NCBI RefSeq assembly: GCF_018326285.1
Contig: NZ_AP023362.1
Span: 1,364,001 to 1,428,000, forward strand
DNA length: 64,000 nucleotides
Origin: Mycolicibacterium sp. TY81
Lineage (GTDB): Bacteria; Actinomycetota; Actinomycetes; Mycobacteriales; Mycobacteriaceae
Direction of reading: 5' to 3'
How positions within the stretch are numbered: position 1 is the stretch's first letter; the number at the start of each line of letters is the position of its first letter. Made by a program: the position numbers and the translations under genes. The notes under the pieces are model-generated. The model was not told where the DNA came from, made no database searches, and worked only from the letters and a program-made list of their open reading frames with translations. Of this stretch, positions 1-64,000 are shown piece after piece.

Positions 1-1344
1 CTGCGCGACGCGCGTGGCTTCGATCTGAGCCGCTCCACGGGCCCGGCCCCGATCGTCGACGCCGACGAGATCGGCGCGGCCAACATGATCCTCACCAACG
101 GCGCCCGGCTGTACGTCGACCACGCTCACCCGGAGTACTCCGCTCCCGAGGTCACCGACCCGATGGACGCGGTCATCTGGGACAAGGCCGGCGAACGCGT
201 CATGGAGGCCGCGGCCCGGTATGTGGCCAGCGTCCCGGGCGCGGCCCGGCTGCAGCTGTACAAGAACAACGTCGACGGCAAGGGCGCGTCGTACGGCACG
301 CACGAGAACTACCTGATGAGCCGGCAGACGCCGTTCAACTCGGTGATCGCGGGTCTGACGCCGTTCTTCGTGTCCCGTCAGGTCGTGACGGGGTCCGGCC
401 GCGTCGGCATCGGGCAGTCGGGGGATGAGCCGGGCTTCCAGCTGACGCAGCGCGCCGACTACATCGAGGTCGAGGTCGGCCTCGAGACCACGCTCAAGCG
501 CGGCATCATCAACACGCGCGACGAGCCGCACGCCGACGCCGACAAGTACCGCCGGCTGCACGTCATCATCGGTGACGCCAACCTGGCCGAGACGTCGACG
601 TACCTCAAGGTGGGCACCACGTCGCTGGTGCTCGACCTCATCGAGTTCGGCCCGGCCGAGGGCCTCGACCTGTCCGATCTGGCGCTGGCCCGGCCGGTGC
701 ACGCGGTGCACGTCATCAGCCGGGACCCGTCGCTGCGCGCGACCGTGGCCCTGGCCGACGGCCGCGAGCTCACCGGCCTTGCGCTGCAACGTATCTACCT
801 GGACCGAGTGGCCAAGCTGCAGGAGCGCCGCGATCCCGACCCGCGCGCGGACCATGTTCTCGAGACCTGGGCCCACGTCCTGGACCTGCTGGAACGCGAT
901 CCGATGGAATGCGCCGACCTGCTGGACTGGCCGGCCAAGCTGCGCCTGCTGGAGGGCTTCCGGCAGCGGGAGAACCTGAGTTGGAACGCGCCGCGCCTGC
1001 ACCTGGTGGACCTGCAGTACTCCGATGTGCGGCTGGACAAGGGTCTGTACAACCGCCTGGTGGCGCGCGGCTCGATGAAGCGGCTGGTCACCGAGCAGCA
1101 GGTGCTCGACGCGGTGGAGAATCCGCCCACCGATACCCGCGCCTACTTCCGTGGTGAGTGCCTGCGCCGGTTCGGCGCGGACATCGCCGCGGCCAGCTGG
1201 GACTCGGTGATTTTCGATCTCGGCGGCGAGTCGCTGGTGCGGATTCCGACGCTGGAACCGCTGCGTGGAAGCAAGGCTCACGTCGGTGCGTTGCTCGATT
1301 CGGTGGACAGTGCGGTCGAGTTGGTGGAGCAGCTCACGACGTAA
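1..1344 (+). CDS. dop: Pup deamidase/depupylase Dop, 5' end cut by window edge
   Basis: Dop converts the C-terminal Gln of Pup to Glu and removes Pup from tagged proteins; it is a carboxylate-amine-ligase-fold enzyme related to PafA. The frame is open from base 1 and gives 447 residues; the family is about 500, so roughly 55 N-terminal residues lie outside the window. Visible are the nucleotide/metal-site segment '[18 protein letters not shown]', the 'THENYLMSR' segment, and '[19 protein letters not shown]', all shared with PafA at 31448. The window opens in the acidic stretch just before '[11 protein letters not shown]', where Dop carries its family-specific loop. pup follows after 75 bases, and the order dop-pup-prcB-prcA is the classical one. 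The identification is very secure; only the missing start is uncertain. Confidence 0.96.
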
Positions 1345-1380
1345 CTGGTTGTGTTCCCGGGGAACCCGGGCGCGGACCGG

Positions 1381-1414
1381 TAGTGTGAAGTCAGAGAATC
1401 GAGCAATCAGGAGG
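1381..1414 (+). promoter_or_regulatory. Candidate pup promoter -10 and ribosome binding site
   Basis: A TAGTGT hexamer (1381-1386) fits the mycobacterial -10 form TANNNT, and a strong AGGAGG (1409-1414) sits five bases before the pup ATG. No convincing -35 was recognised. The strong ribosome site suits a gene whose product is needed in large amounts. The promoter call is inference. Confidence 0.45.
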
Positions 1415-1419
1415 CGGCG

Positions 1420-1614
1420 ATGGCTCAGGAACAGACCAAGCGCGGCGGTGGCGGCGGCGAGGACGACGACCTCTCCGGCCCGTCCGCAGCAGGTCAGGAA
1501 CGTCGCGAGAAGCTCGCTGAGGACACCGACGACCTGCTCGACGAGATCGACGACGTGCTGGAAGAGAACGCTGAGGACTTCGTGCGCGCGTACGTCCAAA
1601 AGGGCGGCCAGTGA
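1420..1614 (+). CDS. pup: Prokaryotic ubiquitin-like protein Pup
   Basis: Pup is the small, mostly disordered tag that PafA joins through its C-terminal residue to lysines of proteins bound for the proteasome. The 64-residue product has a Gly-rich N-terminus, a charged middle ('[19 protein letters not shown]') that in the family forms the coiled coil bound by the Mpa/ARC ATPase, and the diagnostic C-terminus 'YVQKGGQ'. Because it ends in Gln, Dop must deamidate it before ligation. A perfect AGGAGG precedes the ATG. Its stop overlaps the GTG start of prcB by four bases (GTGA), implying translational coupling. Confidence 0.98.
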
Positions 1615-2453
1615 CGGCAGCGTTCGGGCCTTTCTCTGATCGACTGGATGTCAACTCACCCCACCTGAACCTGTCCTCGTTTTCGGACTTCCTCAGCCGG
1701 CAGGCGCCCCACCTGCTGCCGGTGGTGGGTGATTCTGTGACCAGCGGTGCCGACTTGCCCCACGGCACGACGATCGTCGCGATCAAGTTCCCCGGTGGCG
1801 TGCTGATCGCGGGTGACCGCCGCGCCACCCAGGGCAACATGATCGCCAGCCGCGACGTGCAGAAGGTGCACATCGCCGACGATTACACCGCGACCGGTAT
1901 CGCCGGCACCGCGGCCATCGCCGTGGAGTTCGCACGGCTGTACGCCGTCGAACTCGAGCATTACGAGAAGCTCGAGGGCGTGCCGCTGACGTTCCGCGGC
2001 AAGGTCAACCGGCTCGCCATCATGGTGCGCGGCAATCTCGGTGCGGCCCTGCAGGGCTTCGTCGCGCTGCCGCTGCTGGTGGGCTACGACCTGGACGACT
2101 CCGACCCGGGCAATGCCGGTCGCATCGTCTCGTTCGACGCCGCGGGTGGCTGGAACATCGAGGAAGAGGGCTACCAGTCGGTGGGCTCGGGTTCGCTGTT
2201 CGCCAAGTCATCGATCAAGAAGCTGTATTCGCATGTGACCGACGCCGATTCGGCGCTGAAGGTCGCCATCGAGTCGCTGTACGACGCGGCCGACGACGAT
2301 TCGGCCACCGGCGGACCGGATCTGACGCGTGGCATCTATCCGACCGCGGTACTGATCGGTGCCGAGGGCGCCGAAGAGGTCACCGAGGAGCGCATCGCCG
2401 CGCTGGCCCGGGAAGTCATCGCCAACCGGACGCGCGCGAGAGGTAATGCCTGA
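1611..2453 (+). CDS. prcB: Proteasome beta subunit (catalytic)
   Basis: This is the catalytic beta subunit of the 20S proteasome. A 52-residue propeptide precedes '[13 protein letters not shown]'; cleavage after Gly52 would expose Thr53, the nucleophile. The Ntn-hydrolase hallmarks 'GDRRATQGN', 'TGIAGTAA' and 'SGSLFAKS' (around the catalytic-site Ser/Gly segment) are present. The 280-residue length is normal for mycobacteria. The GTG start overlaps the pup stop by four bases, and the TGA stop overlaps the ATG of prcA by one base, so pup, prcB and prcA should be made from one mRNA in linked amounts. Confidence 0.97.
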
Positions 2454-3217
2454 TGAGCTTTCCGTATTTCATCTCGCCCGAACAGGCGATGCGGGAACGG
2501 TCCGAGCTTGCGCGCAAAGGTATTTCGCGGGGTCGCAGCGTTGTCGTGCTGGCCTACGACGGGGGCGTGCTGTTCGTGGCGGAGAACCCGTCGCGGTCAC
2601 TGCAGAAGGTCAGCGAGCTGTATGACCGCGTCGGTTTCGCCGCGGTCGGCCGGTTCAACGAGTTCGACAACCTGCGTCGTGGCGGCATCCAGTTCGCCGA
2701 CACCCGGGGCTACGCCTACGACCGGCGCGACGTCACCGGCCGCCAGTTGGCCAACGTGTACGCCCAGACCCTCGGCACCATCTTCACCGAGCAGGCCAAG
2801 CCCTACGAGGTCGAACTGTGCGTCGCCGAGGTGGCGCACTACGGCGAGACGAAAGCCCCTGAGCTGTACCGGATCACGTACGACGGGTCCATCGCCGACG
2901 AGCCGCATTTCGTCGTCATGGGTGGTACCACCGAGCCGATCATTGCCGCACTCAACGACTCCTACCAGGAGAACGCGAGCCTGGCCGACGCGGTGAAGAT
3001 CGCCGTCGACGCGCTGCACGCCGGGGCCGGCGACCGCGTGTTGGGGGCCGCGACGCTCGAGGTGGCGATCCTCGATGCCAAGAAGCCGCGCCGCGCGTTC
3101 CGCCGGATCACCGGGGCGGCGCTGGACGCGGTTCTGCCGAAGGTTGAGGTGGAGGCCAAGGACGGCGACAAGGCCGCCGAGGGCGAGGGCAAGCCCGAGG
3201 GCGACGCCGCCGAGTAG
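2453..3217 (+). CDS. prcA: Proteasome alpha subunit
   Basis: PrcA forms the outer heptameric rings of the 20S particle and its N-terminus gates the entry pore. The protein begins '[20 protein letters not shown]', the conserved gating and H0 helix region, followed by the proteasome fold ('[25 protein letters not shown]'). It has no propeptide and no catalytic Thr, as expected for alpha. The 254-residue length includes an acidic/lysine-rich C-terminal tail ('[19 protein letters not shown]'). The gene ends back-to-back with the convergent tetR (stop codons adjacent at 3217/3218), which marks the end of the conserved proteasome segment and the start of the accessory block. Confidence 0.97.
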
Positions 3218-3832
3218 TCACTCGGCCGAGGGGACCGCCGCCAGTCCGCGCAGTAGCACCGTGATGCCGAATTCGAAGGCATCGTCGGCGCGTTCGGGTT
3301 TGGTGCTGCCGGTGGCCAGTGCGGCCGCGAACTCCGGACCGACATCGGCACCGGCCTGCCAGGGTTCGTCGGGCGCGGCCACGTCGAGTGCCGAGCCCAG
3401 CACGAACGAGTCGATCAGGGTGATGGCCCGTAGCGTGTCCGCGGGATCGAACCCGGCCCGGTCGAACGCCACAGCCAGCACGTTGTACATGGTGAGGGCG
3501 TGGTCGCTGTTCACCGCGTGCGACGTCAGCAGGGGGATGAGCCGCGGGTAGCGGGCGTAGCTCTGGCGGTAGGACCGCATGATGTCGGCGACGACGTCGG
3601 TCCACGGGCGCTGCGGGTCGTCGGCGGGCAGTGCGACCCCGGACATCGCCCGTTCACGCAGCAGCTCGACGATCTGTTCACGTCCTGCGACGTGGTTGTA
3701 CAGCGATGACGGGCTGACCTTGAGGGCCCGGGCCAGTTCCGGCACGGTGAAGCCGCCGGTCTTGTTGACCAAATCCATTGCTGCGCCGGCGATGCGATCC
3801 GTGGAAAGCAGCGGTTTGGAGGGGCGGCCCAT
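3218..3832 (-). CDS. TetR-family repressor next to agmatine genes
   Basis: A 204-residue TetR-type regulator: an N-terminal helix-turn-helix ('FTVPELARALKVSPSSLYNHVAGREQIVELL', about residues 28-58) and a helical ligand-binding remainder. It is divergent from the amidase/agmatine deiminase pair. The 83-base gap between them holds a perfect palindrome (3881-3903), the expected form of a TetR operator. By position it most likely represses the two enzyme genes and perhaps itself, and agmatine or a product could be the ligand; that is inference. A different ATG five bases upstream is out of frame. Confidence 0.85.
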   Translation of the reverse strand: MGRPSKPLLSTDRIAGAAMDLVNKTGGFTVPELARALKVSPSSLYNHVAGREQIVELLRERAMSGVALPADDPQRPWTDVVADIMRSYRQSYARYPRLIPLLTSHAVNSDHALTMYNVLAVAFDRAGFDPADTLRAITLIDSFVLGSALDVAAPDEPWQAGADVGPEFAAALATGSTKPERADDAFEFGITVLLRGLAAVPSAE

Positions 3833-3880
3833 GGCATATGTCTACTACCTCTTTACAAGCGGGGGTAAGTGGGGCCAGAA

Positions 3881-3903
3881 TAAAACGAATCTAATTCGTT
3901 TTA
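3881..3903. promoter_or_regulatory. 10-bp-arm palindrome, probable TetR operator
   Basis: Arms TAAAACGAAT (3881-3890) and ATTCGTTTTA (3894-3903) are exact reverse complements around the 3-base spacer CTA. The site lies between the divergent tetR and amidase genes and ends at the amidase ribosome site AGGAG (3903-3907), so a bound repressor would block transcription or start of the + operon. It is AT-rich in a GC-rich region. The assignment to the neighbouring TetR protein is inference. Confidence 0.75.
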
Positions 3904-3915
3904 GGAGTCGAGCTG

Positions 3916-4899
3916 ATGATCACCCTGACCGCCACCGCACCCGAGTCGCTGTCCCGCAGCACCGAGTCGACGCGCCCGCCGGTGCGGGTCGGTCTGGTGC
4001 AGCACCGCTGGCGTCCCGACGCCGACGAACTCGCCAAGGTGCTGCGCGACGGCATCGACCGCGCCGCGGGAGAGGGTGCCGCGCTGGTGTGTCTGCCGGA
4101 GATCACCCTGCTGCGGTACCCCGCCGACACCCCGGCCGGTCCGAACCCGGGTGACACCGCAGAAGACCTGCTCGACGGCCCGACGTTCGCACTCGCCGCC
4201 GAGGCCGCCCGTGCCAACGGGATCTTCGTGCACGCGTCGCTCTACGAAAAGTCGCCGGCGGCAGACGGTTTGGGCTTCAACACGGCGATCCTGGTGTCCC
4301 CGTCGGGCGAGCTGGCCGGCCGCACCCGCAAGATGCACATCCCCATCTCGGCGGGCTACTACGAGGACACCTATTTCCGGGCGGGCCCTGCCGAGGGCAA
4401 CCCGTACCCGGTCTACGAGCCGGAGGGGCTCGGCGCCAAGCTGGGCATGCCGACGTGCTGGGACGAATGGTTCCCCGAGGTGGCCCGCAACTACTCGCTC
4501 GGCGGTGCCGAGATCGTCGTCTACCCGACGGCCATCGGCTCCGAGCCGGTCTTTCCCGCCTTCGACACCCAGCCGCTGTGGCAGCAGGTCATCGTCGCCA
4601 ACGGCATCAACAGTGGCCTGTTCATGGTGGTACCCAACCGGATTGGCGACGAGGGCACCGTGACCTTCTACGGCTCGTCGTTCATCTCCGACCCGTACGG
4701 CCGGGTGCTGGTGCAGGCCCCGCGCGACGAAGAGGCGGTGTTGGTTGCCGACCTGGACCTCGACCAGCGCCGCGACTGGCTCGAGCTGTTCCCGTTCCTG
4801 CTGACCCGGCGTCCGGAGAGCTACGGTGCGCTGACCGCACCCGTCGACGCCCAGCGCCCGTACGGCGCCGGCCACGAAGCCACCGCGGTGGTGAAATGA
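3916..4899 (+). CDS. aguB: N-carbamoylputrescine amidase (carbon-nitrogen hydrolase)
   Basis: A nitrilase-superfamily enzyme that would cleave N-carbamoylputrescine to putrescine, CO2 and ammonia. The catalytic triad is visible: Glu in 'LVCLPEITLLRYP', Lys in 'RTRKMHIP' and Cys in 'PTCWDEWFPEVARNY'. The 'CWDEWFPE' form is typical of AguB rather than of general nitrilases or beta-ureidopropionases. At 327 residues it is a little longer than most AguB proteins, because of an N-terminal extension of about 25 residues before 'VRVGLVQHRW'. The ATG has a good AGGAG nine bases ahead, placed directly after the palindrome. Its stop overlaps the start of the agmatine deiminase gene (ATGA), so the two consecutive pathway enzymes are co-translated. 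Confidence 0.88.
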   Translation: MITLTATAPESLSRSTESTRPPVRVGLVQHRWRPDADELAKVLRDGIDRAAGEGAALVCLPEITLLRYPADTPAGPNPGDTAEDLLDGPTFALAAEAARANGIFVHASLYEKSPAADGLGFNTAILVSPSGELAGRTRKMHIPISAGYYEDTYFRAGPAEGNPYPVYEPEGLGAKLGMPTCWDEWFPEVARNYSLGGAEIVVYPTAIGSEPVFPAFDTQPLWQQVIVANGINSGLFMVVPNRIGDEGTVTFYGSSFISDPYGRVLVQAPRDEEAVLVADLDLDQRRDWLELFPFLLTRRPESYGALTAPVDAQRPYGAGHEATAVVK

Positions 4900-5921
4900 C
4901 CGACTATGTGATGCCTGCGGAGAGCGCGCCGCAGGACCGGGTGTGGATGGCGTTCCCCTCGGCCGGTTATTCGTTGGGGGACGACGAGACCGAGCACCAC
5001 GAGGCCCGCTCGACGTGGGCCGCCGTCGCCCATGCGGTACTGGAATTCGAGCCGGTGACCGTCGTGGTGGACCCGGCAGAGATGGCCGCCGCGCGGCGGT
5101 ATCTGTCGGCCGACGTCGACATCGTCGAGGCACCGCTGAACGACGCCTGGATGCGCGATATCGGACCCACCTTCGTGCATGCCGGCGACGGTTCGGTGGC
5201 CGCGGTGGACTGGGTGTTCAACGGCTGGGGTGGCCAGGACTGGGCGCGCTGGGATCATGACGCGAAAATCGGTGCCGCCGTGGCCGGTTGGGCCGGCGTT
5301 CCGGTGGTCAGCTCGAACCTGGTCAATGAAGGCGGCGGCATCCAGGTCGACGGGCAGGGCACGGTGCTGGTCACCGAGACCGTCCAACTCGACCCCGGCC
5401 GCAATCCCGGCGCCACCAAGGCCGACATCGAGGCCGAACTGGCCCGCACCATCGGCGCCACCCATGCCGTCTGGTTGCCGCGGGGCCTGACCCGCGACTC
5501 GGAGCGCTTCGGCACCCGTGGACACGTCGACATCGTCGCGGCCATCACGTCGCCGGGGCGCCTGTTGCTGCACGCGCAGCGCTCCGATGCACATCCGGAC
5601 CACCTGGTGTGCAAGGAGATTCGCGAAGCGCTCGCCGACACCTGCGACGCCGCGGGCCGGCCGTGGGACATCGTCGAACTCCCGGCGCCGGATCTGCTGA
5701 CCGACGCCGAGGGCTACGTCGACTACAGCTACATCAACCACCTGGTGGTCAACTGCGGCGTCATCGCATGTGCGTTCGGTGATCCGCGCGACGCCGACGC
5801 GGCCGCGATCCTGGCCGAGCAGTACCCCGGCCGGCGCGTGGTCAGCGTCGACGCCCGGCCGCTGTTCGAGCGCGGCGGTGGCATCCACTGCATCACGCAG
5901 CACCAGCCGTCGGCGCAGTGA
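4896..5921 (+). CDS. aguA: Agmatine deiminase
   Basis: A peptidylarginine-deiminase-family enzyme, 341 residues, hydrolysing agmatine to N-carbamoylputrescine and ammonia. The key segments are 'DAWMRDIGPTFV' (substrate-binding Asp), 'NEGGGIQVDG', 'TRGHVDIVA' (catalytic His/Asp region) and the C-terminal 'GGGIHCITQHQP' with the nucleophilic Cys. The start is placed at 4896 because that ATG forms the ATGA overlap with aguB and gives the family N-terminus; the frame is open much further upstream, but that part only shadows aguB. It supplies the substrate of the preceding gene, so the pair makes putrescine from agmatine. Confidence 0.93.
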   Translation: MTDYVMPAESAPQDRVWMAFPSAGYSLGDDETEHHEARSTWAAVAHAVLEFEPVTVVVDPAEMAAARRYLSADVDIVEAPLNDAWMRDIGPTFVHAGDGSVAAVDWVFNGWGGQDWARWDHDAKIGAAVAGWAGVPVVSSNLVNEGGGIQVDGQGTVLVTETVQLDPGRNPGATKADIEAELARTIGATHAVWLPRGLTRDSERFGTRGHVDIVAAITSPGRLLLHAQRSDAHPDHLVCKEIREALADTCDAAGRPWDIVELPAPDLLTDAEGYVDYSYINHLVVNCGVIACAFGDPRDADAAAILAEQYPGRRVVSVDARPLFERGGGIHCITQHQPSAQ

Positions 5922-5928
5922 TCTGATC

Positions 5929-6062
5929 TCAGCCATTTGGCTGATGCCCCAGCTGCCCGGGTGGTGCTTTATTGAAGTCATCGCCCCATGGACGCCGCTG
6001 ATGTTCGGGAGGTCGCGACGGCTCCTCGGCCGCGACCCGCAGTGCCCGACAACTGACTTCAA
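5929..6062 (+). other. Structured leader before the DUF3303 gene
   Basis: Three nested pairings lie between aguA and the next gene: TCAGCCA/TGGCTGA (5929-5935 with 5938-5944), a long-range TTGAAGTCA/TGACTTCAA (5972-5980 with 6054-6062), and inside it GGTCGCG/CGCGACC (6011-6017 with 6031-6037). All are exact complements. The right arm of the long-range stem touches the AAAGG ribosome site (6061-6065) of the gene at 6075, so folding could hide it. The first hairpin may instead act as the end of the aguBA transcript. No known riboswitch was recognised. Confidence 0.45.
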
Positions 6063-6074
6063 AGGCGGCTTCTC

Positions 6075-6350
6075 ATGAAATATCTGGTGCAATGGCATGC
6101 CATCGATCCGGCTCGGATGCGGGCGACGGCCGAACACTTCCTGCAGACGGGTGCGAAACCGCCCGACGGAGCGACCCAACTCGGCAGGTGGTTCGGCCTC
6201 AACGGCAGCGGCTGCTCGGTGATCGAGGCTGCTGACGCCAAGCCGGTGTTCGAGCTCATCTCCGAATGGCAGGAGTATCTCCAGATCGAAGCCACCCCGG
6301 TACTCGAAGACGACGAGTTCGGCGCGATCGTCGCCAAGCTGTACAGCTAG
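6075..6350 (+). CDS. DUF3303-type small protein
   Basis: A 91-residue protein starting 'MKYLVQWHAIDPARMRATAEHF', which resembles the DUF3303 family, small proteins of unknown function with a ferredoxin-like dimeric fold. A conserved-looking middle 'WFGLNGSGCSVIEAADAKPVFELI' and the Trp-rich 'SEWQEYLQIEATPVL' fit that family. There is no signal peptide or membrane segment. It follows aguA by 153 bases that contain strong secondary structure, so it may be separately controlled. Family assignment is from memory of the pattern and the function is unknown. Confidence 0.75.
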   Translation: MKYLVQWHAIDPARMRATAEHFLQTGAKPPDGATQLGRWFGLNGSGCSVIEAADAKPVFELISEWQEYLQIEATPVLEDDEFGAIVAKLYS

Positions 6351-6415
6351 CGGCGGTGTCACGGCGACCGACGGTCCCGGGTTTGGTCAGTGCCCTGCTG
6401 GGTAGCATCCGGGAT

Positions 6416-6853
6416 ATGGCCATCAAACTCGAGAACGTCGGCATCGCCGTGCGCGATCTCGACGCGACCATCGCGTTCTTCACCGACCTCGGGCTCACGG
6501 TGGTGGGCCGTGCCACGGTCAGCGGCGAATGGACCGAGACCGCCGTGGGTCTCGACGGCAACCACGCCAATATCGCGATGCTCGAGACGCCCGACGGTCA
6601 CGGCCGCATCGAGCTGTTCGAGTACATCCATCCCGAGGCGAACGAGTCGGAACCCACCCGCCCCAACGACATTGGGATGCACCGCGTCGCATTCTCGGTA
6701 GACGACATCGACGCGGCCCTCGAGATCGCCGCCCGCCACGGGTGTCATCCACTCCGTGGCGTGGCGACCTACGAGGACATCTACAAGCTGACGTACGTTC
6801 GTGGCCCCAGCGGCATCATCGTGATGTTCGCCGAAGAGCTCAAGAAGAGCTGA
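6416..6853 (+). CDS. VOC-family (glyoxalase-like) protein
   Basis: A 145-residue vicinal-oxygen-chelate protein with the paired beta-alpha-beta-beta-beta modules: 'ENVGIAVRDLDATIAFFTDLGL' at the start and 'GMHRVAFSVDDIDAALEIAARHG' in the second half. Probable metal ligands are a His or Glu in 'GRIELFEYIHP', the His in 'GMHRVAF' and a late acidic residue. These enzymes include glyoxalases, dioxygenases and resistance proteins, so the substrate cannot be named. The ATG at 6416 is preceded by TAGCAT (6403-6408) at a 7-base gap, a leaderless arrangement, and this start is preferred over the longer open frame from 6266. Its 3' end overlaps the convergent glutamate dehydrogenase by 14 bases. Confidence 0.85.
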   Translation: MAIKLENVGIAVRDLDATIAFFTDLGLTVVGRATVSGEWTETAVGLDGNHANIAMLETPDGHGRIELFEYIHPEANESEPTRPNDIGMHRVAFSVDDIDAALEIAARHGCHPLRGVATYEDIYKLTYVRGPSGIIVMFAEELKKS

Positions 6854-9422
6854 CGGCCATCAATCGGCTGACCGCCGCGCTCACCCGGTCGCGGTTGCCC
6901 GCGCCGTTGCGCACCACCCACGACGTCAGGTGTTCGAGCAGCTCCCGGATCTCCAGCAGCTCCTGAATGCGCCCGCTCTCATCGGTCTTACCGGTCAGCA
7001 CCTCGGACCACAGGGTGTCGAGATCGAGGATGTCGCGCACCGTCGCATACGCCATCGCGACATCGGCCGTACTCACCGACAGCCGTTCCTGCATGCGGTA
7101 GATGGTGCCGGGACCGACCCGGTTGATCAGCTCGCCGGCGACCGACGTGGCGATGATCTCGCGGCGCAGCGGGTGCTTCGCGATCTCGGCCCGGGCGTGC
7201 TCGGCGATGCCGGCCGGGAAGTACTGCGTCAGGCGGTCGACGAACATCTCGTGATCCGGCACGTCGGAGGCCAACAGCTCCTGCGACACCAGATTCTTGG
7301 ATTGTGCCAGCAGCACGGCGATTTCGGGACGGGTGAGCCCGAGTCCGACGAGACGGCGGCGGTCCAGTTCCTGCTTCGACGGCAGTCCTTCGACATCGGG
7401 GTCGACACCGGCCACGTCCTGCAGGTTGCCGATCAGCCGGACGTGCCGCTCCAACAGCGTGCCGGCCTCCGCGGCCGCCATGCTGATTGCGAGAATCTGG
7501 TCGGCGTTGTCGGCCAGCACCCGCGCGGCGACGTCGTCGGTGGCGTCGGCGAGCAGTGTATTGCGTTGTGCGGTGGCCATATTGCCGGAGTCCAGCGCGA
7601 TCTTGAGGTTGACCTCGAGGTCGGAGGTGGCGACCCCGGCGGCGTTGTCGATGAAGTCGGCGTTGACTCGGCCGCCCTTCAGCGCGAACGCGATGCGGGC
7701 CTGCTGCGTCAGGCCGAGGTTGCCGCCCTCGCCGATCACCTTGCAGCGCAACTGCGATGCGGTGACGCGGACCCGGTCGTTCGCCTTGTCCTGGGCGTCG
7801 GCATCGGTCTCGTCGTCGGCGCGGACGTAGGTGCCGACGCCGCCGTTCCACAGCAGATCGACCGGTGCCCGCAGCACCGCGCTGATCAGCTCGTCGGGGG
7901 TGCATTCGGAGGCGTGGAAGCCGAGGCTTGTCCTGGCCTGCTCCGACAGCCGTATCGACTTTGCGGTGCGCGGCCACACGCCACCGCCGGCGGAGATCAG
8001 TGCCGGGTCGTAGTCCTGCCAGCTGGACCGGGGGAGCCGGAAGAGACACTCGCGCTCGACGTACGAGGTCTCGGGGTCCGGATTCGGGTCGAGGAAGATG
8101 TGCCGGTGGTCGAATGCCGCGACCAGTTTGATGTTGCGGGACAACAGCATTCCGTTGCCGAATACGTCGCCCGACATGTCGCCGATGCCGGCGACCGTGA
8201 ACGGTTCGACATCGATGTCATGGCCGGCTTCGGCGAAGTGCCGCCGCACCGACAGCCACGCGCCGCGGGCGGTGATGCCCATGGCCTTGTGGTCGTATCC
8301 GGCCGATCCGCCCGACGCGAAGGCGTCGCCCAGCCAGAAGTCGTATTCGGCGGCAATCGAATTGGCGAGGTCGGAGAAGGTGGCCGTGCCCTTGTCGGCG
8401 GCCACCACGAGGTAGGCGTCATCGCCGTCGGGGCACACCGTGCGGTCGGGGTGACGGACGGTGCCGTCGACGATGTTGTCGGTGACATCGAGCAGGCCGC
8501 GGATGAAGGTGCGGTAGCCCGCTGCAGGATCAACGGAAGTGGGATCGGCCGCAGTCGACCGCAAGACGAAGGCGCCCTTGGCACCGGTCGGCACGATCGG
8601 GGCGTTCTTCACGGCCTGCGTCTTCATCAGCCCCAGTACCTCGGTGCGGAAGTCCTCGGCGCGGTTGGACCAGCGCAGCCCGCCGCGGGCGATGGCACCG
8701 CTGCGCAGGTGCACGCCTTCCACGGTGTCGGAGTGCACGAAGATCTCGCGGTAGGGCACGACGGGTCCGGTGATCGACAGCCGCGACGAGTCGATCTTGA
8801 ACGACACGTAATCCTTGGGCTGGCCATCGGCGCCGACCTGGAACCAGTTGGTGCGCAGCGTCGCAGTGACGAAGGCGTGCAGCGCTCGGCGGATCCGGTC
8901 GTCGTCGAGTGAGGTGGCGGCTTCCACCAGACCGGCGACATCGCGATCCGCCTGCTCGATGTCGGCGTCGGTGTCCGGGTTGAACCGGGCATCGAACAGG
9001 GCCAGCAGCGCGTTCACGAAATCGGGTGCGGCGACGAGGGATTCGATGATGTAGTCCTCGGAGAATCCGAGCCCCGTCTGGCGGAGGAATCGGCACGCGG
9101 CGCGGATCAGCACCGCACGGCGCCAATCGATCCCCGCCGCGGTGATGAGCATCGCGTACCGGTCGACGTTCCAGCGGCCCGCGATGGCGGCCTCGCAGGC
9201 CTGCGCGACCAGGTCACGTGTCGCGCCGGAGAGCGAGAGGTCGCCGAACTCGTAGCAGTGCCCGGCGTCGTCGGAATGGTGGTAGGACGCGACGCGCAGG
9301 CCGAAGGACTCGAACATCGCGCAGACGTCGGCCAGCAGCGGGGGCTGGCCGGGCCACTGGATTTGGGCGTGGTTGTTCAGCCCGTCGGCGTCGAAAGACA
9401 CCCGGGCAGCGTTGTTCTGCAT
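6840..9422 (-). CDS. Short-form NAD-dependent glutamate dehydrogenase
   Basis: The product would deaminate glutamate to 2-oxoglutarate with NAD. The 860 residues match only the C-terminal half of the large actinobacterial enzyme (about 1600 residues): a short ACT-like N-terminus ('LLADVCAMFESFGLRVASYHHS'), then the catalytic region with 'GGLRWSNRAEDFRTEVLGLM', 'PTGAKGAFVL' (nucleotide/substrate Lys segments), 'GIGDMSGDVFGNGML' and 'CKVIGEGGNLGLTQQARI'. The reading frame is intact, and gabD ends only 72 bases upstream, so this is a genuinely short gene rather than one cut here. Placement downstream of gabT-gabD suggests it recycles the glutamate made by GABA transamination. The upstream ribosome site is weak. 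Confidence 0.85.
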   Translation of the reverse strand: MQNNAARVSFDADGLNNHAQIQWPGQPPLLADVCAMFESFGLRVASYHHSDDAGHCYEFGDLSLSGATRDLVAQACEAAIAGRWNVDRYAMLITAAGIDWRRAVLIRAACRFLRQTGLGFSEDYIIESLVAAPDFVNALLALFDARFNPDTDADIEQADRDVAGLVEAATSLDDDRIRRALHAFVTATLRTNWFQVGADGQPKDYVSFKIDSSRLSITGPVVPYREIFVHSDTVEGVHLRSGAIARGGLRWSNRAEDFRTEVLGLMKTQAVKNAPIVPTGAKGAFVLRSTAADPTSVDPAAGYRTFIRGLLDVTDNIVDGTVRHPDRTVCPDGDDAYLVVAADKGTATFSDLANSIAAEYDFWLGDAFASGGSAGYDHKAMGITARGAWLSVRRHFAEAGHDIDVEPFTVAGIGDMSGDVFGNGMLLSRNIKLVAAFDHRHIFLDPNPDPETSYVERECLFRLPRSSWQDYDPALISAGGGVWPRTAKSIRLSEQARTSLGFHASECTPDELISAVLRAPVDLLWNGGVGTYVRADDETDADAQDKANDRVRVTASQLRCKVIGEGGNLGLTQQARIAFALKGGRVNADFIDNAAGVATSDLEVNLKIALDSGNMATAQRNTLLADATDDVAARVLADNADQILAISMAAAEAGTLLERHVRLIGNLQDVAGVDPDVEGLPSKQELDRRRLVGLGLTRPEIAVLLAQSKNLVSQELLASDVPDHEMFVDRLTQYFPAGIAEHARAEIAKHPLRREIIATSVAGELINRVGPGTIYRMQERLSVSTADVAMAYATVRDILDLDTLWSEVLTGKTDESGRIQELLEIRELLEHLTSWVVRNGAGNRDRVSAAVSRLMAVSSS

Positions 9423-9494
9423 GGGGAGGACTACTCCGGTCTATTTACTTGGATGTCTGTTTTGGAGGGGAGTGGGAAAGTTGTTGCCGCGCAA

Positions 9495-10949
9495 CTACTG
9501 AAGGGCGATGTACTTGGTCTCGAGGTATTCCTCGATGCCCTCGCTGCCGGCTTCGCGACCGATGCCGGACTCCTTGATGCCGCCGAACGGTGCGGCCACG
9601 TCGGAGATGACGCCGCGGTTGACGCCGACCATTCCGGCCTCGATCGCTTCGGCGACGCGCAGCGCCCGGTCCAGGCCCTGCGTGTAGACGTAGGCGGCCA
9701 GGCCGTATTCGGTGTCGTTGGCGGCATCGATGCCGGCCTGCTCGCCGTCGAATCCGATGATCGCGGCGACCGGCCCGAAGATCTCCTCGCGCAGGAGGCG
9801 GGCGTCGCTCGACACGTCGGCGAGCACCGTCGGCGGGTAGAAGAAGCCTTCGCCTTCAACCGGTTTGCCGCCGGTGGCCACCGTGGCGCCCTTGTTGACG
9901 GCATCCTGCACCAGCTCGTCGACCGTCGCGCGCTGCTTGGCGGTGATCAGCGGTCCGACCTGGCTGCCGGCCTGGTCACCCGGACCGGTGGCCAGTGCCG
10001 CCATGCGGGCGGCGAGCTTCTCGGTGAACTCGGCGCGCACGGCGTTGTCGACGTGGATGCGGTTGGCGGCGGTACAGGCCTCACCCATGTTGCGCATCTT
10101 GGCGGCCATCGCGCCATCGACTGCAGCGTCCAGATCGGCGTCGTCGAACACCACGAACGGGGCGTTGCCGCCGAGTTCCATCGAGGTGCGCAGCACCCGA
10201 TCCGTGGACTGCGCCAACAGCTTTCGGCCGACACCGGTGGAGCCGGTGAAGGTCAGCTTGCGCAGGCGCGCGTCGGCCAGGAGCGGGCCGGTCAGGCCGG
10301 CGGCATCCGTGGTCGGCAGGATCGACAGCACGCCGGCGGGCAGGCCGGCGTCGGCGAACACCTGGCCCAGCAGCAGCATGGTCAGCGGGGTTTCGGCCGC
10401 GGGTTTGACGATCATGGTGCAACCCGCAGCCAGCGCCGGGCCGATCTTGCGGGTGCCCATGGCCAGCGGGAAGTTCCACGGCGTGATCGCCAGGGTCGGT
10501 CCGACGGGCTGCTTGGTCACGAGGATGCGGCCGGTGCCGGTGGGGGACTGCGTGTAGCGGCCGTTGATCCGGACCGCTTCTTCGGCGAACCAGCGCAGGA
10601 ACTCGCCGCCGTAGTTGACCTCGCCCTGGCTCTCGGCCAAGGGCTTGCCCATCTCGAGGGTCATGGTCAGGGCGAAGTCGTCGCGGCGCTCCATGACCAG
10701 TTCCCAAGCGCGCCGCAGGATTTCGGCGCGTTCGCGGGCCGGGGTGGCGGCCCACGACGCCTGGGCGGCGACCGCTTCGTCGAGCGCACGGGCGCCGTCG
10801 GCGGGCGAGGCGTCGGCGACCTCGATGAGCACGGCGTCCGTGGCCGGGTCGTGCACGGCGAACCGGGCTCCGGTGGACGCGGGGACCTGCAGGCCGCCGA
10901 GCCACAGCTCGGTCGGCATGGACTCCAGCAGCGTGGTGCGATCGATCAT
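9495..10949 (-). CDS. gabD: Succinate-semialdehyde dehydrogenase
   Basis: An aldehyde dehydrogenase of 484 residues that oxidises succinate semialdehyde to succinate. It has the proton-accepting Glu in 'SMELGGNAPFVVFDDADL', the nucleophilic Cys in 'MGEACTAANRIHV', the cofactor segment 'TFTGSTGVGRKL' and the oxyanion Asn in 'ITPWNFPLAMGTRK'. 'TPWNFP..MGTRKIGPAL' and 'GEACTAANR' are typical of the GabD group. The first ATG overlaps the end of gabT by four bases, so the two are co-translated. Cofactor choice (NAD or NADP) cannot be read with certainty. Confidence 0.93.
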   Translation of the reverse strand: MIDRTTLLESMPTELWLGGLQVPASTGARFAVHDPATDAVLIEVADASPADGARALDEAVAAQASWAATPARERAEILRRAWELVMERRDDFALTMTLEMGKPLAESQGEVNYGGEFLRWFAEEAVRINGRYTQSPTGTGRILVTKQPVGPTLAITPWNFPLAMGTRKIGPALAAGCTMIVKPAAETPLTMLLLGQVFADAGLPAGVLSILPTTDAAGLTGPLLADARLRKLTFTGSTGVGRKLLAQSTDRVLRTSMELGGNAPFVVFDDADLDAAVDGAMAAKMRNMGEACTAANRIHVDNAVRAEFTEKLAARMAALATGPGDQAGSQVGPLITAKQRATVDELVQDAVNKGATVATGGKPVEGEGFFYPPTVLADVSSDARLLREEIFGPVAAIIGFDGEQAGIDAANDTEYGLAAYVYTQGLDRALRVAEAIEAGMVGVNRGVISDVAAPFGGIKESGIGREAGSEGIEEYLETKYIALQ

Positions 10950-12286
10950 CGGGCTGCCACCATTTCGCGCACGATGTCGCCCAGGACGGCGATGCCCTCG
11001 TCGAGCAGTTCGTCGCTGATCACCAGCGGCGGGAGCAGGCGGATGATGTTGCCGTACGAGCCGCAGGTCAGCAGGATGACACCGCGCTTGAATGCCTCTG
11101 CCGCAATGGCTTTCGTGAGCACCGGATCGGGATCGCTGGTGCCCGGTTTGACGATCTCGATGGCCAGCATGCCGCCGCGGCCGCGGACGTCGCCGATGAC
11201 CCCGGTGTCGCTGAGGGCCCGCAGCTTCGGCAGCACCGACGCTTCGATGGCGCGGGCCCGGGCGGGCAGGTCCATCTCGGCCATGGCGTCGAGCGTGGCG
11301 AGCGCCGCGGCACAGGCGACGGGGTTACCGCCGTAGGTGCCGCCCAGACCGCCGGGGTGCACCGCGTCGAGCAGGTCGGCGCGGCCGGTGATGGCGGCCA
11401 GCGGCATGCCGCCGGCGATGCCCTTGGCCATGGTGATGATGTCGGGGACGATGCCCTCGTGGTCGGAAGCGAACCACGATCCGGTGCGGGCGAAGCCCGT
11501 CTGCACCTCGTCGGCGATGAACACGACGCCGTTGGCCTTGCACCAATCGACAATGGTGGCAAGGAATCCCGGTGCGGGCACGATGAAGCCGCCCTCGCCC
11601 TGGATGGGCTCGATGATGACCGCGGCGAGCGACGCGGCGCCGATCTGGGTCTCGATGCGGCTGATGGCAGCCTTGGCGGCGGCCTGACCGGTCAGGCCGT
11701 CGCGGTACGGGTACGACGCGGGCATCCGGTAGATCTCGGGCGCGAACGGACCGAACTGCGTCTTGTAGGGCATGGCCTTGGCGGTCAGAGCCATCGTCAT
11801 GTTGGTGCGGCCGTGGTAGGCGTGGTCGAAGGCGACGACGGCCTGCCGGCCGGTGGCCAGGCGCGCGACCTTGACGGCGTTCTCGACGGCCTCGGAGCCC
11901 GAGTTGAAGAATGCGGTGCGCTTCTCGTGATCGCCGGGGGTCATGGCGTTGAGGCGCTCGGCGAGTTCCACGTAGCCCTCGTACGGGGTGATCATGAAAC
12001 AGGTGTGGGTGAAGCGGGCTGCCTGCTGGGCCACCGCCGCGGCGACACCGGGGTGCGATGCGCCGACGCTGGTGACGGCGATGCCCGAACCCAGGTCGAT
12101 GAGCGAGTTGCCGTCGATGTCGACGATGACGCCGCCGTCGGCGTCCGCGGCGTAGACCGGGGCCGAGGAGCTGACGCCGCCGGCCACGGCGGCCTGGCGG
12201 CGCGCCGACATCTCGGCCGATCGCGGACCGGGCAGCGCGGTGACGATGTTGCGCTTCTGCGCCAGTCGATAGGTGATGTCGGTCAT
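10946..12286 (-). CDS. gabT: 4-aminobutyrate aminotransferase
   Basis: A class-III PLP aminotransferase (446 residues) moving the amino group of GABA to 2-oxoglutarate, giving succinate semialdehyde and glutamate. Clear features are 'FFNSGSEAVENAVKVAR' (PLP phosphate binding), 'HAYHGRTNMTMALT', 'VFIADEVQTGFARTG' (Asp to the pyridine N) and the Schiff-base Lys in 'ITMAKGIAGGMPLAAI'. AGGAG lies about nine bases before the ATG. It heads the gabT-gabD-gdh strand and lies 151 bases after the AraC-type gene, in whose tail and gap direct repeats are seen that may be its control site. Confidence 0.95.
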   Translation of the reverse strand: MTDITYRLAQKRNIVTALPGPRSAEMSARRQAAVAGGVSSSAPVYAADADGGVIVDIDGNSLIDLGSGIAVTSVGASHPGVAAAVAQQAARFTHTCFMITPYEGYVELAERLNAMTPGDHEKRTAFFNSGSEAVENAVKVARLATGRQAVVAFDHAYHGRTNMTMALTAKAMPYKTQFGPFAPEIYRMPASYPYRDGLTGQAAAKAAISRIETQIGAASLAAVIIEPIQGEGGFIVPAPGFLATIVDWCKANGVVFIADEVQTGFARTGSWFASDHEGIVPDIITMAKGIAGGMPLAAITGRADLLDAVHPGGLGGTYGGNPVACAAALATLDAMAEMDLPARARAIEASVLPKLRALSDTGVIGDVRGRGGMLAIEIVKPGTSDPDPVLTKAIAAEAFKRGVILLTCGSYGNIIRLLPPLVISDELLDEGIAVLGDIVREMVAAR

Positions 12287-12360
12287 CGGTTGCTCCTGGT
12301 GATCGAACGGCTTGTGTACTGCTGATTCTCTGCGGTTGTGGCGCGGATAACTATGTCCAC

Positions 12361-12413
12361 TTTGTCGATTTCGAGCGCATCAAGCACGCCATTTTGTCGT
12401 GGGGTACGAGCGC
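12361..12413. promoter_or_regulatory. Direct-repeat pair upstream of gabT
   Basis: TTTGTCG followed by CGAGCGC occurs twice: 12361-12367 with 12372-12378, and 12393-12399 with 12407-12413. The copies are 32-35 bases apart, about three helical turns, all between the AraC-type gene and gabT. AraC-family proteins often bind such direct repeats, so this may be the activator site of gabT; this is inference. Confidence 0.4.
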
Positions 12414-12437
12414 TTGCGGAAGCCGACCAGAGCGGGG

Positions 12438-13451
12438 CTAACGCGGCCTGCGGAAGTAGCTCGGTGCCGTGCCTTCCCAGCGCTTGAAAGCGTGGGTGAA
12501 ATTGGCCGTTTCGGCGTACCCCAGGTGCCGGGAGATCTCCTCGACCGAAAGGTCCTGTTGGAGCAGCTCGAGGGCCAGCTGGCGGCGGACCTCGTCGAGC
12601 AACGCGCGGTAGGAGGTGCCCTCGGCAGCGAGCCGACGGCGCAGCGTGCGCTGGTCGATGTGCAATTCGTCGGCGATGGTCGGCATCGACGGCAGTTCGC
12701 CGGGGTTGTGCAGCAGCCGGCTGCGGACCTGGCCCGCCACGCCGACGCGAGAGAGCCTGCGCTCGAGCAGGTCCCGGCATTGCTGCTCGATCTTGCGTGC
12801 CGTATTGGCGTCGGCGAGCGGCGACGGCATCTCCAGTACTTCGTGTGTGGCGGCGATTCGGTTGGTGCACTGGCCGGAACGTACAGCCGATACCGGAAGC
12901 CCCCACAGTTCGGCGAGCTTTTCGGCGCGATCGGCGTCGAGTGTCGTGTCCGCCCAGGCCGGTGTCAGCGCCAAATTTGCGCCCTGTGTCGCGGCGACGA
13001 ATCCGGCCAGGTCCCGCTCGACGATGAATGACCTGACGTCCGTGGGCAATTCGCTGTCATCGGCGACGAGGTATCCGTACTGGTCGTCGGTCTCCACCGA
13101 GAACCGCAGGTGCGTGGGGGACAGCGCGAGATAAGGCAGGATCAGTTCCACCCCCTGCCGCAGATTGGGGCTGGCCAGGATCAGGAAGCCGAGCAAGCCG
13201 GCCCGTCCCAGAGTGGAGTGCACTCCCACCTCGATGCCGACACCCGGTCTGTCGCCAAGTTCCGCAATGAGATTGCGGATGACGTCGAATTCCTGATGCG
13301 CCCAGATTTCGGCGTTCTCGTCGTCCAGGTCGGCTTCGGTCAGTCCGCTACCTGCCAGACATTCGGCGGCTGTCATCCCATGCGCGATGGCGCCCTGCAC
13401 CATGATGCGGACGCCTTCGGTGCCCCGCGGCACCGCCCAGACCGGGGCCAT
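12438..13451 (-). CDS. AraC-family regulator upstream of gabT
   Basis: A 337-residue regulator with an N-terminal ligand-binding domain of the type found in OruR/ArgR-like AraC proteins and a C-terminal double helix-turn-helix: 'PTIADELHIDQRTLRRRLAAEG' and 'LSVEEISRHLGYAETANFTHAFKRWEGTAPSYFR' (residues about 255-335). It lies on the same strand just ahead of gabT-gabD-gdh and divergent from the desaturase fusion, so it could control either. The ATG at 13451 ('MAPVWAVPRG') is preferred to an upstream one at 13538, because the earlier 29 residues look unlike the family. Confidence 0.85.
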   Translation of the reverse strand: MAPVWAVPRGTEGVRIMVQGAIAHGMTAAECLAGSGLTEADLDDENAEIWAHQEFDVIRNLIAELGDRPGVGIEVGVHSTLGRAGLLGFLILASPNLRQGVELILPYLALSPTHLRFSVETDDQYGYLVADDSELPTDVRSFIVERDLAGFVAATQGANLALTPAWADTTLDADRAEKLAELWGLPVSAVRSGQCTNRIAATHEVLEMPSPLADANTARKIEQQCRDLLERRLSRVGVAGQVRSRLLHNPGELPSMPTIADELHIDQRTLRRRLAAEGTSYRALLDEVRRQLALELLQQDLSVEEISRHLGYAETANFTHAFKRWEGTAPSYFRRPR

Positions 13452-13524
13452 TCCCACTGTCCGAAAATACCAAATCGACGTCCCGTTGGAACATTCAGTC
13501 GCGTCGGCCCCGTCCGTAGCGTTT

Positions 13525-13557
13525 TTCGGCAGACGCAACCAACGAGGGTTGCCCGAA
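13525..13557. promoter_or_regulatory. Inverted repeat in the desaturase/AraC intergenic region
   Basis: GCAACC (13535-13540) and GGTTGC (13547-13552) are exact complements around a six-base loop, and flanking TTCGG/CCGAA (13525-13529 and 13553-13557) extend the symmetry with an asymmetric five-base bulge. It lies 15 bases before the desaturase ATG, where a regulator or a 5' hairpin could act. Nothing else in the 120-base gap was identified. Confidence 0.35.
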
Positions 13558-13571
13558 AGACGGAGTGTCGA

Positions 13572-15593
13572 ATGTCGTCAGTCGAAGTGGCCGACCGGGC
13601 AGAAAGCCAACCCGCCGCGCGAACGGCGTTGCCCGATCCGGGCGAGCAGGTGCCGAAGTTGGCATGGCCGACTGTCGCGCTGTTTCTCGCGGGAGCCGCG
13701 GCATTCGTCACGTCGACCGTCGCTTATCTGGGCGGCGCCGCTCCGATGTGGGTGCCCATCGTGGTCAACGCGGTGGTGACCTTCACGATGTTCACCGTCG
13801 TCCACGACGCCGTGCACTATGCCATCAGCTCGACGCGCTGGGTCAACGGCTTGTTCGGACGGCTGGCTGTGCCGTTCGTCCAGCCGCTGATCTCGTTCCC
13901 CTCTTTCGGGTTCATTCACATTGAGCACCACCGGCATTCGAACGACGACGAGAACGATCCGGACACCTTCGCCTCCCATGGGCCGGCGTGGCAACTGCCG
14001 TTCCGCTGGGCCGTACTCGACGTTTCGTACGGCACTTATCTGATCCGCAAGGTTCGCGGTCGTCCCAAGGCCGAGGTCGCTGAAACCCTGGCATGCGTGG
14101 CCATTTCGGTGGCCGGGTTGATCGTCGCGATCATGTCGGGCCACTTCTGGACGCTGGCCGTCGTCTTCGTCATTCCGCAGCGCATCGCGGTGGTCGTCTT
14201 GGCGTGGTGGTTCGACTGGATGCCGCACCACGGGTTGGCGGACACTCAACGCAGTGACCGCTACCGGGCGACCAGAACCCGCGTGGGGATGGAGTGGCTC
14301 TACACCCCGTTGATGCTGTCGCAGAACTACCACCTGGTGCACCACCTGCACCCGTCGGTGCCGTTCTACCGCTATACCAAGACCTGGCGCCGCAACGAGG
14401 AGGCCTACCTGGACCGGAACGCCGCGATCTCCACGGTGTTCGGGCAGGGGCTCGACTCCGGCGAATTCCGGGAGTGGAAGCAACTGAACGGCAAGCTCGG
14501 TCGGCTGCTGCCGGTGCGGATGCCGGCGCGCTCGAGTTCATCGCACGCGGTGTTCCACCGGATCCCGGTGGCCGCGGTCGACCCGATCACCGCAGACAGC
14601 ACATTGGTGACCTTCGCCGTTCCCGAGGCACTGCAGGACCAGTTCCGGTTCGAACCCGGCCAGCACGTCTCGGTGCGCACCGACCTGGGGGGCGAGGGCG
14701 TGCGCCGCAGCTATTCGATCTGCGCGCCGGCCACGCGGGCCCAGCTGCGGATCGCGGTGAAACACATTCCGGGAGGGACATTCTCGGGATTCGTGGCCGA
14801 GCACCTCAGGGCCGGCGACGTCCTGGAGGTGATGACTCCGGCCGGCAGCTTCAGCTCTGCCCTGCATCCGCTGCACCGCAAGCATTACGTCGGGCTGGTG
14901 GCCGGCAGCGGCATCACCCCGGTGCTGTCGATCCTGGCGACCGTCATGGAGCTCGAAACCGAGAGCCGGTTCACGCTCATCTACGGCAACCGCACCAAAG
15001 AGTCGACGATGTTCCGCGCCGAACTCGACCGTCTCGAATCCCGCTATGCCGACCGCCTCGAAATCCGGCACGTGTTGTCGGCCGAGCCGCGGCATACCCC
15101 GGAGCTGTCCGGCCGCATCGATGCGCAACGCTTGGCCCACTGGCTCACGGGCGACCTTCATCCCGAGAGCGTGGACGAGTGGTTCCTGTGCGGCCCGGCC
15201 GCGATGTCCACCGGTGCGCGCGAGACGCTGATCGAGGGTGGCGTCGAACCCGAGCGGATCCATCTGGAATTGTTCACCGGCTTCGACCGCGGCGACGCGC
15301 CTGCGCGCGACCACCAGTCGGCCACCGTCACCGTCCAATTGTCCGGAAAGAAGCAGACTTTCGGTCTCGCCGCCGGCGACACGATCCTGGAAAGCGCACT
15401 GCAGGCGGGAATCGGCGCGCCCTACTCGTGCATGGGTGGTGCGTGCGGCACCTGCCGGGCCAAACTGCTTGGCGGCACGGTCGAGATGGACCAGAACTTC
15501 GCCCTCGGGCGCGACGACCTCGACGCCGGCTACATCCTCACCTGCCAGTCACATCCGACCAGCCCGACGGTGTCGGTCGACTACGACGGCTGA
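13572..15593 (+). CDS. Membrane fatty-acid desaturase fused to ferredoxin reductase and 2Fe-2S ferredoxin
   Basis: A 673-residue three-part protein. Residues about 25-290 are a membrane desaturase/hydroxylase with the three His boxes 'VVHDAVH', 'HIEHHRHSNDDENDPD' and 'QNYHLVHHLHP', and hydrophobic segments around them. Residues about 320-570 are an FAD/NAD reductase ('RRSYSICAP' for flavin, 'GLVAGSGITPVLSI' for NAD). The C-terminal 85 residues are a plant-type ferredoxin with the Cys ligands in 'SCMGGACGTCRAKL' and 'ILTCQSH'. All electron carriers are on one chain, so it should need only NAD(P)H and O2. The ATG at 13572 is chosen by the ribosome site GGAG and the start of homology; the open frame runs further up. 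The substrate is unknown: lipid desaturation or hydroxylation is likely. Confidence 0.88.
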   Translation: MSSVEVADRAESQPAARTALPDPGEQVPKLAWPTVALFLAGAAAFVTSTVAYLGGAAPMWVPIVVNAVVTFTMFTVVHDAVHYAISSTRWVNGLFGRLAVPFVQPLISFPSFGFIHIEHHRHSNDDENDPDTFASHGPAWQLPFRWAVLDVSYGTYLIRKVRGRPKAEVAETLACVAISVAGLIVAIMSGHFWTLAVVFVIPQRIAVVVLAWWFDWMPHHGLADTQRSDRYRATRTRVGMEWLYTPLMLSQNYHLVHHLHPSVPFYRYTKTWRRNEEAYLDRNAAISTVFGQGLDSGEFREWKQLNGKLGRLLPVRMPARSSSSHAVFHRIPVAAVDPITADSTLVTFAVPEALQDQFRFEPGQHVSVRTDLGGEGVRRSYSICAPATRAQLRIAVKHIPGGTFSGFVAEHLRAGDVLEVMTPAGSFSSALHPLHRKHYVGLVAGSGITPVLSILATVMELETESRFTLIYGNRTKESTMFRAELDRLESRYADRLEIRHVLSAEPRHTPELSGRIDAQRLAHWLTGDLHPESVDEWFLCGPAAMSTGARETLIEGGVEPERIHLELFTGFDRGDAPARDHQSATVTVQLSGKKQTFGLAAGDTILESALQAGIGAPYSCMGGACGTCRAKLLGGTVEMDQNFALGRDDLDAGYILTCQSHPTSPTVSVDYDG

Positions 15594-15624
15594 CCGGGTA
15601 CTTGTCTGGCCGGTTTCGCGCCGG

Positions 15625-15927
15625 CCTGGGCGTTGATCCTGCGCCTACGTACATGGTTACTCGGCAATTCGCGCCCAGGTTGCAGGGTCAACAGGGGCAT
15701 GCTCGGCCTGGGCGTCGACTCTGCACCCTGGCACATGGTTACTCGACAATTCGCGCCCAGGTTGCAGGGTGAACGTCGGATGGCGTTGATCCCGCGCCTA
15801 CGTACACGCTTACTCGGCAATTCGCGCCCAGGTTGCAGGGTCAACAGGGGCATGCTCGGCCCGGGCGTTGACTCTGCGTCTACGCACATGGCTACTCGAC
15901 AATCCCCGCCCAGACCGCAGAGTCAAC
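15625..15927. repeat. Four-unit intergenic repeat array with interleaved palindromes
   Basis: This fills most of the 414-base gap between two convergent genes. Each unit carries arm A (CCTGGGCG or variant), arm B (GTTGATCCTGC or variant), then A' (CGCCCAGG) and B' (GCAGGGTCAAC). B/B' pairs lie at 15632-15642/15682-15692, 15714-15724/15764-15774, 15785-15795/15835-15845 and 15867-15877/15917-15927; the last pair is a perfect 11-base match. The B to B' distance is exactly 50 in all four units. Between B and B' a conserved stretch resembles 'TACATGGTTACTCGRCAATTCG'-type sequence in shortened form (ATGGTTACTCG, CAATTCGCGCCC). The order A-B-A'-B' would form a pseudoknot-like fold. No protein is credible here. 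Confidence 0.85.
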
Positions 15928-15960
15928 CGGCACAGGGCAATTGGCCGGCCAAAAGAGAAG

Positions 15961-15990
15961 CGCCCCGCCACGCCGAAGCGTGACGGGGCG
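15961..15990. terminator. Bidirectional hairpin terminator
   Basis: CGCCCCGCCACGC (15961-15973) and GCGTGACGGGGCG (15978-15990) pair with one mismatch around a CGAA loop, between the desaturase fusion (+) and the permease (-), which converge here. There is no long T-tract, as is common for mycobacterial terminators. Confidence 0.7.
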
Positions 15991-16007
15991 CGTCAGATCG
16001 AGCCGCC

Positions 16008-17549
16008 TCAGGGCAGCGGGGGCGTGTCCATCGTCAGCGTCTCACCGCGGAAGAACGCCGGCTGGGACGCGCGCATCACGAGCATCAGCACCGCGCCGAA
16101 GATCAGGATGCCGAAGCCCAGATAGAACACGAGGCCGATGCCGCCGATCTCCGCGCCGCTGCCGCTGGCCGTCGGATCCATGCTGACGAGCACCGATTTG
16201 ACGAACACGGACAGCAGCATGATGCCACCGAGCAGGGGGAACACCAACTTGTAGATCACGTTGTGCGCGTTGAGGAACAGTTCCTTGCGGAAGAACCAGA
16301 CACAGGCGAACGCCGTGATGCCGTAGTACCAGCAGATCATGATGCCAAGGGCGGCAATGGTATCCAGCAGCGTGCGTTCGGACAGCAGCGTCACGATGGT
16401 GTAGAACGCGGCGGTCACCACGCCGGCGACGACGGTGCTGTACACCGGCGACAGGGTGCGCGGGCTGACACTGGCGAACCGCTTGGGGAAGGCCCCGTAG
16501 GTGCCCATGGCCAGCATGGTGCGGGCGGCCGGCAGCACGGTGGTCTGCAGGCTGGCGATCGACGAGGCGAACACCGCCAGCAGGAGCAGCGGCCCGCCCC
16601 ATTCGCCGAGGACCGGATAGGCCAGCGCGCCGAAGACGTTGGCCGCGTTGTCCTTGTTGCCCAGTCCGAGGCCGGTGTCGCCGATCCCGGCATACATCAT
16701 CACGGCGACTGCGACCAGGAGGTACGTCAGCAGGATCGACAGGACGCAGAGCAATCCGGCACGGCCGGGCACCTTGGTGGGGTCCTTGCATTCCTCACCG
16801 AGGGTCAGACAGGTGTCCCAGCCCCAGAACGCGAAGATGGAGCCGATGAGCCCGATCACGAAGGCGCTCATGGTGAGTCCGGTGAACGGGTCGAACCAAT
16901 CGATATCGAAGCTCAGGTGCCCTTCGGCCCCGCCGGACCGCACGATCGCGACGATCGAGAACGTGATGAGCACGATCATCTGGAAGCCGACCAGCACGTA
17001 CTGCACCTTCTCGCTGGTCGTGATGCCACGGCACGAGATGTAGGTGGCGATGGCCAGCAGCGCGACGGTCGAGCCGATGTTGACCCAGACGTTGTCGGCG
17101 GAGAGCGTGGCGAGGTTCTCATTGTGGAGCACCTTGCCCAGGAACTCGTAGCCGAACTGGACACCGATCGACGCGAGATTGGACAGCACGATGATGGTGG
17201 CGATCACCATGCCCCAGCCGCACATCCAGCCGACGTACGGGCCGAAAGCCTTGGTGGACCACGTGAATGACGCGCCGCAGTCGGGTGCCCGCGAGTTCAG
17301 TTCGCGGTATGCGTAGGCGGTCAGGAACATGGGGATGAAGCCGGCGATCAGGATGGCCGGCATCTTCAGCCCGACCGCCGCGACGATCAGCCCGATGCTG
17401 GCGGTGAGCGTGTAGCCCGGTGCCACGGTCGAGATACCGAGGATGGCCCCGGTGAAGGTGCCGATTCTGCCTGCGGCGAGGCCCTTGGCGACGAGGCCTT
17501 CTTCCCGCTCTACGCGAGCGAGGTCGGAATCGGCCAGTTGTTCAGTCAT
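16008..17549 (-). CDS. APC-family amino acid/polyamine permease
   Basis: A 513-residue transporter with about 12 hydrophobic segments and the APC signature near its N-terminus ('GTFTGAILGISTVAPGYTLTASIGLIV', residues about 30-56). The segment 'FAFWGWDTCLTLGEECKDPTKVPGRAGL' matches the family's TM6 unwound-helix region and the conserved loop after it. It is likely an importer of an amine or amino acid; as the last gene of the aldehyde dehydrogenase-amine oxidase-USP strand, putrescine, GABA or a related amine is the natural guess (inference). Its start overlaps the end of the USP gene by eight bases, so production of the two proteins is coupled. Confidence 0.88.
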   Translation of the reverse strand: MTEQLADSDLARVEREEGLVAKGLAAGRIGTFTGAILGISTVAPGYTLTASIGLIVAAVGLKMPAILIAGFIPMFLTAYAYRELNSRAPDCGASFTWSTKAFGPYVGWMCGWGMVIATIIVLSNLASIGVQFGYEFLGKVLHNENLATLSADNVWVNIGSTVALLAIATYISCRGITTSEKVQYVLVGFQMIVLITFSIVAIVRSGGAEGHLSFDIDWFDPFTGLTMSAFVIGLIGSIFAFWGWDTCLTLGEECKDPTKVPGRAGLLCVLSILLTYLLVAVAVMMYAGIGDTGLGLGNKDNAANVFGALAYPVLGEWGGPLLLLAVFASSIASLQTTVLPAARTMLAMGTYGAFPKRFASVSPRTLSPVYSTVVAGVVTAAFYTIVTLLSERTLLDTIAALGIMICWYYGITAFACVWFFRKELFLNAHNVIYKLVFPLLGGIMLLSVFVKSVLVSMDPTASGSGAEIGGIGLVFYLGFGILIFGAVLMLVMRASQPAFFRGETLTMDTPPLP

Positions 17550-18393
17550 TATCAGCCCCTTCAGCTTTCGGAACCACGATCATGGGGACCTGCAGGACGC
17601 GCAGCATTTTTGCCGCGGTCGATCCCAGGAAGAGCCGGCGGGGCTGTGCGAGCCGGCTGGACCCGACCATGATCACGTCGCCGTCATGCCAGCCGAGCTT
17701 GTTGACGGCGTCCTCGACACCGGCGCCGGTGGCCACGCGCGAGCTGACCGGAATGCCTTCCGGCAGAAATGCTTTCGCTTGGTCGAGGGCCTTCTGTGCG
17801 TGCTGCTGTGCCAGCTCCAGATCGTCGGCGTCGTCGACGGCGACCAGCGACACCAGACGCAGGGGCGTCCCGGTGTCCCGGCAGAGCCGCAGCGCGCTGT
17901 CCAGGAGCGCCTTGGCGCCCGGCCGGGTGCCGACGGCGCACGTGACTTCCCGAATCCGGTCATTGTGCTTCAGACGGGCGCCGCGCGGCGCGATGACCAC
18001 GGGAATCGGCGACGCGTGGACCAGGTCGTTGACCACCGAGCCGAGGGACAACGAGCCGGCGATACCGCCGCCCGCGCCGCCGACCACGAGGGCCTCGGCC
18101 CCGGCGGCTTCTGCCGCGGCGATCAGGCCCGCGGTGCTGGACTCGTCGAAGCTCAGGTGGGTCGTCACCTTGAGGTCGCTGGGGACCCCGGCCGCGGCTG
18201 CGGCGAGCCAACTTTCGGCTTCGCGCTGCAGGATGCCGCCGGGCGTGGTGGCCAGCGCCGACCGGTCGCTGGGCAGCACCATGCACAGGTCGATCTCGGC
18301 GCCGAGGGTGCGGGCGATCTGCTCGCCGACGGCGACGGCGTCGTCACCGCCGGGTGTCGCGAGATACGCGACGGCGATTCGCGGAGTGGTCAC
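17542..18393 (-). CDS. Tandem-domain universal stress protein
   Basis: A 283-residue protein with two USP domains. The first has a complete ATP-binding motif G-2x-G-9x-G-S ('GGAGGGIAGSLSLGS', about residues 100-115). In the second the equivalent 'GSSRLAQPRRLFLGST' lacks the middle Gly, so it may not bind ATP. It lies three bases after the amine oxidase gene and overlaps the permease start by eight bases. Such placement suggests that the USP tunes the transporter or senses energy state for this pathway; that is inference. No membrane segment is seen, so it should be cytosolic. Confidence 0.88.
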   Translation of the reverse strand: MTTPRIAVAYLATPGGDDAVAVGEQIARTLGAEIDLCMVLPSDRSALATTPGGILQREAESWLAAAAAGVPSDLKVTTHLSFDESSTAGLIAAAEAAGAEALVVGGAGGGIAGSLSLGSVVNDLVHASPIPVVIAPRGARLKHNDRIREVTCAVGTRPGAKALLDSALRLCRDTGTPLRLVSLVAVDDADDLELAQQHAQKALDQAKAFLPEGIPVSSRVATGAGVEDAVNKLGWHDGDVIMVGSSRLAQPRRLFLGSTAAKMLRVLQVPMIVVPKAEGADND

Positions 18394-18396
18394 GGC

Positions 18397-20340
18397 TCAG
18401 CCTTCTTCGCAGTTGGAGGACATGTGGCAGGCCTTCGGCGGCGTCGGTGCGACGTCGATCGACGGGTTGCGATCGAAGAAGCCGACGGGCTTGAGCCAGA
18501 AGTTGACGGTGTCGACCGGCATGATCGGCCAGTCTTCCGGCCGGGTGATGTGGTGGATGCCGAACACGTACCACAGCACCACGTCGGTGTTCTCGATCGA
18601 GCGGTTCGCCTCGGTCCACATCGGCAGGCCGGTGTCTTCCTTGCTCTGTGTGACGAATTCACCCGCGGGCCAACGCTCTTCGGGAGAGTTGGGGGTGACC
18701 CACACGGTGTGCTCGATGGCGCGGCAGCGTGCCAGAACCGGGGAGTTCGGATCGAACATGGCGGGGAAGGCGCCGCCGGGCACCAGCTTGTACGCCGGTG
18801 GGGTTCCGATGCCGTTGCGGACGTTGTCGTTGACGACCTTCCATGCCCGTTGGGTCTGGAAGTTCATGTTCTGCTTGCCCTCGGCCTCGGTGCGCAGCGG
18901 GGTGTTGCGCTGCCGCAGCGACAGTCCGTAGGGATTGTCCGGTCCCATCGGTTCGATCTCGGTCTCGCTGGCGTACACCGTGTTCTCGGTGCCGTCGATG
19001 TCGAGGTCGAGCCGGGCGACGAGGAAGTGCTGGTGGTACGGCGCATAGGTGCGGTTGTCGACCAGCGTGCCGTGGGGGTGGGCCTGGCCCTCCGGGAAGT
19101 TGCTCACCACCATGATTCCCGTTGCGCGGACCTCGCATTCGATGTTGCCGTCCTGGTAGAACCGCCAGTAGGTGAGGTACTCGTAGTTGGCGACGGTGAC
19201 GTGGAACGACACCGTGAGCCGGCGCATGCGGCGCACCTCGGCGCCGTGGTGGTGGTCGACGTGCTTCCACAGCACGGCGTTGTCTTCTTCGTGGATGCAG
19301 ATGGCGTTCTTGATGGTGTAGGGCTCGCCCTTGCTGTTGTGCAGCACGGCGTCCAGGTACCGGATCTCGCCGAGACAGTCACAGCCCAGCTCCAATGAGG
19401 TGGTCATGAAGCCGATGCCCCACTCGCCGATGTCGAAAGCCGTTCGGCGGTAATGGTCGGTGCAGTGGTCGCGGTAGGGGACCATCATCTCGGCGAACGA
19501 CATCCGGTTGGCCACCGACCGCACGTTGCCGTTGTCGTTGTAGCTCACCGCGTGCAGCGTCATGCCCTCGCGGTAGTTGAACCCGACGCGCAGCGACCAG
19601 TTCTGCCACTTCAGCAGATTGCCCTCGAGGGTGAACGAAACGCCTTCGGGCTGAGTGATGTTCAGCGGCTGCAGCGGCTCCCGGGTGCCCACATTGCGGA
19701 TGCGTTCGGGAATGTGCTGCGGCACATACTCACCCATCATGTCCGGCCGATCGACGGTGAAGGTGTCCTCGATCTCCAGCAGTTCCATGGTGTTCATGTC
19801 GATGACACAGTGGAATCCGTTGACGGGGCCGGCGTAGGGGTTCGCGCCGTCGGCGGCCCGCACCCAGGTGTCGGTCCAGCCCAGGCGGCGGTCCTTGTAC
19901 TGCTCCGGCATCACGACGTCGCCGTAGGTCCAGGTGTCCATGAACACCAGGTCCATGTCGGTGATGCCGCGCTTCGCCAGGGCCGCAATGACATCCGGGT
20001 GCTTGCGCAGCACCTCGTCGGCCTCTTCCCATTCGTCGACGGTGAAGTTCGGCTGCACGCCCGGGATGTGGTCCCACGACAGCACCGATTCGTCGGTCAG
20101 CGACACCACGCTCTTGTAGGTGCGGTTGTTCGCGGTGTCGAGCAGCGTCGCCAGCGCACGCCGGTCCGGCTTGGCGCCGGTGGCGTCGAATGCGGCCACC
20201 TCGGCCTTGGCGGGTTCGATCATCTCGACGGAGGTGTACCGCCAGCCGTCCCCGACGCCGTGCGCCGCCGCGAGAATCTCGGCGACCTTGGTGAATTCGG
20301 CTGCGGTCAGTGGGTCGAGGGGGTGGAAGGTGTCGGGCAT
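18397..20340 (-). CDS. Copper-containing primary-amine oxidase
   Basis: A 647-residue copper/topaquinone amine oxidase that converts R-CH2-NH2 to the aldehyde, NH3 and H2O2. The precursor Tyr of topaquinone lies in 'VTVANYEYLTYW', the catalytic Asp in 'TAFDIGEWG', and the copper ligands in 'APYHQHFLVARLD' (His-x-His) and 'GIHHITRPEDWPIMP'. The ATG at 20340 has ACAGGAG ten bases ahead, and the frame open to 20538 is not used. No signal peptide is seen, so it should be cytosolic. With aguB upstream in the pathway and an aminobutyraldehyde dehydrogenase beside it, putrescine is the likely substrate, but phenethylamine, tyramine or histamine are possible for this family. Confidence 0.93.
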   Translation of the reverse strand: MPDTFHPLDPLTAAEFTKVAEILAAAHGVGDGWRYTSVEMIEPAKAEVAAFDATGAKPDRRALATLLDTANNRTYKSVVSLTDESVLSWDHIPGVQPNFTVDEWEEADEVLRKHPDVIAALAKRGITDMDLVFMDTWTYGDVVMPEQYKDRRLGWTDTWVRAADGANPYAGPVNGFHCVIDMNTMELLEIEDTFTVDRPDMMGEYVPQHIPERIRNVGTREPLQPLNITQPEGVSFTLEGNLLKWQNWSLRVGFNYREGMTLHAVSYNDNGNVRSVANRMSFAEMMVPYRDHCTDHYRRTAFDIGEWGIGFMTTSLELGCDCLGEIRYLDAVLHNSKGEPYTIKNAICIHEEDNAVLWKHVDHHHGAEVRRMRRLTVSFHVTVANYEYLTYWRFYQDGNIECEVRATGIMVVSNFPEGQAHPHGTLVDNRTYAPYHQHFLVARLDLDIDGTENTVYASETEIEPMGPDNPYGLSLRQRNTPLRTEAEGKQNMNFQTQRAWKVVNDNVRNGIGTPPAYKLVPGGAFPAMFDPNSPVLARCRAIEHTVWVTPNSPEERWPAGEFVTQSKEDTGLPMWTEANRSIENTDVVLWYVFGIHHITRPEDWPIMPVDTVNFWLKPVGFFDRNPSIDVAPTPPKACHMSSNCEEG

Positions 20341-20399
20341 CGGTGCAACTCCTGTCGGCACGGGTCGAGTCGGTGGGGTGAAAAGAGGGGGAAGACGGA

Positions 20400-21830
20400 T
20401 CAGTCGTGGGCGCTCATGACGTGCTTGATCCGGGTGTAGTCCTCGACGCCGTAGATCGACAGGTCCTTGCCGTAGCCGGAGTACTTGAAGCCGCCGTGGG
20501 GCATCTCGGCCACCAGTGGGATGTGGCAGTTGATCCACACGGCACCGAAATCAAGTGCGCGGCTGAACTTTTCCGCAGTCGCGTGGTCCTTGGTCCACAC
20601 GCTCGAGGCCAGGGCGTAGCGCACGTCGTTCGCGTAGTCGATGGCCTCCTCGTCGGTGCTGAACGACTGCACGGTGAGGATGGGGCCGAAAGTCTCGTCC
20701 TGGACGATGGGGTCGTCCTGGCGCACGCCGGTGATCACGGTCGGTTCGAAATAGAAGCCCTTGTCGCCCAGCTGCTTTCCGCCGGTGACGATGGTGGCGT
20801 GGTCCGGCAGCGCGGCGATCTTCTGGCTGACCGCCGTGAAGTGGTTGACGTTGTTCAGCGGCCCGTAGAACGCGTCGGCGTCATCGGGCAGGCCCGGGCG
20901 CAGCGTCTGCGCGGCCTCGACCAGGGCGTCGACGAACTGGTCGTGGATGGACTCGTGGACGATCGCGCGGGTGGCCGCGGTGCAGTCCTGCCCGGCGTTG
21001 AAGAAGGCGGCCTGGGCGATTCCCGTTGCGGCCTTCTTGATGTCGACGTCGCCGAACACCACCGCGGGCGCCTTGCCGCCGAGTTCGAGGTGGCTGCGCT
21101 TGAGCTGCTGGGCGGCTGCCGAGGCCACGGCGATGCCGGCGCGGACCGAGCCCGTGATGGAGACCAGTCCGATGGCCGGATGGTCGACCAACTCGGCGCC
21201 CGTCGCACCGGTGCCCAGGACGACGTTGAACACGCCGTCGGGCAGGATGCCCTTGCTGATGCGGGCCAGCACCAAGGTGCTCTCCGGGGTGGTGTCGCTG
21301 GGCTTGAGGACGACGGTGTTGCCGGTGGCCAGGGCCGGACAGATCTTCCAGATCGCCATCATGAACGGGTAATTCCACGGCGTCACCTGACCCACGACGC
21401 CGATCGGCTCGCGCCGCACGTAGGAGGTGAAGCCCTCCAGGTACTCGCCGGCGGACAGCCCTTCGACCATGCGTGCGGCGCCCGCGAAGAATCGCACCTG
21501 GTCGGCACTGACGGCGACTTCCTCGGCGGCGATCATCGACTTGAGTTGGCCCGTGTTGCGGCACTGTGCCTCGACGATCTCGTCACTGTGCGCCTCGATC
21601 GCGTCCGCGAGCTTGAGCAGTGCCTGCTGACGCACGCTGGGCGTGGTGCGGCCCCAGGTGGCGAAGGCCCGCTCAGCGGCGGCCACTGCGGCGTCTACGT
21701 CGGCGCGGTTCGATACCGGAGCCTGCCCGACCACCGAGCCGTCGACGGGGCTGATCAGGTCGATGGTCTCCGACGATGACGATTCGACGAACTGGCCGTC
21801 GATGTAGTTCTGCAGTAGGCCGTCGGGCAT
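20400..21830 (-). CDS. Gamma-aminobutyraldehyde dehydrogenase
   Basis: An aldehyde dehydrogenase of 476 residues with catalytic Glu in 'HLELGGKAPAVVFGDVDI' and Cys in 'NAGQDCTAATRAIVHESI'; the 'AGQDCTA' form is characteristic of aminobutyraldehyde/betaine-aldehyde dehydrogenases such as YdcW. Cofactor segment: 'SITGSVRAGIAVAS'. It would oxidise 4-aminobutanal, the product of putrescine oxidation, to GABA. It is the first gene of a four-gene strand (this gene, 59 bases, amine oxidase, 3 bases, USP, overlap, permease) and is divergent from a PucR regulator. A GAGAGAG ribosome-like site precedes the ATG. Confidence 0.87.
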   Translation of the reverse strand: MPDGLLQNYIDGQFVESSSSETIDLISPVDGSVVGQAPVSNRADVDAAVAAAERAFATWGRTTPSVRQQALLKLADAIEAHSDEIVEAQCRNTGQLKSMIAAEEVAVSADQVRFFAGAARMVEGLSAGEYLEGFTSYVRREPIGVVGQVTPWNYPFMMAIWKICPALATGNTVVLKPSDTTPESTLVLARISKGILPDGVFNVVLGTGATGAELVDHPAIGLVSITGSVRAGIAVASAAAQQLKRSHLELGGKAPAVVFGDVDIKKAATGIAQAAFFNAGQDCTAATRAIVHESIHDQFVDALVEAAQTLRPGLPDDADAFYGPLNNVNHFTAVSQKIAALPDHATIVTGGKQLGDKGFYFEPTVITGVRQDDPIVQDETFGPILTVQSFSTDEEAIDYANDVRYALASSVWTKDHATAEKFSRALDFGAVWINCHIPLVAEMPHGGFKYSGYGKDLSIYGVEDYTRIKHVMSAHD

Positions 21831-21862
21831 CTCGTACCGCCGCTCTCTCGTGAAGTTCAGAA

Positions 21863-21894
21863 GTGTCTGGCGGCCTTAGTGTGCGCCAGGACAC
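21863..21894. promoter_or_regulatory. Imperfect inverted repeat, possible PucR operator
   Basis: GTGTCTGGCG (21863-21872) and CGCCAGGACAC (21884-21894) are complementary except for one extra base, around an 11-base spacer. It lies in the 130-base gap between the divergent aldehyde dehydrogenase and pucR genes. The assignment to PucR is inference. Confidence 0.45.
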
Positions 21895-21960
21895 ACCCCT
21901 CAGCATCGGACAATCCGGGGATTTTCGGCGGAGTTTTTCGACATTCTGTACATTCAGGCG

Positions 21961-23508
21961 GTGACTGTTCCGGTGCGATGGGTGCTGGACCAAGCTGATC
22001 TGCGGATCCGGCTGCGTGGCGGCGCCGTCGGCGTCGGTGGTGAGATCAGTCTGGTCCTGACCACCGAGTTGGCCGACCCGGCCAAATGGCTGTCCGGTGG
22101 TGAGCTGGTGCTGACCACCGGGATCAGTCTGCCGCCGGCGTCTGCCGACCGGCGGGACTACCTCCGCCGCCTCCACGAAAGTGGCGTCGCCGGTGTGGGA
22201 TTCGGTATCGGGCTGACCTTCGACGAGGTGCCGGAAGAACTGGTGTCCGCCGCGGAGGAGTTGGGGCTGCCGCTGCTGGAGATTCCGCTGCGGACGCCGT
22301 TCGCGGCCGTCGTGCAGCGGGTCAGCTCGCGTATCGCGGCACTGCAGTACGACGCGGTGCTGCGGGCGTCCCGCGCACAGCCGCGAATCACCCGGGCTGT
22401 CGTCAGTGGTGGCCCGCAAGAGGTTGCCGCCGAACTGGGGCGAGCGCTGCGCGCCAGCGTGGTGGTGCTGGATCCGTCCGGCACGGTGATCGCTTCCCAC
22501 CCGCGCAATCTCAACGTCACCACGGTCAACCTGGTGCGTGATGCCATCGAGCCCGGGGCCGCGTCGGCCGTCGCGGTGCTGGCCGAAGGTGTCACCGTCG
22601 CGCAGCAGTCCATCCGCGTCGGCGGCCGTTCACACGGGGTGCTCGGCGTGGTCAGTGAAACGGCATTGAGTCCGGTCGATCAGGTGCTGTTGGGCCACGC
22701 AAACTCGTTGCTCGCCTTGGATTTCGAGAAACCGGTGCGCTTGAAGGAGGCGCAGCAGCGGCTCAACGAGCAGGCGCTCGGCCTCATCCTCACCGGTGAG
22801 GCCAACCTGGAACCGGCCTGGGCGCAACTGTCGCAGGCCGCCGATCACCGGGGCCGGATCAGGGTGCTGGTCGCGCAGGCGGACTCGGACACGAACGCCG
22901 ACGCCGACACCGCCAACCTGCTCAAGAAGGTGAGCGCGGCGATCCATGAGCAGTTGGACCAGGCGGGTCAACCCGCATTCGTGCACGGCGCCGACACGTG
23001 GCTCGCGGTGCTGTTGCCGGGAGCGGAGGCCGAGGAGATCGCCGCTGCCCTGGTGTCCCGGATCGATGCGTCGTTGCGCCGGACCATCCGCCTGGGGCTC
23101 AGCGGAATTCAGCCGCTGGCCAAGCTCGCCGAGGCCGTCGACAACGCCCGGTTGGCGGCCTCCGTCGCCGAATGCGGCCGGCCTCCGCTCGAATTCTCGG
23201 CGCTGGCCGGCAGCGCGCTGCTGGCATTCGGGGAGAGTCGCGACGTGCTGGTTGCCCTCGGCGCGGCGGTACTGACTCCGGTCCTCGACCACGACGCCGA
23301 GTTCGGTTCGGGATTGCTCACCTCGCTGCGTGCATTCCTGGAAGCCAACGGCCACTGGGAATCCGCGGCCGCGGCCGTCGGCGTGCATCGGCACACCATG
23401 CGCAAGCGCATCGAGACCGCCGAGGCGCTGCTCGGCGTCGACCTCGCGATCGCCCGGGTCCGCGCCGAACTGCTGCTGGCGATCCTGGCGCGGACGCCGG
23501 GCGACTGA
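21961..23508 (+). CDS. PucR-family transcriptional regulator
   Basis: A 515-residue regulator with the PucR N-terminal domain ('KWLSGGELVLTTGISLP', about residues 40-57) and the C-terminal PucR-type helix-turn-helix 'FLEANGHWESAAAAVGVHRHTMRKRIETAEALLGVDL' (about residues 460-496). Proteins of this type activate purine, amine and polyamine catabolism. It is divergent from the aldehyde dehydrogenase-amine oxidase operon, which is the obvious target. The GTG start has TACATT (21949-21954) six bases ahead, so the mRNA is probably leaderless. It ends one base before the convergent mmpL. Confidence 0.9.
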   Translation: MTVPVRWVLDQADLRIRLRGGAVGVGGEISLVLTTELADPAKWLSGGELVLTTGISLPPASADRRDYLRRLHESGVAGVGFGIGLTFDEVPEELVSAAEELGLPLLEIPLRTPFAAVVQRVSSRIAALQYDAVLRASRAQPRITRAVVSGGPQEVAAELGRALRASVVVLDPSGTVIASHPRNLNVTTVNLVRDAIEPGAASAVAVLAEGVTVAQQSIRVGGRSHGVLGVVSETALSPVDQVLLGHANSLLALDFEKPVRLKEAQQRLNEQALGLILTGEANLEPAWAQLSQAADHRGRIRVLVAQADSDTNADADTANLLKKVSAAIHEQLDQAGQPAFVHGADTWLAVLLPGAEAEEIAAALVSRIDASLRRTIRLGLSGIQPLAKLAEAVDNARLAASVAECGRPPLEFSALAGSALLAFGESRDVLVALGAAVLTPVLDHDAEFGSGLLTSLRAFLEANGHWESAAAAVGVHRHTMRKRIETAEALLGVDLAIARVRAELLLAILARTPGD

Positions 23509-26355
23509 TCAGCCCACCGGCGCAGGGGAGTGCTGCTCGGTTGCCGCCGCCGTGCGGCGGGGCCGCAGCGGCCACCAGAACCACCGGCCGAGGAGCGCCG
23601 CGACGGACGGCGTCATCAATGACCGAACGATCAAGGTGTCGAACAACAATCCGAGTCCGATGGTCGTGCCGGCCTGACCGATGGAGCTCAGATCGCTGGC
23701 GGCCATCGACATCATGGTGAAGGCGAACACCAGGCCGGCTGTGGTCACGACACTGCCGGTCTCGCCCATCGAGCGGATGATGCCGGTTTTCAGTCCGGCG
23801 CCGATTTCCTCCTGGAACCGGGAGACCAGCAGCAGGTTGTAGTCGGAGCCGACCGCCAGCAGGATGATCAGGCCGAAAACCGGTGCGATCCAGTTCAACT
23901 CGAGGCCCAACAGGTTCTGCCACACCAGCACCGAGAGTCCGAACGCCGCACCGAGGGACAGCAGCACGGTGCCGACGATGACCAGCGATGCGACCAGCGC
24001 CCGCGTGATGAGCAGCATGACGACGAAGATCAGGGTCAGTGCGGCGGTGCCGACGATCAGCAGGTCGTACTGCGAGCCCGACTGGATGTCTCGATAGATC
24101 GCGGCGGTGCCGGCGAGGTAGAACTTGGCACCGGTGAGGGCCGATCCCTTCACCGATTGATGCGCGGTCTCGAGCGTCGGCAGGACCGCGGCGATGCCGT
24201 CCGGGGTGGCCGGATCTTCGGCGTGCGTGATGATGAAGCGCGCGGCCTTGCCGTCGGGGGACAGGAACAGCTTGAGGCCGCGCTGAAAGTCCGCATTGGC
24301 AAAGGCTTCCGGTGGCAGGTAGAAGTAGTCGCCACTGCGGGACGCGTCGAAGGCCTGGCCCATGGCGCCGGCGGTGTCGGTCATTGCGGACATCTGGGTG
24401 ATCAGCCCGGAGAAGCTGCTGTGCAATGTGAGCAGCGTGCCGCGCATGGACTCCACCGTCGCGATCATGGGCGGGAACTGGGCCCTCATCTGTGGCAACA
24501 GCGCGACCGTGCTGTCCATGTCGGTGCCCAGTGCGGCCATGTCCGAACTGAACGTGTCGACGTTGTCGATGGCGTCGAAGACCGATCTGGTTGCCGCGCA
24601 GACCGGGATGTCGCTGCAGTGCTGCTCCCAGTAGAAGTAGTTGCGCAGCGGCCGGGCGAAGTCATCGAAGTCCGCCAGATGGTCGCGCAGTTCGCCCATG
24701 GTGATGTGCATTTCGTGCACGTCCGTCGCCAGGTGCCCCGTGGCGCCACTCATCTGGTCCACCAACGCCTGCAGGCGCTTCATCGGTCCGATCAGGCCGC
24801 CTAGGTCGTCACTCATCTTCAGGATGTCGCCCATCCGGTCTTTCATGATCCGGAGGTTCTGCTGGATCGGGATGGACTGGGCGCTGACCTGGAAGGGGAT
24901 GGAGGTGTGTTCGGTCGGCCCGCCGAACGGGCGAGTGATGCTCTGCACCATCGCGATTCCGGGCAACTTGAAGATGTCCTTGGCCAGCTTGTCCAGGATG
25001 ATCATGTCGGCGCTGTTGCGCATGTCGTGATCCGTCTCGACCATCAGGATGTCGGGATTCATCGTGGCAGCGCTGAAGTGGCGCTCGGCGGCGTCGTATC
25101 CGACGTTCGACGGCAGGTCGCGAGGGATGTAGAAGCGGTCGTCGAAGCTCAGTTTCATGCTGGGCATGAACATGATTCCGACGAGCGCGACCAGTAGGGA
25201 CGCGACGAAGATCGGCGCCGGCCAGCGGACGGTGGCGGTGCCGATGCGTCGCCAGCCCGTGGTCTTGGTCATCCGTTTCGGTTCGAGCAGGCCGCGGCGG
25301 GTGGCGACGGCCACCACGGCCGGCGCCGCGGTCAACGCGCCCGCAACGACCACGACGAGCCCCAGGGCGGAGGGGATGCCCAGCGCCTTGAAGTACGACA
25401 GCCGTGCCAGGTGCAGGCAGAGCGTCGCGCCGGCGATGGTCAGGCCGGAACCCAGGATGATGTGGGCGGTGCCGCGAAACATGGTGTAGTAGGCGGCTTC
25501 CGGGGTCTGTCCGGCTTGGCGGGCCTCGTGGTAGCGGCCCACCAGGAATATGGCGTAGTCGGTTCCCGCGGCGATGGCCAGCGAGGACAGCATGGCGACC
25601 ACGAATGTCGAGAAGCTCAGCAGACCGTGGTCGCCGAGCAGCGCGACCAGGCCCCTTGCGGTGCCCATCTCGAAACCGACCATCACCAGCACGAGCGCGA
25701 CAGTGCTCGCGGAGCGGTAGGCCACGGCCAGCATGATGATGATCACGACGCCTGTGACGCCCATCATCGTGAGCATGCTCTTGTCGGCGGCCTCGTTCAT
25801 GTCGGTGGTCAGTGGCGCCGGCCCCGTCACGTAGACCTTCAGCCCCGGGGGCGGCGTCTGCCGCTCGACGATCTCCCGCACGCGGTCGACCGATTCATTA
25901 CCCAGCGTGCTGCCCTGGTCGCCGGCGAGATTCAGCTGGACGTACGCCGCCTTGCCGTCGCGGCTCTGCACGCCCGCGGAGGTCAGCGGGTCGCCCCAGA
26001 CGTCCTGCACGTGTTGTACGTGCGCGGAATCGGCCCGCAGCGCCCGCACCAGGCCGTCGTAGAAGCGGTGGGCCTCGTCGCCGAGTTTCTCGTCGCTTTC
26101 GAGGATGACCATTGCGATGCTGTCGGAATCCGACTCGCGGTACGTCGCACCGATCTTCTTGGCGGCGATCAAAGCCGGGGCGTCCTGCGGCGACATCGTC
26201 ACCGCGTGTTCGCGGGCCACCGACTCGATCTGTGGCACAAGGACATTCAGGGCGACGGTGAGCAGCAGCCAGCCGATGACGATGGGCCAGGCGAACCGCC
26301 GGATGAATCGCATGTACGCCGGGCGGGTGTCGTGGTCACTGTTGTTGGCGCTCAT
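23509..26355 (-). CDS. MmpL-family RND transporter
   Basis: A 948-residue mycobacterial membrane protein, large type, that exports lipids, siderophores or toxic compounds with proton motive force. Two MMPL blocks are seen, each a membrane helix, a large periplasmic loop, then five or six helices. The paired 'GTDYAIFLVGRYHEARQ' and 'GSDYNLLLVSRFQEE' carry the Asp-Tyr proton-relay residues. The first ATG at 26355 overlaps the mmpS stop (ATGA), and the start at 26373 is therefore not used. With the adjacent mmpS it most resembles MmpS5/MmpL5- or MmpS4/L4-type pairs. Substrate unknown. Confidence 0.92.
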   Translation of the reverse strand: MSANNSDHDTRPAYMRFIRRFAWPIVIGWLLLTVALNVLVPQIESVAREHAVTMSPQDAPALIAAKKIGATYRESDSDSIAMVILESDEKLGDEAHRFYDGLVRALRADSAHVQHVQDVWGDPLTSAGVQSRDGKAAYVQLNLAGDQGSTLGNESVDRVREIVERQTPPPGLKVYVTGPAPLTTDMNEAADKSMLTMMGVTGVVIIIMLAVAYRSASTVALVLVMVGFEMGTARGLVALLGDHGLLSFSTFVVAMLSSLAIAAGTDYAIFLVGRYHEARQAGQTPEAAYYTMFRGTAHIILGSGLTIAGATLCLHLARLSYFKALGIPSALGLVVVVAGALTAAPAVVAVATRRGLLEPKRMTKTTGWRRIGTATVRWPAPIFVASLLVALVGIMFMPSMKLSFDDRFYIPRDLPSNVGYDAAERHFSAATMNPDILMVETDHDMRNSADMIILDKLAKDIFKLPGIAMVQSITRPFGGPTEHTSIPFQVSAQSIPIQQNLRIMKDRMGDILKMSDDLGGLIGPMKRLQALVDQMSGATGHLATDVHEMHITMGELRDHLADFDDFARPLRNYFYWEQHCSDIPVCAATRSVFDAIDNVDTFSSDMAALGTDMDSTVALLPQMRAQFPPMIATVESMRGTLLTLHSSFSGLITQMSAMTDTAGAMGQAFDASRSGDYFYLPPEAFANADFQRGLKLFLSPDGKAARFIITHAEDPATPDGIAAVLPTLETAHQSVKGSALTGAKFYLAGTAAIYRDIQSGSQYDLLIVGTAALTLIFVVMLLITRALVASLVIVGTVLLSLGAAFGLSVLVWQNLLGLELNWIAPVFGLIILLAVGSDYNLLLVSRFQEEIGAGLKTGIIRSMGETGSVVTTAGLVFAFTMMSMAASDLSSIGQAGTTIGLGLLFDTLIVRSLMTPSVAALLGRWFWWPLRPRRTAAATEQHSPAPVG

Positions 26356-26783
26356 GCGTTCTTGACCAGACACGAGGTCTGGGCATCACGCCCGAGGGCG
26401 GACTGCTCCTGGCGGGCCTCGCCATCCACGGTGATACGACATCCGAGCCGGTCGCCGTCGCCCTGCGCGACGATGCTCGCGATCGTCGCCGGTGCGGTCG
26501 TGGTGATCTCCACGGTCCACGGCAGGGCGGCGAAACTTGCCTGCACCGGCTGGGCGTTCTCATCGAGGTAGTTGACGCTGCCCGCGGTGCCGGTGGGGCC
26601 GAAAACCTCATAGACCACATGCTTGACATGCGTCGGCTCGAGTGGCTCGGCAGTGCGGCCGGTGGCGGTGAAGATCGGTTCGGAGCCGAACGCGCCGCGC
26701 AGTTGCGTGACTGCCGTCGCGCCCAGCGCGACGGCGACCACGGTCACCGCAGGCACCCAGATTCTCGCCAGGACAGGTGGCAT
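26352..26783 (-). CDS. MmpS-family accessory protein
   Basis: A 143-residue MmpS protein: one N-terminal membrane helix ('IWVPAVTVVAVALGATAVTQL', about residues 8-28) and a periplasmic beta domain with 'HVVYEVFGPTGTAGSVNYLDE' and the paired Cys of 'LGCRITVDG' and 'QTSCLVKNA'. MmpS partners assist the MmpL pump encoded immediately downstream (four-base overlap). GAGGGGA lies about five bases before the ATG. Three CsoR/CstR-type palindromes lie between this gene and the divergent sulfide module, the nearest 59 bases upstream of its start. Confidence 0.9.
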   Translation of the reverse strand: MPPVLARIWVPAVTVVAVALGATAVTQLRGAFGSEPIFTATGRTAEPLEPTHVKHVVYEVFGPTGTAGSVNYLDENAQPVQASFAALPWTVEITTTAPATIASIVAQGDGDRLGCRITVDGEARQEQSALGRDAQTSCLVKNA

Positions 26784-26841
26784 CGTTGTCTCCCCTCACA
26801 GCGCACGACGCAGGCTGTAGCCCGTGGACGCGCAATATGCG

Positions 26842-26857
26842 ATACCCCTCGGGGTAT
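26842..26857. promoter_or_regulatory. CsoR/CstR-type operator 1
   Basis: ATACCCC and GGGGTAT (7-base arms, exact) flank TC. This is the pattern bound by CsoR-family repressors. It is the site nearest mmpS. Confidence 0.75.
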
Positions 26858-26875
26858 TGAATCAAGCCAAACGTA

Positions 26876-26895
26876 CCATACCCCCTAGGGTATGG
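26876..26895. promoter_or_regulatory. CsoR/CstR-type operator 2
   Basis: CCATACCC and GGGTATGG (8-base arms, exact) flank CCTA. It is the most symmetrical of the four sites and the middle one of the three between mmpS and the Cys-rich gene. Confidence 0.78.
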
Positions 26896-26929
26896 CTGTC
26901 AGTGTGAGATCTCCGACAAGTTCGTTGGC

Positions 26930-26949
26930 GCATACCCCAGGGGGCATGC
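26930..26949. promoter_or_regulatory. CsoR/CstR-type operator 3
   Basis: GCATACCCC and GGGGCATGC flank AG, with one mismatch in nine. It is nearest the sulfide-module genes, 112 bases before the Cys-rich start. Confidence 0.7.
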
Positions 26950-27013
26950 TATGAAGGAATGGTACGAGCCGCGGCGGAGAGCCTGATCGGATCGAATCGC
27001 CAAGGAGCACAAC

Positions 27014-27058
27014 ATGGCTCACCGGCTCGATCATCCGCGCGGCCACCGGAGGGAGTGA
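27014..27058 (+). CDS. Possible 14-codon leader ORF
   Basis: An ATG preceded by AAGGAG opens a short frame (MAHRLDHPRGHRRE) that stops three bases before the ATG of the Cys-rich gene. The good ribosome site and the tight spacing suggest a leader peptide or coupling device, but there is no Cys and nothing recognisable, so it may be chance. Confidence 0.25.
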   Translation: MAHRLDHPRGHRRE

Positions 27059-27061
27059 ATC

Positions 27062-27217
27062 ATGTGCCAGGCCAAGCGTTGTTCGCAATGCGGCAAGACC
27101 ACCTGGTCGGGCTGTGGGATGCACGTCGACGCCGTCAAGGCCACGGTACCCGCCGGCCAGTGGTGCGACGGGCACCCCAAATCCGATCGACCGTCCCGCA
27201 TGAAGTTCTGGAGGTAG
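27062..27217 (+). CDS. 51-residue Cys-rich zinc-ribbon-like protein
   Basis: A very small protein starting 'MCQAKRCSQCGKTTWSGCGM' with Cys at 2, 7, 10, 18 and 35 and His at 21 and 38; the C-x2-C-G-K-T-T-W-x-G-C-G arrangement looks like a metal-binding knuckle. GGAGG lies before the ATG, and the stop is four bases before the GTG of the sulfide:quinone oxidoreductase-like gene, so they form one operon. A role as a sulfide/persulfide carrier, zinc-binding or redox partner is only a guess. It is too short for most gene finders but looks real on spacing and composition. Confidence 0.7.
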   Translation: MCQAKRCSQCGKTTWSGCGMHVDAVKATVPAGQWCDGHPKSDRPSRMKFWR

Positions 27218-27221
27218 GAAC

Positions 27222-28728
<1,507 letters not shown>

Positions 28729-28735
28729 GGCCGGC

Positions 28736-29428
28736 TCAGTGGGCCGGCCGCTTGATGATGGTGAGCGACTGGTCGATCTTCTTGAACTTGGTGAAAGTGT
28801 CTGCGGGAACGCCGAACACGGCGCCGAGAACATCGGGCGGCAGCTTGCTGATGGACGCTCCGATGCCGATGTCGTCTTCGCCCTCCTGGGTGCTGGCGTT
28901 GAACACGATCAGCAGACTCAGATTCTGGGTGCCCTTGTTCTCGAAGTAGTGCAGTGAGCCCTGCGGCGCGAACACCACGTCGCCGACGTTGGCCTCGAAC
29001 TGCTCGGAGTGCCCCATCGGATCGAGCAGGGTCCAGGTCGCCACACCGCTGGTGATGACATTGATCTCCCAGGCGCTGGGGTGCCAGTGCGGTTCCCGGA
29101 TGCCACCGGGCTCCAGGGTGACCATCACCACGCTGGCTTCCTGTCCGGTGAGTATCGGCCAATTGCCTTCGTAGGCTTGGCGCAGCGTGCCGCCCTCGAA
29201 CTGGGTGGGCGCCAGGGCGCCGAGGTGGAACATGTGCGGCTGTGCCGTGTTCAGCTCGGCCGGGATGCGCGGGTTGCCGAACCGGGCGGCGTTGTCGGTC
29301 ATGGTGTTTTCCTGAGTTTCCTTGCGGGGCAGAGGGGTTGAGAACGCGCGGTCGGCGCCGGCGCCGGCGATCGCCGCAACCCCGACTGCGCCCGCACCGC
29401 CGAGCATCGTCCGTCGATTGATCATCAT
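28736..29428 (-). CDS. Tat-exported cupin (oxalate-decarboxylase-like)
   Basis: A 230-residue protein whose N-terminus 'MMINRRTMLGGAGAVGVAA' is a twin-arginine signal followed by a hydrophobic segment; tatA and tatC are in this window. The rest is one cupin domain with the metal ligands 'PHWHPSAWEINVI' (His-x-His...Glu) and a later His in 'GSLHYFENKG', as in oxalate decarboxylases and their kin. It is half the size of the bicupin enzymes, so another activity is possible. The start at 29428 gives the signal peptide; the upstream extension to 29479 is not used. Confidence 0.82.
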   Translation of the reverse strand: MMINRRTMLGGAGAVGVAAIAGAGADRAFSTPLPRKETQENTMTDNAARFGNPRIPAELNTAQPHMFHLGALAPTQFEGGTLRQAYEGNWPILTGQEASVVMVTLEPGGIREPHWHPSAWEINVITSGVATWTLLDPMGHSEQFEANVGDVVFAPQGSLHYFENKGTQNLSLLIVFNASTQEGEDDIGIGASISKLPPDVLGAVFGVPADTFTKFKKIDQSLTIIKRPAH

Positions 29429-29602
29429 GTGGACAGATTCACCGGCGTCCGGGCCGTTGTCGTCAGCGCTGGCACCCAACCGCGTCTTCCTGCTGGCTGC
29501 AATACGGAATTGATGCCTGCGGTAGCGACTTTTGCCTGGTCAGGGCCGACGATTGAGGCAGTCCGAAAGCGGACGAGCCCTTCGACAGAAAGCGCACCGA
29601 TC

Positions 29603-29809
29603 ATGAAGAACCCGATCAAGTTCATCGCTCCCGCAATGGCCGTGGCCGGTATTGCCGGTGCCCTCCTGCTGGCGCCGATCGCCAGCGCCGACACCGATCC
29701 GCTGATCCCCAACGGAACCGACCCGCACTCGTCGTACGTGTTGGGCGAGCACTTCTCCAACCATGACGAGGCCAACCAGAGCGCCGGCTACCTGGATACG
29801 TCGTTCTGA
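29603..29809 (+). CDS. Small secreted protein
   Basis: A 68-residue protein: 'MKNPIKFIAPAMAVAGIAGALLLAPIASA' is a clear signal peptide with cleavage after ASA, leaving about 39 residues ('DTDPLIPNGTDPHSSYVLG' and a Ser/Tyr-rich end). Mycobacteria encode many such small exported proteins of unknown function. A perfect 19-base hairpin terminator follows 16 bases after the stop. It is divergent from the Tat-exported cupin. Confidence 0.72.
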   Translation: MKNPIKFIAPAMAVAGIAGALLLAPIASADTDPLIPNGTDPHSSYVLGEHFSNHDEANQSAGYLDTSF

Positions 29810-29825
29810 TCCCCGCCGAACCGGC

Positions 29826-29868
29826 ACGGCTCCGTCCGCCACCCACCTCGGGTGGCGGACGGAGCCGT
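29826..29868. terminator. Strong hairpin terminator
   Basis: A 19-base-pair perfect stem (29826-29844 with 29850-29868) around the loop ACCTC, in the gap between the small secreted gene (+) and the alpha/beta hydrolase (-), which converge on it. The last T's of the stem end at GTTT. Confidence 0.85.
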
Positions 29869-29879
29869 TTCTGGATGTG

Positions 29880-30716
29880 TCAGAAGCGCCGGACGAAATC
29901 CAGTGCGGTGGCGGCGACGTCGCGCCACCCACTGTCGATGACGAGGGAGTGGCCGCGTCCCGGGATTTCGACGATCTCGGTGACGTTCGGGTTCTTCTGC
30001 TGCCGCTTGTACGACGCGTTGGCGATGGCCCACGGCACGGTGTGGTCCTTCTCGCCCGAGATGATCAGCAGCGGACCACGTTCCGGATTCCGGGTGTCGA
30101 CCTTGGCCTCGGTGCTCGAATGGAAGTTGGCGGTGGCGGCCTGGAACAGCGGCAGGCCCGAGCCGGCGACCGAGTAGTTCTCGTACAGCTTTGCCGACTC
30201 CTCTTCGGACACGGCATTGCCGAACCCGAACCGGAACTGCTTGGGGGTCAAGGCGACCGCGCGGTCACGGTTGAGCGGGTTGCCGAGGACGGGGAACGCC
30301 GAGCGCAGGGCCGCGATCGGCAGCGGCAGCACGCCGCGGAACGGCGCGGGATCGATCGCGACCGCGACCTTGGCCAGGCCGAGGCCCGCCAGCTTCTGGG
30401 TGATCAATCCGCCGAACGAGTGGCCGATGACGATCGGCTTGCGGTCGAGTGCGCCGATGACGTCGACGTAGTGCTGCGTGATGTCACCGATGCTCTTGCG
30501 GGCGAACACCGACGGATCGCGACGGGCGTCCTCCACTGTCGCCGGATCGTCGGGCCAACCGGGGGCGAGGGTCACGAAACCCTGTTCCTCGAACAACGTC
30601 CGCCAGCTGTCCCAGCTGTTCGGCAGCAGCCACAGGCCGTGTACGAACACGACGGGCTGCCGTCCGGTGCGGTTGGCGCGGTCGATGTCGGCCTGTTCGG
30701 TCCGGGTGATGGTCAT
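29880..30716 (-). CDS. Alpha/beta-hydrolase
   Basis: A 278-residue hydrolase of the esterase/lipase/haloperoxidase type: nucleophile Ser in 'VIGHSFGGLITQKLAG', the oxyanion-hole 'FVHGLWLLPNSWDSW', an acidic partner near 'LIISGEKDHTVPW' and His in 'PGRGHSLVID'. There is no signal peptide. The substrate is unknown. It is divergent from a TetR gene, and the gap has two AGAACG-type palindromes, so it is likely the gene the TetR controls. Confidence 0.88.
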   Translation of the reverse strand: MTITRTEQADIDRANRTGRQPVVFVHGLWLLPNSWDSWRTLFEEQGFVTLAPGWPDDPATVEDARRDPSVFARKSIGDITQHYVDVIGALDRKPIVIGHSFGGLITQKLAGLGLAKVAVAIDPAPFRGVLPLPIAALRSAFPVLGNPLNRDRAVALTPKQFRFGFGNAVSEEESAKLYENYSVAGSGLPLFQAATANFHSSTEAKVDTRNPERGPLLIISGEKDHTVPWAIANASYKRQQKNPNVTEIVEIPGRGHSLVIDSGWRDVAATALDFVRRF

Positions 30717-30736
30717 GGCGTCTCCTCAAAGTAGAA

Positions 30737-30750
30737 AGAACGGTCGTTCT
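30737..30750. promoter_or_regulatory. TetR-type palindrome 1
   Basis: AGAACG and CGTTCT flank GT, exact 6-base arms, in the hydrolase/tetR intergenic region close to the hydrolase start. Confidence 0.7.
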
Positions 30751-30795
30751 GCCTCTGTAACCGGCGACGCGCGGGATGTGTTCCCGAAATCAGAA

Positions 30796-30805
30796 AGAAC
30801 GTTCT
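30796..30805. promoter_or_regulatory. TetR-type palindrome 2
   Basis: AGAACGTTCT is a perfect 10-base palindrome sharing the AGAAC/GTTCT halves of palindrome 1, placed 11 bases before the TACGCT -10 box of tetR, so one repressor could control both genes. Confidence 0.68.
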
Positions 30806-30827
30806 AGCTCGCGAGTACGCTGGGGTC

Positions 30828-31394
30828 ATGGACAGTGCCGAAGCGGCTCTGCGACCACGCGAGCGGCTGCTGCGGGTCGCGGCGGAGCTGTTCTATCGCG
30901 AAGGAATCCACGCCGTCGGCGTCGACCGGATACTCGCCGCGGCGGGCGTCACGCGCGCCACCATGTACCGCCACTTCAAGGGCAAGGAAGGGCTCGTCGA
31001 GGCGTACCTCGGGCTCGAGGACGAGACCATCCGCGGCTACTTCCGCGACGCCGCGGCCACCGCCGGCCCGGATGCCGACATGCTCGAGCTGGTGATCGAC
31101 GGCATCGCCGAAGACATCGCGAGGTACCACACCCGCGGTTGTCCGTTCATCAACGCCGCCGCCGAGTACCCCGCGCCGGACAGTCCGGTGCGGCAACTCA
31201 TCGCCCGGCACCGCAACTGGTTTCGCGGTGCGCTGCAGGACGCGGCCGGCGCTTGCGACGACGCCGAGCAGGTCGCGGCATCGCTCGTGCTGCTGCGGGA
31301 CGCCGCGCTGGTCGGCGGATACCTCGACGGAATCGACTCGACCCAGACCGCCTTCGTCCGGGCCGCCCGGCAGGCCGCGGGTATCTCTCGGTGA
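30828..31394 (+). CDS. TetR-family repressor
   Basis: A 188-residue TetR protein: helix-turn-helix 'GIHAVGVDRILAAAGVTRATMYRHFKGKEGLVEAYL' (about residues 27-62) and a ligand domain with 'RGCPFINAAAEYPAPDSPV', a segment typical of the LmrA/YxaF-like TetR group. The ATG is preceded by TACGCT (30816-30821) at six bases, a leaderless arrangement. It is divergent from the hydrolase, with matching palindromes in the gap. Confidence 0.88.
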   Translation: MDSAEAALRPRERLLRVAAELFYREGIHAVGVDRILAAAGVTRATMYRHFKGKEGLVEAYLGLEDETIRGYFRDAAATAGPDADMLELVIDGIAEDIARYHTRGCPFINAAAEYPAPDSPVRQLIARHRNWFRGALQDAAGACDDAEQVAASLVLLRDAALVGGYLDGIDSTQTAFVRAARQAAGISR

Positions 31395-31447
31395 TGCGCG
31401 GCCTGTTGCCCACCTAATACCCATGCCCAACCCGTAAGCTCGATTGT

Positions 31448-32806
31448 GTGCAGCGACGGATCATGGGAATCGAGACCGAGTTTGGCGTGACCTGCACTTT
31501 TCATGGTCACCGCCGGCTCAGCCCTGACGAGGTAGCGCGGTATCTGTTCCGGCGAGTGGTGTCGTGGGGCCGCAGTTCCAACGTCTTCTTGCGAAACGGT
31601 GCACGCCTGTACCTCGATGTGGGCAGCCACCCCGAGTACGCGACCGCCGAATGCGACAACCTCGCGCAGCTGGTCACCCACGATCGCGCGGGTGAGCGCG
31701 TGCTCGAAGATCTGCTGGTCGACGCCGAGCAGCGGCTCGCCGACGAGGGCATCGGCGGCGACATCTACCTGTTCAAGAACAACACCGACTCGGCGGGCAA
31801 CTCCTACGGCTGCCACGAGAACTACCTGATCGTGCGGGCCGGGGAGTTCTCCCGGATTTCGGACGTGCTGTTGCCGTTCCTGGTCACCCGCCAGCTGATC
31901 TGCGGCGCGGGCAAGGTGCTGCAGACGCCGAAGGCCGCGACGTTCTGTCTGAGCCAGCGCGCCGAGCACATCTGGGAGGGTGTCTCCAGCGCGACCACCA
32001 GGTCACGGCCCATCATCAACACCCGCGACGAGCCGCACGCCGACGCCGAGAAGTACCGCCGGTTGCACGTCATCGTCGGCGACTCCAACATGTGCGAGTC
32101 CACCACCATGCTCAAGGTGGGCAGCGCCTCGCTGGTGCTGGAGATGATCGAGGCGGGCGTGCCGTTCCGGGACTTCTCGCTGGACAACCCGATCCGGGCC
32201 ATCCGTGAGGTCAGCCATGACCTGACCGGCCGGCGCGCCGTGCGGCTGGCGGGCGGGCGGCAGGCCTCGGCGCTGGACATCCAGCGCGAATACCATTCGC
32301 GCGCCGTCGATTACCTGCAGACCCGCGAGCCCAACGTGCAGCTCGAGCAGGTCGTCGACCTGTGGGGCCGCCAGCTCGACGCCGTCGAGAGCCAGGACTT
32401 CGCCAAGGTCGACACCGAGATCGACTGGGTGATCAAGCGGAAGTTGTTCCAGCGCTACCAGGATCGCTACAGCATGGAGCTGTCCGACCCCAAGATCGCG
32501 CAGCTGGACCTGGCCTACCACGACATCAAGCGCGGACGCGGCGTGTTCGATCTGTTGCAGCGCAAGGGCCTGGCCGCCCGCGTCACCACCGACGAGGAGA
32601 TCGACGCGGCGGTCAACACCCCGCCGCAAACCACCCGGGCCAAGCTGCGCGGCGAATTCATCACCGCCGCACAGGAAGCCGGGCGCGACTTCACCGTCGA
32701 CTGGGTGCACCTGAAGCTCAACGACCAGGCGCAACGCACGGTGCTCTGCAAGGACCCGTTCCGGTCGGTCGACGAGCGGGTGAACCGGCTGATCGCCAGC
32801 ATGTGA
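31448..32806 (+). CDS. pafA: Pup-protein ligase PafA
   Basis: PafA forms the isopeptide bond between the C-terminal Glu of Pup and a substrate lysine, with ATP. The 452-residue protein starts '[21 protein letters not shown]', where the Glu of 'GIETEFG' is the metal-binding residue, and carries '[20 protein letters not shown]', 'CHENYLIVR' and '[20 protein letters not shown]', the same fold as Dop but without the Dop loop. TAAGCT (31435-31440) lies seven bases before the GTG, so the transcript is probably leaderless. pafB follows after 69 bases. Confidence 0.97.
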
Positions 32807-32875
32807 CGGGCGCGTCCGTCACCGCGGGCGCGCCGGTAACCGGGTGGCGCACAGCAACCACTTAGTCTGTTGGAC

Positions 32876-33871
32876 GTGGCGACGTCCAAGGTTGAGCGGT
32901 TGATGAACCTCGTCATTGCGCTCCTGTCCACCCGTAGCTACCTGTCCGCAGAGCAGATCCGGGCCAACGTCACGGGCTACCAGGACCCGCCGACCGACGA
33001 GGCGTTCTCCCGGATGTTTGAGCGCGACAAGAACGAGCTGCGCGACCTCGGCATCCCACTGGAGACCGGGCGCGCCTCGATGATGGACGTCAATGACGGC
33101 TACCGCATCAACCGCACCGCCTACGAGCTGCCGCCCGTCGAGCTGACGGGCGACGAGCGCGCCGTCGTCGCGATCGCCACCCAGCTGTGGGAATCGCAGG
33201 AGATGGTCACCGCCACGCAGAGCGCGCTGCTCAAGCTGCGGGCCGCGGGCGTGGACGTCGACGCGCCCGACGCGGGCGTCGCGATCACCACCGGAACCAC
33301 GCAGGGGCTGCGCGGTTCCGAGGAGGCCCTGGGAATTCTGTTGTCGGCCATCGACTCCGGCCGTGCCGTGCAGTTCGCGCACCGTCCCAATCGGAGTTCG
33401 CCGTACGTCGACCGCACCCTCGAGCCCTGGGGCGTGGTCACCTACCGCGGCCGGTGGTACGTCGTCGGTCACGACCGCGACCGCAACGACGCGCGCACCT
33501 TCCGGGTGTCGCGCATCGCCGGTGAGGTGCGCGCCGTCGGACCCGACCACGCCGTCACCCGGCCCGAGGGCGTCAACCTGCGGGACATCGTGCACCGTGC
33601 GGTCTCCGAGTGGCCGGCCGGCGAGCAGGCCCGGATCTGGGTCGCCGAGGGGCGGGCGACGGCGTTGCGCCGGCAGGCCGTCAGCTCCTCACCCAGCACG
33701 CGCGGCGGGCGCAGCGGCGACGAGATCGTCGTCGACATCGGCATGGTCGACCGGCTGGCCCGGGAGATCGCCGGCTACGGCGCCGACGCGGTCGCGCTGG
33801 AGCCGAAATCTTTGCGGGACAACGTGATCGGACGGTTGCGTGCGCAGGCGGGGGAGAGCCTTCACAAGTGA
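32876..33871 (+). CDS. pafB: DNA-damage regulator subunit PafB
   Basis: PafB and PafC form the heterodimer that activates most LexA-independent DNA-damage genes of mycobacteria. The 331-residue protein starts 'MATSKVERLMNLVIALLST' with a winged helix, followed by WYL and C-terminal (WCX) domains ('RWYVVGHDRDRNDARTFRVSRI'). The GTG at 32876 has TAGTCT (32863-32868) seven bases ahead and matches the start of the M. tuberculosis protein, so it is preferred to the TTG at 32870. Its stop overlaps the pafC GTG by four bases. The IS-split damage promoter at 44498 is a possible target. Confidence 0.95.
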   Translation: MATSKVERLMNLVIALLSTRSYLSAEQIRANVTGYQDPPTDEAFSRMFERDKNELRDLGIPLETGRASMMDVNDGYRINRTAYELPPVELTGDERAVVAIATQLWESQEMVTATQSALLKLRAAGVDVDAPDAGVAITTGTTQGLRGSEEALGILLSAIDSGRAVQFAHRPNRSSPYVDRTLEPWGVVTYRGRWYVVGHDRDRNDARTFRVSRIAGEVRAVGPDHAVTRPEGVNLRDIVHRAVSEWPAGEQARIWVAEGRATALRRQAVSSSPSTRGGRSGDEIVVDIGMVDRLAREIAGYGADAVALEPKSLRDNVIGRLRAQAGESLHK

Positions 33872-34848
33872 GCAACGTATCCACCCGCCTCGTGCGGCTG
33901 TTGAACATGGTCCCGTATTTCCAGGCCAATCCGCGGGTCAGCCACACCAAGGCCGCCGCTGATCTGGGCGTGACACGCAAGCAGCTGGAAGCCGACCTCT
34001 GGCAGCTGTTCGTCTGCGGGCTGCCCGGCGGAGGCCCCGGGGAACTGATCGACCTCGACTTCGAGGGCGACACCATCGAGGTGATCTTTTCCGCGGGCAT
34101 GGACCGCGCACTGCGGCTGACGTCGCCGGAGGCCACCGGTGTGCTGATGGCGCTGCGCGCGCTGGTCGACGTACCCGGTGTGGTGGATCCCGACGTGGCG
34201 CGCAGCGTGATCGCCAAGATCGAGGCCGCTGCCGGGACCGCCGGCGCGACGGCCGCGGCGGTGCCGGCCCCGGACGTCACCGGCGACGTCGAGAACAAGG
34301 CGACGGCGACGGTGCGGGCCGCGGTGCGCGACAAGCGGGCGTTGTCCCTCGAGTACTACTCCGCTTCGCACGACACCGTCTCGCAGCGCGTCGTCGACCC
34401 GATCCGGGTGGCCCTGATCGGTGACCACAGCTACCTCGAGGCGTGGTGCCGCACCGCCGAGGGGGTGCGGCTGTTCCGCTTCGACCGCGTCGTCGACGCC
34501 ACCGCGCTGGACGAACCCGCCGCGCCGCCGGCACCCGCGGTGCAGGCCGGACCGGACACGTCGCTGTTCTCCGCGGAGACCGCGGACCCGACACTCCCGG
34601 TGGCGACGCTGCTGATCGACGAGTCCGCGGCGTGGATGTTCGACTACTACCCGCTGGCGGTGCAGCGCGAGATTCCCGACGGCAGCTGGGAAGCCACCAT
34701 GAGTTACGCGTCGACCGACTGGATGGCCCGGTTCGTCCTCGGTTTCGGTTCGGCGGTCCGCGTGCTGGACCCGCCCGAACTCGCCGACCGCGTGCGGGAG
34801 TCCGCGGTAGCGGCGCTGGCGGCGTATGAACCCGGCCCTGGCGAGTAG
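33868..34848 (+). CDS. pafC: DNA-damage regulator subunit PafC
   Basis: Partner of PafB: 326 residues, N-terminal winged helix ('HTKAAADLGVTRKQLEADLWQLFVCGLPG', about residues 25-53) then a WYL domain ('EAWCRTAEGVRLFRFDRVVDA') and a C-terminal part. The GTG at 33868 forms GTGA with the pafB stop, so the two subunits are coupled. tatA follows 31 bases later. Confidence 0.95.
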   Translation: MSNVSTRLVRLLNMVPYFQANPRVSHTKAAADLGVTRKQLEADLWQLFVCGLPGGGPGELIDLDFEGDTIEVIFSAGMDRALRLTSPEATGVLMALRALVDVPGVVDPDVARSVIAKIEAAAGTAGATAAAVPAPDVTGDVENKATATVRAAVRDKRALSLEYYSASHDTVSQRVVDPIRVALIGDHSYLEAWCRTAEGVRLFRFDRVVDATALDEPAAPPAPAVQAGPDTSLFSAETADPTLPVATLLIDESAAWMFDYYPLAVQREIPDGSWEATMSYASTDWMARFVLGFGSAVRVLDPPELADRVRESAVAALAAYEPGPGE

Positions 34849-34879
34849 ACTCGGCCTCAACTTCTGGAGGTGACCCAAA

Positions 34880-35137
34880 TTGGGCGGTTTGCAACCGTGG
34901 CACTGGTTGATCGTCATCGCGGTGTTCGTGCTGCTCTTCGGCGCGAAGAAGCTGCCGGACGCCGCGCGTTCGCTCGGTAAGTCGATGCGCATCTTCAAGT
35001 CCGAGTTGAAGGAGATGCAGTCGGACGGTACGACGGAGCAGCAGCCTGCGCCGCGTCCCATCACTGCTGAGCGCGTCGAGAACCCGGCACCCGCACCGCA
35101 GGCGGCGCCGGACGCCGCGGACAAGCACCCGGCCTGA
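34880..35137 (+). CDS. tatA: Sec-independent translocase subunit TatA
   Basis: TatA forms the pore of the twin-arginine export system. The 85-residue protein has the short membrane helix ('[22 protein letters not shown]', about residues 6-27), the '[23 protein letters not shown]' hinge and amphipathic helix, and a Pro/Ala-rich tail. It starts with TTG at 34880, chosen because 'MGGLQPWHW' matches the family start and CTGGAGG lies eight to fourteen bases ahead. It probably serves the Tat-signal cupin at 28736 among others. Confidence 0.93.
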
Positions 35138-35198
35138 CCTTTGCCGTGATCCCGCCGCGGGCCCAGCGCACGCGGCGGTCGGCGTCTTTCACACTCAC

Positions 35199-36158
35199 GT
35201 GCCAGTAACCGCAATTTTCCGAAAGCTCGACCCGCGCCGCCGACGGTCGCGGGTCAATCCTGACGGCACCATGTCGCTCGTCGATCACCTCGAGGAGCTC
35301 CGGACCCGGCTGCTGATCGCGGTCATCGCGGTCCTGTTGACGACCGTCGTCGGCTTTCTCTGGTACGGCCACAGCTTCTTCGGATTCCCCAGCCTCGGTG
35401 ACTGGCTGCGCGGCCCGTACTGCTCGCTGCCGGCGTCGTCGCGGGCATCCATTGCGCCGGACGGGGAGTGCCGGCTGTTGGCCACCGCGCCCTTCGACCA
35501 GTTCATGCTGCGTCTGAAGGTCGGTATGGCGGCGGGCATCATCCTGGCCTGCCCGGTGTGGCTCTACCAGATCTGGGCGTTCATCACCCCGGGCCTCTAC
35601 AAGAAGGAACGGCGCTTCGCGTCGTTGTTCGTCGGCGTCGGCGCGCTGCTGTTCGTGTCCGGTTCGATCTTGGCCTACGTGGTGCTGTCCACGGCCCTGT
35701 CGTTCCTGTTGACCGTCGGCAGCGACGTACAGATCACCGCGCTGTCCGGTGAGCAGTACTTCGGCTTCCTGATCAACCTGCTGATCGTGTTCGGCATCAG
35801 CTTCGAGTTCCCGCTGCTGATCATCATGCTGAACCTGGTCGGGGTGCTCACCTACGAGAAGCTCAAGGCCTGGCGCCGCGGGCTGATCTTCGGCCTGTTC
35901 GTGTTCGCGGCGTTCGTGACGCCCGGCTCCGATCCGTTCTCGATGCTGGCACTGTCGCTCGCGCTCACCGTGCTGCTGGAGATGTCGATCCAGGTGGCGC
36001 GGCTGCACGACCGGCGCAAGGCCCGGCGCGAGGCCGAGCTCGAAGCCCAGGCCGTTCCCGACGACGAGGCCGCCCCGATCGGGTCGGTCGAGCCCATCGA
36101 TGCGCCGGCTGCCGTGCCCACCCCGACCCGGCTGACCATCGATGACGACGCCACCTGA
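35199..36158 (+). CDS. tatC: Sec-independent translocase subunit TatC
   Basis: TatC recognises the twin-arginine signal. The 319-residue protein has the N-terminal '[16 protein letters not shown]' (conserved Glu of the signal site) and six membrane helices, including '[20 protein letters not shown]'. A charged C-terminal tail of about 60 residues is rich in Ala/Glu/Arg. The GTG at 35199 is used. Its end overlaps the helY start by 17 bases. Confidence 0.95.
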
Positions 36159-38931
36159 CCCGCAGGACGTGACTCCGGCCGAACCGGGGCCACAGCTCCG
36201 CGACTTCGCCGCCGGTCTGTCGTTCACGCTTGACCCGTTCCAGACCGAGGCCTGCGTGGCGCTCGAGAACGGGCGCGGCGTCCTGGTGTGCGCCCCGACC
36301 GGCGCCGGCAAGACCGTCGTCGGCGAATTCGCGGTACATCTGGCGCTGGCGGCCGGGCGCAAGTGCTTCTACACCACCCCGATCAAGGCGCTGAGCAACC
36401 AGAAGCACAACGATCTCGTGGCCCGCTACGGCGCCGAACGTATCGGCCTGCTCACCGGTGACCAGGCGATCAACGGTGACGCCGACATCGTCGTGATGAC
36501 CACCGAAGTGCTGCGCAACATGCTGTACGCCGATTCGCACGCGCTGCACGGCCTGGCGTACGTCGTGATGGACGAGGTCCACTTCCTGGCCGACCGCATG
36601 CGCGGCGCGGTGTGGGAGGAAGTGATCCTGCACCTGCCCGACGAGGTCCGGCTGGTCAGCCTGTCGGCGACCGTGAGCAACGCCGAGGAGTTCGGCGGCT
36701 GGATTCAGACGGTTCGCGGTGACACGACCGTCGTCGTCGACGAACACCGCCCGGTGCCGCTGTGGCAGCACATGCTCGTCGGCAAGCGGCTGTTCGATCT
36801 GTTCGACCTGTCGAAGGGGACATCGGGAGCCAAGGGCAAGGCGCGCGTCGACCCGGAGTTGTTGCGGCACATCGCGCATCGCCGCGAGGCGGACCGGCTG
36901 ATGGACTGGCAGCCCCGCGGGCGCGGCCGCGACGGGCATCGGGGCCGGCCTGCCATGTACCGGCCGCCGAGCCGGCCCGACGTCATCGGCACGCTCGACC
37001 AGGCCGGCCTGCTGCCGGCCATCACGTTCGTGTTCTCCCGCGCCGGGTGCGATGCCGCGGTCAAGCAGTGTCTGCGGTCCGCGGTGCGGCTGACCAACAA
37101 GGCCGAGCGCGAGCGGATCGCCGAGATCGTCGACCGGCGCTGCGCCGATCTGGCCGAGTCCGATCTGGCGGTGCTCGACTACCACGAGTGGCGCGAAGGC
37201 CTGCTGCGCGGCCTGGCCGCCCACCACGCCGGCTTGCTGCCGGTGTTCCGGCACACCGTCGAGGAGCTGTTCACGGCCGGCCTGGTGAAGGCCGTCTTCG
37301 CCACGGAGACACTGGCTTTGGGCATCAACATGCCCGCCCGCACCGTGGTGCTGGAACGGCTGGTCAAGTACAACGGCGAGCAGCATGCCCCGTTGACGCC
37401 GGGGGAGTACACGCAGCTGACCGGCCGCGCCGGGCGCCGCGGTATCGACGTCGAGGGCCACGCCGTCGTGCTGTGGCACGCCACCGACGAGATGGCCGAT
37501 CCGGCCCAGGTCGCCGGCCTGGCGTCGACCCGAACGTTCCCGCTGCGCAGTTCTTTTGCGCCGTCGTACAACATGACGATCAACCTGGTGCAGCACATGA
37601 CGCCGGCGGCGGCGCACCGGCTGCTCGAGCAGTCGTTCGCGCAGTACCAGGCCGACCGGTCGGTCACCGGACTGGTGCGCGGCATCAGGCGCGGTGAGCG
37701 GATGCTCGCCGAGATCGCAGCCGAGCAGGGGGACGACTGGGAGTCGGTGCTCGAGTACGCCCGGCTGCGGGCGCGCATCACCGAACGCGAGCGGGCGCAG
37801 TCCCGGGCCGGTCGCCTGACGCGGCGCAAGGGCATCAACGACGCGCTGGCCGCGCTGAAGCGTGGCGACGTCATCGCCATCGGCCTGGGCCGCCGCAGCG
37901 GGCTGGCCGTGGTGCTGGAGCCGGCGTACGACGCCGACGATCCCCGACCGCTGGTGCTGACCGAACACCGTTGGGCGGGACGGATTTCCGCGGCCGACTA
38001 CGCGGGGACGTCGCAGCGCCTGGGCAGCATGTCGCTGCCCAAGCGGGTGGAACACCGGCAACCCAAGGTGCGCCGTGACCTGGCGTCGGCCCTGCTGTCG
38101 GCGGCCGAAGCGCTCGACGTGCCGTCGGTGCGGCGCAGTCGCGGATCCGCCGAGGCGACGCCGGACATCGACCCGGAGCTGGCCGGCCTGCGGGAACAGA
38201 TGCGCCGTCACCCCGCGCACCAACTGCCCGACCGCGAGGCCAGAGTGCGCGCCGCCGAGCGCTACCTGCGCATCGAACGCGACAACGACCAGACCCAGCA
38301 GAAGGTCGCGGCGGCCACCAACTCCCTGGCCCGCACCTTCGACCGCATCGTGTCGCTGCTGAGCGAGCGGGGCTTCATCGAGGGCGCCGAAGGCGAGCCG
38401 GCGGTGACCGAAGACGGACGGCTGCTGGCCCGGATCTACAGCGAGAGTGACCTTCTGGTCGCCGAATGCCTGCGCGGCGGGGTGTGGGACGACCTGAACC
38501 CTGCCGAACTGGCTGCTGTCGTCTCGGCGGTGCTGTTCGAATCACGCGGTGACGGCCCGTCGGTGCCGCCGGGCTCCGAGCAGGTCACCGACGAGGTGCG
38601 TCGCGCGCTGGCGAAGACCCGCAGGCTGTGGACCGACATCCGGGGCGACGAGCGCCGGCACCGGTTGCCGTTCAGCCGCGAACCTGATGCCGGCTTTGTC
38701 GCCGCCATGTACAGCTGGGCGACCTACGGCGACCTGACCGCGGCGCTGCTGATGTCCGACAACGGCAACGGAAATGCGCTTCCCGCAGGTGATTTCGTGC
38801 GGTGGTGCCGTCAGGTGCTGGACCTGCTGGACCAGGTGCGGCTCGCCGCGCCGGCGCCGCAGCTGCGGGCCACGGCCAAACGTGCCATCGGGGCCGTGCG
38901 TCGCGGCGTCGTCGCCATCGACACCATGTGA
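36142..38931 (+). CDS. helY: Ski2-like DEAD/DEAH helicase HelY
   Basis: A 929-residue ATP-dependent helicase of the Ski2/Mtr4 type, next to the Tat genes in mycobacteria. Walker A is '[14 protein letters not shown]' (about residues 49-62), Walker B '[15 protein letters not shown]' (DEVH, about residues 146-160), the SAT motif is '[14 protein letters not shown]', and motif VI is '[17 protein letters not shown]'. The C-terminal 300 residues carry the DSHCT-like domain ('[19 protein letters not shown]'). It likely unwinds RNA or DNA/RNA hybrids; the exact role is not settled. It starts inside the tatC end, so it belongs to the same transcript. Confidence 0.94.
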
Positions 38932-38943
38932 CCGGCCGCCGCC

Positions 38944-39822
38944 TCAGGCCAGGCCGAGATCCAGCCAGTCGTCGACCATGAACCGGTCGCCGCGCGCCAC
39001 GATGGTGGCGCCGCCATGGCCGGCGTAGTGCGCCGGCACCACCGCAGCCCGGCGCCGCGATGCCTCGGTGAACACCCGCTTGCGGGTGACGGTCGCCTCG
39101 GCCGCGTCGACGTCAAAAGCGCACGGATCATCCGGCCGGGGAATCTGGATCGGACAGTGCGTCAGGTCGCCGACGAACACTGCCGGCTTGCCGGCATCGA
39201 GCCACAGCACCGACGACCCGGGCGTGTGGCCGGGGGCCGGGCGCAGCCACACCGAGTCACTCAGCTGATGGTCGCCGGAGAACTGCACGGTCTGGTCGGC
39301 CACCGGGATGACGCTGTCCTCGAACACCGTTCGCATCTCGTCGGTGGTCTCGGGGTTGTCGGGCGCGAAAAACCGGTAGTCGGCCTCCGGCATCAGGTAG
39401 CGGGCGTTGGGGAAGGTGGGCACCCAGGCGCCGTCGACCAGTCGGGTGTTCCAGCCGACGTGATCGGTGTGCAGGTGCGTGTTGAGGACGACGTCGACGT
39501 CGGCCGGGTCGATGCCCGCGGCCCGCATGTTGTCGAGGAATGGCGTGTCGAGGTGGTCGAGCGGCAGCATGTGCGGCCGGTGCCGGTCATTGCCCGCGCC
39601 GGTGTCGATGACGATGGTCAGCCCGTCCACCTGCAGCACCCAGCTCTGGATCGCGATCCGGAACAGGTCGGTCTCGGGGTTCCAGAATCGCGGCGCCAGC
39701 AGGTCGGCCTCGGCGTGCCACGCCTCCGGCGGCGTCGACGGCCACAGCGTGGTGGGGATTTGCACCTGGGTTTCCGCGACGCGCGTCAAGACGGCGTTGC
39801 CGAGCCGGATTCGGTCCGTCAT
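38944..39822 (-). CDS. MBL-fold metallo-hydrolase
   Basis: A 292-residue metallo-beta-lactamase-fold hydrolase with the zinc motif 'LNTHLHTDHVGWNTRLVDG' (His-x-His-x-Asp-His), further His in 'RPAPGHTPGSS' and Asp in 'VFVGDLTHCP'. The His pattern and N-terminus resemble the quorum-quenching lactonase/arylsulfatase-like group, but the substrate is unknown. The ATG at 39822 has TAGTCT (complement 39829-39834) six bases ahead, a leaderless start. It converges on helY with 12 bases between. Confidence 0.88.
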   Translation of the reverse strand: MTDRIRLGNAVLTRVAETQVQIPTTLWPSTPPEAWHAEADLLAPRFWNPETDLFRIAIQSWVLQVDGLTIVIDTGAGNDRHRPHMLPLDHLDTPFLDNMRAAGIDPADVDVVLNTHLHTDHVGWNTRLVDGAWVPTFPNARYLMPEADYRFFAPDNPETTDEMRTVFEDSVIPVADQTVQFSGDHQLSDSVWLRPAPGHTPGSSVLWLDAGKPAVFVGDLTHCPIQIPRPDDPCAFDVDAAEATVTRKRVFTEASRRRAAVVPAHYAGHGGATIVARGDRFMVDDWLDLGLA

Positions 39823-39964
39823 ACCGCGAGACTAAGGCCGGCCGTGCCAGGTGATGCCCAGACACGCGCCCCGCGTGCGGGTCATCCAGGAACGGTGACA
39901 CCGGTAGTGTGGTTGACCAGCAGCTCGGATGACGTCCGGGCAGTAGAGCACCGAGGGAGAGACG

Positions 39965-40708
39965 ATGAGCGGTCCAGAGGGAACTGATCCGTCACAGCAG
40001 TGGCAAGGTCAGCAGCCCGCTTGGGGTCAGCCGGCGTCCGGCGCCGAGCAGCCGACCACTGCCGCCCCGGCGTGGGGGCAGCAGCCGGCCTACAACCCGG
40101 AGCAGTACCAGCAGCAGTACCCGGCGGTGCAGCCGGGCGCCGCGCAGCCTGGGGCACAGCAGGTTCCGGGCTACCCCCAGCAGCAGTACCCCGGTTACCC
40201 GCAGCAGGGTTACCCGCAGCAGGGCGCCTACGGTCAGCCGCAGTACGGCCAGCCGGGTCAGTACGGTCAGCCCCAGTACGGCCAGCCGGGTCAGTACGGC
40301 CAGCCGCAGTTCGGTGAGGGTGCCGCGGGTCAGCAGTTCGACCAGCAGTTCGGCGCCCCGGCTGCCAAGAAGGCCAGCAGCAAGACGCTGATGATCATCG
40401 GTGGGGTCGTGGCCGCGGTTGTCGTCGCGGTCGTCGGTGTCCTCGGTTTCCTGTGGCCGGGCTTCTTCGTCACCACCAAGCTCGACATCAACGCCGCGCA
40501 GTCGGGCGTGCAGAAGATTCTGACCGACGAGACCAACGGCTACGGCGCCAAGAACGTCAAGGACGTCAAGTGCAACAATGGCACCGACCCTGAGGTCAAG
40601 TCCGGGCAGACGTTCGACTGCGACGTGAACATCGACGGCACCAAGCGCACCGTCAAGGTCACCTTCAAGGACGACAAGGGCACCTACGAGGTCGGCCGCC
40701 CGAAGTAG
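39965..40708 (+). CDS. DUF4333 membrane protein with Gln/Pro/Tyr-rich N-terminus
   Basis: A 247-residue protein matching the position of Rv2091c of M. tuberculosis. Residues 1-135 are low-complexity Gln/Pro/Tyr/Gly, with 11-residue repeats of the type [12 protein letters not shown] membrane helix follows ('[20 protein letters not shown]', about residues 140-160) and then a DUF4333 domain outside the membrane, with the paired Cys in '[22 protein letters not shown]'. The N-terminus faces the cytosol by the positive-inside rule. Function unknown. GAGGGAGAG precedes the ATG. Confidence 0.85.
40241..40306 (+). repeat. 33-base tandem repeat inside the DUF4333 gene
   Basis: Two near-identical 33-base units (40241-40273 and 40274-40306), encoding [11 protein letters not shown] twice, with partial copies either side. 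Only third-codon differences are seen. The number of units may vary between strains. Confidence 0.8.
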
Positions 40709-40731
40709 TTCCACTCAACTCTCACCAGGCC

Positions 40732-40777
40732 CAGGCCGGAACCTCTACGTCATATGTGACACGAGGGTTCCGGCCTG
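40732..40777. terminator. Hairpin terminator after DUF4333 gene
   Basis: CAGGCCGGAACC (40732-40743) and GGTTCCGGCCTG (40766-40777) are exact 12-base complements with a 22-base loop. It lies between DUF4333 (+) and the exonuclease (-), which converge. Confidence 0.7.
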
Positions 40778-40865
40778 AGTCGTTTACGCCGTCGAGCGTG
40801 CGGCTGGATCGCCCCACCGAGCAGATCTGCGATCTGACGGCACACTCGTCGCATGAACCGGCGGA

Positions 40866-41816
40866 TTACAGCTTGTCGAGCGCCTTCTGCAGCCGCGCGA
40901 TGGAATTGGTGATGCCGTACTTTCCGGCCAGGTCGGCCACGCGCTGCGGGTCGCGGGCCGCGAGCGGCAGGGCGTCGGACTCCGTCGACAGGGACACCGG
41001 CGCATCGGTCGCGACGAGGACGACGGGCAGCGCGGCCGTGATGTAGTCCGCCGCGGCCAGGATTTTCTTGCGTTGCGCCGCAGCCATTTTGGAGGTCGGG
41101 TCCTGGGCGGCCGCCTCGATGGCGGCCAGTGAACCGTAGGTCTGCAGCAGGGTTGCCGCCGTCTTCTCGCCGATGCCGGCGACGCCCGGCAGACCGTCGG
41201 ACGCGTCGCCGCGCATCAGGGCGAGTTCGGCGTATGCCGCGCCCGCGCGATCCAGCGGGACGCCGTAGGTCCCGGCGACCTCGGCAGGCCCGTACAGCAC
41301 CGCCTTGGCCAGGCCGCGGCCGATATAGAACACCCTGATTCCAGGTCCGTCATCACTGGCCAGCTGCAGCAGGTCGCGGTCACCGCTCACCACGATCGCG
41401 GGGTCGGTCTGTTCCCGGGTCGCCAGCGTGCCCAGCACGTCGTCCGCCTCGAAACCTGGTGCGCCCGCGGTGGCGATGCCGAAAGCGTCGAGCAGCTCCA
41501 TGATCACGGCGACCTGGGGTGTCAGATCGTCGGGCACCTCCTCGATATCGGGCTCGCCGTCCGGGTTCTCCTCGAGCACGCGGTGCGCCTTGTAGGACGG
41601 GATCAGGTCGACGCGCCACTGCGGCCGCCAATCCAGATCCAGGCACACCACCAGGCGGCCGGGACGGTGCTGGGTGACCAGGGCCGCGATGTTGTCGATG
41701 AAGCCGCGGACCGCGTTGACGGGGCGGCCGTCCGGCGCGGTGATCGAGGACGGCACCCCGAAGTACGACCGGAACCACATGCTGGCTCCGTCGAGCAGGA
41801 GGATCGGCTGGTTCAT
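40866..41816 (-). CDS. 5'-3' exonuclease (PolA-exonuclease-like)
   Basis: A 316-residue structure-specific nuclease, homologous to Rv2090 and to the 5' nuclease domain of DNA polymerase I, here without the polymerase. It has '[17 protein letters not shown]' (first Asp), '[24 protein letters not shown]' and '[17 protein letters not shown]' with the metal-binding Glu/Asp pair, plus the helix-hairpin-helix '[21 protein letters not shown]'. It should degrade flaps or RNA primers. It is on the minus strand between DUF4333 and pepE, as in M. tuberculosis. Confidence 0.92.
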
Positions 41817-41868
41817 GCTCAGGCCCGCCTGTCGCGGATGTCGGTCGGCATCGCACTAGCCTATTGCT

Positions 41869-43020
41869 ATGCGGGCGAGCGAAGTGACGGGGAATGTGAC
41901 AGCAGGTCGATTCAACACCGACGTCTATGCCGCGCGTCTGCGCTCGGCCGCCGCGGCCGCCCAGGCCGCCGGCCTGGCGGGACTCGTCATCACCCCGGGG
42001 TACGACCTCCGGTATCTGGTGGGGTCGCGGGCGCAGACATTCGAGCGGTTGACGGCACTCGTGGTGCCCGCCGACGGTTCGACGCCGACGGTCGTGGTGC
42101 CGCGGCTGGAACTGGCGTCGCTGAAGGAGTCGGCGATCCTGGAACTGGGCCTGGCGGTGCAGGATTGGGTCGACGGCGACGACCCCTACGCGCTGGTCGC
42201 CGCGGCGCTGCCGGGCAGTGCCGTCGCGGTGACCGACGCGATGCCCGCGCTGCACCTGCTGCCGCTGGCATCGGTGCTCGGCGCGGTGCCGGTACTCGCC
42301 ACCGACGTGCTGCGGCAGTTGCGAATGATCAAGGACGCCAGTGAGATCGACGCCCTGACGAAGGCGGGCGCAGCCATCGACCGCGTCCACGCGCGGGTGC
42401 CCGAATTCCTGAAGCCGGGCCGCACCGAGGCCGACGTCGCCGCGGACATCGCCGAAGCGATTGTCGCCGAAGGGCATTCGGAGGTGGCATTCATCATCGT
42501 CGGCTCCGGACCGAACGGTGCCGACCCGCACCATGAATGCTCGGACCGTGAATTGCAGGTGGGGGACATCGTCGTCGTCGACATCGGCGGGCCCGTCGAG
42601 CCCGGCTACAACTCGGACTGCACCAGGACCTACAGCATCGGCGAGCCCGATCCCGCGGTGGCACAACAGTATTCGGTGCTGCAGCGGGCGCAGGCCGCGG
42701 CGGTGGCCGCGGTCCGGCCCGGGATGACGGCCGAGCAGATCGACGCCGCGGCCCGCGACGTGCTGGCCGCCGAAGGGCTGGCCGAGGTGTTCGTCCACCG
42801 CACCGGTCACGGCATCGGCCTTTCGGTCCACGAGGAGCCGTACATCGTGGCGGGCAACGCATTGCCGCTCGAGCCCGGCATGGCGTTCAGCGTCGAGCCC
42901 GGTGTGTACTTCGCCGGGCACTGGGGCGCCCGGATCGAGGACATCGTCGTCGTCACCGACGACGGCTGTGTGTCGATGAACAACCGGCCGCACGATCTGG
43001 TGGTTGTCCCGGTTTCGTAG
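41869..43020 (+). CDS. pepE: M24-family aminopeptidase/dipeptidase PepE
   Basis: A 383-residue metallopeptidase of the Xaa-Pro type, related to Rv2089c. N-terminal creatinase-like domain, then the catalytic pita-bread fold: metal ligands in 'VVVDIGGPVEPGYNSDCTRTY' (Asp, Asp), 'HRTGHGIGLSVHEEPYI' (His), 'MAFSVEPGVYF' (Glu) and 'ARIEDIVVV' (Glu). TAGCCT (41857-41862) lies six bases before the ATG, so the transcript is probably leaderless. The ABC1 gene starts 43 bases later. Confidence 0.94.
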   Translation: MRASEVTGNVTAGRFNTDVYAARLRSAAAAAQAAGLAGLVITPGYDLRYLVGSRAQTFERLTALVVPADGSTPTVVVPRLELASLKESAILELGLAVQDWVDGDDPYALVAAALPGSAVAVTDAMPALHLLPLASVLGAVPVLATDVLRQLRMIKDASEIDALTKAGAAIDRVHARVPEFLKPGRTEADVAADIAEAIVAEGHSEVAFIIVGSGPNGADPHHECSDRELQVGDIVVVDIGGPVEPGYNSDCTRTYSIGEPDPAVAQQYSVLQRAQAAAVAAVRPGMTAEQIDAAARDVLAAEGLAEVFVHRTGHGIGLSVHEEPYIVAGNALPLEPGMAFSVEPGVYFAGHWGARIEDIVVVTDDGCVSMNNRPHDLVVVPVS

Positions 43021-43063
43021 CGGGCTGTTGTCAAGATCGGCTAAGAAAGCCAAGATCGAGGCC

Positions 43064-44389
43064 ATGGCTGAAATCCGCCGTGGCCGCACGGGACGTGCCG
43101 CCAAGCTGGCAACCCTTCCTGCCGGGATCGCGGGCCGCGCCGTCCTGGGCGTCGGCAAGCGCATGGCCGGCAAGTCGAAAGAGGACGTCAACGCCGAGCT
43201 CGTCGAGAAGGCCGCCGAACAGCTCTTTCAGGTGCTGGGGGAGCTCAAGGGCGCGGCCATGAAGCTGGGGCAAGCACTTTCGGTCATGGAGGCCGCGATC
43301 CCGCCGGCGTATGCCGAGCCCTACCGCGAGGCCCTGACCAAGCTCCAGAGCGACGCCCCGCCGCTGCCCGCCGAAAAGGTGCACCGCGTGCTCGATGCCC
43401 AGCTGGGCACCAAGTGGCGTGAGCGTTTCCAGTCGTTCGACGACACGCCCGTCGCCTCCGCCAGCATCGGGCAGGTGCACAGCGCGGTGTGGAGCGACGG
43501 CCGCCGCGTTGCGGTCAAGGTGCAGTATCCGGGCGCCGATGAGGCCGTGCGCGCCGACCTCAAGACGCTGCGCATGCTGACCACACTGTTCAAGCAGGTG
43601 GTTCCGGGCGCCGACGTCAAGAGCATCATCGACGAGCTCATCGAGCGCACCGAGGAGGAACTGAACTACCGCATCGAGGCGGACTATCAGCGGGCGTTCG
43701 CCAAGGCCTTCGCGGGGGACCCGCAGTTCTACGTCCCGGCGGTCGTCGCGTCGTCACCGAAGGTCGTCATCACCGAATGGATGGAGGGCCGCAAGCTCTC
43801 CGAGATCATCGCGGGTGGCACGGAAGACGAACGCAACCGGTGCGCGCACCTGCTGCTGGAGGTCACCATCAGTGCTCCGTACCGCTGCGGGCTGCTCCAC
43901 GTGGACACCCATCCCGGCAATTTCATGCTGCTCGACGACGGCCGGTTCGGTGTCATGGACTTCGGTGCCGTTGCGGTTCACGAAGGCGGTCTGCCGCGCG
44001 CGACCGGCCCCATCCTGCGGCTCGCGCGCGACGAGAAGTGGGAGGAGATGACGGCGTATCTGCGCGAGGAAGGCTTCATCCCCGCCGGGGCCACCGTCTC
44101 GCACGAAGAGATCAACGCTTATCTGCTGCCGTACATCGAGCCGTTGCGCCACGAGAGCTTCCACTTCAGCCGCAGATGGCTGCAGGGCATCGCCGCCACC
44201 GCCGCGGACATCCGCAGCGAGCAGTTCGCCGCCACTTTCAAGACCAGCCGCCAGCTGAATCTGCCGCCCAACTATCTGATGATGTTCCGGGTGCTCGGCG
44301 GTCTACTCGGGATTGCCGCACAGCTGGACGCGACCATCAACTACGCCGAGATCGTCGACAAGTGGGTGCCCGGCTTTCACGAGGACTGA
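43064..44389 (+). CDS. ABC1/UbiB-family atypical kinase
   Basis: A 441-residue protein of the ABC1/AarF/UbiB kinase family. The motifs are the Ala-rich loop 'PVASASIGQVHSAVW' in place of a Gly-rich loop, the Lys in 'RVAVKVQYPGAD', the conserved N-terminal 'ELKGAAMKLGQALSVMEAAIP' (KxGQ), 'HVDTHPGNFMLLDDG' for the catalytic loop and 'GVMDFGAV' for the DFG site. The substrate is unknown; mycobacterial members are linked to lipid or quinone metabolism. The ATG at 43064 ('MAEIRRGRTGRAAK') is used; upstream TTG starts at 43004 or 43028 are possible. Its end is 123 bases before the IS-split promoter. Confidence 0.86.
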   Translation: MAEIRRGRTGRAAKLATLPAGIAGRAVLGVGKRMAGKSKEDVNAELVEKAAEQLFQVLGELKGAAMKLGQALSVMEAAIPPAYAEPYREALTKLQSDAPPLPAEKVHRVLDAQLGTKWRERFQSFDDTPVASASIGQVHSAVWSDGRRVAVKVQYPGADEAVRADLKTLRMLTTLFKQVVPGADVKSIIDELIERTEEELNYRIEADYQRAFAKAFAGDPQFYVPAVVASSPKVVITEWMEGRKLSEIIAGGTEDERNRCAHLLLEVTISAPYRCGLLHVDTHPGNFMLLDDGRFGVMDFGAVAVHEGGLPRATGPILRLARDEKWEEMTAYLREEGFIPAGATVSHEEINAYLLPYIEPLRHESFHFSRRWLQGIAATAADIRSEQFAATFKTSRQLNLPPNYLMMFRVLGGLLGIAAQLDATINYAEIVDKWVPGFHED

Positions 44390-44497
44390 AGATCGCGCGG
44401 TAACTCCGGAGTCGTTGCGGCTGGTGGAACACCTTGCTGGGCAAGATGTTTGACCTCATTGGTCACTTTCGGCACAGGCGTCCCAAACTGCGGAAAC

Positions 44498-44520
44498 TTG
44501 TCGGTGATTCGAACTAGTGT
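44498..44520 (+). promoter_or_regulatory. RecA-NDp-type (PafBC-class) promoter now reading into the IS
   Basis: TTGTCGGTG (44498-44506), eight bases, then TAGTGT (44515-44520), which is exactly the RecA-NDp form TTGTCRGTG-N8-TANNNT used by PafBC-dependent promoters. The left half of a LexA box, TCGAAC (44509-44514), lies between the two elements. The insertion sequence begins at the next base (44521), so the promoter is intact but its original gene is now 1.4 kb away and the transposase (+ strand, start 44686) is what it drives. Confidence 0.7.
44513..44520 (+). repeat. Target-site duplication, left copy
   Basis: ACTAGTGT, identical to 45918-45925. Eight bases is the duplication length of ISL3-family elements. 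Confidence 0.85.
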
Positions 44521-45917
44521 GGCGCTCCACGGGTTTTCGTGGGCGCCTTTGCGCTGTTCAGGGGCTATTTTAGGTTGTGCGCCTGGGGTTTTGAGCGTGT
44601 CGGCGGCGAGTTGAAGGACGCGCACGCGGTGTCCCTCTAGGTTTCGGGGTTACCACACCAACCTCAACCGCCAGGAACGATCCGCGTGCGCGTCAGTACT
44701 GCATTTAACCGAATACTTCAGGTCCCCGGAGCCAACGTCACCGATGTCACCATCGGCGACCGCGATATCGAAGTCACCGTCGGCCTTAAAGCCCGCTCGA
44801 TGCGCTGCCCGTGCGGCAAACGTGTGCGGGCCGGTTATGACCGCCGGCGCCGGCGCTGGCGCCATGTGGATCTGGCCTGCAAGAAACTGTGGCTGGTCTA
44901 CGACATCCGCCGCACGAACTGCCCACGCTGCGGCATCGTCACCGAGCAGGTGCCGTGGGCTCGTCCCGGTGCCCGATTCACCCGAGACTTCGAAGACACG
45001 GTGCTCTGGCTGGCCCAACGCACCGACCGCACCACCGTGGCCACGCTCATGCGGTGCGGCTGGGAATCGGTCACCGCCATCATCAACCGCGGTGTCGACG
45101 AACTGCTCGACCAACGACGACTCACAGACCTGTACCGGATCGGCGTCGACGAAATCTGCTACCGCCACCCGCACAAATATCTGACCATCGTCGGCGACCA
45201 CGACACCGGCACCGTCATCGGAGTCCAGCCCGGACGCAGTGAAGAATCGCTATCGAAATTCTATGAACAACAACCTGATTCGACACTAGAGACGATCACC
45301 GCCGTGAGCATGGACGTGAGCAAGGCGTTCCGCGGAGCCACCCGAACCCACCTACCGGAAGCCACCATCTGCTTTGACCCGTTCCACATCATGCAATGGG
45401 TCAACCGGGCATTGGACCGGGTCTTCGCCGCCGCCGCCAGCGGACCGGACAAAGTCGCCATGACCTCAGCGCAGTGGCGCCAGACCCGATGGGCGCTGCG
45501 CACCGGCGAAAACAAACTCACCGACAACAAACGTGAACTGGTCAACCAGATCGCCCGCGCGAACCGTCACGTCGGCCGGGCCTGGGCCCTCAAAGAACAG
45601 CTGCGCGACCTGTATCGACTCCCACACGAACCCGGTGTCGCCCGTCAACGACTCAAAGCCTGGATCACCGCCGCCAAACGCAGCCGTATCCCGTCCTTCA
45701 TCGAACTCGGCAAACGACTACAGGAACACTTCGACGCCGTCATCGCCGCCGTGGAACTCGGCATCTCCAACGCCCTCCTCGAAGGCATCAACGCCAAAAT
45801 CCGACTCATCAACGCCCGCGGCTACGGCCACCACTCCGCCCGAACACTGACCTCAATGATCTATCTCTGCCTGGGCGGGCTCCACCCTCAGCTACCCACG
45901 AGAAGGTGAGGAGTAGC
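44521..45917 (+). mobile_element. ISL3-family insertion sequence, complete, 1397 bp
   Basis: The ends are defined by the 8-base duplication ACTAGTGT on both sides. The inner ends are imperfect inverted repeats of about 23 bases: the left end starts GGCGCTCCACGGG and includes TTTTCGTGGG (44534-44543); the right end reads, in complement, GCTACTCCTCACC and TTCTCGTGGG (45895-45904). 15 of 23 positions agree, and the inner nine of ten agree. A single transposase gene occupies 44686-45909, and about 165 bases precede it. The element sits in the promoter of the DUF222/HNH gene. Confidence 0.85.
44686..45909 (+). CDS. tnpA: ISL3-family transposase
   Basis: A 407-residue transposase: N-terminal zinc ribbon ('MRCPCGKRVRAGYDRRR' and 'NCPRCGIVTEQV'), a helix-turn-helix, then the DDE core with Asp in 'RIGVDEICYRHPHKY', Asp in 'ICFDPFHIMQWVNRALD' and Glu in 'LLEGINAKIRLINARGYGHHS'. 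The Asp-Asp-Glu order and 'CFDPFH' are the ISL3 hallmark. The frame is intact, so it may be active. No separate promoter was recognised inside the IS, and the damage-type promoter at 44498 faces it. Confidence 0.95.
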   Translation: MRVSTAFNRILQVPGANVTDVTIGDRDIEVTVGLKARSMRCPCGKRVRAGYDRRRRRWRHVDLACKKLWLVYDIRRTNCPRCGIVTEQVPWARPGARFTRDFEDTVLWLAQRTDRTTVATLMRCGWESVTAIINRGVDELLDQRRLTDLYRIGVDEICYRHPHKYLTIVGDHDTGTVIGVQPGRSEESLSKFYEQQPDSTLETITAVSMDVSKAFRGATRTHLPEATICFDPFHIMQWVNRALDRVFAAAASGPDKVAMTSAQWRQTRWALRTGENKLTDNKRELVNQIARANRHVGRAWALKEQLRDLYRLPHEPGVARQRLKAWITAAKRSRIPSFIELGKRLQEHFDAVIAAVELGISNALLEGINAKIRLINARGYGHHSARTLTSMIYLCLGGLHPQLPTRR

Positions 45918-45929
45918 ACTAGTGTTCGA
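45914..45929. promoter_or_regulatory. Remnant of a LexA (SOS) box and -10, right of the IS
   Basis: Removing the IS and one copy of the duplication restores TCGAACTAGTGTTCGA, an exact TCGAAC-N4-GTTCGA mycobacterial LexA box centred on the -10 TAGTGT. To the right of the IS only GTTCGA (45924-45929) and the -10 (45920-45925) remain; the left arm is now TAGCAC. The -10 lies seven bases before the HNH gene ATG, the leaderless spacing. Confidence 0.7.
45918..45925 (+). repeat. Target-site duplication, right copy
   Basis: ACTAGTGT, identical to 44513-44520; it preserves the -10 box TAGTGT for the downstream gene. Confidence 0.85.
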
Positions 45930-45932
45930 TGT

Positions 45933-47336
45933 ATGGGATTGACCGATCCGGCCGCTGTCGAGGAGGCGTACGCCGCCTACGAGGCGGCGCATGCGCGGCT
46001 CGCGGCCTTGGACTACACCGGTCTGGATGTGCCGACATTGTTGGAGTTGCAGTCCCGCCGGGAAACGTTGAGGTGTGCGGCCGAGGCCGTCGATCACCAA
46101 ATTTTGGCGGCCGCACAGACCCAGGCCACGGCCAAAGACATCGGGGCCAAGGATTGGCCTGAGGTGTTGCATGTGCGGTTGCGGATCAGCCGGGAGGAGG
46201 CCCGCCGGAGGGTGCGGGACTGCGACCACCTGGGCCCGCGCTCGGCGATCACTGGGGAGCCGTTGGGTCCGGTGTGGGAACTGGTGGCCGCCGCGTTGGC
46301 TGAGGGTGCGATCAACAGTGAGCACGTCGCGGTGATCACCTGGTTTTTCGGCAAGGTGCCGTTGTGGGCGGCGGACCCGGTCACGTTGTTGCAGTGCGAG
46401 ACGGATCTGGTGGCCGATGCCCGGGTCAAAACCCCCGAAGACCTCCGCAAGGTCGCGGCGGACCTGTTGTACAAGCTGGATCAGGACGGCCCCGAACCCG
46501 ACGACGATGAGCCGGATCCGAAGCGGTCGTTCGTGATGGGTAAGCAGCGGCCTGACGGGCGTACCGACGTCACCGCCGAACTTGATCCGGAAGGGCGGGC
46601 TTACTGGGACGTGTTGTTCGAGAAGTACGCCGCCCCGGGTATGTGCAACCCGGCCGATCCGCAGCCCTGCTACTCCGGGACCCCGACGCAGGAGCAGATC
46701 GACAACGACACAAGGACTGTGGCGCAGCGGCAGTACGACGCGTTCAAATTCGTGGGCCGGATGGCGCTGGCCTCAGGGACGTCGGGTGTGCACAACGGGT
46801 TCCCGGTCGCGGTGGTCGCCACCTGCACCGTCGCCGACCTGGAAAAGCGCGTCGGGATGGCGCTCACCCACACCGGTACCAAGCTGCCGGTCAAGGATCT
46901 GGTGCGGATGGCCGCGCAAGGCTCGGACAACTACCTCGCCATCTTCGATAACCACACCGGCCAACCCCTCTATCTGGGCCGAGCAGCCCGCACCGCCAGC
47001 ACAGCACAACGGTTGGCGTTGTTCGCCCGCGACCACGGCTGCACCCGACCCAACTGCACCGCCCCCGCCTCCTGCTCGCAGGCTCATCACATCACCAACT
47101 GGCGCGACGACGGACTGACCAACATCGACACCATGACCCTGGCCTGCGGCCGCGACAACCGCCTGGCCGACACCGGCGGCTGGACCACCACCATGGGCCC
47201 CCACGGCCGCACCCACTGGACCCCACCACCACTACTGGACGTCGGCCAACCACGAACCAACCACTACCACCGTCCGACACTGTATCCAGCCGAGGGCGAC
47301 GCTAATGATGGTGAAAGCGACAGTCCTGCAGAGTGA
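45933..47336 (+). CDS. DUF222/HNH endonuclease (13E12-repeat family)
   Basis: A 467-residue protein of the mycobacterial 13E12/REP family: N-terminal DUF222 (starting 'MGLTDPAAVEEAYAAYEAAH') and a C-terminal HNH nuclease with 'HGCTRPNCTAPASCSQAHHI', 'THTGTKLPV' and 'NWRDDGLTNIDTMTLACGRDN', where Cys and His residues would bind zinc and metal. Such genes are often preceded by SOS boxes in mycobacteria and are repeated in the genome; whether they cut DNA is not established. The ATG at 45933 has TAGTGT seven bases ahead; the longer open frame from 45906 runs into the IS and is not used. Expression is probably changed by the IS insertion. Confidence 0.87.
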   Translation: MGLTDPAAVEEAYAAYEAAHARLAALDYTGLDVPTLLELQSRRETLRCAAEAVDHQILAAAQTQATAKDIGAKDWPEVLHVRLRISREEARRRVRDCDHLGPRSAITGEPLGPVWELVAAALAEGAINSEHVAVITWFFGKVPLWAADPVTLLQCETDLVADARVKTPEDLRKVAADLLYKLDQDGPEPDDDEPDPKRSFVMGKQRPDGRTDVTAELDPEGRAYWDVLFEKYAAPGMCNPADPQPCYSGTPTQEQIDNDTRTVAQRQYDAFKFVGRMALASGTSGVHNGFPVAVVATCTVADLEKRVGMALTHTGTKLPVKDLVRMAAQGSDNYLAIFDNHTGQPLYLGRAARTASTAQRLALFARDHGCTRPNCTAPASCSQAHHITNWRDDGLTNIDTMTLACGRDNRLADTGGWTTTMGPHGRTHWTPPPLLDVGQPRTNHYHRPTLYPAEGDANDGESDSPAE

Positions 47337-47444
47337 TTCAGCGCCGATCGACGCGCGATGACCCCCGGCAGCACGAGACCAGGTCGCGCTGCGGTAGCTG
47401 CGCGTCCGGTCGACCGTGTCGGCATTCCCGCGTACCGTTGGCCG

Positions 47445-48086
47445 ATGCCCGGTTTCCTGGCCGCGACCCGCGACGGCTACGACCGTGCGGCCGCGCACTA
47501 CGTCGCTCGGTTCCAAGACCATCTCGACGACCGGCCGGTGGACCGGGCCATGATCGGCGCGTTCGCCGAACTGGTGGACCGCGGGGCCAGCGTGCTGGAC
47601 GTGGGCTGCGGCACCGGTGTGGCCACTGCGGCACTGGCAGCGGCCGGCCTCGACGTCACCGGAATCGATCTGTCTCCCAACATGATCGCGCAGGCGCGGC
47701 AGCACAATCCGGCTCTGGAGTTCCGCGTCGGGTCGATGCTCGACCTCGACGTGGCCGAGGGCAGCGTCGGCGGGCTCTGTGCCTGGTACTCGATCATCCA
47801 TGTTCCGGATGAGTACCTGTCGCGAGTCTTCGCCGAGTTCCACCGGGTCCTGTCGCCGGGCGGGGTGTTGCTGTTGGCATTTCAGGTCGGTGATGAGCCG
47901 CGGGTGCTGACGGACTTCGACGGCGAGTTGGTGGACCTGACGTTCATCCGCCGGCGGCCCGAGTTCGTCGCAGACCTGTTGTCGGGCAGCGGGTTTCGCG
48001 TCTATGCGGAAACGGTCCGGCAACCCGACGAAGACGCGGCCGAATCCACGCCGCAGGCCTACCTCATTGCGCGTCGAGCAGCTTGA
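47445..48086 (+). CDS. Class I SAM-dependent methyltransferase
   Basis: A 213-residue methyltransferase: motif I 'ASVLDVGCGTGVATAALAAAG' (about residues 47-67), motif II acidic 'VTGIDLSPNMIAQARQ' and post-motif 'SVGGLCAWYSIIHVPDEYLSR'. The substrate is unknown. The ATG at 47445 has TACCGT (47433-47438) six bases ahead, so this start is preferred to 47358. It converges on and overlaps by 23 bases the MmcQ/YjbR gene. Confidence 0.88.
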   Translation: MPGFLAATRDGYDRAAAHYVARFQDHLDDRPVDRAMIGAFAELVDRGASVLDVGCGTGVATAALAAAGLDVTGIDLSPNMIAQARQHNPALEFRVGSMLDLDVAEGSVGGLCAWYSIIHVPDEYLSRVFAEFHRVLSPGGVLLLAFQVGDEPRVLTDFDGELVDLTFIRRRPEFVADLLSGSGFRVYAETVRQPDEDAAESTPQAYLIARRAA

Positions 48087-48459
48087 TCAATCGCTTGGTC
48101 GCGACGAGCCGGAACGATGCGTCGAGCAGTTCTCGGACCTCGTCCCAGTCGACCTTCGCCGCGGTGAAATCCAGCCCGAGCCAGCCTGACGGACCCATGT
48201 AGGCGGGGTAGTAGAAGCGCGAATCCTGTTCCAGTGCTGCGCGGTCGGACTCGTCGACCTTGACCAGCAGGGAATGCGGGTAGGCGACCATCTCGCCCGT
48301 CGCCTTCGAATTGCCGCCGTACATCGCGAACATCTTGGGCGCACAGAACACCGGCCGGCCCCACGACACCTTCTCGAAGGCCTCGGGGAAGCTCAGCGCG
48401 ACCGCGCGCAGCTCTGCCAGGCCGGGGTCGTCATCGTCGAACATGATCGGATGCGGCAC
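48064..48459 (-). CDS. MmcQ/YjbR-family protein
   Basis: A 131-residue protein with the MmcQ/YjbR (DUF419) features: 'GRPVFCAPKMFAMYGG', 'VKVDESDRAALEQDSRFYYPAYMGPSGWLGLDF' and 'VDWDEVRELLDASFRLVATKRL'. These resemble CyaY folds and are thought to bind DNA or small molecules; the function is unknown. It starts with GTG at 48459, because TACCGT (complement 48466-48471) lies exactly six bases before it; the ATG at 48444 gives 126 residues. Confidence 0.85.
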   Translation of the reverse strand: MPHPIMFDDDDPGLAELRAVALSFPEAFEKVSWGRPVFCAPKMFAMYGGNSKATGEMVAYPHSLLVKVDESDRAALEQDSRFYYPAYMGPSGWLGLDFTAAKVDWDEVRELLDASFRLVATKRLIKLLDAQ

Positions 48460-48570
48460 GTTGCCACGGTAACCCGCGGCGGGGCAGAGGGTGCCCAACC
48501 TTCGAGATGACTGTGCATCAGGTTCGCGATTCCTGTGCGGCCGATAATTGTCGCGCGTTATACATTCCGG

Positions 48571-50547
48571 ATGACAGCGGGAAGATGCATTGGCCGGGTC
48601 GGGGGACTGGCGGTCGCCCTGGGGATCGGAACCGCGCTCGCGGGGTGGAGCGACTGCCCGGCCTGGGCTGACACCACAGGGGCGGGAGCTGCAGGGTCGG
48701 GATCGACATCCCAGACCTCCTCGACCTCGCAGGCATCCCAGGCGGCAGCCGCTCCCGCCAAGAAGCCGAAAAAGCAGCGCAAGCCCGCCAAGTCGAAGTC
48801 GAAGCCCGCCAACGAGGAACAGGCCGGAAAGCCGGACAAGAAGCGCGACAAGCCCACCGCCGACAAGCCCGCCGCTGACCTGCCCGCCGCCGACCAGACG
48901 AAGGCCGCCGAGCGCACCAAGCTCGCGCCGTGGACAGCCCCGCCGCGCGTCGCCGGCCTCAACCGCGAAGAGCACCCGACGGCCGCGGCCAAGACTGCCG
49001 GCACGCCGACAGTCACCGCCGCGATCTCGACGCAAGCGAGCTCCGCGCAGCCCACGGTCAAGGTGGCCGCGGTATCGACAGATCCCATCGCCAAACTCAC
49101 CAGGGCCCTGCGGTCGCTGCAGGCGCCGGTGTCTCCGCTCAGCTCGACATCGGTGCTGGTGGCCCTCGCTGCCGTGCGCGACGAACTGGAACGCAAGACC
49201 CTCAAGCCAACCAGCGCCGTTGCGCCGCAGTCGGTTTCGACGCTCGCTGACACCACGCCCAATGTGCTGGTGATCGGCGTCGATGGCACCAATCTGAGCC
49301 GGGTGCTGGCCGACCCGGCCAACGCCAACTTCTTCCAGCTCATGCAGGGCGGCACCACGGCGCCTGCGAGCATCGTCGGGCACACCACGATCAGCAATCC
49401 GTCATGGACCGCCATCCTCACCGGCGTCTGGGGTGAGAGGACCGGCGTCATCAACAACATCTTCAATCCAGCGGTCTACAACCGGTTTCCGACGGTGTTC
49501 AACCAACTGGAGACGTTCAATCCCGGCATCCAGACCACGGCGATCGCGAACTGGGACGTCATCTCGGCCATCGCCGTGTCGGGTTCGGTCGGCGCCGACC
49601 ACGTCGTCAACATCTCGCACATCGCGGGTGACTCCAACTGGTCGCTCACCGACGATGCAGTCGGCGACGCGACCGAGGCCGCGATCGCCGCCGCCGACCC
49701 GAACAAGCCGAACTTCGTGTTCAGCTACTTCGTCGGCGTCGACGAGAACGGGCACAACTACGGCGGCGCGTCCACGGCATACGCCGAGGCGGTGCGGAAC
49801 GTCGACCGCAACATCGGCGAGATCATGCAGTCGGTCAACGACTGGGAAGCGGCGACCGGCGAGCAGTGGACCGTCATCGTGGTCACCGACCACGGTCACC
49901 AGGACAGCAAGGGCTTCGGCCATGGGTTCCAATCACCCAATGAGACATCGACTTTCGTCATCGCCAACAACCCCGATCTGTTCACCGCCGGTGGCGTCAA
50001 CCTGAAATACCAGATCGTCGACGTCACGCCGACGGTCGTGACGTTGTTCGGCGGCACACCGGCGCCCAAGTCCGACGGCGTCTCGATCACGGGCCTCGGC
50101 GGCAGCACCGTCACGCCGATCGACGACGACGCGGCACTGCGGGCTGCGGTACTGGACGTCATCGGCAAGTACGGGTACCCCAACATCGGCACCGACCTGA
50201 CGCTCGGCGTGCGCACCGTCGCCGCGTCCGTGCCCTACTTCCTCAACCAGGCGTTCCAGCAGGTGACGGCGCAGTTGCGGTCGATCGCCGAGAAGAACAT
50301 CTTCGTCATCAGCCCGCTGGCACAGGCGATGACCGTGCCCGTGCAGCTGGTCGGCAGCCTGACGTACGCCGCGACGAACGTCGTCGCGCAGGTCGTCGCC
50401 AGGCTGACCGGAGTCACCGGGGCCAGCCTCGTGCCGATCTTCATCCCGCCGCTGCCGCCGCTGGTCGGTACCGAGGACCCGGCCCCGGCAGCTGCTTGCA
50501 CGGTCCTCGTGGCATGCGGCACGTCGGCGGGGATCATCGCGGCTTGA
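48571..50547 (+). CDS. Exported alkaline-phosphatase-superfamily phosphodiesterase
   Basis: A 658-residue secreted protein. The N-terminus 'MTAGRCIGRVGGLAVALG' and the following hydrophobic segment form a signal peptide. Residues about 40-110 are Lys/Ala/Pro/Ser-rich (long basic linker). From about residue 225 comes an alkaline-phosphatase-like domain: 'NVLVIGVDGTNLSRVL' (metal Asp and Thr nucleophile), 'TISNPSWTAILTGVW', 'FVGVDENGHNYGGAS' and 'VVTDHGHQDSKGFGHGFQSP' with the second metal site. It resembles type-I phosphodiesterase/nucleotide pyrophosphatases. The substrate is unknown. The start at 48571 is chosen for the signal peptide; TACATT lies four bases ahead. Confidence 0.85.
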   Translation: MTAGRCIGRVGGLAVALGIGTALAGWSDCPAWADTTGAGAAGSGSTSQTSSTSQASQAAAAPAKKPKKQRKPAKSKSKPANEEQAGKPDKKRDKPTADKPAADLPAADQTKAAERTKLAPWTAPPRVAGLNREEHPTAAAKTAGTPTVTAAISTQASSAQPTVKVAAVSTDPIAKLTRALRSLQAPVSPLSSTSVLVALAAVRDELERKTLKPTSAVAPQSVSTLADTTPNVLVIGVDGTNLSRVLADPANANFFQLMQGGTTAPASIVGHTTISNPSWTAILTGVWGERTGVINNIFNPAVYNRFPTVFNQLETFNPGIQTTAIANWDVISAIAVSGSVGADHVVNISHIAGDSNWSLTDDAVGDATEAAIAAADPNKPNFVFSYFVGVDENGHNYGGASTAYAEAVRNVDRNIGEIMQSVNDWEAATGEQWTVIVVTDHGHQDSKGFGHGFQSPNETSTFVIANNPDLFTAGGVNLKYQIVDVTPTVVTLFGGTPAPKSDGVSITGLGGSTVTPIDDDAALRAAVLDVIGKYGYPNIGTDLTLGVRTVAASVPYFLNQAFQQVTAQLRSIAEKNIFVISPLAQAMTVPVQLVGSLTYAATNVVAQVVARLTGVTGASLVPIFIPPLPPLVGTEDPAPAAACTVLVACGTSAGIIAA

Positions 50548-50566
50548 TGTCACAGCCCTTCGCTAG

Positions 50567-52633
<2,067 letters not shown>

Positions 52634-52638
52634 GCTCG

Positions 52639-53355
52639 ATGGCGGCGCCGATGTCCCGCAGAATCCCGGCAATCACCACGCGATTCTGGGTGAGCAAGAC
52701 GTTGATCACCGCCGCATCGGTGTTCTGGCCGGATTACCTGTACGACCACCTGGGCCGCTGGATCGCGACAACGTTGCTGGTGGCGGCATGCGCCGTGGCG
52801 CTGTTGGTTCAACTGCGCGCAGACCGCTTGCGGCCGTGGGCATTCTGGCTCGCGATGCTGGCGACCAGTGCGGTGGGCACGGAGATCGCGAACGGGTTGC
52901 ACGTCGCGTTCGGTCTGCGGTACCCGGCGATCGCTGTCGTTTGTCTCGCCGGCGTCGTGGGACTGCTGGCGCTCGGGCATGCGCACGTCGGAATGACGGA
53001 GTTGATCGCCGTCCGCACCCGGCGAGCCGAATGCTGGTTCTGGGCAACCGCTTTGGTGGCGTTCGGAATCGGGACTGCGCTGACCCACATGACGCCGGCT
53101 CCCATCTTGCCGCACCCAGTGTTGCAGCTCGTGCTGTGGGCTGCGCTGATCGCCGGTGTGGCGATGGCGTGCCGCTTGTCCGGTGGCATGTCGACGGCGG
53201 GCTTCTGGGGTTGTTTTGTCCTGACTCGTCCGTTGGGCGCGGCGGTCGCCTTCCTGCTGACCAACGCAAGTCAGGCCGGTGGGCTCGGCCTGGCTCGGCC
53301 CGCGGTCAGCGCGGCGCTGACCGCGGTGCTCATCGGCTCGGTGCGCTACCGCTGA
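52639..53355 (+). CDS. COG4705-like membrane protein
   Basis: A 238-residue protein of about eight hydrophobic segments, apparently repeats of a two-helix unit ('FWVSKTLITAASVFWPDYLYD', 'FWLAMLATSAVGTEIANGLH', 'CWFWATALVAFGIGTALTHM' and 'FWGCFVLTRPLGAAVAFLLT'). It resembles the uncharacterised COG4705 membrane family. It follows ligA by five bases and may be on its transcript. The ATG at 52639 or 52651 may be the start. Confidence 0.7.
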   Translation: MAAPMSRRIPAITTRFWVSKTLITAASVFWPDYLYDHLGRWIATTLLVAACAVALLVQLRADRLRPWAFWLAMLATSAVGTEIANGLHVAFGLRYPAIAVVCLAGVVGLLALGHAHVGMTELIAVRTRRAECWFWATALVAFGIGTALTHMTPAPILPHPVLQLVLWAALIAGVAMACRLSGGMSTAGFWGCFVLTRPLGAAVAFLLTNASQAGGLGLARPAVSAALTAVLIGSVRYR

Positions 53356-53358
53356 CCG

Positions 53359-54024
53359 CTACCGCACGATGGTCGCGACGATGCCGGCGAGATACCCGAG
53401 CCGCGCGACCTCGGACGGACGGAAGGCCGGCCCACCCGGGCGGCCCAGCATGATCGCCGTGTGGGGGTCACCCAACGGCGCGGCGGCCAGGGTGGTGTCG
53501 ATGTCCCGCCAGAACTGCGGCACCCAGTCGCCGGTGGCGTCCAGTGCGGCGGCATGCTCGAGCGGCAGCCACGGCGCTGAGCTGGCGAGCGTCTCGGGCG
53601 CGCCCGGACTGCCGGTGATGCGATGGGGCGCCACGCCGTCCTTGCCGCCGGCCACCACGACACACCACCCGACCCGCAACACGCGCGGTGCCTCGTCGGC
53701 CAGCGTCTGGAGGCGCGCGGCCTTGCCCTTGGCGGCCGCCACATGGTCGATGAGTTCCAGCTCGCGATGGGCCTCGAGCAACCCGGTGTGGGGCCGAATG
53801 CTGTCCACGTACACGCCCTTGAGGGCCTCCGCGGCGGTGATCAGGGCGTCGGGCATGGACCCGAGCGGCAGTTCGACCACCAGATCGTCGATCGCGTAGC
53901 CCGGACCGCGCTCGACGACGTCGAGCGACAGGATGTCGGCGCCCACCGACCCGAGAGCCACCGCCAGCGAGCCGAGGCTACCGGGGCGGTCTTCGAGCTG
54001 CACCCGCAGCAGATAGGAGGACAC
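53359..54024 (-). CDS. ACT-domain protein (Rv3013-like)
   Basis: A 221-residue protein with an N-terminal ACT domain ('[34 protein letters not shown]', about residues 4-37) and an uncharacterised C-terminal part ending '[14 protein letters not shown]'. ACT domains bind amino acids and here may sense them, but no linked enzyme is present. It lies between ligA and gatC on the opposite strand, as in M. tuberculosis. The GTG start at 54024 is chosen by the family N-terminus. Confidence 0.85.
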
Positions 54025-54137
54025 GCGACAACTGTTGCACAGCGTCGTGGCGATGGCAGGACGTGCCGGTGCGGCGCGTGTCACGGATACGTTCCCCGTC
54101 GCGGCGCCCATCGGGCTCCCCACTAGGCTGTTTCGAC

Positions 54138-54437
54138 GTGTCGAAGATTTCCCGGGACGATGTCGCCCATCTGGCGAATCTGGCCCGGCTCGCCCTGACC
54201 GATGGTGAGCTGGACAGTTTCGCAGGCCAGCTCGATGCCATCCTGGCGCACGTCGGCAAGATTCAGGCCGTCGACGTCACCGGTATCGAGGCGACCGGCA
54301 ATCCGCTCAAAGAGGTCAACATCACCCGGCCCGACGCCGAGGTGGCCAGCCTGACGCAGGACCAGGCGCTGGCGCAGGCCCCGCGGGCCGAGGACGGCCG
54401 GTTCGCCGTGCCCCGCATCTTGGGAGAAGCAGAGTGA
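54138..54437 (+). CDS. gatC: Asp/Glu-tRNA amidotransferase subunit C
   Basis: GatC is the small subunit stabilising GatA and GatB of the enzyme that makes Gln-tRNA(Gln) and/or Asn-tRNA(Asn). The 99-residue protein matches the family throughout ('[22 protein letters not shown]', '[11 protein letters not shown]'). The GTG at 54138 has TAGGCT (54124-54129) eight bases ahead. Its stop overlaps the gatA GTG by four bases. Confidence 0.95.
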
Positions 54438-55918
54438 GCGACCTGATCCGTTTCGACGCCGCCACGCTCGGCGAGAAGATCGCCGCGGGCGACGTGTCGG
54501 CCACCGAGGTCACGCAGGCGCACCTGGACCAGATCGCCGCCACCGACGAGACCTACCACGCGTTCCTGCATGTGGGTGCCCAGGAGGCACTCGCCGCCGC
54601 CGCCGCGGTCGACAAGCAGGTGGCCGCCGGCGAGCCGCTGGCGTCGCCGCTCGCCGGTGTTCCGTTGGCGCTCAAGGACGTTTTCACCACCACCGACGCG
54701 CCGACCACGGCCGGCTCGAAGATTCTCGAGGGCTGGCGGTCGCCGTACGACGCGACCGTGACCGCGAAGCTGCGCGCGGCCGGCATCCCGATCCTCGGCA
54801 AGACCAACATGGACGAGTTCGCCATGGGGTCGTCCACCGAGAACTCGGCCTACGGCCCGACCCGCAACCCGTGGGACGTCAACCGCGTGCCGGGTGGTTC
54901 CGGTGGCGGTAGCGCCGCGGCGCTCGCCGCGTTCCAGGCGCCGCTGGCGATCGGCACCGACACCGGTGGCTCGATCCGTCAGCCCGCCGCGCTGACCGCG
55001 ACCGTCGGCGTCAAGCCCACCTACGGCACCGTCTCGCGGTACGGCTTGATTGCCTGCGCGTCGTCGCTGGATCAGGGCGGCCCGTGCGCCCGCACGGTGC
55101 TCGACACCGCGCTGCTGCACCAGGTGATCGCCGGCCACGACCCGCGCGACTCCACCTCGGTCGACGCGCCCGTGCCCGATGTGGTCGCGGCGGCCCGGGC
55201 CGGCGCCGCGGGCGACCTCAAGGGCGTCCGGATCGGTGTCGTGAAGCAGCTGCACACCGGCGAGGGTTACCAGCCCGGCGTGCTGTCGTCGTTCAACACC
55301 GCGGTGGACCAGCTGACCGAGCTCGGCGCCGAGATCACCGAGGTCGACTGCCCGAACTTCGACTACTCGCTGGCGGCCTACTACCTGATCCTGCCGTCCG
55401 AGGTGTCGTCGAACCTCGCGCGCTTCGACGCGATGCGCTACGGCCTGCGGGTCGGCGACGACGGCACCCACAGCGCCGAAGAGGTCATGGCGCTGACGCG
55501 TGCCGCCGGATTCGGGCCAGAAGTCAAGCGCCGCATCATGATCGGCACCTACGCGCTGTCGTCGGGGTACTACGACGCCTACTACAACCAGGCTCAGAAG
55601 GTGCGCACCCTGATCGCGCGCGACCTCGATCGCGCCTACGAGAAGGTCGACGTGCTGGTCACCCCGACCACCCCGACCACCGCGTTCGGGCTGGGCGAGA
55701 AGGTCGACGACCCGCTGGCGATGTACCTGTTCGACCTGTGCACGCTGCCGCTGAACCTGGCCGGCCACTGCGGCATGTCGGTGCCGTCGGGCCTGTCGCC
55801 GGACGACAACCTGCCGGTCGGGCTGCAGATCATGGCACCGGCCCTGGCCGACGACCGGCTGTACCGCGTCGGCGCGGCCTACGAAGCCGCCCGCGGCGCC
55901 CTGCCCACCGCGCTCTAG
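54434..55918 (+). CDS. gatA: Asp/Glu-tRNA amidotransferase subunit A
   Basis: The 494-residue glutaminase subunit of the amidotransferase, an amidase-signature enzyme: Lys in '[16 protein letters not shown]', the Gly/Ser segment '[15 protein letters not shown]' and the nucleophile Ser region '[16 protein letters not shown]'. It starts with GTG overlapping gatC (GTGA). pfkA follows after 59 bases. Confidence 0.96.
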
Positions 55919-55977
55919 AGGCGACCCCGCCGCACATTCGACGAGAACGAGAACCCGCGAGCGGGCAGTATGGGGTC

Positions 55978-57009
55978 ATGCGGATAGGTGTGCTGACCGG
56001 TGGTGGTGACTGTCCTGGCCTGAATGCGGTGATCCGGGCGGTGGTTCGCACCTGCGATGCCCGGTACGGCTCGACGGTCGTCGGGTTCCGGGACGGCTGG
56101 CGTGGGCTGCTCGAGAACCGCCGCGAGCAGCTCAAGAACGACGACCGCAACGACCGGCTGCTGGCCAAGGGCGGCACCATGCTGGGCACGGCGCGCGTCA
56201 ACCCCGACAAGCTGCGGGCCGGGCTGGACCAGATCAAGCAGACGCTCGAGGACAACGGCATCGACGTGCTGATCCCGATCGGCGGCGAAGGCACGCTGAC
56301 GGCGGCGCACTGGCTGGCCGAAGAGAACGTCCCCGTCGTGGGTGTGCCCAAGACCATCGACAACGACATCGATTGCACCGACGTCACTTTCGGCCACGAC
56401 ACCGCGCTCATGATCGCCACCGAGGCCATCGACCGGCTGCACAGCACGGCCGAGTCACATCAGCGGGTGATGCTCGTCGAGGTGATGGGGCGCCATGCCG
56501 GCTGGATCGCGCTCGGCGCCGGCATGGCCGCCGGCGCGCACATGACCCTGATCCCGGAGCAGCCGTTCGACGTCGAAGAGGTGTGCCGACTGGTGAAACA
56601 GCGCTTCGTACGCGGAGATTCGCATTTCATCTGCGTCGTCGCCGAAGGCGCGCGGCCGGCCGAGGGGTCAATGCAGTTGCGCGACGGCGGAATTGACGAA
56701 TTCGGGCATGTGCGATTCACCGGGGTCGCCCAGCAGTTGGCCATCGAGATCGAGAAGCGGATCCGGAAGGAAGTCCGCACCACGGTGCTCGGTCATGTGC
56801 AGCGCGGCGGCACACCGACGCCGCATGACCGGGTGCTGGCCACCCGGTTCGGGATCAACGCCGCCGACGCCGCGCACGCCGGGGAGTACGGGATGATGGT
56901 GTCGCTGCAGGGCCAGGAGATCGGCCGGGTGCCGTTGGCCGACGCGGTCCGGCAACTCAAGCTCGTGCCGCAGAGCCGTTACGACGACGCGGCGGAGTTC
57001 TTCGGCTAG
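55978..57009 (+). CDS. pfkA: 6-phosphofructokinase
   Basis: A 343-residue PFK of the actinobacterial group: '[21 protein letters not shown]', phosphate-binding '[12 protein letters not shown]', '[16 protein letters not shown]' and catalytic '[11 protein letters not shown]'. The usual Gly after Glu in 'GGEGT' (the position of E. coli Gly104) is kept, while the Gly124 position is Lys ('PKTIDND'). That combination is found in ATP-dependent Streptomyces PFKs, unlike PPi-dependent ones, which have Asp at 104. The last four bases overlap the GDPD gene on the other strand. Starts earlier in the open frame belong to gatA's shadow. Confidence 0.93.
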
Positions 57010-58007
57010 CGGTAGGCCTTCGGCAGCGGCATGCCCAGTTCGGACTCCACCGCGCGCAGCCGGCTCGGGTAGTCGGTGATGATGCCGTCGGCGCCGGCCG
57101 CGATCTGCGCCTTCATGGTGTCGGCGTCGTTGATCGTCCACGGAATCACCTTGAGCCCGCGCGCATGTGCGCGATCGATGAATGCGCTGTCGGCGACGAG
57201 AGCGAAATCCGGATCCTTCGGCGTCAGGCCGTAGGGCACCGAGTAGCCGGGCGACAGGGTGTTCGCGCCGACCGACGCCGCCCCGGCGATCGGATCGGTG
57301 ACGACGGCCGGGTTCACGTCTGCCGTCCACGCCGAGTTCGGCACCCAGGTCGTCTCGTCCCACAGCGCCACCAAGGGGATACCGGGTTCCTGCTGGCGGA
57401 CGAGCGGCAGTGTGCGCCAGTCGAAACTCTGGATCTCCACCTTGTCGACCTTGCCGGCAGCCCGCACCGTGGCGAGGATGACGTCGACGAATTGCTGTGG
57501 CGTGGCGGAGGTTTCGGGCTTGTCGGCTTCGATCTTGGTTTCGATGTTGTACCGGACGCCCGCGTGGTGCGCGTCCGCGAGCGCGAAAACCTGATCCAGG
57601 GTGGCGATCTTGTTGCCGGTCACCACTTCGGCGTCCGGGAATCCGTCGAGCAGCTTGCCGCAGTTCAGCGTGTGCAGCTGGGCCCGCGTGAGGTCGTGGA
57701 CGAGCTTGCCGACGTACGGGTATTGCGGGTCGCCGGGGAAGGCTGGGCCGGTGTCGGTGCACTTCTCGGGCTGGATGGCCGGGTCGTGCCACACCATCGG
57801 CGCACCGTCCTTGGCGAGGACGATGTCGAGTTCCAGCGTCGTGACACCCAGCTCGATGGCCTTGGTGAACGCGCGCAGCGATTCCTCGGTGGTCTCGCCG
57901 CGCCCGCCGCGGTGCGCTTGCAGGTCGAAGTCGCCGGAATCGGCCGATGCGACGGGCATGGCCGTCAGCGCGAAGGTGGTCAGCAGGGCGCCGATGCGTG
58001 CGAGCAT
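57006..58007 (-). CDS. Exported glycerophosphodiester phosphodiesterase
   Basis: A 333-residue GDPD: signal peptide '[22 protein letters not shown]', then the TIM-barrel metal and catalytic residues '[19 protein letters not shown]' and '[20 protein letters not shown]' (His, Arg, Glu, Asp, His). It should release glycerol phosphate from deacylated phospholipids outside the membrane. The ATG at 58007 has TACCCT (complement 58014-58019) six bases ahead, so the longer frame from 58067 is rejected. Confidence 0.9.
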
Positions 58008-58065
58008 CCGCGGAGGGTAACCGGCCCCGGGAAATGGCCGGTGAACGACAACTAGGATCAGGCGC

Positions 58066-59562
58066 ATGGCTGACGCAGACCTTCTCGACTACGACGACGT
58101 CCTCGCGACGTACGAGCCCGTCATGGGCATGGAAGTCCACGTCGAGCTGTCCACCGAGACCAAGATGTTCTGTGGTTGTGCGAACCGGTTCGGCGCCGAG
58201 CCGAACACGCTGGTGTGCCCGGTGTGCCTCGGTCTGCCCGGTGCGCTGCCGGTCGTCAACGAGGCGGCCGTGGAGTCCGCGATCAGGATCGGGCTCGCGC
58301 TGAACTGCGATATCGCGCCGTGGGGCCGGTTCGCCCGGAAGAACTACTTCTACCCGGATCAGCCGAAGAACTACCAGATCAGCCAGTACGACGAGCCCAT
58401 CGCCGTCAACGGCTACCTCGATGTCCCGCTGGAGGACGGCAGCACCTGGCGCGTCGAGATCGAGCGCGCCCACATGGAGGAGGACACCGGCAAGCTGACC
58501 CACCTGGGCAGCGACACCGGCCGCATCTCCGGGGCCACGACGTCGCTGGCCGACTTCAACCGGGCCGGGGTGCCGCTGGTCGAGATCGTCACCAAGCCCA
58601 TCGAGGGCGCCGGCGAGCGCGCCCCGGAGATCGCCCGCGCCTACGTCACCGCGCTGCGGGACCTGTTGCGCGGCTTGGACGTTTCCGACGTCCGTATGGA
58701 CCAGGGCTCGATGCGCTGCGACTCCAACGTCTCGCTCAAGCTCAAGGGCGCCGCGGAGTTCGGCACCCGTACCGAGACCAAGAACGTCAACTCGCTCAAG
58801 AGCGTCGAGGTGGCGGTCCGCTACGAGATGCGCCGGCAGGCCGCCGTGCTGCAGTCCGGCGGCACCATCACGCAGGAGACCCGGCACTTCCACGAGGACG
58901 GGCACACCACGGCCGGCCGCAGCAAGGAAACCGCCGAGGACTACCGCTACTTCCCGGAGCCGGACCTGGAGCCCATCGCGCCGTCCGACGAGCTGGTGGA
59001 GCGGCTGCGCGGCACCATCCCCGAGCTTCCGTGGTTGGTGCGCAAGCGGATTCAGGAAGACTGGGGCATCTCGGACGAGGTCATGCGTGACCTCGTCAAC
59101 GCCGGCGCGGTCGAGCTGGTGGCCGCGACCGTCGAGCACGGCGCATCCAGCGAGGCGGCCCGCGCGTGGTGGGGCAACTTCCTGGTGCAGAAGGCCAATG
59201 AATCCGGCATCGAACTGGACGCGCTGGCCATCACCCCGGCCCAGGTCGCCGCGGTGGTCAAGCTGGTCGACGACGGCAAGCTGTCCAACAAGCTGGCCCG
59301 CCAGGTCGTCGAGGGCGTGCTGGCCGGCGAGGGTGAGCCCGAGCAGGTCATGAACGACCGCGGTCTCGTTGTGGTGCGCGACGATTCGCTCATCCAGGCC
59401 GCGATCGACGAGGCGCTGGCGGCCCAGCCCGACATCGCCGACAAGATTCGCGGCGGCAAGGTCCAGGCCGCGGGTGCGATCGTCGGCGCGGTGATGAAGG
59501 CCACCAAGGGACAGGCCGACGCCGCGCGCGTGCGCGAACTCGTGATCGCGGCCTGCAGCTAG
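58066..59562 (+). CDS. gatB: Asp/Glu-tRNA amidotransferase subunit B
   Basis: The 498-residue tRNA-binding and kinase subunit: '[20 protein letters not shown]' and '[19 protein letters not shown]' supply the zinc Cys residues, and '[13 protein letters not shown]' and the C-terminal tail domain bind tRNA. It works with GatC and GatA upstream, pfkA being inserted between as in M. tuberculosis. TAGGAT (58053-58058) lies seven bases before the ATG. Confidence 0.96.
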
Positions 59563-60668
59563 CGCAGCGCCGGCTGCGGCGCGGGCGTGGCCTGCGGACG
59601 CAGTGACGAGACGCCCGCGACGCAGTAGCCCGCGATCACGAAACACACCGCGGCGCAGGGCAGATTGCCGGTCGGCGTGCCCGCACCGGTGACGCCGTCG
59701 ATGGCGCCGGCGAAGTCGGGCAGCGCTGCCAGCCAGAGCACCGTGAACGTGAGCAAGTACAGCACCCCGAACACCCGCACGTACGGACTCGGGTGCTGCG
59801 TGCCGACGCGGCGCGTGATCCGCCAGTCCTGAATCAGGACCGGCACCGTCACGAAGAAGAACACCGCCACCTCGACACCGAGGACCGCGTACTGCGTCGC
59901 GCTGTGCTGGGCGGAGAGCAACGTCGGCAGGCTGAGGAGTCCCATGATCACCGGTGCCAGCACGCTGATGACCGGGATGCGCCAGGCCATCGACACCGCA
60001 CCCGGTGGTGTACCCGCGGCCACTTGGCGCCCGACCAGCACATGCACCAGGAACGCGACCGCCGCGGGCCCGACCACCGCGAGGCTGACCCAGCTGCTGA
60101 CCGGCACGCAGCCGAGCGTCGGGTGATTCAGGGGATTCGCGGTGTTCCACACCCACCAGCGCAGCTGCGGGCCGAGGTGGTCGAACACGCCGTAGACGCA
60201 GCCGTGCACGAAGCCGACACAGATGGCGCCGATGACCGCGCCGCGCCGTTCGAAAACCCCGGTGGCGCGGACGATGTCATAGGCGAGCGTGATGGTCGCC
60301 GGGTACAGCGCCACGATGTACAGCGGTAGCCGCCCGTCGACGAAATCGACGCTGAACACGTTGTGCACCAACATGACCCCGAGGCGGGTGCCGGCGAAGA
60401 TGTCCGGTGGATGCCGGGGGAGTTCGGTCACCAGCGCATAGACCACCGACGCCAGCCAGATGGCGATGCCGGTCGGGTCCCGCCGGACGCGCCGCAGCGC
60501 GTAGGCCAGGGCCAGTGCGGCGCCGACCAGCATCAGCAGCTCGACGACCGGCATGGTCCAGTGGGCAAGGGTCAGGGGGTTGCGCACCTTGACCCAGGAA
60601 TCGTCGTCGCAGGAAAAGCCCAGGTAGCCGGCCAGCCGAGCGAAGTCGGCCGGGCAGGCGCGCATCAT
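59559..60668 (-). CDS. Polytopic membrane protein, unknown function
   Basis: A 369-residue protein with nine or ten hydrophobic segments ('[23 protein letters not shown]', '[21 protein letters not shown]', '[17 protein letters not shown]', '[18 protein letters not shown]', among others). A tail after the last helix is Pro/Ala-rich. The region '[23 protein letters not shown]' looks conserved but I recognise no family. It converges on gatB with a four-base overlap and is on the same strand as lppZ. Confidence 0.75.
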
Positions 60669-60694
60669 CGAGCGACCCTCATGTCGGGCGCCAA

Positions 60695-61870
60695 TTACGT
60701 CTTGTCGTCCGTGCTACGCGGGAATCCGCCCTGCGGGAACAGCGGGAACACGACGTCGTCGAACTTCTCCACGTCGCCGGCCGTCTTGTTCACCGTGGCG
60801 CCCCAGACATTGCCGTCGGGGGAGAGCTTCAGCGCGAAGACATGGCCGTGGGTGTCGGTGCGGAGCGCCTCGGGGTCGCCCGTGACGGCGCCGGTCTCCT
60901 TCGACAGCCGCACGGCCACCGTCTTCTTGGTGTTGACCAGATTGACCATGACGGTGTCGTCGGTCGCGACGCAGCCCGCGACGCCGGGACGGTCGGGCCA
61001 GTTCCACACCGTCGACACCTTGGAGTCCTTGGTGATCCGCTGCAGCCGGTCCCCGGTCGGGGTTCTGTCGGTGACGTACAACGAGCCGCTGGCACCGTCG
61101 ATGCACAGCCCGCCGCCGGAGCCCATGCCGGACAGTGCGGTGGTCGGCGGCGCCTGGCCCACCGTCGTCGGCTGCTCGATGCGCAGCAGCTTGCCCGCCA
61201 GCGAAGCCGGATCGGCTGCGGCAGCGGGGTTTCCGGCGTCCCCGGTGAGCACCACGAGGGTCGTCGGGCTGGTGAAGATCAGCGCTCCGGTGTTGCCTGT
61301 GGGGCCCTTGGGAATCCCGGTCAGGATCGGCTTCGGCACGTCGCCGTCGGCGATGCGGACCACCCGGTTGTCGGTCGGCGTGGTGATGTACGCGTACATC
61401 AGCCGGTCCTGTTGGTAACTCGGCGACAGCACGATGTCCATGAGCCCGCCGTCACCGGAGGCGTCGACCGGGATCACGGTCTTGACCTTGGGTTCCGCCG
61501 TCGTCGAGATGTTCTTGACGGCGCCGGTGACGCGTTCGGCGACGATCGCCGACTTGCTGTCGCCGCCCATGATCAGGCCGCTGGTGCTCTCCAGGCAGCC
61601 CTGCAGCACGGCCGGCGCCGGGCACGCCTTGGGGAACGGGTTCGGCGGCAGCGGCGGCGGGGGCGGTGGCGGCGAGCTGGGGGCCCCGCCGAGGTCGGGC
61701 TCGATGGTGAACGGCTCGGACGCCGCCGAATCGAAACGGGCGCAGCTGGGCAGCGCCAGCAAAGCGATGGCGCACAACGCCAGGACCCGTCGAGCGGGTG
61801 CAGAGCCGGAACGCTCAGGCCGGTGTCGAGGCCTCGTCAGCGCAGTCTGCGTCGACCGCCGCAATGTCAT
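60695..61870 (-). CDS. lppZ: LppZ-like lipoprotein, sugar-dehydrogenase-like beta propeller
   Basis: A 391-residue lipoprotein: signal with lipobox 'LLALPSCARFD' (Cys about residue 43), a Pro-rich spacer 'SPPPPPPPLPPNPFPKACP', then a glucose/sorbosone-dehydrogenase-type propeller ('GGLMDIVLSPSYQQDRLMYAYI', 'TSPTTLVVLTGDAGNPAAAADP'). PQQ-dependent activity is possible but not shown. The match in sequence and place to Rv3006 is clear. The ATG at 61870 has TAACCT (complement 61878-61883) seven bases ahead; the N-terminal 28 residues before the helix are unusually long. Confidence 0.9.
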   Translation of the reverse strand: MTLRRSTQTALTRPRHRPERSGSAPARRVLALCAIALLALPSCARFDSAASEPFTIEPDLGGAPSSPPPPPPPLPPNPFPKACPAPAVLQGCLESTSGLIMGGDSKSAIVAERVTGAVKNISTTAEPKVKTVIPVDASGDGGLMDIVLSPSYQQDRLMYAYITTPTDNRVVRIADGDVPKPILTGIPKGPTGNTGALIFTSPTTLVVLTGDAGNPAAAADPASLAGKLLRIEQPTTVGQAPPTTALSGMGSGGGLCIDGASGSLYVTDRTPTGDRLQRITKDSKVSTVWNWPDRPGVAGCVATDDTVMVNLVNTKKTVAVRLSKETGAVTGDPEALRTDTHGHVFALKLSPDGNVWGATVNKTAGDVEKFDDVVFPLFPQGGFPRSTDDKT

Positions 61871-62009
61871 GCCCGCCAGGTTACGGACTGTTCGAGGATG
61901 CTCGCCACGTCGGGGCCGCGCGCCGGGCCGGGCAAATCCCGTGAACAAGCCGGTCAAACCACCGCTTAAATCCACGGTCAGCAGTGCAGTTGCACTTACC
62001 CTGGCAACT

Positions 62010-62912
62010 ATGACCAGTACTTCCCATGACTCGCGCGCATGGCGACGGCCCGACGAGTCGGCCGCCAGGCCCGCGTCGGCACGCCTGGTCGATCCAGAAG
62101 ACGACCTGCCCATCACGACCTACCGCGGCAGTGGCGGCGCAGAGGGCGGTGAGACCGCCGCGACCACTGCCATCCCGCGGTTCGACAACGAGTCGTCCGA
62201 CGAGGCGACCGAGGTGACGCCCGCGTCGTCGACGCCGTCCTCGATGGCATTCGATCTCATGCACGAACCCGAGCCGCTGCCGTACGTGCAACCCCGGGAG
62301 CGGCGTGCGGAGCAGACCTCCGATGCGTTGGGGCCCGCCGAGATCGAGCCCGACCCCGAGACCGACGCCCGGGTACGCGTCGCCAAGCGCCGCGGCACCC
62401 AGGACCTGGGACTCATGGTGCTGCGTGTCGGCCTCGGCGCCTGGCTGGTGGTCCACGGACTGCAGAAGGCATTCGGCTGGTGGGGCGGCCAGGGCCTGAA
62501 CGGGTACGAGCACGCGCTGGCCGCCGCCGGCTTCCAGCACGCGGGGATACTGACCTATCTCGCCACCGGGGCGCAGATCGGCGCCGGTGTCCTGCTGGTG
62601 CTGGGGTTGTTCACCCCGGTCGCCGCCGCGGTCGCGGTGGGCTACCTGCTCAACGCGCTCGCCGTGGAGGTGGCCGCACAACCCGTGCACGGCTACTTCC
62701 CGTATTTCCTGCCCGAGGGCCATGAGTACCTGGTGACCATGATCGTGCTCGCCGCGGCGCTGACCCTGACGGGGCCGGGTCTCTACGGCTTCGACGCCGG
62801 ACGCGGCTGGGCCCGCCGGCCCTTCATCGGGTCGATCCTGTGCCTGTTGCTCGGCATCGGCGCGGGCGTCGGCGCGTGGCTGCTGCTGAACGGATCAAAC
62901 CCGCTGCACTGA
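62010..62912 (+). CDS. DoxX-family membrane protein (Rv3005c-like)
   Basis: A 300-residue protein. Residues 1-125 are hydrophilic and acidic/Pro-rich. Four membrane helices follow ('LGLMVLRVGLGAWLVVHGLQKAF', 'ILTYLATGAQIGAGVLLVLGLF', 'YLVTMIVLAAALTLTGPGLY', 'GSILCLLLGIGAGVGAWLLL'). It corresponds to Rv3005c, the DoxX protein reported to join SodA and SseA in an oxidative-stress complex. TACCCT (61997-62002) lies seven bases before the ATG. Confidence 0.88.
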   Translation: MTSTSHDSRAWRRPDESAARPASARLVDPEDDLPITTYRGSGGAEGGETAATTAIPRFDNESSDEATEVTPASSTPSSMAFDLMHEPEPLPYVQPRERRAEQTSDALGPAEIEPDPETDARVRVAKRRGTQDLGLMVLRVGLGAWLVVHGLQKAFGWWGGQGLNGYEHALAAAGFQHAGILTYLATGAQIGAGVLLVLGLFTPVAAAVAVGYLLNALAVEVAAQPVHGYFPYFLPEGHEYLVTMIVLAAALTLTGPGLYGFDAGRGWARRPFIGSILCLLLGIGAGVGAWLLLNGSNPLH

Positions 62913-62935
62913 GCCTGCTCGGGCGCGGCGCCGGC

Positions 62936-63346
62936 TCACTCGTTGTACGGATTGGGCACGACGCCGCCGCTGGCGGCGGTCAGCACCGGCAGTGACGCGA
63001 ACGTCACACCGGGCAGGCGCAGGTCGGTGCCGTCGGTCAATTCGGCCTTGGCCCACTTGGAGCGGTCGAACCGCAGTCCCTTGATGTCCTGCCACGTCAC
63101 CGTCCGGCTGCCGAGCAGCGACCGCGCCGTGACGCCCTTCTTGTCCGCCACGGTGCGGTAGCGAATCACCATCGCCGACAACACGATCGGGATGACGAGC
63201 AGCACCGCGCACCAGGCCGGGCCGGCGAACACCAGAGCCAGCAGACCGATGGCGAAGAACCCCACCGCCAGATGGGCGACCCCCGGGATCTTGATCACGA
63301 CGGGCTGGGGTGCGGTCGAAGCGGTTCTGCGGCTCACGCCATTCAT
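62936..63346 (-). CDS. cfp6: CFP6-like PH-domain membrane protein
   Basis: A 136-residue protein corresponding to the low-molecular-weight antigen CFP6 (Rv3004): two hydrophobic segments ('VAHLAVGFFAIGLLALVFAG' and 'AVLLVIPIVLSAMVIRY') and a bacterial PH-like domain ('ARSLLGSRTVTWQDIKGLRFDR'). Its role is unknown. The ATG at 63346 has GGGAAG before it; a start at 63673 is rejected because the added part shadows the ilvB leader region. Confidence 0.85.
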   Translation of the reverse strand: MNGVSRRTASTAPQPVVIKIPGVAHLAVGFFAIGLLALVFAGPAWCAVLLVIPIVLSAMVIRYRTVADKKGVTARSLLGSRTVTWQDIKGLRFDRSKWAKAELTDGTDLRLPGVTFASLPVLTAASGGVVPNPYNE

Positions 63347-63437
63347 CTTCCCAGGCGGCGGGTCGGCCGGTTGCCGGGTGTGTCCGGCAACGGAACTGAT
63401 TTGACCTGCGCGCGCCGCGAGGACTACCGTCACCGTT

Positions 63438-63485
63438 ATGCAGACCTCGGCATTGCTTGTAGTAACTGGGCGCGTTGGTGCGTGA
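63438..63485 (+). CDS. ilvB leader peptide
   Basis: A 15-codon ORF (MQTSALLVVTGRVGA) with consecutive Leu-Leu-Val-Val codons, preceded by TACCGT (63425-63430) at seven bases, so it is leaderless. Leu/Val codon runs before an attenuator are the mark of branched-chain amino acid operons. Stalling at these codons would change folding of the RNA behind it. Confidence 0.8.
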   Translation: MQTSALLVVTGRVGA

Positions 63486-63512
63486 CCAGGCTGACTAAGC
63501 CGACTACAAGCA
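63454..63512 (+). promoter_or_regulatory. ilvB leader stem, alternative to terminator
   Basis: TGCTTGTAGT (63454-63463), inside the Leu/Val codons, pairs exactly with ACTACAAGCA (63503-63512). Ribosome stalling in the leader would block this stem and so change what forms downstream. The exact antiterminator was not proved. Confidence 0.6.
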
Positions 63513-63521
63513 TCGACGCGC

Positions 63522-63559
63522 AACCCTCGTACAGCAGCAGACGCTGACGGGGGTTTTTT
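63522..63559 (+). terminator. ilvB attenuator terminator
   Basis: AACCCTCGT (63522-63530) pairs with ACGGGGGTT (63547-63555), with one G-U pair, and an inner CAGC/GCTG (63532-63535 with 63543-63546) lengthens the stem. A TTTTTT run (63554-63559) follows: a Rho-independent terminator ahead of ilvB. Confidence 0.85.
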
Positions 63560-63605
63560 GTTTGCCCGGGAACGCCAAAACCGCAACACGATCAAGAGGA
63601 CAAGA

Positions 63606-64000
63606 GTGAGCGCACCCACCACGCGACCGCCAGAGTCGACGCCGCAGCCCAACGGAGCGGGCGGCGCGGTCAACGGTCATTCGAAAATCGTTGCCCCGCA
63701 ACAGATGACCGGTGCCCAGGCCGTCGTCCGGTCGCTCGAGGAACTCGACGTCGACACCATTTTCGGCATCCCCGGTGGTGCCGTGCTGCCGGTCTACGAC
63801 CCGCTGTTCGACTCGAAGAAGGTGCGCCACGTGCTGGTGCGGCACGAGCAGGGCGCCGGCCACGCCGCGTCGGGCTACGCGCACGCCACCGGCAAGGTCG
63901 GCGTGATGATGGCCACCTCGGGTCCCGGCGCCACCAACCTGGTCACGCCGCTGGCCGACGCGCAGATGGACTCGATCCCGGTCGTCGCGATCACCGGCCA
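63606..64000 (+). CDS. ilvB: Acetolactate synthase large subunit, 3' end beyond window
   Basis: The first 131 codons of acetolactate synthase, the ThDP enzyme that starts branched-chain amino acid synthesis. A 35-residue hydrophilic start leads into '[35 protein letters not shown]', '[21 protein letters not shown]' (catalytic Glu for ThDP) and '[28 protein letters not shown]'. It is controlled by the leader attenuator at 63438-63559. The GTG at 63606 is used, with AGAGGACAAGA ahead. Confidence 0.96.

Follow-up and report, generated by a model that had tools for sequence, protein, structure and literature searches.

The locus

The window, a stretch of 64,000 nucleotides from Mycolicibacterium sp. 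TY81, holds an ISL3-family insertion sequence (IS) that lies within the damage promoter of a DUF222 gene (Table 1). An earlier note on this DNA had described the element as inserted in a damage promoter, and this stands: the IS is flanked by 8-bp target duplications and splits a LexA box. The transposase matches NF033550 above its cut-off in a profile search and carries the ISL3 helix-turn-helix (PF13542, 1.7e-15); the zinc ribbon (PF14690) reached 25.2 bits, just under the cut-off of 25.5, and the two domains were counted as present together. Terminal repeats in the ISL3 family are typically of the GGCTCTT type, a feature that is typical rather than defining. Such ends are absent from this IS, which has GGCGCTCC and GCTACTCC, and relatives in its clade have GCCAATTA and others. 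The left repeat matches the right end at 15 of 25 bases, as counted by eye, and is predicted to fold as a hairpin in an RNA assumed to start at 44527. A scan of the element found no LexA box within it at 0 or 1 mismatch.

Table 1. Features of the locus (positions in the window)
Feature	Position	Strand	Basis or remark
pafB and pafC	32870..34848	+	WYL, WCX, HTH_PafC
RecA-NDp-type promoter TTGTCGGTG-N8-TAGTGT, -10 at 44515-44520, facing the transposase	44498..44520	+	motif scan
Left part of split LexA box (TCGA + core ACTAGTGT)	44509..44520	.	intact in orthologous empty site L166
Left 8-bp target duplication ACTAGTGT	44513..44520	.	sequence
ISL3-family insertion sequence	44521..45917	+	1397 bp; two further identical copies in the genome
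Left terminal repeat GGCGCTCC..., with a hairpin-forming sequence	44521..44545	+	
Possible short leader reading frame (TTG...TAG)	44611..44640	+	alignment of relatives
Leader stem over transposase start codon	44617-44629 / 44682-44694	+	13-bp perfect inverted repeat
ISL3 transposase, 407 aa, GTG start	44686..45909	+	DDE_Tnp_ISL3 PF01610 2.9e-59; NF033550 2.5e-88
Right terminal repeat, ending ...GAGGAGTAGC	45893..45917	-	
Right-junction box TAGCACTAGTGTTCGA	45914..45929	.	10/12 LexA-box positions kept
Right 8-bp target duplication ACTAGTGT	45918..45925	.	sequence
DUF222 (13E12-type) gene, ATG 45933, damage promoter split	45933..47336	+	PF02720 3.4e-59

The promoter to the left of the IS fits exactly what we take to be the RecA-NDp (PafBC) motif, TTGTCRGTG-N8-TANNNT, with its -10 intact and directed at the transposase, as the earlier note had proposed. 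It is the sole match in the window at one mismatch or fewer, where 0.11 would be expected; the genome as a whole has 24 exact matches, this one included (the reversed control pattern gives none). Five of the genome's promoters are exact RecA-NDp/LexA composites, the split one at 44498 included. It is of the same type as the composite promoters of other DUF222 genes (PafBC plus LexA) and differs in having an IS inside; a DUF222 paralogue at G000:C1:1339409 has an intact box. PafBC itself is encoded in the window, as had been claimed, with PafB at about 32870-33871 and PafC at 33868-34848 behind pafA (WYL, HTH_PafC and Pup_ligase domains).

The state of the locus without the IS can be seen in a relative (G149, L166), where the left flank is 90.6% identical over 1492 bp and the right flank 84.0% over 1416 bp. 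Here the RecA-NDp and LexA motifs are both intact, which bears out the claim that removal of the IS restores both, with a perfect box, and answers the suggestion to look for an empty site in related genomes. In another genome (G332, L157) the right flank matches and the left does so for 98 bp only. The LexA box had been said to be broken on both sides, leaving the downstream gene half a box. This is correct on the left, where the half-site TCGAAC (44509-44514) is separated by the IS from its partner, and incorrect on the right, where the IS ends in TAGC and so most box positions are retained. For the same reason, it is uncertain that the transposase is freed from LexA, as the note supposed. 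The “HNH gene” named there encodes a DUF222 protein in which no HNH family was found at E 0.001. TCGAAC(N)4GTTCGA is the published SOS box of M. tuberculosis, and 13E12 genes are assigned to LexA control (PMC4181829).

Insertion sites in this genome and in relatives

The main fact about this IS, missed by the earlier note, is that it targets LexA boxes. Every one of the three copies in the genome sits at the exact center of a perfect TCGAAC-N4-GTTCGA (12/12 each), and the placement therefore exceeds chance. The other two copies lie in their boxes in the opposite direction. Fifteen intact boxes are left in 6.47 Mb, compared with none for the reversed pattern; 13 precede DUF222 genes and one a radical SAM gene.

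Relatives were searched with a 1398-bp query, the IS plus one base of the right duplication. The IS matched 110 other genomes, of which 27 were followed and 83 dropped, many of the rest matching by short internal stretches; plasmid matches came to 3667 records, and five were fetched. Loci were dropped when no IS end was present (L023, L025, L027, L032), when the flank was the same as that of L074 (L081), as repeats of L017, L021, L016 and L069 (L071, L072, L073, L014), or because a genus locus already covered the record or place (L113-L118, L133); L136, L137 and L139-L141 were also dropped. Two D. roseum copies with altered duplications (L127, L138) are outside the count, as is the inner copy in L013 with its two junctions; the L013 junction that lies inside another IS copy scores 3 of 8. 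Outside the genus, IS ends and duplications were determined without reference to the LexA box, and a site was called complete on finding the duplicated 8-bp copies.

Among the 45 complete sites, 42 match at least 10 of the 12 fixed LexA-box bases (20 at 12, 16 at 11, 6 at 10), a score with a background probability of 1.4e-4 in the window. At box-matching sites the target duplication is the box core, and the two 8-bp copies are identical in 43 of the 45 (one mismatch in L012, an indel in L061). The three lower sites are L015 and L063 at 9, the former retaining one full half-site, and L061, with its indel, at 8. The 53 single junctions, possibly including two ends of one insertion, give a similar result: 47 score 7 or 8 of 8 (background 4.9e-4) and six score 3-6.

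The genes next to 31 scanned sites were DUF222/HNH in 22 cases and Pol IV, radical SAM and glutaredoxin-like NrdH in one each; three had other domains (LysE, ABC transporter, amidohydrolase) and three had none at E 0.001. This frequency of DUF222 is what box targeting predicts, since most intact boxes precede such genes. DUF222 genes themselves are unlikely to be the target for that reason too, and the Pol IV (L062), radical SAM (L121) and plasmid NrdH (L142) sites share the box position.

The transposase clade and other ISL3 elements

In a tree of 41 transposases, all 26 rows labeled as box-inserting form one clade (support 100/99), which spans Mycobacterium to Micromonosporaceae and an Acidimicrobiales MAG; five of its rows outside the genus are each supported by a single junction. 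The box label was given on one junction to L018, L073, L119, L123, L131, L134 and L135, and the non-box label of L143, L146 and L172 was given on incomplete or weak ends. For ISL3 elements outside the clade, 38 loci were examined, and the 14 complete sites (best end pair scoring at least 27; one element is present twice, as L180 and L197) match 1-5 of the 12 box bases. For example, plasmid-borne elements of Rhodococcus and Arthrobacter (L144, L145), whose ends are GGCTCTTCTG or GGCTCTCCTG, have the same ISL3-type DDE transposase, imperfect terminal repeats and an 8-bp duplication. However, they take unrelated AT-rich 8-mers (ATATTTTT, TAAAGTAG) where this clade takes LexA boxes, and their ends are unlike those of the clade.

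Three residues, Y150, W264 and R272, are specific to the box clade and are candidates only. W264 and R272 fall within one predicted helix (261-272). The structure model is poor in the N-terminal half (mean pLDDT 62), and its best Foldseek matches are ISCth4 transposase chains. By sequence, no convincing solved relative was found, the two matches being at E 0.25 and 0.65.

Direction of insertion and the leader

At the 25 sites with a domain-identified damage-type neighbor, the transposase points in the same direction as the gene in 11 and in the opposite direction in 14 (11 and 13, p 0.84, before L057 was added), and there is no clear preference. Since the directions are mixed, promoter capture comes as a by-product of about half of the insertions. 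The geometry that the earlier note saw at the window copy is real; as the point of the insertion, or as a general reason for it, capture is rejected.

The leader region of the transposase folds with a z of -3.8, and in relatives the consensus stem has nine pairs, two with double changes. By covering the start codon, this predicted stem may silence a read-through transcript. A short leader reading frame similar to the one in Table 1 was seen by eye in several relatives.

The LexA operator as a target

The IS in the window very probably belongs to an ISL3 clade that uses the actinobacterial LexA operator (TCGAAC-N4-GTTCGA) as its target, judging from the sites and the tree. On this reading the transposase joins the IS ends at points 8 bp apart on the two strands, placed symmetrically in the palindrome (TCGA^ACNNNNGT^TCGA); the box core thereby becomes the duplication, and each junction keeps one outer half. 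For the IS, the boxes would be safe and portable landing sites because there are several per genome, they are conserved across the phylum and they mostly precede dispensable damage genes, DUF222/HNH above all. Promoter capture would follow only when the transposase end happens to point toward the damage promoter, as at 44498-44520. The right end of the IS (TCGC/TAGC) was considered as a mimic of the box. The resemblance is real, with right junctions keeping up to 11 of 12 positions, and is compatible with chance because the terminal bases add at most 3/4 matches.

How the box is recognized is a separate question. Probably the transposase itself reads the palindrome, but LexA could instead tether it to the operator, the sequence match then being indirect; some other elements do use host DNA-binding proteins in this way. 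In favor of a tether, occupied sites that match 11 of 12 bases have AT-rich N4 cores, as true LexA boxes do (mean core G+C 1.25 of 4, against 2.19 of 4 in unoccupied 11-of-12 sites among the matches listed, p 0.001), and in this genome all three insertions are in perfect boxes, which make up 18 of about 750 sites with two or fewer mismatches. However, a transposase reading all 16 bp would explain the core preference just as well. The joins lie within the two half-sites, where bound LexA is expected to cover the DNA, and a site with one good half is sometimes used (L015); both points count for direct reading and make a LexA tether unlikely.

That capture was selected, the IS settling where a damage promoter drives its transposase, is less likely again. 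The intact promoter and -10 facing the transposase in the window agree with it, as does G204 (L031), where an IS end occupies that very base of the orthologous promoter with the orientation unchanged. Against this are the mixed directions and the stem over the start codon; a RecA-NDp-type promoter leads into the IS 5' end only at the window copy and, by a loose match, at L066 among the 45 sites, and by eye the last T of the -10 is lost at L048, L049, L053 and L068. Broad insertion, with survival only in dispensable damage genes, would account for the many sites before DUF222/HNH genes, but survival cannot explain why 42 of 45 sites have the insertion at a single base of a 16-bp palindrome, and it leaves the 0 of 14 for other ISL3 elements unexplained. 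Its strong form is already refuted by the base-exact positions, and it hardly deserves credence. The insertions that are retained are survivors, and counter-selection at other places could make the site pattern sharper, but it would not produce precision to the base.

Targeting of the operator also allows a speculative and rather unlikely extension, in which the IS parasitizes the SOS circuit: transposase and LexA would compete for the operator, and boxes would open only after damage-induced cleavage of LexA. If so, dispersal would be timed to the SOS response, every landing would take a gene away from LexA control, and in about half of cases the transposase would come to lie behind a damage promoter.

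Known systems and significance

Insertion sequences with a fixed DNA target include the REP/BIME, attC and res-site elements. They share with this clade base-exact insertion at a repeated, often palindromic sequence; the difference is that this clade targets a global stress repressor's operator. A link to the SOS regulator is also found in ISCR1, ISCR2 and ISCR8, in which LexA represses the transposase from a site within the element (PMC13393415). Unlike these, the present clade inserts into host LexA sites. A partial literature search, which covered few subscription journals, brought up no IS described as targeting LexA operators.

A clade that reads the operator of a master stress repressor would be a case of a mobile element using the binding sites of a host regulon as addresses, which is new as far as that partial search shows. 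Because relatives just outside the clade are without this preference, the clade suits the study of how a DDE transposase gains a sequence-specific target choice. With its preference for a 16-bp palindrome, such an IS could also become a tool for targeted insertion in laboratory strains. The results also suggest that insertions of this IS mark LexA sites and that they are a possible cause of rewiring of the SOS regulon in actinobacteria.

Insertion into LexA boxes

LexA boxes are, as far as sequence can tell, the target of the ISL3-family insertion sequence (IS) in the window. Three identical copies are present in the 6.47-Mb genome, and each has inserted precisely in the middle of a perfect box, TCGAAC-N4-GTTCGA, with the cores TAGT, ATGT, and ACGT. 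This sequence is the mycobacterial LexA box consensus (PMC4181829). The genome retains 15 intact perfect boxes, against none for the reversed control pattern, and 754 sites with up to two mismatches; the probability that insertion at random bases would hit three perfect boxes is about 2e-17. At the window copy, the box reassembles from the outer TCGA...TCGA and the duplicated core.

Features of the insertion locus in the window
Feature	Position	Details
RecA-NDp-type promoter	44498-44520	TTGTCGGTG-N8-TAGTGT; left of IS
Flanking duplication	44513-44520 and 45918-45925	ACTAGTGT
ISL3-family IS	44521-45917	1397 bp
Possible nine-codon reading frame	44611-44640	TTG or ATG start; M[KR]DAH...L; stop TAG
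Leader stem covering the transposase start codon	44617-44694
ISL3-family transposase	44686-45909	GTG start
DUF222 gene	45933 (start)	ATG start; right of IS

Relatives show the same preference. Of 396 genomes searched within the genus, 111 gave matches, including the genome itself, and many of these matches were short segments of other elements; loci were followed in 27 matching genomes and the own genome. Named relatives contributed 29 loci from the genome collection and one Rhodococcus opacus plasmid. The genus is presumably Mycobacterium in the GTDB sense, since two named contigs have flanks equal to those of its loci: M. lehmannii L113 shares them with L011, and M. neoaurum L114 with L005. 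Both junctions are known at 45 complete sites, 35 from 12 genus genomes and 10 from other actinobacteria, where the ends were located first from repeats and duplication alone and then adjusted by at most 2 bases. Matches to the 12 fixed bases of the box number 12 at 20 sites, 11 at 16, 10 at six, nine at two, and eight at one, compared to a background within the window of 1.4e-4 of positions scoring at least 10 and none scoring at least 11. Single junctions (n = 53), scored out of eight, reach 8 in 22 cases, 7 in 25, and 3 to 6 in six. The duplication is exactly the palindrome core at 43 of the 45 sites; its copies differ by one base at L012 and by an indel at L061.

Some loci deserve separate mention. 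L070 (region G291:C1:160737-161004) has been shortened by deletion to 272 bp; it keeps both IS ends, lies in a perfect box with an intact duplication, and is probably a nonautonomous (MITE-like) copy mobilised by a transposase of the box-inserting clade. At L013 (G345:C151), a copy apparently starts within another copy, 96 bases in from the left end of the latter, at a non-box site close to a contig end, possibly an assembly effect. At right junctions (e.g., 45914-45929 and, in another genome, G034:C1:3363782-3363797), the terminal bases of the IS (TAGC, TCGC, or CCGC) recreate a near-complete box of up to 11 of 12 positions.

Origin and mechanism of target choice

In a tree of 41 transposases, all 26 box-labelled rows, seven of them labelled from one junction only, group in a single clade (support 100/99, recovered in each of 200 bootstrap trees). 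Its members come from Mycobacterium, Rhodococcus, Humibacillus, Dactylosporangium, Actinoplanes, Planosporangium, Amorphoplanes, and metagenome-assembled genomes, including an Acidimicrobiales one, and Y150, W264, and R272 are specific to it. Thirteen ISL3 elements that do not belong to the clade, with 14 complete sites, score 1 to 5 of 12, several with AT-rich duplications. One of them, L173, falls outside although its identity of 47.6% equals that of some clade members, and its tree neighbours L171 and L172 have no box at their readable ends. Box specificity thus seems to have arisen once. L171 (G423:C184) has a T-rich duplication and, by eye, adjoins a tRNA-like gene.

Both joins fall inside the half-sites (TCGA^ACNNNNGT^TCGA), on bases that bound LexA should cover, and the off-consensus site L015 retains one complete half (GTTCGA); together these favour a transposase that itself recognises the palindrome. 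Core G+C averages 1.25 of 4 at occupied 11-of-12 sites versus 2.19 at unoccupied ones among the matches listed in two genomes (p 0.001). Such AT-rich cores argue against plain matching of 12 bases, and recognition of all 16 bp or of genuine LexA sites fits them.

The promoter and its IS-free counterparts

An earlier note proposed that the IS had split a promoter carrying both a RecA-NDp element and a LexA box, leaving the former whole. The exact motif is indeed intact left of the IS, its sole match in a pattern scan of the window and one of 24 genome-wide (reversed control, none); it is of the RecA-NDp type. Nine of the 24 lie on smaller contigs, C2 (eight) and C4 (one), a dense damage-promoter set on what are perhaps plasmids. 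PafBC works via RecA-NDp according to PMC6789036, and pafBC was confirmed at 32876-34848, where the note had placed it.

The undivided promoter exists in nature: the IS-free locus in genome G149 (L166; flank identity 90.6% over 1492 bp left, 84.0% over 1416 bp right) has the box TCGAACTAGTGTTCGA and an exact match to the RecA-NDp motif, both intact. A 97% identical DUF222 paralogue in the own genome (L163) retains the intact arrangement, and G332 (L157) has box and gene with a left flank match of 98 bp. In G204 (L031), an IS left end occupies the orthologous promoter at exactly the base, and with the orientation, of the window copy (88.4% over 1520 bp). Two independent hits or IS loss in G149 would each suffice to explain this pattern.

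Transposase expression and neighbouring genes

Of the 25 sites with a damage-type gene, 11 have the transposase running in the direction of that gene and 14 against it; about half would thus have a damage promoter facing the transposase. Even from the whole promoter of the window copy, transposase output is doubtful because the leader pairs with the start codon in a 13-bp stem (fold z -3.8). This stem would form in any transcript entering from outside; the IS10 and IS50 transposases are silenced in this manner when transcribed from outside. Nine pairs are kept in most of 23 aligned sequences, non-box ISL3 elements among them, two with double changes and a covariation term of only -0.2; in L073 the stem is broken or the sequence misaligned. 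The possible nine-codon frame lies ahead of, and partly within, the stem.

The neighbouring gene was scanned for domains at 31 of the 45 sites: DUF222 or HNH at 22, DNA polymerase IV (IMS), radical SAM, and glutaredoxin-like NrdH at one each, other domains at three (LysE, ABC transporter, amidohydrolase), and none at E 0.001 at three. Behind the 15 intact boxes stand 13 DUF222 genes, one radical-SAM gene, and one frame without a known domain. Insertions and boxes thus share one gene spectrum. PMC4181829 assigns 13E12/HNH genes to LexA control.

Among the titles and abstract openings listed by literature searches on targeting, which covered few subscription journals, none reported an IS targeting LexA operators. 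ISCR elements have LexA boxes within their own promoters (PMC13393415); there the link to LexA is one of regulation, whereas here it is one of targeting. The IS family is ordinary, and its address, the LexA box, is extraordinary.
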